A stretch of 28,292 nucleotides of DNA from JAGLHV01 sp023143305 [NCBI: Clostridia bacterium] (GTDB taxonomy: Bacteria; CBDUZB01; JAGLHV01). The stretch is taken from NCBI GenBank assembly GCA_030637025.1, contig DAOVVV010000031.1, positions 1 to 28,292 on the forward strand, written 5' to 3'. Below the pieces are notes generated by a model. It had not been told where the DNA came from. It worked only from the letters and a program-made list of their open reading frames with translations, and searched no databases. Positions 1 through 28,292 of this stretch are shown piece after piece. Position 1 is the stretch's first letter. Each line of letters begins with the position of its first letter. The position numbers and the translations under genes are program-made.

Positions 1-113
1 AAATGGAAATAGAATTAATTACTCCGATAGCAATGGAGAAAGAATTAAGATTTGCTATACGAGAGGGTGGACATACCATAGGAGCCGGAGTAGTAAGTGA
101 GATTATAAAATAA
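1..113 (+). CDS. tuf: Elongation factor Tu, C-terminal end (partial)
   Basis: The reading frame is open from base 3 to a TAA at 111-113 and gives the last 36 residues of EF-Tu. The end of domain 3 is recognisable: [17 protein letters not shown] followed by [13 protein letters not shown], matching the conserved FAIREGG.T.GAG family ending. EF-Tu is the GTPase that delivers aminoacyl-tRNA to the ribosome. The GTP-binding domain lies upstream of the window. tuf immediately before rpsJ, with only 19 bases between, is the classical join of the str and S10 operons, so rpsJ is probably co-transcribed with it. The call is secure although only the tail is visible. Confidence 0.95.
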
Positions 114-132
114 ATTATTCAGGTGGGTAATA

Positions 133-699
133 ATGGCTAAAGAAAAAGCAAAAGAAAAGATTGAAAAAGAGGTCAAAGAGAAAGCAGAAGAAAAAGTTGA
201 GAAACAGGCCAAAGAAAAAACAAAAGAAAAGGTTGAGAAACAGGCCAAAGAAAAACCTAAAAGAAAAACCAGAGTGAAGGAAAAGGATAAAGTAAAAGAG
301 AAAGTTAAAAAAATCAAAGAAGTTAAAGAAGAAGTAAAAAAAGAAAACAAAGAAGTAGCCAAAGAAAAAACAAAAGAAAAGGTCATAGAAAAAACTACTG
401 AGAAAATAAGAATTTACTTAAAAGCTTATGACCATAAAATGTTAGACCAATCTTTGGCAGAAATTGTGGCTAATAGTAAGCGGACAGGAGCGAAGATTTC
501 CGGGCCTATACTGTTGCCTACAAAGATAAGAAGATATACGGTTTTACGGTCGCCGCATGTTGATAAAAAATCAAGAGAACAATTTGAGATGAGGATACAT
601 AAAAGACTGGTAGATATATTGGATCCTACACCTCAAACGGTTGATGCTTTAATGAAGTTGGATTTGCCGACAGGGGTGGATATTCAGATAAAACTATAA
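133..699 (+). CDS. rpsJ: 30S ribosomal protein S10 with a 91-residue Lys/Glu-rich N-terminal extension
   Basis: Residues 92-188 are a complete S10 ([17 protein letters not shown] at its start, TGVDIQIKL at its end). S10 is part of the 30S head and also the NusE antitermination partner of NusB. Family members are about 100 residues; this one is 188. Residues 1-91 are almost only K, E, A and V with scattered T, Q, R and I, alternating in charge, as expected for a long charged helix or disordered tail. A 12-residue unit ([12 protein letters not shown] / [12 protein letters not shown]) is repeated in tandem. The ATG at 133 follows an AGGTGGG site at 121-127. No ATG, GTG or TTG lies close upstream of the S10 core, so translation probably includes the extension. 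A GTG at 274 would still leave about 44 extra residues. Function of the tail is unknown. Confidence 0.93.
196..383 (+). repeat. Internal direct repeats inside the rpsJ extension
   Basis: A 24-base unit beginning GTTGAGAAACAGGCC occurs exactly at 196-219 and 232-255, a 36-base (12-codon) period. A 26-base segment beginning GCCAAAGAAAAAAC occurs exactly at 208-233 and 358-383. All copies keep the rpsJ frame. This pattern suggests growth of the charged tail by in-frame duplication or slippage. Confidence 0.85.
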
Positions 700-746
700 A
701 ATTAATTTTTAAAAAAAGCAATTATTTTTTGGGGAGTGGAGTGATT

Positions 747-1373
747 ATGATTGGGGAAATTATTGGTACAAAAATAGGTATGACTCAGATTTTTGATGGA
801 GAGGGAAAGGCGATAATAGTTACGGCTATTTTAGCCGGGCCCTGTTGGATAACGCAGATGAAAAGTATTAAGAAAGACGGGTATTCAGCAGTGCAATTGG
901 GGTTTGGAGAGAAGAAGGAAGCAAAAATTAATAAACCGCAAAGAGAACATTTTAAAAAGAATAATATAAAACCGCTTGGAACTCTTAAAGAATTTAGAGT
1001 AAAGGATATTAAAGATTATCAAATTGGACAGGAAATTAAAGTTGATTTGTTTAAAGAGGGAGATTTAGTTGATATTACGGGTATTTCTAAGGGGAAAGGT
1101 TTCCAGGGTGTAATAAAGAGACATGGTTTTAAAGGAGGCAGGGCTTCTCATGGTTCTACATTTCATCGCGCACCGGGGTCTATAGGAGCTAGCTCTTGTC
1201 CTTCACGGGTATTTAAAGGAACTAAAATGCCGGGAAGAATGGGGGGAGAACAAAGAACCATGAAAAAATTGAAAATAATAAAAATAGATGTAGAAAATAA
1301 TCTTATCATGGTTAAAGGAAGTATTCCCGGATCGCGAAAAAATATTGTAATAATAAAAAAAGTAAATAAATAA
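747..1373 (+). CDS. rplC: 50S ribosomal protein L3
   Basis: L3 is a primary 23S rRNA-binding protein whose long loop reaches towards the peptidyl-transferase centre. The N-terminus MIGEIIGTKIGMTQIF and the motif HRAPGSIGASSCPSRVFKG followed by TKMPGRMGG are diagnostic. I place the start at ATG 747 (208 aa), behind the purine-rich GGGGAGTGGAG at 731-741, because it matches the family N-terminus. TTG 729 and GTG 741 are in frame but would add residues not found in the family. Second gene of the S10 operon, 47 bases after rpsJ. Confidence 0.96.
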   Translation: MIGEIIGTKIGMTQIFDGEGKAIIVTAILAGPCWITQMKSIKKDGYSAVQLGFGEKKEAKINKPQREHFKKNNIKPLGTLKEFRVKDIKDYQIGQEIKVDLFKEGDLVDITGISKGKGFQGVIKRHGFKGGRASHGSTFHRAPGSIGASSCPSRVFKGTKMPGRMGGEQRTMKKLKIIKIDVENNLIMVKGSIPGSRKNIVIIKKVNK

Positions 1374-1398
1374 AGAGTATGGATTTTAGGAGATAGAA

Positions 1399-2022
1399 AT
1401 GGCTGAAATTGATTTGTATAATGTTAAAGGAAAAGTAATAGATAAAGTTTTGCTTCCGGATGAAATTTTTAAGGTGCAAGTAAAGGATGCTCTTTTAAAT
1501 GAAGTAGTAAAAATGCATTTGGCCAATTGTCGTATGGGGACTGCTTGCACGAAAACAAGAGCAGAAGTTTCCGGAGGGGGAAGCAAGCCGTGGAAACAAA
1601 AAGGAACCGGTAGAGCAAGAGCGGGAACTAACAGGTCTCCTCTCTGGCGTCATGGGGGAGTAACTTTTGGTCCACATCCCCGTAGTTTTAAATATTCTCT
1701 ACCCAAAAAAAAGAAAAGGTTAGCTTTAAAAGGAGCTCTTTCTAATAAATTAAAAGCGGGAGAAGTTTTAGTATTAGATTCGCTGGAGCTTAAAGAACCT
1801 AAAACGAAGATGATGAGTAAGATTTTAAGCGGGATAAAAACGAAAAAAAGCACTTTAATAGTAATAGCAAAGGTAGATAAAATGCTTTTACGGGCAGCAA
1901 GAAATATTCAGGGGGTAAAGATAATAGTAGGAAAAGATTTAAATGTTTACGATGTTTTAAAATACAGAAAAATGGTTATTACTAAAGAAGCTGTTTCGAT
2001 GGTGAAGGAGGTATTAGTTTAA
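1399..2022 (+). CDS. rplD: 50S ribosomal protein L4
   Basis: L4 binds 23S rRNA domain I, and its extended loop lines the exit tunnel. In some bacteria it also represses its own operon. The tunnel loop is recognisable: KTRAEVSGGGSKPWKQKGTG followed by RARAGTNRSPLWRHGGVTFG. The length of 207 aa is typical. The ATG at 1399 follows AGGAGA at 1388-1393. The TAA stop shares its last base with the rplW start (TAATG), so the two are probably translationally coupled. Confidence 0.97.
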   Translation: MAEIDLYNVKGKVIDKVLLPDEIFKVQVKDALLNEVVKMHLANCRMGTACTKTRAEVSGGGSKPWKQKGTGRARAGTNRSPLWRHGGVTFGPHPRSFKYSLPKKKKRLALKGALSNKLKAGEVLVLDSLELKEPKTKMMSKILSGIKTKKSTLIVIAKVDKMLLRAARNIQGVKIIVGKDLNVYDVLKYRKMVITKEAVSMVKEVLV

Positions 2023-2315
2023 TGTTACTGGATGTTTATCAGATAATTAAAAGGCCTCATATTACGGAAAAAAGTAATATTTTAAAAAACCGGGATAATA
2101 AGTATGTTTTTGTTGTTGATAAAAGAGCTAATAAATCTGAAATCAAAAAGGCGGTAGAAGAATTGTTTAAAGTGGATGTAACAAAAGTGAATACACTGAT
2201 TATGCATGGTAAAAAAAGAAGAATGGGAAAAAATGAAGGGCAACGTTCTGATTGGAAAAAAGCAATAGTAACTTTAAAAAAAGGTGAAATCATTAAAGAA
2301 TTAGAACAAGCTTAA
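2022..2315 (+). CDS. rplW: 50S ribosomal protein L23
   Basis: L23 sits at the mouth of the exit tunnel and is the docking site for trigger factor and SRP. The N-terminus [13 protein letters not shown] and the segment [20 protein letters not shown] followed by [12 protein letters not shown] are typical, as is the length of 97 aa. AAGGAGG at 2005-2011 lies inside the end of rplD. The start overlaps the rplD stop by one base. The extended loop [19 protein letters not shown] is present. Confidence 0.97.
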
Positions 2316-2334
2316 AAATAGAAAGAAGGGTAAA

Positions 2335-3174
2335 ATGGGAATAAAAAAAGATAAACCGACAAGTCCGGCCCGGAGATTTTCCAGCAGGACAGTAAATACT
2401 GAATTGACGAATAAAAAAAGAGAAAAATCTTTGGTTGTTTCTTTGAAAAAAACAGGTGGAAGAAATAATCAGGGTAGAATTACTGTGAGACATCGCGGAG
2501 GCGGTAGTAAGCGGTTATATCGGATAATTGATTTTAAAAGAAATAAATGGGGAGTGTTTGCCCAGGTAAAAGCAATTGAATATGATCCGAATCGATCTTG
2601 TAGAATTGCTCTTCTAATGTACAGTGACGGAGAAAAGAGATATATTCTTCATCCTGTTGGATTATCCGTAGGCGATACTGTTAGTAGTGGTTCAGGAGTA
2701 GAAATAAAAGTTGGAAATGCCTTGTCGCTTAAAGAAATACCGATAGGAACTGTTATTCATAATATAGAAATGAAGCAGGGAAGAGGGGGGCAGTTAGTAA
2801 GGGGTGCCGGTACAGAGGCTCAAATAGTAAGCAAAGAAGAAAAATATGCCCAAATAAAAATGCCTTCAGGAGAAATAAGACGGATATTTATAAATTGTAT
2901 GGCAACAATCGGGCGGGTAGGTAATATTGATAAAGAAAAAATTTCTTTTGGCGGAGCCGGTAGGAAAAGACGTTTAGGAATACGTCCTACGGTAAGAGGG
3001 ACAGCTATGAATACTTGTGACCATCCGCACGGAGGAGGAAGAGGAAAAAGTAAAGGGAGGAAACATCCGGTTTCTCCATGGGGACAACCGACTAAAGGGT
3101 ATAAAACCCGAAGTAAGAAAAAATATAGCGATAAAATGATTATTAGAAGAAAAAAGAGTAGAAAAGGAAGATAG
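2335..3174 (+). CDS. rplB: 50S ribosomal protein L2
   Basis: L2 is one of the most conserved ribosomal proteins and is needed for subunit association and peptidyl-transferase activity. At 279 aa it is full length. The OB-fold/RNA-binding part carries [19 protein letters not shown]. The C-terminal part carries [20 protein letters not shown], including the critical DHPHGGG histidine loop. Here TC replaces the more usual PV before DHPHGGG, a minor variation. The start has GAAAGAAGGG just upstream. It lies 19 bases after rplW. Confidence 0.98.
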
Positions 3175-3206
3175 TTTTTATTTGGATGTTTTAAAGGAGG
3201 AAGATA

Positions 3207-3494
3207 ATGGGACGTTCAACAGCAAAAGGGCCTTATATAGATGAAAAGTTATTAAAGAAAATTACAAAAATGAATATGGCTGGAGAAAAGAAAGTAATAA
3301 AAACATGGGCGAGAAGTTCGGTTATTTCACCTGATTTTGTGGGTCATACGATAGCTATTCATAATGGTAAAAAATTTATTCCGATTTATATGACTGAAAA
3401 TATGGTAGGCCATAAATTAGGTGAATTTTCTCCTACCAGGTTTTTTAAAGGGCATGGATCGTCGCATACTAAAGAAGTAAGTTCTTTAACATAA
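3207..3494 (+). CDS. rpsS: 30S ribosomal protein S19
   Basis: S19 forms a complex with S13 in the 30S head and contacts A-site tRNA and the intersubunit bridge. At 95 aa, the motifs [26 protein letters not shown] and [17 protein letters not shown] are diagnostic. A strong AAAGGAGGAAG precedes ATG 3207. The gap to the next gene (rplV) is 124 bases, large for this operon, because a palindromic repeat lies in it. Confidence 0.97.
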
Positions 3495-3502
3495 AGACGC
3501 TT

Positions 3503-3554
3503 GTCCGCCAGTCTTTAATGTGGATCCGCTCCGCTTTAAGCGGATAAGGCGGAG
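3503..3554. repeat. Palindromic dispersed repeat element in the rpsS-rplV gap
   Basis: A GC-rich island lies in an AT-rich operon. The outer stem is TCCGCC (3504-3509) with GGCGGA (3548-3553). An inner stem pairs ATCCGCT (3524-3530) with AGCGGAT (3539-3545), or alternatively CCGCT with AGCGG around TTA. Read on the minus strand it starts CCGCCTTA and ends GACTGGCGG, the same two ends found in a shorter element at 24195-24215. It is probably a copy of a dispersed family. No T-run follows, so it does not look like an intrinsic terminator. Confidence 0.7.
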
Positions 3555-3618
3555 GTTAAAATTTGTTTTATTGGATTGGTTGTGAGAAAATAGTTTTTTA
3601 AGAGGAGGGTGTATAAAA

Positions 3619-3942
3619 GTGAGAGGAAAAGCAGTTGCTCGTTTTACTCGTGTAGGGAACCGGAAGGTAAATCAAATATTAGATATAATTCGTGGTAAAA
3701 ATGTTACGCAAGCTTATAAGATACTTAAGTTTACCAAAAAAATGGCTATGCCTATGGTCGTAAAAACCTTAAAATCAGCAGTGGCTAATATTGGTAAAAT
3801 GGTAGATGAAAATAAAATATATATAAAAGAAACTTATGCCGGGCAGGGTCCTGTTTTAAAAAGAATGCGTCCTATGGCTATGGGGCGAGGGGCAATATAT
3901 CGCAGGAAAACCAGTCATGTAACAATAATTGTCGGAGATTAA
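3619..3942 (+). CDS. rplV: 50S ribosomal protein L22
   Basis: L22 contributes a beta-hairpin to the exit tunnel next to L4 and contacts all 23S domains. The segments KAVARFTRVGNRKVNQILDI and GPVLKRMRPMAMGRGAIYRR followed by KTSHVTIIV identify it. At 107 aa it is normal length. The start is GTG at 3619 behind AGAGGAGGG (3601-3609); no ATG fits. The 5' flank downstream of the repeat element supplies its own strong ribosome site, so translation probably does not depend on coupling to rpsS. Confidence 0.96.
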   Translation: MRGKAVARFTRVGNRKVNQILDIIRGKNVTQAYKILKFTKKMAMPMVVKTLKSAVANIGKMVDENKIYIKETYAGQGPVLKRMRPMAMGRGAIYRRKTSHVTIIVGD

Positions 3943-3986
3943 GAAAATATTAAAAAAAGGATTAAAGAGCAGAGGAGGAAAATAGA

Positions 3987-4733
3987 GTGGGGCAAAAGAT
4001 ACACCCTAGAGGATTTCGATTAGGCTATATTGAAGATTGGACTGCAAAGTGGTTTGGAGGGAAGAGGTTTCCTCTTTTATTAGTAGAAGACTTGAAAATA
4101 CGCAAGATTATAGAACAAAAAACAAGAAACGGAGAAGTTTCTAAGGTAAAGATAGAACGGGCAGGAGATTATGTGCGGATGAATATTTTTACGGCTCGCC
4201 CCGGGATTATAATTGGTAAAAAAGGGCAGGATGTAGAAAATTTAAGGAAAGAGATAGAGAAGTTAATTCATAAAAAGACGTTTATCAATATTATTGAAAT
4301 AAAAGCGCCGGAGCTGGAAGCTAAATTAGTAGCAGGAAGTGTTGCTTTTCAATTAGAAAGGAAGATTTCTTATAGAAGAGCGATAAAGCGTGCTATAGAG
4401 AGAACAATGAAAAGGGGTGCTCTGGGGATTAAAATATGTGTTTCCGGTAGATTATCAGGAGCAGAAATAGCGCGGACTGAATGGCTTAAAGAAGGGCGAA
4501 TACCTTTACAAACGTTAAGGGCTGAAATTGATTATGGTTTTAAAGAAGCTTTTACTACTTATGGCCGGATTGGTGTAAAGGTCTGGATATTTAAAAAAGA
4601 AATATTTCTAAAAGAAAAGAAAAAACTATTACCGGTTATTAATCAGGATAAGAGTATTGAGAATAATAATAAAGAAAAAACAACAGCAGGTTTAAGTGAA
4701 GGAGAAAAAAATGTTGATTCCGAAAAGGGTTAA
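3987..4733 (+). CDS. rpsC: 30S ribosomal protein S3
   Basis: S3 lines the mRNA entry channel of the 30S head and has helicase-assisting activity. The N-terminus [12 protein letters not shown], a KH domain with GKKG at residues 77-80 ([20 protein letters not shown]), and the C-terminal part [20 protein letters not shown] followed by [11 protein letters not shown] are all present. The start is GTG at 3987 behind AGAGGAGGAA. The protein has a polar, charged C-terminal tail of roughly 45 residues after the conserved VKVWIFK. Its last 23 bases overlap rplP. Confidence 0.97.
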
Positions 4734-5124
4734 ATATCGTAAATCGCATCGAGGTAATATGAAAGGGAGAGCAAAAGGAGGAACGAATGTTTCCTTTGGC
4801 GAATATGGTTTGCAAGCACTGGAACCGGCGTGGATTACAGGACGCCAAATTGAATCTGCGCGTGTGGCCTTGACTCGTTCTATTAAAAAAGGGGGTAAAG
4901 TCTGGATTAGGATTTTTCCGGATAAACCTGTTTCTAAAAAACCAGCTGAAACTCGAATGGGAAAGGGAAAAGGGATGCCGGAATTTTGGGTAGCAGTAGT
5001 GAAACCGGGAAGAGTGCTTTTTGAATTGGAAGGATTGGACCAAATAGATGCGAAAAAGGCAATAAAGCGTGCTTCTTATAAATTACCGATTAAGACCAAA
5101 TTTTTGATGCGTAAAGAAATTTAG
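4711..5124 (+). CDS. rplP: 50S ribosomal protein L16
   Basis: L16 helps shape the A site and binds near the peptidyl-transferase centre. The start ATG 4711 gives the canonical [25 protein letters not shown] at 4699-4704 fits it, whereas the upstream in-frame GTG 4696 has no such site and adds non-family residues. Other hallmarks are [20 protein letters not shown] and [20 protein letters not shown]. It is 137 aa. The start lies 23 bases inside rpsC, implying coupled translation. Confidence 0.97.
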
Positions 5125-5183
5125 TTTATGTTTTAATAAATATAGAAATTTATTATATGTTAATAAAATTGTAGGAGATAAAG

Positions 5184-5393
5184 ATGGAAGCAAAAAAAGT
5201 AAGAGAACTTTCAATTACGGAATTAGAAGAAAAAATAAGGTCGGTTAAAGAACAATTATTTAAGTTGAAATTCGAAAAAGCAATGGTTTCTCCTAAAAAT
5301 CCTTTGATAATTAGAAGTTTGAGGAGAGATGTTGCCCGGATGAAAACTATTTTGTCAGAACAAAAAGGCAAAGAAAAAGCTGAAAAACAATAA
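5184..5393 (+). CDS. rpmC: 50S ribosomal protein L29
   Basis: L29 is a small helical-hairpin protein beside L23 at the tunnel exit. At 69 aa the sequence shows the family pattern: VRELSITELEEKIRSVKEQL then FKLKFEKA, then PLIIRSLRRDVARMKTIL. GTAGGAGAT precedes ATG 5184. Gene order rplP-rpmC-rpsQ supports the call. Confidence 0.95.
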   Translation: MEAKKVRELSITELEEKIRSVKEQLFKLKFEKAMVSPKNPLIIRSLRRDVARMKTILSEQKGKEKAEKQ

Positions 5394-5460
5394 TAACTGA
5401 AAAAAACTAAAATTTAAATGGAAAGATTTTAATTGGTGTTAAAAAGAGAGAGGAAAAATA

Positions 5461-5742
5461 ATGGAAAATAAGAAAAAGAAAATTAGAGTGGGCGAAGTTG
5501 TTTCTGAAAAGATGGATAAAACACGAGTAGTAGAAGTTTCTCGGAAAGTTAGGCATCCTTTATATAGTAAGGTAATGAAAAGAACAACTTCTTTTATGGT
5601 TCATGATGAAGAGAATGAATCACATTTGGGTGATAGGGTAAGAATTATAGAAACCAGGCCGTTAAGTAAAAATAAAAGATGGTATATATCAAAAATAATA
5701 GAAAAAAACAAAAGAGATTTAACAGGAAAGAAGAGGAATTAA
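5461..5742 (+). CDS. rpsQ: 30S ribosomal protein S17
   Basis: S17 is an OB-fold primary 16S rRNA-binding protein of the 30S body. The motifs GEVVSEKMDKTRVVEV, VRHPLYSKVMKRTTSFMVHD and GDRVRIIETRPLSKNKRW are diagnostic. It is 93 aa, with a short basic C-terminal tail. The AGAGAGGAAAA site sits directly before ATG 5461. Only 3 bases separate its stop from rplN. Confidence 0.97.
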   Translation: MENKKKKIRVGEVVSEKMDKTRVVEVSRKVRHPLYSKVMKRTTSFMVHDEENESHLGDRVRIIETRPLSKNKRWYISKIIEKNKRDLTGKKRN

Positions 5743-5745
5743 ACG

Positions 5746-6114
5746 ATGATTCAAACACAGACGAGGTTAAAAGTGGCTGATAATTCAGGGGCTAAAGAAA
5801 TAATGTGCATAAAAACTTTAGGTGGAACAAAAAGGAGATATTCCCGGGTGGGGGACATTATTGTTGGTGCGGTAAAAAGTGCTATTCCGGGTGCAGCGAT
5901 AAAAAAAGGAGATGTGGTTCGGGCTGTAATAGTAAGAACGGTTAAAGAATATAGAAGATTAGATGGTTCTTATATTAAGTTTGACCAGAACGGTGCAGTA
6001 ATTGTTGATGATAAAAATGAACCTAAAGGGACACGTATTTTTGGTCCTGTAGCCAGGGAATTACGGGATAGAAAATTTATGAAAATAATTTCTCTTGCTC
6101 CGGAAGTTGTTTAA
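5746..6114 (+). CDS. rplN: 50S ribosomal protein L14
   Basis: L14 is a highly conserved barrel protein at the subunit interface and is the target of the silencing factor Rsf[21 protein letters not shown] starts the protein, and [20 protein letters not shown] followed by ISLAPEVV ends it. At 122 aa it matches the family exactly. The start ATG 5746 uses AAGAGGAA in the end of rpsQ as ribosome site. Confidence 0.98.
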
Positions 6115-6182
6115 TTTAAAAAAAGAATAATATAAAAATAAAGATATAAATATTCGGATTGTTCTTAATGAAGGAGAATGAA

Positions 6183-6494
6183 ATGTTACATATTAAGAAA
6201 AAAGATAAAGTAAAACTTTTAGCAGGGAAAGATAAAGGTAAAACAGGAGAGGTGCTTAAGGTTTTTCCTGTTAAAAAAAGGATAATTATAAGTAAGATAA
6301 ATTTTATAAAAAGGCATACACGTTCTACTCAAACACAACCGGGTGGAATTAGAGAAAAAGAAGCGTCTATACATATTTCTAATGTGATGTTGGTATGCAA
6401 CAAATGTAATAAGCCTACAAGGGTAAGTGTTGATTATTTATCCGACGGTAAAAAAATAAGAATTTGTAAAAAATGTGGCGAGATTATTATATAA
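6183..6494 (+). CDS. rplX: 50S ribosomal protein L24, zinc-ribbon form
   Basis: L24 initiates 50S assembly. The KOW segment DKVKLLAGKDKGKTGEVLKV lies near the N-terminus and INFIKRHTRSTQTQPGGIRE follows. The C-terminal part carries CNKC and CKKC pairs separated by about 20 residues, a probable zinc ribbon. ATG 6183 (103 aa) is chosen because AAGGAG at 6171-6176 is correctly spaced. ATG 6168 and TTG 6159 are in frame but lie upstream of that site. Confidence 0.96.
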   Translation: MLHIKKKDKVKLLAGKDKGKTGEVLKVFPVKKRIIISKINFIKRHTRSTQTQPGGIREKEASIHISNVMLVCNKCNKPTRVSVDYLSDGKKIRICKKCGEIII

Positions 6495-6544
6495 ATATTT
6501 ATTTTACAAGAGAAAATAATCATTAAATTTTAAAGGAGAAGGCA

Positions 6545-7087
6545 ATGGCAAGGCTTTTAGAGGTGTATAAAAAAGAGATTGTTCCCAAATTGATGAAGCA
6601 GTTTAAATATAAAAATGTAATGGAAGTGCCTTATATTCAAAAGATAGTTGTAAATATGGGTTTATCGGAAGCTAAAGATGATATAAAAATTATTGATCGG
6701 GCACGGGGGGAATTAGCGGCGATAACCGGACAAAATCCTTTAATTACCAAAGCTAAGAAATCTATTTCTAATTTTAAATTAAGGGAAGGAGTTCCTATTG
6801 GAGCAAAAGTTACTTTACGCAGCAGGAGAATGTATGAGTTTTTGGATCGTCTGATAAATGCAGCACTTCCTCGAATTCGGGATTTTAAAGGGATATCGCG
6901 TAAGGCTTTTGATAAAGAGGGGAATTATAATTTAGGCATTCGGGAACAGTCAATTTTTCCCGAAATAAAAGCGGATAAAGTGGAAAAAACAAGGGGTTTA
7001 AATATTACAATTGTGATTGGTTCTAAATCAATAGAAGAATCAAGAGAATTGTTAAATTTATTTGGAATGCCTTTTCGGAAGAAATAA
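6545..7087 (+). CDS. rplE: 50S ribosomal protein L5
   Basis: L5 binds 5S rRNA and contacts P-site tRNA in the central protuberance. The segments [59 protein letters not shown] and [19 protein letters not shown] are typical. The length of 180 aa is standard. AAAGGAGAAGGCA precedes ATG 6545. Followed after 13 bases by the zinc S14 gene, as in many bacteria with the short S14. Confidence 0.97.
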
Positions 7088-7100
7088 AGGGAGAGATTTT

Positions 7101-7286
7101 ATGGCTAAGACATGTTTGATTTATAAACAAAAATGTGAACCGAAGTATAAAGTGCGCAAATATAATCGGTGTGGTGTATGTGGAAGGCCCAGAGCATATA
7201 TGAGAGATTTTGGTATATGCAGGATATGCTTTAGAGCATTGGCTCATGAGGGAGAAATTCCCGGTGTAACTAAAGCCAGTTGGTAA
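7101..7286 (+). CDS. rpsZ: 30S ribosomal protein S14, type Z (zinc-binding)
   Basis: This 61-residue S14 is the short zinc form. Cysteines at 24, 27, 40 and 43 (CGVC and CRIC) make the zinc site, and the family ending [11 protein letters not shown] is intact. It also has Cys5 and Cys12 near the N-terminus. S14 belongs to the 30S head. ATG 7101 is preceded by AAAGGGAGAG. A frame opening further upstream at 7062 would run into rplE and is not the start. The long zinc-free S14 is not encoded here. Confidence 0.97.
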
Positions 7287-7319
7287 ATTAAGTAAATAAA
7301 AAAGATGAGGTGAAAAAAA

Positions 7320-7718
7320 ATGGCGATGACAGACCCAATTGCAGATATGTTGACCAGGATTAGAAATGCTAATAAAGAATTTCACGAAAAAGTGGATATT
7401 CCGGCTTCGAAAGTTAAAAGAGGAATAACAGAGATTTTAAAGGAAGAAGGGTATATTGCTAATTATAAACATATTTCTGACCGAAAACAGGGAATTTTAC
7501 GTGTTTATTTAAAATATACTCTTAACAAATCGCGGGTAATAAAAAAAATAAAGCGTATTAGCCGGCCGGGATTAAGAATTTATAAAAGATTTGATCAACT
7601 TCCTAAAGTTCTGGGAGGGTTAGGAACGGCAATAATTTCTACTTCAAAGGGATTAATGACTGATGAAAAAGCTCGTCAAGCTCAAATAGGCGGAGAAGTA
7701 ATTTGTTATATTTGGTAA
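7320..7718 (+). CDS. rpsH: 30S ribosomal protein S8
   Basis: S8 binds 16S rRNA helix 21 and in some bacteria represses the spc operon. [60 protein letters not shown] and GGEVICYIW are the family hallmarks. At 132 aa it is normal. The start ATG 7320 (MAMTDP) follows GAGGTGA at 7307-7313; a second ATG at 7326 is possible. Confidence 0.97.
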
Positions 7719-7786
7719 TGAAAAACCTTAAGTTAAAAGTATAAAATTAATTTAGAAATTTTTTTGTGAGTAAACAGGAGAAACAA

Positions 7787-8350
7787 ATGAGTAGAATAGG
7801 AAAGAAGCCGGTAATTGTTCCTTCCGGTGTTAAAATAGAAATGAAAGGGAATGTAATTACAGTTACAGGTCCTAAAGGAAAATTGGATCAAAAAATACAT
7901 CCGGTAATGAAAGTAACCTTGAAGGAAAAAGAATTATTGGTAGATCGTTTATCAGATGCTAAGTTGTATCGGGCTATTCATGGTACTACGCGGGCGTTAA
8001 TTGCTAATATGGTTAAGGGTGTTACTGATGGGTTTGAGAAGATTTTGCAGATACGGGGAGTAGGATATCGAGCCTCTATTTCGGGGAAAAAATTAATTTT
8101 ATTATTAGGATTTTCTCATCCGGTAGAATTTTCTTTTCCTGAAGGGATAAATGTCACGGTACTTCCCAAACAGAATCAAATAGTTGTTAGTGGTATCGAT
8201 AAACAGGTCGTCGGTGAAATTTCCAGTAATATTCGTGCTTTTAAAAAACCGGAGCCCTATAAAGGTAAAGGGATAAGATATTTGAATGAAAGGGTGAGAA
8301 AGAAAGCAGGTAAAGCTGCAGGTGTAGGTGGTTCAGGCGGTAAAAAATAA
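7787..8350 (+). CDS. rplF: 50S ribosomal protein L6
   Basis: L6 lies near the factor-binding centre and is made of two related halves. The start MSRIGKKPVIVPSGVKIE at ATG 7787 (187 aa) fits the family and has CAGGAG at 7775-7780. The in-frame GTG 7766 would add seven residues upstream of the site. The C-terminal signature KPEPYKGKGIRYLNERVRKK followed by AGKAAG is present, with a short Gly/Lys tail. Confidence 0.97.
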   Translation: MSRIGKKPVIVPSGVKIEMKGNVITVTGPKGKLDQKIHPVMKVTLKEKELLVDRLSDAKLYRAIHGTTRALIANMVKGVTDGFEKILQIRGVGYRASISGKKLILLLGFSHPVEFSFPEGINVTVLPKQNQIVVSGIDKQVVGEISSNIRAFKKPEPYKGKGIRYLNERVRKKAGKAAGVGGSGGKK

Positions 8351-8386
8351 AAAGACATTTTGAAAAAGCAGTAAAGCGAGGTAAAA

Positions 8387-8749
8387 ATGGAAAAAAGACG
8401 TTTTGAAATGAGAAAAAAAAGGCATTTTCGAGTTCGTAAAAATATTTTCGGAGTAGAATCATGCCCAAGATTATGTGTATATAAGAGTTCAAAGCATACG
8501 TATGTGCAAATTATCGATGATGAAAAAGGGAATACTCTGGTGGCTTGTTCTACATTATCATCGGAAATAAAGGAAAAAATATCATATTCCGGTAATATTG
8601 CCGCAGCGGAAAAAGTAGGTAATTTAATTGCTGAGAAAGCAAAAAAACTGGGAATAAAAAAGATAGTTTTTGATCGGGGCGGTTATCTTTATCACGGAAA
8701 AGTAAAGGCGTTGGCAGAAGCTGCAAGGAAATCAGGTCTTAATTTTTAA
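8387..8749 (+). CDS. rplR: 50S ribosomal protein L18
   Basis: L18 binds 5S rRNA with L5 in the central protuberance. The N-terminal basic arm ([19 protein letters not shown]) and the core [40 protein letters not shown] and [20 protein letters not shown] are typical. It is 120 aa. GCGAGGTAAAA precedes ATG 8387. It lies between rplF and rpsE in the usual spc order. Confidence 0.97.
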
Positions 8750-8838
8750 TAAAGGATTTATTCTGAAGAGTTAGTTGTAATGAGATAGATTTAGATTTAA
8801 AATTCGGAAAATATTGTTTAAGGAAGGAGAAGTAAGTG

Positions 8839-9357
8839 ATGACAAGTTTTCAGGGACAAACAAGGAGTAAGGGTGTGAATGCAACAGAAAAGAGTGATTT
8901 AAAAGAAACGGTAGTGACTATAAACAGGGTCGCAAAAGTAGTAAAGGGGGGAAAACGATTTAGTTTTAATGCTTTAGTTGTTGTAGGGGATGAAATTAAT
9001 CGTGTAGGAGTAGGAATTGGTAAGGCAAAAGTAGTTCAGGGAGCTATTCAAAAGGCAGTAACAAAAGCAAAAAAGAACTTAGTAGAAATTAATTTACGTA
9101 ATACGACTATCCCTCATGAAATAATAGGTAAATTTGGGGCAGGCAGAGTTTTATTAAAACCAGCTGCACCGGGAACAGGAGTAATTGCAGGTGGCCCGGT
9201 AAGAGCGGTTTTGGAAGCTTGCGGAATAAAGGATATTTTAACCAAATCTTTACGTACAAATAATCCTATTAATGTTGTTTATGCTACAATGGAGGGGTTG
9301 GAAAACTTACGTACAAAGAAACAAGTGATGGAACTTAGAAAAAAAATTATCAGATAG
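8839..9357 (+). CDS. rpsE: 30S ribosomal protein S5
   Basis: S5 lies at the mRNA entry site and influences accuracy. Its double-stranded RNA-binding-like part starts with [20 protein letters not shown] then [11 protein letters not shown]. The second part shows [20 protein letters not shown] then [23 protein letters not shown] 8836 and ATG 8839 are adjacent in-frame starts behind AGGAAGGAGA (8821-8830). I prefer the ATG (172 aa), but the choice is not decided. After it only 47 bases precede rplO, leaving no room for rpmD. Confidence 0.96.
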
Positions 9358-9404
9358 AGAAAAGTATTTTTAATATCTACAATTTTTATGGAGAAAAAAA
9401 AGAA

Positions 9405-9848
9405 ATGAATTTAAACGAACTTAAACCGGCAAAAGGTAGCACAAAAAATAAAATGAGGGTAGGACGAGGACCTGGTTCAGGAAAAGGTTTGCATTGTGGA
9501 CGGGGAAATAAAGGGCAGAATTCCCGCGCAGGCGGAGGGGTTAGAATAGGTTTTGAAGGTGGGCAAATGCCTTTAACCAGAAGACTGCCGAAAAGAGGTT
9601 TCAAAAACGCACCTTTTAAAAAACAGTATACTATAATAAATGTTTCTGAATTAGATAGGAGATTTAAAGCAGGGACAGAAGTTACTATTCAGGTTTTAAA
9701 ACAGATGAAGTTGACTAAGAAAAAGTTTATGGTAAAGATTTTAGGGGGGGGAGAAATAAATAAAACCCTGCAAGTAAAGGTAAATTCTTTTAGTGAAAGT
9801 GCACGTAAAAAAATAGAAGCTGCTGGAGGAAAAATCCAGGTTGTTTGA
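9405..9848 (+). CDS. rplO: 50S ribosomal protein L15
   Basis: L15 is a late-assembly protein of the large subunit. The Gly/Arg-rich N-terminus ([20 protein letters not shown], then [20 protein letters not shown]) and the C-terminal [18 protein letters not shown] identify it. It is 147 aa. The ribosome site is weak (TGGAGAA about 12 bases before ATG 9405). Its place directly after rpsE shows that the L30 gene normally in between is missing. Confidence 0.96.
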
Positions 9849-9904
9849 TTTTTTATCATAATTGTAAAGTAGTAAATAAATTTTAACTAAAGCGAGGAAG
9901 TTTT

Positions 9905-11215
9905 ATGTCTGGTGGGTTTGGTAATATTTTTAAAATACCGGAATTAAGAAAAAGAATCCTTTTCACTCTGGGTGTATTGGTTGTTTATCGGATAGGAGCA
10001 GCAATTCCTACTCCCGGAATTGACGGTGTGGCGTTAAAAGCTTTTTTTGAAACGCAAACAAACACTTTGCTGGGATTTTTGGATATGTTTTCAGGGGGAG
10101 CATTAAACCGGTTATCTATTTTTTCTATGGGGGTTATGCCTTATATTAATGCTTCTATTATTATGTCTTTATTACAAACTATTATCCCTTATCTGGAAAA
10201 ATTATCCAAGGAAGGCGAAGAAGGAAGAAAAAAAATTACACAAATTACCCGTTATGCAACTTTGTTTTTAGCTTCAATTCAATCTTTTGGATTAACTTTT
10301 ATGATGCAGGCAATGGAGGCTCCGAATAAAGCGCCGGTAGTAGTGAATCCCGGGTTAAAATTTCAATTGTTAACAGTATTAACTTTAACTACAGGAACAG
10401 TATTTATTATGTGGTTGGGAGAGCGAATTACTGAACAAGGGATAGGAAATGGAATTTCTTTAATTATTTTTGCCGGGATAGTGGATAGATTACCGGGTGC
10501 GGTAAAAAATATTTTTATTCTTCTGAAGAGTGAAGGAATTTCCTTATTTACTATTTTAATTCTTCTAGCCATAATATTAATGATAACGGCTGTTGTTGTT
10601 TTTGTACAACAGGCACAGAGGAGGATTCCCGTACAATATGCTAAACGGGTTGTAGGAAGAAAAATGTATGGGGGGCAAACTACTTATTTGCCTTTGAAGG
10701 TAGATCAATCAGGAGTAATTGCGGTAATTTTTGCAGTGAGTGTACTTTCTTTTCCTTTGACTATTGCCCAATTTTTTCCTGAAGCAGCAATGGGAAAATT
10801 GATTACCAGTTGGTGGTCAAGGGGGAGTTGGATTTATCAGCTAGTTTATGTGACTTTGATTATTTTCTTTTGTTATTTTTATACAGCAATTACTTTTAAT
10901 CCGCAGGATTTAGCGAATAATATGAAAAAATGGGGCGGGTTTATTCCGGGTATTCGTCCGGGAGAAGCTACTGCTAATTATATTGATAGAATTTTAGTCA
11001 GAATAACTCTGGTAGGAGCGGTTTTTGTAGCAATTATTGCTGTTTTACCGGATTATTTGCGGGCATGGTTGAATGCGCCTTTCTTTTTTGGAGGAACGGC
11101 ATTATTAATTGTCGTAGGTGTAGGGCTGGATACGATGGGACAAATAGAATCGCATTTAATTATGCGTCATTATGATGGTTTTGTTAAAAAAGGCCGAATT
11201 AAAGGGCGACGTTAA
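9905..11215 (+). CDS. secY: Protein translocase subunit SecY
   Basis: SecY is the pore subunit of the SecYEG channel in the inner membrane. At 436 aa with ten predicted hydrophobic segments it is full length. Recognisable parts are RILFTLGVLVVYRIGAAIPT PG near TM1, FSMGVMPYINASIIMSLLQT (TM2), WLGERITEQGIGNGISLIIF, RRIPVQYAKRVVGRKMYGGQ TTYLPLKVDQSGVIAVIFA, and FIPGIRPGEATANYIDRIL near the end. GCGAGGAAG precedes ATG 9905. The typical spc-operon position before adk and map supports the call. Confidence 0.98.
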   Translation: MSGGFGNIFKIPELRKRILFTLGVLVVYRIGAAIPTPGIDGVALKAFFETQTNTLLGFLDMFSGGALNRLSIFSMGVMPYINASIIMSLLQTIIPYLEKLSKEGEEGRKKITQITRYATLFLASIQSFGLTFMMQAMEAPNKAPVVVNPGLKFQLLTVLTLTTGTVFIMWLGERITEQGIGNGISLIIFAGIVDRLPGAVKNIFILLKSEGISLFTILILLAIILMITAVVVFVQQAQRRIPVQYAKRVVGRKMYGGQTTYLPLKVDQSGVIAVIFAVSVLSFPLTIAQFFPEAAMGKLITSWWSRGSWIYQLVYVTLIIFFCYFYTAITFNPQDLANNMKKWGGFIPGIRPGEATANYIDRILVRITLVGAVFVAIIAVLPDYLRAWLNAPFFFGGTALLIVVGVGLDTMGQIESHLIMRHYDGFVKKGRIKGRR

Positions 11216-11234
11216 TTGGAGAAAAAATAGAAAG

Positions 11235-11867
11235 ATGAATTTAATTTTATTGGGGGCACCGGGATCGGGTAAAGGGACTCAAGCACTTAAATTGTCGGAT
11301 AAATATAAAATACCGCATATTTCTACGGGGGATATATTTCGCGAAGCAATTAAGAAAAAGGATGCTTTGAGTATAAAAGTTAAACAAATAGTGGAAGAAG
11401 GGGGATTAGTCCCTGATGATATAGTTGTAGAAATTGTGTTAAGGGAATTAGAGCAGGAGTCAAATAGTAAAGGATTTGTTTTGGATGGATTTCCCAGAAC
11501 ATTAGGTCAAGCAGAATCTTTAGATAAAAGTTTCAAAAAACATTTAGAAGTTTTATATATAAAATTAGAAGAAGAGGAAGTGATTAAAAGATTATCCGGA
11601 AGAAGAATTTGTAAAAAATGTGGAAAAGGATATCATTTAATTTTTAATCATCCCCAAAAAGAAAATATATGTGATTCTTGCAGCGGAGAACTTTATCAGA
11701 GAAAAGATGATGAAGAATTGACTATAAAAAAGCGTTTATTATTTTATGAAAAGCATATAGGTGATGTTCTTTCTTTTTATGAAAAACAAGGGAATCTTTT
11801 TATCGTTGAAGGGAATAAACCGATTGGAGAAGTTTTTTCCCTGTTATGTAAGGCAATAAAAGAATGA
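11235..11867 (+). CDS. adk: Adenylate kinase with zinc-type lid
   Basis: Converts ATP + AMP to 2 ADP in the cytosol. The P-loop GAPGSGKGT is at residues 7-15, HISTGDIFR follows, and the AMP-site DGFPRT is at 84-89. The lid domain carries Cys126, Cys129, Cys146 and Cys149, the four-cysteine zinc form common in Gram-positives and many other phyla. At 210 aa it is typical. ATG 11235 gives the family start MNLILLGAPGSGKGT; the frame opens further upstream inside secY but those residues are not conserved. The stop TGA overlaps the map start by 4 bases. Confidence 0.97.
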   Translation: MNLILLGAPGSGKGTQALKLSDKYKIPHISTGDIFREAIKKKDALSIKVKQIVEEGGLVPDDIVVEIVLRELEQESNSKGFVLDGFPRTLGQAESLDKSFKKHLEVLYIKLEEEEVIKRLSGRRICKKCGKGYHLIFNHPQKENICDSCSGELYQRKDDEELTIKKRLLFYEKHIGDVLSFYEKQGNLFIVEGNKPIGEVFSLLCKAIKE

Positions 11868-12610
11868 TTGTATTAAAATCAGATGCTGAAGTGAATAAAA
11901 TAAGAGAAAGTTGTTATATAGCCAGGGATGTTTGTAGGATTTTGGAAAAAGAGATTTTACCGGGAGTAGAAACCCATAAACTTGATCAACGGGCAGAAGA
12001 ACTAATTAGAAAAAAAAATGCTTATCCTGCTTTCTTGGGCTATAAGGGGTTTCCTGCAAGTATTTGTGCCTCTATTAATGAAGAAGTAGTGCATGGTATT
12101 CCTAAGAGGATGAAATTAAAAGAAGGGGATATCTTAAGTTTAGATATCGGTGTTTTATATAACGGATACTATGCAGATATGGCTTTTACTGTGGGGGTAG
12201 GACAAATAAGCAAAGAAGCGGAGAAATTAATCCGGATTACTAAAGAGTCTTTGTATTGCGGTATAAATAAAATGTGTTCCGGAAATAGATTGAGTGATAT
12301 ATCTAATGCTGTTCAGACAAAAGTAGAAGCTAATAGTTTTTCGGTGGTGCGGGATTTTGTAGGTCACGGAATTGGTATTGAGATGCATGAAGATCCCCAA
12401 ATACCTAACTATGGTTTGCCTCATAGAGGTCCTTCCTTGAAAGAAGGGATGGTTTTTGCGCTGGAACCAATGGTGAACGTAGGTGGATGGGAAATCGAAA
12501 TTATGGAGGATAATTGGACGGTGGTAACTAAAGATAGAAGCTTGTCAGCACATTTTGAACATACAGTGGCAATAACCGGCAAGGGACCTGAGATATTAAC
12601 CGAATGGTAA
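11864..12610 (+). CDS. map: Methionine aminopeptidase, type I
   Basis: Removes the initiator methionine from nascent proteins. The dinuclear-metal ligands of the family are all visible: Asp94, Asp105, His168, Glu201 and Glu232. The substrate-binding histidines are His77 (EEVVHGIP) and His175. The length of 248 aa, with no SH3-like N-terminal extension, fits the type Ia form. The ATG at 11864 overlaps the adk stop (ATGA), indicating coupled translation. The adk-map-infA order matches Firmicutes-like spc operons. Confidence 0.97.
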   Translation: MIVLKSDAEVNKIRESCYIARDVCRILEKEILPGVETHKLDQRAEELIRKKNAYPAFLGYKGFPASICASINEEVVHGIPKRMKLKEGDILSLDIGVLYNGYYADMAFTVGVGQISKEAEKLIRITKESLYCGINKMCSGNRLSDISNAVQTKVEANSFSVVRDFVGHGIGIEMHEDPQIPNYGLPHRGPSLKEGMVFALEPMVNVGGWEIEIMEDNWTVVTKDRSLSAHFEHTVAITGKGPEILTEW

Positions 12611-12650
12611 TTACTTTCTCCTAAACAGAGGAAAATAAAAGGAATTAAAT

Positions 12651-12869
12651 ATGACTAAGGAAGAAAAAATTGAAGTAGAAGGTAAGGTTTTAGAAACATT
12701 ACCTAACGCAATGTTTCGGGTAGAATTAGAAAACGGACACAAAGTTTTGGCTCATATTTCGGGAAAAATAAGAATGCATTTTATTCGGATATTACCGGGG
12801 GATAAAGTGAAAGTGGAATTGTCGCCTTATGATTTAACCCGGGGAAGAATTACATATAGAACGAAATAA
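12651..12869 (+). CDS. infA: Translation initiation factor IF-1
   Basis: IF-1 occupies the 30S A site during initiation. It is a single 72-residue OB fold with [40 protein letters not shown] and [21 protein letters not shown], matching the family throughout. The length is standard. AAAAGGAATT precedes ATG 12651. Position between map and rpmJ is classical. Confidence 0.98.
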
Positions 12870-12899
12870 AAGTAATTTACTTGGATAGGGAGTAGAAAA

Positions 12900-13013
12900 A
12901 TGAAAGTTAGATCATCGGTTAAGCCAATGTGTAAAAAATGTAAAAGAATAAGAAGAAAAGGCGTGATGAAAATTATTTGTACTAATTTGCGTCATAAGCA
13001 AAGACAGGGATAA
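12900..13013 (+). CDS. rpmJ: 50S ribosomal protein L36, zinc form
   Basis: A 37-residue reading frame starting at ATG 12900 and ending TAA 13011-13013. It begins [20 protein letters not shown] and ends with HKQRQG. Zinc ligands are Cys11, Cys14, Cys27 and His32, the C+ pattern of L36. L36 is the smallest 50S protein and sits near helix 89. GATAGGGAG lies just upstream. It is between infA and rpsM as expected. Confidence 0.97.
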
Positions 13014-13037
13014 AGAAATATTGTGAGGGAGGATTAA

Positions 13038-13445
13038 ATGGCTCGTATTGTAGGAGTGGATTTACCGCGAGATAAAAGAGTAGAAATAGGACTTACGTAT
13101 GTTTATGGTGTGGGCAGGGTATTAGCTCTTCAGATTTTAAAGGTGTTGGAAATAGATCCTGGTACCCGGGTTAAAAATTTAACTGAAACGGAAATAAGTA
13201 AATTAAATAATTTTATTCAGGAAAATTTTAAAGTAGAAGGAGATTTACGGCGGGAAATCCATCAAAACATAAGAAGACTGATGGAAATTCGTAGTTATCG
13301 GGGTGTACGACATCGTAGAAATTTGCCTGTAAGGGGTCAGAGAACACGTACAAATGGGCGTACTAAAAGGGGAAATAGAAAAACAGTAGGGTCTTCCCGT
13401 GTACAAGCACAAAAACAAAAAGGTACGGGTTCTGCAAAAAAGTAG
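13038..13445 (+). CDS. rpsM: 30S ribosomal protein S13
   Basis: S13 forms the intersubunit bridges of the 30S head and touches P-site t[48 protein letters not shown], and [22 protein letters not shown] are diagnostic. At 135 aa, the C-terminal tail (Gln/Lys/Gly-rich) is slightly longer than the E. coli protein. GTGAGGGAGGA precedes ATG 13038. Confidence 0.97.
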
Positions 13446-13521
13446 CAATTAATTATATTATAAATAAGGATTAAGAATAAGTTCAATTTATAAATGAAAA
13501 AGAAGGAAAAAAGGAGGAAAA

Positions 13522-13914
13522 ATGCCACCAAAGAAAAGGGGCGGGGTAAAGAAAAAAATAATTAAAGGTATAGTTCAGGGACAAGCCCATATTCAGTCAA
13601 GTTTTAATAATACAATTATAACGATAACTGATGATCAGGGGAAAGTTTTAAGTTGGTCGAGTGCTGGTTCTGTTGGGTTTAAAGGAACTAAAAAAGGGAC
13701 TCCCTTTGCTGCGCAAATTGCAGCACAAACTTGTGCGAAAAAAGTACAGGAAATGGGTTTAAAACAAGTCGCTGTTTTAATTAAAGGACCGGGGTCAGGA
13801 AGGGAAACGGCTATCAGAGCCTTACAATCGGCAGGATTAATGATTACATCTATAAAAGATATAACACCTATTCCGCATAATGGCTGTCGTCCACCGAAAC
13901 AGAGGCGGGTATAA
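13522..13914 (+). CDS. rpsK: 30S ribosomal protein S11
   Basis: S11 lies in the platform near the E-site mRNA. The sequence includes [60 protein letters not shown] and the invariant end [18 protein letters not shown]. It is 130 aa. AAAGGAGGAAAA is directly before ATG 13522. Order rpsM-rpsK-rpsD-rpoA-rplQ is the alpha operon. Confidence 0.98.
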
Positions 13915-13937
13915 AATAAAGGAGGATGTAATTCAAA

Positions 13938-14567
13938 ATGGCAAGGTATATTGGACCGGTTTGTAGATTATGTCGTAGAGAAAGGACGAAGTTGTTTTTA
14001 AAAGGGATTAAGTGTTATACTCCTAAATGCTCTTTAGAGAAAGGGAAAGAACCTCCCGGGCAAAAGGAGCAAAAGAGACGAACTAAAGTTTCGGAGTATG
14101 CATTACAATTAAGGGAAAAACAAAAAGCTAAAAGAATGGCCGGGGTCTTAGAAAGTCAGTTTCGCAGATATTTTCACCGGGCAGAGAAAAAAAAGGGATT
14201 GACCGGAGAAAATTTACTGCTGGAACTGGAGTTAAGATTTGATAATATCGTTTTTCGTTTGGGTTTTTCACATTCGAAAAGGGAAGCACGCCAGCTTATT
14301 CGGCACAAGCATTTTTTAATAAATGGGAAAGGAGTGGATATTCCTTCCTATAGCGTGAAACCTCAGGATAAAATTATTCTTAGGGAAAAAAGCAAAAAAA
14401 ATGTTCAGATTAAGAGTGCATTGGAAGAAAGTAAAAAAAGAGGATTGCCTTCTTGGTTAGAATTTGACGAGAAAAAATTAGAAGGGACGGTTCTTAATTT
14501 ACCCAAGAGAGAAGAAATGTCCATACCGGTAAAAGAGCAGTTGATTGTAGAATTATATTCTAAATAA
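13938..14567 (+). CDS. rpsD: 30S ribosomal protein S4, zinc form
   Basis: S4 nucleates 30S body assembly and in several bacteria represses the alpha operon. Cysteines 9, 12, 26 and 31 near the N-terminus form the zinc (C+) motif. The S4 RNA-binding domain shows ELRFDNIVFRLGFSHSKREA RQLIRHKHFLINGK. It is 209 aa. AAAGGAGGAT precedes ATG 13938. Its place between rpsK and rpoA differs from Bacillus, where rpsD is elsewhere. Confidence 0.97.
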   Translation: MARYIGPVCRLCRRERTKLFLKGIKCYTPKCSLEKGKEPPGQKEQKRRTKVSEYALQLREKQKAKRMAGVLESQFRRYFHRAEKKKGLTGENLLLELELRFDNIVFRLGFSHSKREARQLIRHKHFLINGKGVDIPSYSVKPQDKIILREKSKKNVQIKSALEESKKRGLPSWLEFDEKKLEGTVLNLPKREEMSIPVKEQLIVELYSK

Positions 14568-14638
14568 GTACTTGTAGAATTTAAGTAGTAGATAAATAAT
14601 AAATACTTTAAGATTTCTTAGGAGGGGGCATAAAAAAG

Positions 14639-15601
14639 ATGATGTTTAAAGATTTAGTTATCCCTGAAGCACTGAGTATTGATAAAGACAAAAGTTCTGA
14701 TATGTATGGAAGATTTATTGCTGAACCGTTTGAAAGAGGATATGGGCATACAATTGGTAATTCCTTGCGCAGAATTCTTCTTTCTTCTTTAGAGGGTGCG
14801 GCAGTAACTGCGGTGAAAATTAAAGGGGCAATGCATGAATTTTCTGTTTTACCGGGAGTAGTAGAAGATGTAATTAATATAATATTAAATCTTAAATTAT
14901 TACGTTTTAAAATATATTCTTCCGGTCCGGAAACACTTTATTTGGAATTATCCCAGGAAGGGGAGATAAAGGCTAAGGACATAAAAACTAATTCCAACGT
15001 GGAAATTATTAATTTAGATCAACATATTCTTACTTTAGATAATAATGGAAAAATAGAAATGGAAATAGAAGTAAGTAAAGGTCGTGGTTATGTTTCCAGT
15101 GATAAGAATAAAAAGAAAGAACATCCTATAGGCACAATAGCAGTAGATGCTATTTTTAGTCCGGTAGTCAGAGTGAATTATGAGGTGGAAAATACTCGAA
15201 TAGGACAGGTAACCGACTATAATAAATTAATTATGGAAATATGGACGGACGGTAGTGTTTTGCCCCAGGATGCTCTTGCTTATTCGGCTAAGATATTGAA
15301 AGATTCTCTAACTATTTTTATTAATTTCGATGAAGATCAAGTAGTAGAGAAAAAGCAAGGAATAGGAGAAAAAGAAATAAAGGAGGAAGGGCCTTCTCAT
15401 GAACTACTTGGGCAATCAGTAGAAATTATAGAACTTTCCGTGCGGGCTACTAATTGTTTAAAAGAAGCAAAGATAAAAACTTTAGGGGATTTAATAAAGA
15501 AAAAAGAAGATGATTTGTTGCACCGTAGAAATTTTGGAAGAAAGTCTTTAGAGGAAATAAAAAAGAAACTTAAAGAATTAGGGCTTTCTTTAAATATGTA
15601 G
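14639..15601 (+). CDS. rpoA: DNA-directed RNA polymerase subunit alpha
   Basis: Alpha dimerises to start RNA polymerase assembly, and its C-terminal domain contacts UP elements and activators. The N-terminal domain has EPFERGYGHTIGNSLRRILL and the dimer region SLEGAAVTAVKIKGAMHEF. The C-terminal domain (about residues 260-318) has ELSVRATNCLKEAKIKTLGD LIKKKEDDLL and RNFGRKSLEEIKKKLKELGL. A charged linker (about 235-260) joins them. It is 320 aa. Two ATGs (14639, 14642) are adjacent; GGAGGGGG upstream suits either. Confidence 0.98.
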   Translation: MMFKDLVIPEALSIDKDKSSDMYGRFIAEPFERGYGHTIGNSLRRILLSSLEGAAVTAVKIKGAMHEFSVLPGVVEDVINIILNLKLLRFKIYSSGPETLYLELSQEGEIKAKDIKTNSNVEIINLDQHILTLDNNGKIEMEIEVSKGRGYVSSDKNKKKEHPIGTIAVDAIFSPVVRVNYEVENTRIGQVTDYNKLIMEIWTDGSVLPQDALAYSAKILKDSLTIFINFDEDQVVEKKQGIGEKEIKEEGPSHELLGQSVEIIELSVRATNCLKEAKIKTLGDLIKKKEDDLLHRRNFGRKSLEEIKKKLKELGLSLNM

Positions 15602-15669
15602 GAAGAATTTGAGAGTATATAGTTAAAGGAAGGTGTAAATTAATAATTAGGTTTGGAGGAAATGATTTT

Positions 15670-16020
15670 ATGGGAAGAGCTAAAGTAGGGAGGCAATTAG
15701 GAAGAACAACGGCAGAAAGAAAGTCTTTATTTCGTAATCTGGCAAGTGATTTATTTAAATATGAGGAAATAAAAACTACAGAAGCTAAAGCGAAGGAGTT
15801 AAAACGATTTGCTGAAAAGATTATTACCCGTGCTAAGAAAGGCGATGCCTTTGCTCGCAGAATAATTAAACGGGATATAACTAATAAAGAAGTGGTAAAA
15901 AAACTTATAGATGTTTTAGCTGTTCGGTATGCTCAGAGGAATGGAGGGTATACCCGTATTTTAAAACTTGGTTTTCGTGTCGGGGATGGGGCACGGGTTT
16001 GTATGATTCGATTGGTATAA
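15670..16020 (+). CDS. rplQ: 50S ribosomal protein L17
   Basis: L17 lies at the bottom of the 50S subunit near the tunnel exit. [58 protein letters not shown] is the conserved N-terminal part, and the end is [19 protein letters not shown]. It is 116 aa. GGAGGAAAT precedes ATG 15670. It closes the ribosomal block. The next 112 bases to mreB have no clear hairpin terminator and are pyrimidine-rich, then AT-rich. Confidence 0.97.
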
Positions 16021-16132
16021 TAATTTAATCCTTTGTTTTTCCTTTTATTTTATTCTTTCCTCGTTTTCTGTTATTATATCACATGCAATTGCAATATTAA
16101 TAAATATTTTAAATTTTATAGTGGAGGTTGGA

Positions 16133-17176
16133 ATGTTTAATTATTTATTTGGATTATTTTCTAATGATATGGGAATTGATTTAGGAACGGCCAATACCCT
16201 GGTTTATGTAAAAGGGGAGGGGATAATTTTACGAGAGCCTTCTGTTGTAGCTATTGACAGTGAAACAAGAAATGTTCTGGCTGTAGGACTGGAAGCAAAA
16301 AGAATGATTGGGAAAACCCCGGCTAATATTATAGCTGTTCGTCCTATGCGCAATGGAGTAATTGCTGATTTTGAGATTACAGAGAGAATGATTCGTTATT
16401 TTATTAAAAAAGTGCATAATCGGAGAGCTTTACTTCATCCGCGGATAGTAATAGGGGTTCCTTCAGGGATTACAGAGGTAGAAAGGAGAGCAGTAAGGGA
16501 ATCGGCTGCTCAGGCAGGTGCCAGAGAGGTTCATTTAATTGAGGAACCTATGGCAGCAGCAATTGGTGCTGATATTCCGGTGTATGAACCGGCGGGAAAT
16601 ATGATTGTAGATGTAGGAGGAGGGACAACAGAAGTAGCTGTAGTTTCTCTGGGAGGAATGGTAGTTACTAATTCAGCAAGAGTAGCCGGGGATGAAATGG
16701 ACGAATCTATAGTTCAATATTTTAAGAAGAGATATAATCTTTTGATTGGGGAGCGGACAGCAGAAGATGTGAAAATTAATATTGGTTCGGTTTCTCCTCA
16801 GTTTGCTGAAGTAGAGGCAGTAGAGGTAAAAGGGAGAGATTTGGTTTCCGGTTTACCCAAAACAGTTAAAATTAGTTCTGAAGAAGTAGGTAAAGCTTTG
16901 AGTGAGCCGATAAAGACCATTGTAGAAGTTATAAAAAATACTTTGGAAGAAACCCCTGCAGAATTATCTGCGGATTTAGTAGATAGAGGAATTATTTTAG
17001 CCGGAGGTGGGGCTTTACTCAAAGGATTACCTGAATTAATCAAAAAGGAAACAGAACTTCCGGTAAGTATTGCTCCTGATCCGTTGACCTGTGTTGCTCT
17101 GGGTGCGGGAAAATATCTTGAAGAATTAGATGCTCTCAGGAAAGATAAGAAGTTAATAGAGAGGGGAGTGCAATAG
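16133..17176 (+). CDS. mreB: Rod-shape-determining protein MreB (bacterial actin)
   Basis: MreB is an ATP-binding actin homologue that polymerises under the inner membrane and directs lateral wall synthesis. The phosphate-1 loop [20 protein letters not shown], phosphate-2 [56 protein letters not shown], and the adenosine motif [18 protein letters not shown] are all intact. The start ATG 16133 (347 aa) is placed by TGGAGGT at 16122-16128; the in-frame GTG 16121 overlaps that site. The N-terminus [10 protein letters not shown] is hydrophobic and may help membrane binding. It heads mreBCD-mrdA-rodA; 4 bases separate it from mreC. Confidence 0.97.
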
Positions 17177-17180
17177 CTAA

Positions 17181-18005
17181 GTGGCAGAATTTATAGAAAA
17201 AAAGAAAACTATGTTTGTTTTTTTTTCTTTAATATTTGTTTCTGTTCTTTTTATGTCTTTGCGTTTGGATTCGGAAGTAGGAATTGTCAGGAATGTTATT
17301 TTTTACGTTTTTTCTGCCACACCTGAATATATAGACAATGTTTTAAAACAAAGCCAGGGTGTGACAGAAAGAATTTATAGTATGGGTTTGATTTATAAGG
17401 AAAATATTGAATTAAAAAAAGACATTCAAAGATTTATAAAAAAAGAAATCTATTTTGAAAAATTAAGGTTAGAAAATAAAAGATTAGAAGAAATAGTTCA
17501 ATATGAGAGTAATCTGTCTTACCGAAAACAAGTGGTAGCCAGAATGATTGGACGGGAACCTAATAGCTGGTATAATGCGATAGTTATTAATAAAGGCACA
17601 AAAGATGGAATAAGCAAGGATGATATAGTAATTACTTATCAACAGGGACGAGAAGGGGTGATTGGCAGGGTTATAGAAAGTTCTTTTTTTTCATCCAAAG
17701 TTTTGTTAATTACGGATAATAATTCGGCAATAGCAGCTTATATAAAAAGAAATAAAGAAGATGGATTAATTGAAGGGCAGAATCAGGAAAGTTTAGTAAT
17801 GAAGTATCTTAGCTCTAAAGCAGATGTCAGGATAGGTGACCAGATAGTAACTTCCGGATATGGCGGGGTTTTTCCCGGACAGATATTAATTGGTGAAGTT
17901 AAAAATGTACTTAAGGAGAATTCTTCTGAACATTTTAGAAGGGCTCTGATTTCTCCGGCTATAAATTTTAATCGGATATCAGATGTTTTAGTAATTAAAC
18001 GATGA
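17181..18005 (+). CDS. mreC: Rod-shape-determining protein MreC
   Basis: MreC is a bitopic inner-membrane protein that binds PBP2 in the periplasm and activates the elongasome. One TM segment lies at about residues 11-28, followed by a coiled-coil-like stretch (about 60-112, rich in L/I with K/E). The beta-domain follows: VVARMIGREPNSWYNAIVIN KGTKDGISKDD, then GREGVIGRVIESSFFSSKVL LITD, then IGDQIVTSGYGGVFPGQILI GEV. It is 274 aa. The start is GTG 17181 with GAGGGGAGTG at 17161-17170. The last 4 bases overlap mreD. Confidence 0.95.
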   Translation: MAEFIEKKKTMFVFFSLIFVSVLFMSLRLDSEVGIVRNVIFYVFSATPEYIDNVLKQSQGVTERIYSMGLIYKENIELKKDIQRFIKKEIYFEKLRLENKRLEEIVQYESNLSYRKQVVARMIGREPNSWYNAIVINKGTKDGISKDDIVITYQQGREGVIGRVIESSFFSSKVLLITDNNSAIAAYIKRNKEDGLIEGQNQESLVMKYLSSKADVRIGDQIVTSGYGGVFPGQILIGEVKNVLKENSSEHFRRALISPAINFNRISDVLVIKR

Positions 18006-18502
18006 AAAGATTTTTATTTTGGATTTCTACTTTTATTTTGGTGGTGACTATTCAGTTTTCTTTTCTCTGGCGAATTTCTTTCCTTGGCGTAATTCCTAAT
18101 ATATTATTAATTTTAATTATCTGGTTTTCTTTTTTGAAAGGTTCCTATAAAGGGCAAATTATGGGTTTTGTTACTGGGATAGTGGCAGATTCTTTTTCTA
18201 TTGGTATATTTGGGGCTAATGCATTACTTTTTACCGGGATTGGGTTTTTTGTGGGATTATTGAAAAAAAAAGTAGACGAAGATAATATTTTGGTACAGAT
18301 ACTATTGGTTTTTATTATTACTTTATTTTATTGTTTTGGTTTTTGGATGTTGACAAAGATTTTCGGGGAAGGAAAAGAAATAATTTTAGGAAAAACATTG
18401 TTGTTTTTACCTTTATATAATGGATTACTTGCTCCCTTATGTTTCGTTATGTTTATCCGGTGGGCGAAATTATGGAGGGAGGAGATGTATGTGGCAGATT
18501 GA
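18002..18502 (+). CDS. mreD: Rod-shape-determining protein MreD
   Basis: MreD is a small polytopic inner-membrane protein of the elongasome. The 166 residues are almost all hydrophobic with about five predicted membrane spans. GSYKGQIMGFVTGIVADSFS IGIFGANALLFTGIGFFVGL is the family-typical central part. ATGA overlap with mreC and a 14-base overlap with mrdA show a tight transcription and translation unit. Sequence conservation is low in this family, so position carries much of the weight. Confidence 0.92.
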   Translation: MKRFLFWISTFILVVTIQFSFLWRISFLGVIPNILLILIIWFSFLKGSYKGQIMGFVTGIVADSFSIGIFGANALLFTGIGFFVGLLKKKVDEDNILVQILLVFIITLFYCFGFWMLTKIFGEGKEIILGKTLLFLPLYNGLLAPLCFVMFIRWAKLWREEMYVAD

Positions 18503-20324
18503 AAGTAATAGATTTGAGTATCAAAGGTTTAAAAACAGAGCTTTTTTGGTAAAGTTTTTTTTAGTTTTTGTGTTTTTTGTTCTTTATTTAAGGCTTTTCC
18601 AATTACAAATTATAAATAAACGGTATTTTAAGAAAATTTCGAAAAATAATTGTATTCAAATCCTTTTTCAACAAGCTCCCCGGGGTGCTATTTTAGATAG
18701 AAACGGAGTGGTTTTAGCAGATAGCCGTAGTGCTTTTTCTCTTCTCTTTTCTCCTTTTAATTTGTCCGATGATGATATAACAAAATCCGTAAATAAGATA
18801 AGTGATATTTTGGATAGAGATAAAGAATATTTTATCCGGAAGATTTCCTTTCAAAAAAGATACCCTTTTACTTACGCTCGCCTGATGGAAAATATTGAAA
18901 GAAAAAAGATGTTTCAGTTTGCAGAAGAAAAGCCTAATATTCCCGGGATTACTATTCAAACGGAAACAGTAAGGTACTATCTCCGTAAAAACTTTGCTTC
19001 CCATATTTTAGGATATATAGGAGAGATAAATGCTGATGAATTAAGAGATAGAGGGGGTGAATGCAAGCAGGGAAATGTTGTGGGAAAAATAGGTATTGAG
19101 AAAATTTACGATTCCGAACTAAGGGGCATAGAGGGGGGTAAACAGATAGAGGTCAATGCTGTCGGTCGTGAATTACGCGTATTGCGGGAGATAAAACCGG
19201 TAAAAGGGCATACCCTGATTCTTACTATTGATAAAAAATTACAGGAATTGTCGGAGGATGCTCTGGGAGATAGTCCCGGGGTAATAATAATTTTAGATCC
19301 CCGAAATAGTGAGGTTTTAAGTTTAGTTAGCAAACCGGATTTTGATTCGAATATTTTTACTGTTCCTTTAGCTTCCAAAAAATGGAATCATTTTTTTACT
19401 TCCCTTGCATATCCTTTATTAAATCGGGCAATTCAGGCTCAGTATGCACCGGGTTCGGTATTTAAAATTTTAGTAACCCTTGCTGCTTTAGAAGAAGAAA
19501 AAATTAATCTTAATGATACTTTTTTTTGTAAAGGGTTTTTAACCTGCGGCCGGGAAGAACGGGTTTTCAGATGCTGGAAAAGAGAAGGGCACGGAAAACA
19601 AAATCTTATCCAGGCAATGGCTAATTCTTGTGATATATATTTTTATAATATGGGTTTGAGTCTGGGTGTAAGAAATATATCTAAGTATGCTAAAGAATTT
19701 GGCTTAGGAGAAAAAACAGGAATTGATTTGCCTTCAGAAAAACGAGGGCTTGTTCCTTCTTCTGAGTGGAAAAGAAAAAAAATCGGTGATCCATGGTTTG
19801 ATGGGGATACATTGAATTTAAGTATTGGACAGGGCTACCTTTTAGCTACACCATTACAAATAGCCAACATGGTTTGTGCTGTAGTTAACGGTGGAAAATT
19901 ATATCGCCCTTATATAGTAAAAAAAATTATAGGTGATAAAAACCACTTGATAAAAGAAATAAAACCTTATAAAATAAGAGACATAAAAATATCAGAGAGC
20001 ACGTTAAATATTCTGAAGAAAAGTTTGAAAAGTACCGTAGAAAAGGGTACAGGCCGGGCTGCTTATTTAAAAAATCTTTCTATCGGGGGAAAAACGGGAA
20101 CAGCAGAAAATCCTCATGGAGAAAATCATGCCTGGTTTGTTTGTTTTACCCCTGTAGAAGACCCTCAAATAGTAATTTGTGTTTTTCTTGAGCACGGCGG
20201 AAGCGGAGGGTCTGATGCTGCACCTGTAGCGCGTAAAGTTTTAGAGGGGTATGCTCAGTTTATAAATGAACACAAAGGAAATGAGTATATTTTAAAAACA
20301 GGAAAGGAAAAAAATGGCCTTTAA
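18489..20324 (+). CDS. mrdA: Penicillin-binding protein 2, elongasome transpeptidase
   Basis: A monofunctional class B transpeptidase that cross-links lateral-wall peptidoglycan with RodA. One TM anchor lies at about residues 18-38, then the pedestal domain (RGAILDRNGVVLADSRSAFS), then the transpeptidase. The active-site serine is Ser323 in SVFK (323-326), the second motif SCD is at 380-382, and KTG is at 535-537. Cys347, Cys353, Cys362 and His368 cluster between the first two motifs and might bind a metal, a guess by analogy with zinc seen in other PBP2 proteins. ATG 18489 (611 aa) follows GGAGGGAGGAGA at 18474-18485. The frame is open 23 codons further upstream but without family residues. 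Confidence 0.96.
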   Translation: MWQIESNRFEYQRFKNRAFLVKFFLVFVFFVLYLRLFQLQIINKRYFKKISKNNCIQILFQQAPRGAILDRNGVVLADSRSAFSLLFSPFNLSDDDITKSVNKISDILDRDKEYFIRKISFQKRYPFTYARLMENIERKKMFQFAEEKPNIPGITIQTETVRYYLRKNFASHILGYIGEINADELRDRGGECKQGNVVGKIGIEKIYDSELRGIEGGKQIEVNAVGRELRVLREIKPVKGHTLILTIDKKLQELSEDALGDSPGVIIILDPRNSEVLSLVSKPDFDSNIFTVPLASKKWNHFFTSLAYPLLNRAIQAQYAPGSVFKILVTLAALEEEKINLNDTFFCKGFLTCGREERVFRCWKREGHGKQNLIQAMANSCDIYFYNMGLSLGVRNISKYAKEFGLGEKTGIDLPSEKRGLVPSSEWKRKKIGDPWFDGDTLNLSIGQGYLLATPLQIANMVCAVVNGGKLYRPYIVKKIIGDKNHLIKEIKPYKIRDIKISESTLNILKKSLKSTVEKGTGRAAYLKNLSIGGKTGTAENPHGENHAWFVCFTPVEDPQIVICVFLEHGGSGGSDAAPVARKVLEGYAQFINEHKGNEYILKTGKEKNGL

Positions 20325-21645
20325 AAATATTGCCAGAAAATTTGATTATGTGCTTTTTTTTTCTATGGTAATGGTGATTGTTTTAGGAATATTATTTATA
20401 TTTAGCGCTATTCATCGTGGAAAAATAGTTTCCCCTATTTGGACCAAACAATTGATTGCAGTAGGTTTAGGGTTTGGGCTAATGATTATTGCTATGGGGG
20501 TGAATTATCAAATATTCAGGCAATATGGTTATTCTCTTTATTTTTTCTCTTTGATTTTGTTGCTTTTAGTCCTTTTTTTTGGTAAAACTGTGCGGGGAGC
20601 ACAAAGTTGGTTTTCTTTTGGTAATTTTTCTTTTCAACCTTCTGAATTTTCTAAAATTCCTTTTATTTTTGCTTTAGCAATTTATTTAGAAAAAAATCAT
20701 CGTCAGATGTATCGTTTTAAGAGTTTGTTTATTCCTTTTTTAATTGTATTCCTGCCGATACTTTTAATACTGGGGCAACCGGATTTTGGTTCAGCAATGG
20801 TATTAGTTCCCATATGGATGGTAATGCTGTTTATCGGAGGCACAAAATATCTTTACCTTTTATCTTTTCTTCTGTATGGGGTAATTACTTTTGGGATCCC
20901 TTTGTTGATTACCTATCTTTCTTTTCATCAGGATATCTTAATTAATTCGGTAGTTTTAAAATTTATATCAATGGCTACAAGTCATTGGTTGCAGGGAATA
21001 ATATTTATTTTGGTAATACTTGTTATCTTGTCAGTAATTTTTTATCTTTTGATCGATTTGAAATTTGCGATAAATTTTAATAATTTTATGATAACTTCTT
21101 TTCTGGTTATAGGGGGATGCGTTTCTTCTTGTTTGGTGCAGAATTTTTTACTAAAGGGATATCAGAAAAAACGCCTGTTAGCTTTTCTGGACCCCCAGAT
21201 AGATCCATTGGGTTCAGGGTATCATATTATTCAGTCTAAAATTGCTATTGGGTCGGGAGGGTTTTTAGGCAAGGGATTTTTGAACGGCACTCAAACGCAA
21301 TTAGGTTTTTTACCGGAACAGCATACGGATTTTATTGTTTCTGTTGTTGCAGAGGAATGGGGTTTTTTAGGTGCGGGTTTAGTGTTTTTTTTATTTTTTA
21401 TTATTATTTGGCGGGGATTAAAAATAGCTGTAGAAGCAAGAGATAAGTTTGGTAGTTTTCTGGCAGCAGGCATTTCCTGTATGTTTTTATTTTATGCAAT
21501 AATAAATATTGGTATGGTAATGGGAATTATGCCGATAACCGGTTTACCTTTACCCCTGTTTAGTTATGGTGGGTCTGCTTTGGTTTCCGCCATGGTGGCT
21601 ATAGGCTTATTATTAAATATTCATTCAAGAAGGTATACTTATTAA
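20314..21645 (+). CDS. rodA: Peptidoglycan glycosyltransferase RodA, long form
   Basis: A SEDS-family membrane glycosyltransferase that polymerises lipid II with PBP2. GRTVRGAQSW-type sequence is present (GKTVRGAQSWFSFGNFSFQP SEFSK), as are GQPDFGSAMV, DPQIDPLGSGYHIIQSKIAI GSGGFLGKG and FLPEQHTDFIVSVVAEEWGF LGAG. The end, MPITGLPLPLFSYGGSALVS, is canonical. At 443 aa it is about 70 longer than the E. coli protein. The extra part lies in the middle (roughly residues 195-260) and holds one or two additional hydrophobic segments before the CLVQNFLLKGYQKKRLLAF region. Start ATG 20314 overlaps mrdA by 11 bases, with GGAAAGGA upstream. Confidence 0.95.
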   Translation: MAFKNIARKFDYVLFFSMVMVIVLGILFIFSAIHRGKIVSPIWTKQLIAVGLGFGLMIIAMGVNYQIFRQYGYSLYFFSLILLLLVLFFGKTVRGAQSWFSFGNFSFQPSEFSKIPFIFALAIYLEKNHRQMYRFKSLFIPFLIVFLPILLILGQPDFGSAMVLVPIWMVMLFIGGTKYLYLLSFLLYGVITFGIPLLITYLSFHQDILINSVVLKFISMATSHWLQGIIFILVILVILSVIFYLLIDLKFAINFNNFMITSFLVIGGCVSSCLVQNFLLKGYQKKRLLAFLDPQIDPLGSGYHIIQSKIAIGSGGFLGKGFLNGTQTQLGFLPEQHTDFIVSVVAEEWGFLGAGLVFFLFFIIIWRGLKIAVEARDKFGSFLAAGISCMFLFYAIINIGMVMGIMPITGLPLPLFSYGGSALVSAMVAIGLLLNIHSRRYTY

Positions 21646-21726
21646 AAAATGAAAGACGGTTGGTTTCTTACATTTGTTTTAAGAAAGGATAGTAAATTTA
21701 AAAGCAACTTTGATTCAATGATGCTT

Positions 21727-21817
21727 AGAGTTTTTTCAGCTCACTGACAAAACTCTGTAGTCGAATTGATATAAACTCCGTCGCAGGGAGTCGAAGGGGC
21801 CCGCAGTTTGCTGTGGG
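21727..21817. repeat. Three-hairpin repeat-like element upstream of the secretion ATPase gene
   Basis: The 200-base gap after rodA holds no gene but has three inverted repeats in a row. AGAGTTTT (21727-21734) pairs with AAAACTCT (21749-21756), with a further TCAG/CTGA stem inside. ACTCC (21775-21779) pairs with GGAGT (21787-21791). CCCGCAG (21800-21806) pairs with CTGTGGG (21811-21817) around TTTG, with one G-T pair. None is followed by a T-run. The GC-rich second half is unlike the surrounding DNA and reads like a dispersed palindromic element. Confidence 0.6.
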
Positions 21818-21845
21818 GAAGTTGATTATGAAGGAGAAACTTTTT

Positions 21846-24005
21846 ATGCCGGGTAAAGTTATTTCTGTTTTAGATATAGGGAGTCAGATAAATGCTTTAC
21901 TTATAGCTTCGTTATCCATTAGCTTAAAACAAGAAACCAGAAAAAAAGTTGCTTTATTTGATTTCAGTCTTTTCCCGATTAAGGGTAAAATGAAAATTTT
22001 GTTTAATTTTTCCCGGGAAAAGAATTTTATTTCATTACTTCCTTTCATTGACCAGTTAAATGCCCGGATGATGGAGGGATATTTTGATACCCATCCTTCC
22101 GGGATAGATTTATTGAGCGGATGTTTTAATTGGAGTGAGATATCCGGGATAAGGCCGGAGCATTTAATAAAAATAGTAAATCTCCTGTCACAAATATATA
22201 ATTATACTTTAATAAATTTAGATAATGATTTTAATGAAAATTCCCTTGCTTTACTTGATAGTTCTAATTTAATAGTTTTAATAGTTACTCCGGATTATTT
22301 GTCTTTAGAAGGAGCAAAGGGAATTCTTTCTATGCTTTATTCTCTTCACTATGCCCCACAATCAATAAAAATAGTGTTGAACGAAGGAAATACAGAAGAA
22401 GGTATTTCTTCCTCAAAAGTAGAAAATTATTTAAAAAAACAACTATTCTACCGGATTAGTGGTGATAATCATAAAAAAGCTTCATTTAGTACCATAAATA
22501 AGGGCATTACCAATGAGTTTAATTTTAGGCAGATTCCCTTTTATAAATCCGTACAAGGTTTAACATGTAAATTATTAGAAGAAAACATTTTTGTAGCAGA
22601 GGGGTTAGGTAAAGGGCGGTCAACCCATATTGAAAAGAATTTTTCCGATACTAATAGTTTAAAATTAAAAAACAATGAGGATAATGATCAGAATAATATA
22701 AAAAACAAACAATTGATGGATGATAAAATTGACCGGTTGAAATTACTTATTCAAGAGCGGTTGATTAGTGAAATGGATTTAAAAAGATTAAATTTTAAAG
22801 AAGCAGGAAATAATTTAGAAAAAGGCAAAGAAATTAAACAAAAAATTAAAGAAATGGTGGAGAGATTATTAAACGAAGAAGGAGGTTTTGTTACTGATCG
22901 CCAACAACGGGAAAAGATAATATTGGAATTGTTGGATGACATTTTAGGTTTAGGCCCTTTGGAAAAACTTCTGCGGGACCCTGCTGTTTCTGAAATAATG
23001 GTTAATAAGAAAGATGAAGTATATATCGAACAGCAGGGAAAAATTAAATTAACCGGAATTAAGTTATCCAGCAATCGGCAGATTCTTACTATTATTGAAA
23101 GAATAGTTGCTCCTTTGGGAAGACATATAGATGAAAGTTCTCCGTTAGTGGATGCGCGATTAAAAGATGGTTCCCGGGTCAATGCTATTATTCCTCCTTT
23201 GGCTTTAGATGGGCCGGTAGTAACTATTCGTAAATTTATCCAAAAGAAACTTATTCCCGATGATTTAATTGGTTTAGGTTCGATAAGTAAAGAAATGATA
23301 GAATTTATCCGGATTTGTGTTCAACTGAAAAAAAACATTATTATTTCGGGTGGTACCGGGTCGGGGAAGACAACGCTTTTGAATATTATTTCTTCTTTTA
23401 TTCCTCAGGATGAACGAATTATCACTATAGAAGATTCTGCCGAGTTAAAGTTGCCGCAGAAACATGTAGTTAGATTAGAATCCCGTCCACCGAACATTGA
23501 AGGAGAGGGTGAGATTTCTATTCGCAGGTTACTTATTAATTGTTTAAGAATGCGCCCGGATAGAATTATTATTGGTGAATGCAGGGGAGGAGAGGCAATA
23601 GATATGTTACAAGCGATGAATACGGGACATGAAGGGTCATTGACTACTTTACATGCTAATAGTCCCCGGGATTCTTTATCCCGCTTAGAAACAATGGCAT
23701 TAATGTCGGGGATGGAACTTCCTTCACGGGTTATTCGTGACCAAATTGCCAGTACTATTAATATTATTGTTCAGCAAAATCGTTTGGGTGACGGGACAAG
23801 AAAGATAACCTGTATTAGTGAAATAACCGGTTTTAACGGGGATATAATTACAATAACCGATATTTTCAAATTCATTCAGGAAGGAATTAATGACCAGGGA
23901 AAAATAATCGGTAAATTTGAGTTTACGGGAGTAATTCCGTCTTTTATTGCGAAAACAAAATCACATAATGTTTTTTTTGACAGGAATATTTTTCGAAACA
24001 CCTGA
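21846..24005 (+). CDS. Fusion of degenerate CpaE/TadZ-like domain with CpaF/TadA-type secretion ATPase
   Basis: Residues about 300-719 are a CpaF/TadA hexameric ATPase that powers Tad (type IVc) pilus assembly. The Walker A GGTGSGKT is at 502-509, the Asp box IITIEDSAEL at 525-534, Walker B PDRIIIGECRGGEA at 571-584 and the His box GHEGSLTTLHANSPRDS at 594-610. Residues 1-250 align by pattern with CpaE/TadZ, a MinD-like protein: KKVALFDF near 33-40, HPSGIDLL at 83-90, LSQIYNYTLINLDND near 114-128 and LDSSNLIVLIVTPDYLSLEG AK. The loop where KGGVGKTT should be reads LDIGSQINAL, so ATP binding there is doubtful. A polar Asn-rich linker (about 255-295) joins the parts. ATG 21846 (719 aa) has AAGGAG at 21831-21836. 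Confidence 0.92.
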   Translation: MPGKVISVLDIGSQINALLIASLSISLKQETRKKVALFDFSLFPIKGKMKILFNFSREKNFISLLPFIDQLNARMMEGYFDTHPSGIDLLSGCFNWSEISGIRPEHLIKIVNLLSQIYNYTLINLDNDFNENSLALLDSSNLIVLIVTPDYLSLEGAKGILSMLYSLHYAPQSIKIVLNEGNTEEGISSSKVENYLKKQLFYRISGDNHKKASFSTINKGITNEFNFRQIPFYKSVQGLTCKLLEENIFVAEGLGKGRSTHIEKNFSDTNSLKLKNNEDNDQNNIKNKQLMDDKIDRLKLLIQERLISEMDLKRLNFKEAGNNLEKGKEIKQKIKEMVERLLNEEGGFVTDRQQREKIILELLDDILGLGPLEKLLRDPAVSEIMVNKKDEVYIEQQGKIKLTGIKLSSNRQILTIIERIVAPLGRHIDESSPLVDARLKDGSRVNAIIPPLALDGPVVTIRKFIQKKLIPDDLIGLGSISKEMIEFIRICVQLKKNIIISGGTGSGKTTLLNIISSFIPQDERIITIEDSAELKLPQKHVVRLESRPPNIEGEGEISIRRLLINCLRMRPDRIIIGECRGGEAIDMLQAMNTGHEGSLTTLHANSPRDSLSRLETMALMSGMELPSRVIRDQIASTINIIVQQNRLGDGTRKITCISEITGFNGDIITITDIFKFIQEGINDQGKIIGKFEFTGVIPSFIAKTKSHNVFFDRNIFRNT

Positions 24006-24027
24006 AAGATGTTTTTAAATATAAATA

Positions 24028-24193
24028 GATTCCTGCTTTCCAGACTGTGTCATAACTGCTTTTTTCTGTCATCTTCGGGCTTGACCCGGAGATCCAATAA
24101 AATATTATCGTCGGAAAATGGATTCCCGATAAAAGATTTCGGGAATGACAAAGCCAAAAACGGCAATTATGACACAGTCTGTTCGCAGGAATG
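24028..24193. repeat. Nested inverted-repeat element, MITE-like
   Basis: Layered palindromes lie in the gap after the ATPase gene. The outermost is ATTCCTGC (24029-24036) with GCAGGAAT (24185-24192). Next is a 19-base terminal inverted repeat, CAGACTGTGTCATAACTGC (24041-24059) against GCAATTATGACACAGTCTG (24163-24181), 18 of 19 matching. Inside are TGTCAT (24067-24072) and ATGACA (24145-24150), enclosing a GC-rich TTCGGGCTTGACCCGGAG part and a TTCCCGATAAAAGATTTCGGGAA type part. No transposase is encoded, so it resembles a non-autonomous element, possibly one element inserted into another. Short open frames crossing it are not convincing genes. Confidence 0.75.
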
Positions 24194-24194
24194 A

Positions 24195-24220
24195 CCCGCC
24201 TTAAGGACTGGCGGGCAGGC
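24195..24220. repeat. Short palindromic repeat, same ends as the rpsS-rplV element
   Basis: CCCGCC (24195-24200) pairs with GGCGGG (24210-24215) around TTAAGGACT, and a CAGGC tail follows. It starts CCGCCTTA and ends GACTGGCGG like the minus strand of the element at 3503-3554, which has an extra internal hairpin. It abuts the nested element at 24028-24193. Confidence 0.65.
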
Positions 24221-24283
24221 AAAAAAGATAAAAAGCTATTTTGTAAAAGTCTAAATCATAAAATAAAAAGGAGGGTAGTAGAG

Positions 24284-24751
24284 ATGAATTGTTATTGTCA
24301 TCAGGAAGTGAGTAGTGTAGGAGAGTGTGTAGGTTGTGGAAATTTTATTTGTGCCGATTGTAAAGTAGAAATAGAGGGGAGAGTTTATTGCAAAAAATGT
24401 TCGAATGATCTTACTATGGCTCTTAGAAAAAGAAAAGAGCAGACCAATCTTAATATTTCCGAAGAAGAGATTAAAGAAGGAAAGATTTGGGCAATAGCAG
24501 GATATCTGGGAATTCTATGTTTGCTTCCTCTTTTAATAAAGAAAGACAACCAATTTGCACTTTTTCATGGTAAACAGGGTTTGGTGCTTTTTCTTTTTAT
24601 TATCGTTGCCGGATGGATTCCGATCTTTGGATGGTTTATTATTTCACCCCTGGTTTTTATTATGAGTATTATTGGAATAATTAAAGCTTTGATGGGCAAG
24701 TGTTTTGAACTCCCGGTGATAGGAAAAATTGCGGAAAAAATAAAAATGTAA
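24284..24751 (+). CDS. Zinc-finger (B-box-like) membrane protein with DUF4870-like domain
   Basis: Function unknown. The N-terminus holds a cysteine-rich knuckle: Cys3, Cys5, His6, Cys15, Cys18, Cys23, Cys26, Cys36 and Cys39, spaced like a B-box zinc finger (CVGC, CADC and CKKC pairs). A charged stretch (about 42-66) leads to two or three hydrophobic segments (about 70-85, 95-115 and 118-140) with FALFHGKQGLVLFLFIIVAG, which resembles the DUF4870/Tic20-like membrane fold. ATG 24284 (155 aa) has AAAAGGAGGG at 24266-24275; the frame extends upstream into the repeat element and that part is rejected. It lies between the CpaF-type ATPase and tadB genes, so a role linked to the pilus is possible but not shown. 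Confidence 0.8.
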   Translation: MNCYCHQEVSSVGECVGCGNFICADCKVEIEGRVYCKKCSNDLTMALRKRKEQTNLNISEEEIKEGKIWAIAGYLGILCLLPLLIKKDNQFALFHGKQGLVLFLFIIVAGWIPIFGWFIISPLVFIMSIIGIIKALMGKCFELPVIGKIAEKIKM

Positions 24752-24802
24752 AGGTTAAGATAACAGAAAAAACGAAAGATTAAAAAGGGAAAGGAAGTAG
24801 AA

Positions 24803-25681
24803 GTGGAAATTGTTTTATTTAAAGCGTTAATTTTATCAGCTGTTTTTGCGGGAGTGATTTGGGGTGTTTTTAGAATTGTTTCTTTCTTTGACTCTTTTAG
24901 AAAATCATCAGTTGATAAAAAAAAAGATAAGGAAAAACGCTTATATGGAAAAGAGCGGCTGATAAATATTTTATTGCAAAAACCAAAAGCAAAAGGTGCC
25001 TGGTTAATTGAGCTTTTTAGTTTGGCTTTGGGAATAACTATTGGATATTTATTTTCCGGGAGATTTTTATGGGGTTTTGTTTTAGGGGGAATTAGTTTTT
25101 TTATTCCCTCTCTTTGGGCAAAGAGGGAATTCCGGTTATTTATGGATAAGTTTAACCGGCAGCTTATTGATGGATTGGTATTAATGGCTAATTCTTTGCG
25201 GGCGGGAATGAGTTTTTTCCAGGGAATGGAAATAATGGTTAAGGAAAGTGATTGGCCTCTTTCTGTGTATTTTGGCAGAGTAATTCAGGAAATAAATCTG
25301 GGTATGTCTCCACAGGAAGCATTAAATGGATTGGTAGAACGTATGCCGGATAAAGAATTAAAGATAGTAGTTGCTGCAATTAATATTTCCCGTCAAACAG
25401 GGGGAAACCTGAGTGAAATCATGGATAATCTTGCTTTTACTATGCGTGAAAGGGAAAAAATTCAGGGTAAAATAAATGTACTTACCGCCCAGGGGAAAAT
25501 TTCCGGGTGGGTTGTGGGGATAATTCCCTTTCTTTTAATGTTTATTTTAAACTTAATGTCTCCTGAGATGATGTGGCCTCTTTTTCATACTTTACCCGGA
25601 TATGCAACTATTTTTGTAATTTGCTTTATGGTCGGGATAGCTGCTTTAATTATAAAAAAAATAGTTTCGATTGATATATGA
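24803..25681 (+). CDS. tadB: Tad pilus assembly platform protein TadB
   Basis: An inner-membrane type II secretion F-domain protein that works with TadC and the CpaF ATPase to extrude Flp pilin. One TM lies near the N-terminus (about 4-24), two follow about 66-102, and two lie at the end (about 233-288). The cytoplasmic F-domain between them shows FNRQLIDGLVLMANSLRAGM SFFQGMEIMVKE and INISRQTGGNLSEIMDNLAF TMRER, the classic TadB signatures. It is 292 aa, normal. The start is GTG 24803 behind AAAGGAAG (24790-24797). It is separated from tadC by a 319-base gap holding repeats. Confidence 0.93.
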   Translation: MEIVLFKALILSAVFAGVIWGVFRIVSFFDSFRKSSVDKKKDKEKRLYGKERLINILLQKPKAKGAWLIELFSLALGITIGYLFSGRFLWGFVLGGISFFIPSLWAKREFRLFMDKFNRQLIDGLVLMANSLRAGMSFFQGMEIMVKESDWPLSVYFGRVIQEINLGMSPQEALNGLVERMPDKELKIVVAAINISRQTGGNLSEIMDNLAFTMREREKIQGKINVLTAQGKISGWVVGIIPFLLMFILNLMSPEMMWPLFHTLPGYATIFVICFMVGIAALIIKKIVSIDI

Positions 25682-25765
25682 TAAAGACGGTTAAAAAATA
25701 CGGTTGGAAAAGTTTTATTGGTTTAAATTTGTTTAAATTAGTTAAAAGATAAAAGACAAAACAAT

Positions 25766-25800
25766 TTTTACCCCTTTGAAAAAGGGGGTTAGGGAGATTT
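25766..25800. repeat. C-rich/G-rich palindromic repeat with hairpin
   Basis: CCCCTTT (25771-25777) pairs perfectly with AAAGGGG (25781-25787) around GAA. It is followed by GGTTAGGGAGATTT. The segment 25784-25800, read on the minus strand, matches 28136-28152 at 15 of 17 positions, so the family occurs at least twice here. Translations across such elements give the PLFQRG-type peptide often mistaken for genes. Confidence 0.65.
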
Positions 25801-25920
25801 GTGATTATTTGTGACACAGTATTTATGGGTTTGAACGGGGAAAATAAAGGCAAAATATGTTTTTCTCTGGACGCATAATTTTACCCTGCGGGCACGCAAA
25901 AACAAGCTAGTTATTTAAAT

Positions 25921-25977
25921 GTAGGGGCGACCTTTGGTCGCCCGAAAGACTCAAAGGGTGGGCAAGCCCACTCCTAC
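25921..25977. repeat. Double-hairpin element with GTAGGGG ends
   Basis: The ends GTAGGGG (25921-25927) and CTCCTAC (25971-25977) are inverted repeats with one mismatch. Inside, GGGCGACC (25925-25932) pairs perfectly with GGTCGCCC (25936-25943), and GTGGGC (25958-25963) with GCCCAC (25966-25971). It is GC-rich in AT-rich surroundings and has no coding content. It lies 23 bases upstream of tadC. Confidence 0.7.
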
Positions 25978-26000
25978 GCGAAAAAAAGGATAAGCAAAAA

Positions 26001-26849
26001 ATGTATTGGTTAATATTGGTTTTTCTTTTTAGTTCGGTGTTTTTATTAGTGATGGGTTTTTTTTCGATAAGAGAAAAAATATTTTTCAATCCGACATTAA
26101 CCGGGTTAACCGGTTCTTTATCCTGGATAATCGGTAAAATACATTGGCCGTTTTTTGAAAATTTGCGGGATAAAATAAAAAGACAATTGTTTATGGCCGG
26201 TCTTCCCAATGAATATCCGGATTATGTTATTGCCGGGTATTGTTTAAATGGTTTAGTGTTTTCTTTTTTAGGAGGAGTGCTTTCTCTGATTTTTTTTAAT
26301 TTGGTAAAAGGATATATTTTAGCCGGTTTTTTTATTTTAGGATTTGTTTTAGCCGCTTATAAGATTAAAGAAAAAATAAAGAAAAGGCATTGTAATATTT
26401 TGCGTGCCCTGCCGGATGTTTTGGATATTTTAACAGTTGCGGTGGAAGCAGGGCTGGATTTTAATGCGGCATTAATTAAATTAATTGAATTAGAAGATGA
26501 AAAAAATCCTTTAGTAAAAGAGATTTTTCAAATGCAGCAGGAGATTTATGTAGGGAACAGCCGCATAGAAGCTTTACGCAATATGGCAAGAAGGGTAGAT
26601 GAGCCGGGGTTATCTGCGGTTTGTGCTTCTTTGATACAAGCAATTAAAATGGGAACAAGTCTTGGTCCTATTTTACGTCTTCAATCGGAACAAATTAGAG
26701 TTCAACGTTTTCAGAGAGCAGAAAAATTGGCTGGTGAAGCTCCTGTAAAAATGCTTTTTCCTTTGATTTTTCTGATTTTACCAACGATCTTTCTTGTTTT
26801 ATTTGTTCCGTTAATTTTGACTTATATAACCAGTGGTGTGGAATTTTAG
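26001..26849 (+). CDS. tadC: Tad pilus assembly platform protein TadC
   Basis: The second F-domain protein of the Tad inner-membrane platform. Hydrophobic segments lie at about residues 2-20, 70-110 (two) and 250-276. The cytoplasmic signature is RALPDVLDILTVAVEAGLDF NAALIKL, followed by MQQEIYVGNSRIEALRNMAR R and LSAVCASLIQAIKMGTSLGP ILR, then RAEKLAGEAPVKMLFPLIFL ILP. At 282 aa it is typical. ATG 26001 has AAAAAGGA 10 bases upstream. It is the last + strand gene in the window and is convergent with the sensor gene. Confidence 0.93.
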   Translation: MYWLILVFLFSSVFLLVMGFFSIREKIFFNPTLTGLTGSLSWIIGKIHWPFFENLRDKIKRQLFMAGLPNEYPDYVIAGYCLNGLVFSFLGGVLSLIFFNLVKGYILAGFFILGFVLAAYKIKEKIKKRHCNILRALPDVLDILTVAVEAGLDFNAALIKLIELEDEKNPLVKEIFQMQQEIYVGNSRIEALRNMARRVDEPGLSAVCASLIQAIKMGTSLGPILRLQSEQIRVQRFQRAEKLAGEAPVKMLFPLIFLILPTIFLVLFVPLILTYITSGVEF

Positions 26850-26916
26850 TTTTGCCTTTATTTTTAATAAATAATATGGAGAAATAGGATTAAGGCAATA
26901 GTTCTAAAAGTCGAGC

Positions 26917-28014
26917 TCATTGTGATGATAAGGGGTAGAATAAGATGATGCCGCCTAAATGATTGTTTTTCTGATCTTTAATCATAGTAATTTTTATGTT
27001 ATGTTTTGTTTTTTCTGTTGGAAAATATTCTTCAACTGTTTGGTTAGGGTTATTTAAAGCTTTTTTTATTATGTTTAGAATTTTTGGATTTTTAAATATA
27101 TCTAAAATATGGCAATTTAAAATATCATTCTTTTTTAAATTTAAAATTTTGCACGCAGAATTGTTTATAAAAATAATTTTATTGTTTGAATCCAGTAATA
27201 AATTTCCTTCGTTTAGTGTTTGTCCTATATTTTTTAGAAGTATATTCATGCATTCTTTGGAAGATAGTGATTGGTTTTGGAAAAAAAGTTGTTCGCTTTT
27301 GAAGTGTTTAAATATGTTATTAATTTTTTGTTTAAGACTGTTAAATCCTCCGAATTCTTTTTGTATGGGAGAGGATGATTGAGGAAGAGGAAAGGATTCA
27401 ATAACTGAGTTTAAATTTTTTAAAGGGGCAGTGAGCGTGAACTTTAGTATTGTCAGGAGCCATAAACCGATAAGCAATAAAGAGATAAAAATAGTCAGAT
27501 AAATAGTATTTTTTATGGTTGTTAATTTTTGAGTAATAGGCAAACTGCTTGTTTTTATTTGTAGTATTCCAATAGTTTTGTCCTTTTTTTTAAGGGGAAA
27601 AACAATATAAATATTTTTTTTATTTTTGTAAATTAAAGGTTTTTTTGATTTTAAAGCTTGTTTTATTTCTAAACCCCGGTACATTTTCCCCCATCGATTT
27701 AGCTGGCTATGTGCAAGTATTTTACCTTCGGGATTTAAAATCATAGCATAAGCGACATTTGTGTTTTCAGTGATTTGGTTTATATATTGTAAAAGATTTA
27801 GGTCGTTTTTGTCTTCAAGTGCTTTTTCACAGGCAGGAATGATTTTTTTACCTAAGGAAATAATTTGTTCGGTTAGTTCTTCAACAAAGATAAGTTTTTG
27901 CTGGTAAAGGGAAGAAGCAGATAATAAAAACAAAATTATTCCAATCACAAAAAGAGTAGGAAAGATAATTTGTAAAATGATATTTGATTTAAACTTATTA
28001 ATTAATTTATTCAT
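26917..28014 (-). CDS. Two-TM sensor protein with PAS domain, lacking a kinase output domain
   Basis: A membrane sensor of 365 aa. TM1 spans about residues 12-34, an extracytoplasmic sensor (Cache-like: YAMILNPEGKILAHSQL, then FPLKKKDKTIGILQIKT) about 35-165, and TM2 about 168-192. A HAMP-like segment begins TAPLKNLNSVIESF, and a PAS domain spans about 262-360 (LLLDSNNKIIFINNSACKIL, then GGIILFYPL). The protein stops right where a histidine kinase H-box would follow, and no kinase sequence lies in the 67 bases before the convergent tadC. It may be a truncated kinase or a stand-alone sensor. ATG at 28014 is chosen because the upstream TTG 28089 lies inside the promoter; no clear ribosome site is seen. 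Confidence 0.8.
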   Translation of the reverse strand: MNKLINKFKSNIILQIIFPTLFVIGIILFLLSASSLYQQKLIFVEELTEQIISLGKKIIPACEKALEDKNDLNLLQYINQITENTNVAYAMILNPEGKILAHSQLNRWGKMYRGLEIKQALKSKKPLIYKNKKNIYIVFPLKKKDKTIGILQIKTSSLPITQKLTTIKNTIYLTIFISLLLIGLWLLTILKFTLTAPLKNLNSVIESFPLPQSSSPIQKEFGGFNSLKQKINNIFKHFKSEQLFFQNQSLSSKECMNILLKNIGQTLNEGNLLLDSNNKIIFINNSACKILNLKKNDILNCHILDIFKNPKILNIIKKALNNPNQTVEEYFPTEKTKHNIKITMIKDQKNNHLGGIILFYPLSSQ

Positions 28015-28079
28015 TTTTAATTTTGAAGTTATTAGGAATAAACTTTTGAAAGTAATATTTCTATCTTTTTTATAAGAAG

Positions 28080-28108
28080 AATATAACAAATTTTTTCTTG
28101 ATTGGCAA
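28080..28108 (-). promoter_or_regulatory. Sigma-70-type promoter of the sensor gene
   Basis: On the minus strand TTGCCA (28108-28103) and TATATT (28085-28080) are separated by 17 bases, and a TGT just upstream of the -10 gives an extended -10. Transcription would start near 28073, leaving about 60 bases before ATG 28014. Found by eye; no experimental support. Confidence 0.5.
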
Positions 28109-28135
28109 ATAGTTTTTTTGAACGAATATAAATAA

Positions 28136-28152
28136 AAATCCCCCCAACCCCC
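28136..28152. repeat. Partial copy of the C-rich repeat family
   Basis: AAATCCCCCCAACCCCC matches the minus strand of 25784-25800 at 15 of 17 positions. It lies in the gene-free right end of the window, upstream of the sensor promoter. The rest of 28153-28292 shows nothing I can name. Confidence 0.5.
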
Positions 28153-28292
28153 ACTACTGTCCCGATGTTTTTGCCTTTAAAATAAGGGCATTTGAGCATC
28201 TGGCTCTGTTCTTTGAATATCAAAATCTGAAAATGCCTGTAAAAGCGGTGTTTTTTCAAATGTGGATATACTTAAAATTTGTAGAATTGTGT

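What the first reader, a model, noticed from the sequence alone, without database searches (positions are those of the whole stretch)
21846..24005. TadZ-like and CpaF proteins fused, with the MinD-like Walker A loop destroyed
CpaE/TadZ and CpaF are normally separate neighbouring genes. Here they are one 719-residue protein. The CpaF half keeps every catalytic motif, while the N-terminal half keeps HPSGIDLL and the central strands but has LDIGSQINAL where KGGVGKTT belongs. A permanently attached, nucleotide-free localisation domain would tie the pilus motor to its polar or site marker.
Basis: partly seen in the sequence, partly recalled or inferred. Interest (0 to 1): 0.6.

Follow-up and report, generated by a model that had tools for sequence, protein, structure and literature searches.

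The report
Pilus motor fused to dead TadZ
In this bacterium two Tad-pilus proteins that are usually separate, the positioning protein TadZ and the motor CpaF, are one protein whose TadZ part has lost its ATP-binding loop; the joint protein is a real, conserved variant that also occurs in several other bacterial lineages.

Summary
Window 21846-24005 encodes one 719-residue protein. Residues 1-250 are a TadZ/CpaE domain (hhalign to standalone TadZ: probability 99.7%, E 3.9e-27); residues 296-719 are a complete CpaF (E ~1e-118 to solved CpaF). It is no frameshift: a second assembly of the species and two sister species keep it. The TadZ domain has lost its P-loop, the Walker B Asp and one A' Asp, yet is under purifying selection (dN/dS 0.18-0.29). 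'Normally separate' needs amending: uninterrupted fusions occur in at least 16 of 386 sampled genomes and in 45 of 45 CpaF ORFs read from one phylum, which includes a genome matching cultured Endomicrobium proavitum in length. A changed P-loop lysine is common in standalone TadZ (31 of 50), but loss of the whole loop was seen only in fusions (25 of 60 against 0 of 50). Best explanation: covalent attachment replaced ATP-controlled recruitment, so the active site decayed while a scaffold role stayed. That mechanism is inferred, not tested. New variant of a known kind.

The parts
21846..24005 (+). TadZ-CpaF fusion gene, 719 aa
   Evidence: orthologs L008=L037 (G001) and L009+L193 (G002)
21846..22595 (+). 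pseudo-TadZ domain, residues 1-250
   Evidence: hhalign to standalone TadZ E 3.9e-27; PDB 3ea0 2.9e-9; dN/dS 0.18-0.29
21870..21905 (+). site of the former P-loop (residues 9-20, LDIGSQINALLI)
   Evidence: motif table
21954..21971 (+). A' motif, residues 37-42 (LFDFSL): Asp39 kept, second position Ser41
22215..22217 (+). Walker B position, Asn124 in place of Asp
22596..22730 (+). poorly conserved linker, residues 251-295
   Evidence: 53-58% identity between the window and its two relatives
22731..24002 (+). CpaF/TadA motor domain, residues 296-719
   Evidence: PF00437, TIGR03819 (below cut-off), PDB 8rkd/8rjf/9e24
23349..23375 (+). CpaF Walker A GGTGSGKTT, residues 502-510
   Evidence: sequence; alignment
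24284..24751 (+). 155-aa protein with cysteine-rich N terminus and membrane segments (DUF4870-like, below cut-off), conserved in the operon
24803..25681 (+). TadB
   Evidence: PF00482 1.1e-19
26001..26849 (+). TadC
   Evidence: PF00482 2.5e-14
26917..28089 (-). convergent membrane protein with sCache and PAS, no kinase domain in Pfam; a homolog lies at the same place in G058 and G406
   Evidence: homology 4.6e-13 and 2.4e-6

Best explanation
The gene makes a Tad-pilus motor subunit with its own built-in TadZ. SHOWN: a TadZ domain and a full CpaF motor are one chain; the TadZ half lacks the P-loop and the Walker B Asp; the chain is conserved in the genus and under purifying selection; in a sister species it follows a secretin gene and precedes TadB and TadC on one contig. 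INFERRED: CpaF forms the usual hexamer, so each motor carries six TadZ domains in fixed 1:1 ratio. In Caulobacter, by contrast, six separate CpaE dimers have been modelled around the CpaF hexamer. The TadZ domain works without nucleotide as a scaffold that docks the motor to the inner-membrane platform or site marker. Because covalent linkage and motor hexamerisation already hold the domains together, ATP-dependent dimerisation and recruitment was no longer needed and the active site decayed, perhaps through a Lys-to-Gln and Asp-to-Asn stage still seen in seven related fused proteins (KGGVGQT, DFN, Asn at Walker B).
For: Homology of both halves. Fused frame in the window, a second assembly of its species, and sister species. 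Loss of P-loop, Walker B Asp and one A' Asp. dN/dS of the pseudo-TadZ 0.18-0.29, like the Walker-A-bearing fused paralog's TadZ (0.22), with TadA at 0.09-0.12. Tad locus around it: on one contig of G001, the end of the secretin gene, fusion, small membrane protein, TadB, start of TadC; on G002 C179, Flp-like, TadE/G-like, CpaB, secretin, start of the fusion. No standalone TadZ found in G000; the window's N half is its best TadZ match (2.3e-40). Whole-loop loss in 25 of 60 fused against 0 of 50 standalone TadZ. Caulobacter CpaE packs against CpaF in situ (PMC13170226, passages).
Against: No structure: the AlphaFold job with two sequences failed (pLDDT 34). I found no localisation or biochemical data for a fused protein in the papers searched. 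The standalone control set was found with a loop-bearing profile, so strongly decayed standalone TadZ could be missed. The fused chain lacks the REC domain thought to link CpaE dimers, so the ring geometry may differ. Lysine loss is frequent in unfused TadZ, so fusion is not needed for that step. 22 of 60 fused TadZ domains keep GK[ST], so fusion alone does not bring about decay. Counts are not phylogenetically independent; one single loss of the loop is not rejected (p-AU 0.27). L135, the weakly supported sister of the window clade (82/78), keeps the Walker B Asp, which does not fit a simple order of decay.
Confidence: 0.6

Rival explanations
1. The N-terminal domain is mainly an allosteric regulator of the motor: it takes the place of the disordered N-terminal region (NTD0) of Caulobacter CpaF and sets extension versus retraction, rather than placing the machine.
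For: NTD0 loss reduces retraction and NTD0 could gate the nucleotide pocket (PMC11300603, passages). FHA domains occupy the same N-terminal place in other CpaF (by eye; class III in PMC12019362 section 10). The linker is variable.
Against: The domain is homologous to TadZ, whose described role is localisation and recruitment, and no standalone TadZ was found in G000 to do that job.
Confidence: 0.2
2. The TadZ half partners with another ParA/MinD-type protein (for example the Walker-A-bearing fused paralog in a mixed hexamer), which supplies the nucleotide.
For: G001 and G002 carry a second fused protein with QKGMGKT.
Against: The held genome of the window's species (94.7% complete) gave no such paralog, and G058 and G406 gave one match each at E <= 1e-100.
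Confidence: 0.1
3. The TadZ half is a decaying relic with no function; only CpaF matters.
For: The catalytic residues are gone, and in family f57 the domain is barely recognisable as TadZ (hhalign 47.5%, E 1.9e-4).
Against: dN/dS 0.18-0.29 over the domain and long identical stretches between species. The f57 proteins read keep a similar total length (ORFs 661-697 aa apart from the incomplete L129).
Confidence: 0.06
4. Assembly or sequencing artefact that joined two genes.
For: The lineage is known from fragmented drafts; the upstream neighbour differs from the sister species.
Against: The fused frame is in a second assembly that differs at 4 of 3825 bases and in sister species; the same architecture is on a single-contig genome (G406).
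Confidence: 0.01

Closest known systems
TadZ/CpaE (Tad pilus localisation factor, MinD/ParA superfamily)
   Same: Residues 2-246 align with the ATPase domain of standalone TadZ and keep the HxSGxxLL stretch; altered Walker A loops are normal for TadZ.
   Different: Fused to CpaF, no REC domain, and the whole P-loop plus Walker B Asp lost rather than only the lysine.
CpaF/TadA (Tad pilus motor ATPase)
   Same: N-terminal and catalytic domains with all motifs; best solved match is CpaF.
   Different: Carries a TadZ domain. A published survey of 292 CpaF orthologs names three classes (none, disordered region, FHA) and no TadZ class (PMC12019362 section 10).
FHA-CpaF (class III)
   Same: A folded domain fused N-terminally to CpaF.
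   Different: FHA binds phosphothreonine peptides; here the domain is TadZ.
Fused pseudo-TadZ-CpaF of family f57 (G058; G406, Endomicrobium proavitum by length)
   Same: Same domain order, P-loop lost, gene order fusion-TadB-TadC with a homologous convergent membrane protein.
   Different: N-terminal domain more diverged; G058's protein is 42% identical to the window's over the whole protein; no small cysteine-rich protein between fusion and TadB.

Membership tests
TadZ/CpaE | MinD/ParA-type domain homologous to TadZ | tested here: met
   hhalign E 3.9e-27 over columns 2-246; A4 profile hit 2.3e-40
TadZ/CpaE | P-loop (often with the lysine changed) | tested here: not met
   Loop absent in window, G001, G002; kept in 50 of 50 standalone TadZ
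TadZ/CpaE | N-terminal atypical REC domain | tested here: not met
   The protein begins with the ATPase domain; no response-regulator match in Pfam
TadZ/CpaE | Separate protein beside cpaF in a Tad locus | tested here: not met
   One ORF; Tad genes are beside it in G001 and G002
TadZ/CpaE | Localises and recruits other Tad parts | not testable with these tools
   needs microscopy
CpaF/TadA | N-terminal domain plus RecA-type domain with Walker A, Walker B, Asp and His boxes | tested here: met
CpaF/TadA | Encoded with TadB and TadC | tested here: met
   24803-25681 and 26001-26849
CpaF/TadA | NCBIfam TadA model TIGR03819 at its curated cut-off | tested here: not met
   313.4 bits against a cut-off of 373.15; E 1.9e-93. 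The solved-CpaF match stands beside it, so I do not take this alone as against CpaF membership
MinD/ParA-type ATPase (enzyme) | deviant Walker A, A' Asp pair, Walker B Asp | tested here: not met
   Walker A lost, one of two A' Asp kept, Walker B Asp is Asn
FHA-CpaF class III | N-terminal FHA domain | tested here: not met
   No FHA match in Pfam for the protein

The most novel reading that the evidence does not exclude
TadZ-CpaF is a fourth architectural class of Tad motor, old, present in several phyla and widespread in Elusimicrobiota. In it, covalent tethering made the TadZ ATP switch dispensable: the active site was first turned off by amide swaps (K to Q, D to N, D to N) and then, in the window genus and in the Endomicrobium family among others, lost its loop altogether, leaving a nucleotide-independent TadZ scaffold built into the motor hexamer. 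(Probability lowered from 0.5 to 0.45 on re-check, because L135, weakly placed as sister of the window clade, keeps its Walker B Asp.)
Probability: 0.45. Interest if true: 0.62.

Novelty: new variant of a known kind. Interest (0 to 1): 0.5.

Why it matters
What ATP does in TadZ, and whether TadZ acts on the motor directly, is open as far as I know. A natural fusion suggests that the two act at the same place in the machine. The clades that lost the nucleotide site suggest that a TadZ fused to its motor can do without it. The fixed 1:1 ratio also gives a clear structural prediction (six TadZ domains per motor) against the six CpaE dimers modelled in Caulobacter.

Tried and rejected
Artefact (frameshift, chimera): rejected by the second assembly and the sister species.

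A unique oddity of this genome: rejected.

The second structure job was not used.

Viral contigs: the scan with the fused profile gave only five CpaF pieces, not used. The genome-contig scan found one relative, L037.

First tree (59 TadA domains) treated L018 as 'separate' before I saw that it is a fusion; its count of 5 fusion changes is therefore too high and is replaced (3 changes). In that tree L018 was the sister of the window clade (99/97); with more rows it groups with family f57 and the window clade stands next to L135, so I drop that sister claim. For the later trees I left out four near-duplicates (L061, L125, L134, L144) of 62 fused rows and used 15 of the 37 CpaF rows labelled 'separate'. 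On them a single fused clade is not rejected (p-AU 0.068), nor is a single loss of the loop (p-AU 0.27), so the number of fusion events and of loop losses is open.

I first thought the degenerate gene belonged to a reduced locus of motor and platform only. Searches showed that in sister species it follows a secretin gene and, on the same contig or a neighbouring one, cpaB and pilin-like genes. A prepilin peptidase was not looked for.

The classes 'K substituted' and 'loop lost' are my own rule; rows such as KEGINQS, KEALGQA and KEGLYQT lie between them and were counted as lost. The rule did not ask for K/R at the first loop position while that did; by inspection of the table no fused row changes class under the looser rule.

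Full report
What is there. Window 21846-24005 (+) is one open frame of 719 codons. An AAGGAG lies just before ATG 21846. The C half is a complete CpaF/TadA: T2SSE 1.5e-60, TIGR03819 1.9e-93 though below that model's cut-off, and solved CpaF (8rkd, 8rjf, 9e24) at about 1e-118. The N half has no Pfam family above cut-off. It does match minD_arch at 4.2e-6, below that model's cut-off, and PDB 3ea0 at 2.9e-9. As a profile of three species it matches a profile of 11 standalone TadZ ATPase domains with probability 99.7% and E 3.9e-27 over columns 2-246.

The active site. In an alignment of 62 fused proteins the window has GSQI-NAL where L045 has KGGVGKTT, Asn124 at the Walker B Asp, and Ser41 at the second A' Asp; Asp39 is kept. 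G001 (LDVGSRTNALL) and G002 (LDIGSRTSALL) show the same loop loss. The MinD residue roles are recalled, not from a call.

It is real and it is kept. The held assembly of the window's species, G000, matches window 20346-24170 with 4 differences in 3825 bases. Orthologs at about 81% identity in two sister species are also fused. In G002 the gene is split over contigs C179 (residues 1-61) and C2 (from residue 45); their 52-base overlap has 6 mismatches, so they seem to come from different strains or copies and the join is inferred. G001's copy is whole, on C34, which is L037, JAUVLC010000146.1, a metagenome-assembled genome labelled Clostridia. dN/dS of the TadZ domain is 0.20, 0.18 and 0.29 in the three pairs; of the CpaF domain 0.12, 0.11 and 0.09. 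A fused paralog that still has a Walker A (QKGMGKT, in G001 and G002) gives 0.22 and 0.11.

Its place in a Tad locus. In the window the fusion is followed by a small cysteine-rich membrane protein, TadB, TadC and a convergent sCache-PAS protein. G002 C2 has homologs of all of these in the same order. G001 C34 carries, on one contig, the end of a secretin gene (94% identity over 186 residues to that of G002), about 310 bases, the fusion, the small protein, TadB and the start of TadC. G002 C179 carries two Flp-like pilin genes and TadE/TadG-like genes (all below Pfam cut-offs), CpaB (PF16976 1.6e-25) and the secretin (PF00263 2.7e-37), which ends 10 bases before the start of the fusion. I did not look for a prepilin peptidase. 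In the window the upstream neighbour is rodA instead, in both assemblies, so the window species has a rearrangement with a breakpoint in 21646-21834, or both assemblies share a wrong join. Its pilin-like genes and CpaB lie on contig C37, which ends inside cpaB. No second CpaF-type motor was found in G000 and no other TadB/TadC pair; its completeness is given as 94.7%.

How common the fusion is. In one search, 74 of 386 genomes had a match at E <= 1e-170. At least 16 of 386 had an uninterrupted ORF over the whole fused profile: 15 without any stop, and G074, whose stop lies behind column 720. This undercounts, since strongly decayed fusions such as G058's match that profile only over CpaF. In 13 further rows the two genes lie in the same frame with one to three stops in the stretch, so tandem tadZ-tadA in one frame is common and a fusion would need little. 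The two phyla of the first distant hits gave 2 of 2 and 4 full-length among 5 (the fifth, L046, is cut by a contig end). In the phylum of G058, 233 of 294 genomes had a match at E <= 1e-100. I read 45 CpaF ORFs (44 genes) of it: the 30 loci that the search returned, best first, and 15 stretches that I picked from other families and G406. All 45 have a TadZ-like or pseudo-TadZ N terminus, L129 only in part; several f57 proteins reach that verdict through the profile that includes G058's own, not through standalone TadZ. The other matches, some in short ORFs, were not read. G406 of that phylum has one contig of 1,588,979 bases, the length published for Endomicrobium proavitum, phylum Elusimicrobia (PMC4505116, whole text); the naming is an inference from length. 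The 19 genes of its family f57 that I read over the loop all lack it. Homology of that family's N domain to TadZ is weaker: 47.5%, E 1.9e-4 to standalone TadZ, and 91.8%, E 7.2e-7 to the window's.

Is loop loss special? Of the 62 fused rows, 22 have GK[ST], 13 a changed lysine, 25 have lost the loop and 2 do not cover it. Of the 55 standalone TadZ rows with E <= 7e-41 I read 50 (30 returned loci and 20 fetched stretches): 19 have GK[ST], 31 a changed lysine and none has lost the loop. One of them, L212, is a 772-residue ORF whose extra part I did not identify. The control was picked with a loop-bearing profile, which scores the window's domain at 2.3e-40 but does not find the f57 ones in G058 and G406, so it is fair only for decay up to about the window's degree. 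The fused rows are rich in one phylum, and rows are not independent.

Trees. On 73 CpaF domains (careful) the window clade, the KGGVGQT group, L135 (KGGCGQT) and the 20 other loop-less rows form one side of a branch (support 98/90). In all seven KGGVGQT rows the A' motif reads DFN and the Walker B column has Asn, which suggests a first stage of amide swaps before the loop went. Against this, L135, the weakly supported sister of the window clade (82/78), has DFC and keeps the Walker B Asp. Fused versus separate needs at least 3 changes on the tree; one fused clade (p-AU 0.068) and one loop-less clade (p-AU 0.27) are not rejected.

How it may work. TadZ/CpaE localises Tad machines and recruits other parts (PMC6668835, passages; PMC5182063, passages). 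In Caulobacter six CpaE dimers have been fitted round the CpaF hexamer, touching its base in the piliated state, with REC domains proposed to link dimers (PMC13170226, passages). The fused chain has no REC domain and a 1:1 ratio. I propose that hexamerisation of CpaF holds six TadZ domains in place, so an ATP-controlled dimer is no longer needed and the domain serves as a fixed scaffold. The main rival is an allosteric role like that of the disordered N terminus of Caulobacter CpaF (PMC11300603, passages). None of this is tested here; the structure prediction with two sequences failed. That 22 of 60 fused TadZ domains keep GK[ST] shows that fusion permits, but does not force, the decay.

Literature. 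Searches (9 of 10 searches; listings) showed no paper whose title or shown abstract describes a TadZ/CpaE-CpaF fusion; of the papers listed I opened eight, in whole or by passages. PMC12019362, section 10, sorts 292 CpaF orthologs into three classes without TadZ. PMC8809381 (passages) reports Tad-like regions in E. proavitum and Elusimicrobium minutum, but its main text has no CpaE or CpaF. PMC8513845 (passages) reports changed deviant Walker A motifs in Liberibacter CpaE. The library holds open-licence papers only, so absence there is weak evidence.

Verdict. Observation confirmed; interpretation partly supported and widened. New variant of a known kind.

Noticed in passing
window 21646-21834: The fusion follows rodA here, whereas in G001 and G002 it follows a secretin gene (cpaC); a 22-base stretch at 21749-21770 recurs in L183 and L184. 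A rearrangement or a shared wrong join.
   Followed up: partly
window 24040-24184: Inverted repeat (cagactgtgtcata.../...tatgacacagtctg) between the fusion and the next gene; the held contig C371 ends at window 24170.
   Followed up: no
window 24171-25946: The held assembly of the same species breaks here: C371 ends at window 24170 and C75 resumes at 25947; tadB was not found in it by a T2SSF search. The rest of the stretch was not searched for.
   Followed up: partly
window 26917-28089 (-): sCache-PAS membrane protein without a kinase or other output domain in Pfam, convergent to tadC; a homolog sits at the same place in G058 and G406.
   Followed up: partly
window 24284-24751: Small protein with a cysteine-rich N terminus and membrane segments inside the Tad operon, conserved in three species; in Caulobacter a zinc-finger membrane protein (ZitP) is needed for pili (PMC5182063, passages), but no homology was tested.
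   Followed up: no
window 133-699: The ribosomal protein S10 frame begins with about 85 residues of Lys/Glu-rich repeats before the normal S10 sequence (by eye).
   Followed up: no
L105, L106 (G002 C112, G001 C169): Two of the three species have a second Tad locus with a fused TadZ-CpaF that keeps a Walker A loop (QKGMGKT).
   Followed up: yes
L193 end and L104 start (G002 C179 and C2): The two contigs that share the fusion gene overlap by 52 bases at 88% identity, so the draft genome seems to mix strains or copies.
   Followed up: partly
L012, L013, L016, L019, L023, L074, L078: FHA-CpaF fusions, the other N-terminal addition to CpaF (recognised by eye from the sequence, not by a profile search).
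   Followed up: no
L059, L060, L061, L132, L133, L136, L137: Fused TadZ with KGGVGQT, DFN and Asn at Walker B: a site that looks switched off by amide swaps while the loop is still there.
   Followed up: partly
L203, L207 (550 and 571 aa standalone TadZ ORFs; cf. L015) and L212 (772 aa): TadZ ORFs longer than usual; L015 shows a membrane-type C-terminal extension, the extra part of L212 was not identified.
   Followed up: no
window 25740-26000: Dispersed repeat pieces between tadB and tadC that recur in other contigs of the genus.
   Followed up: no
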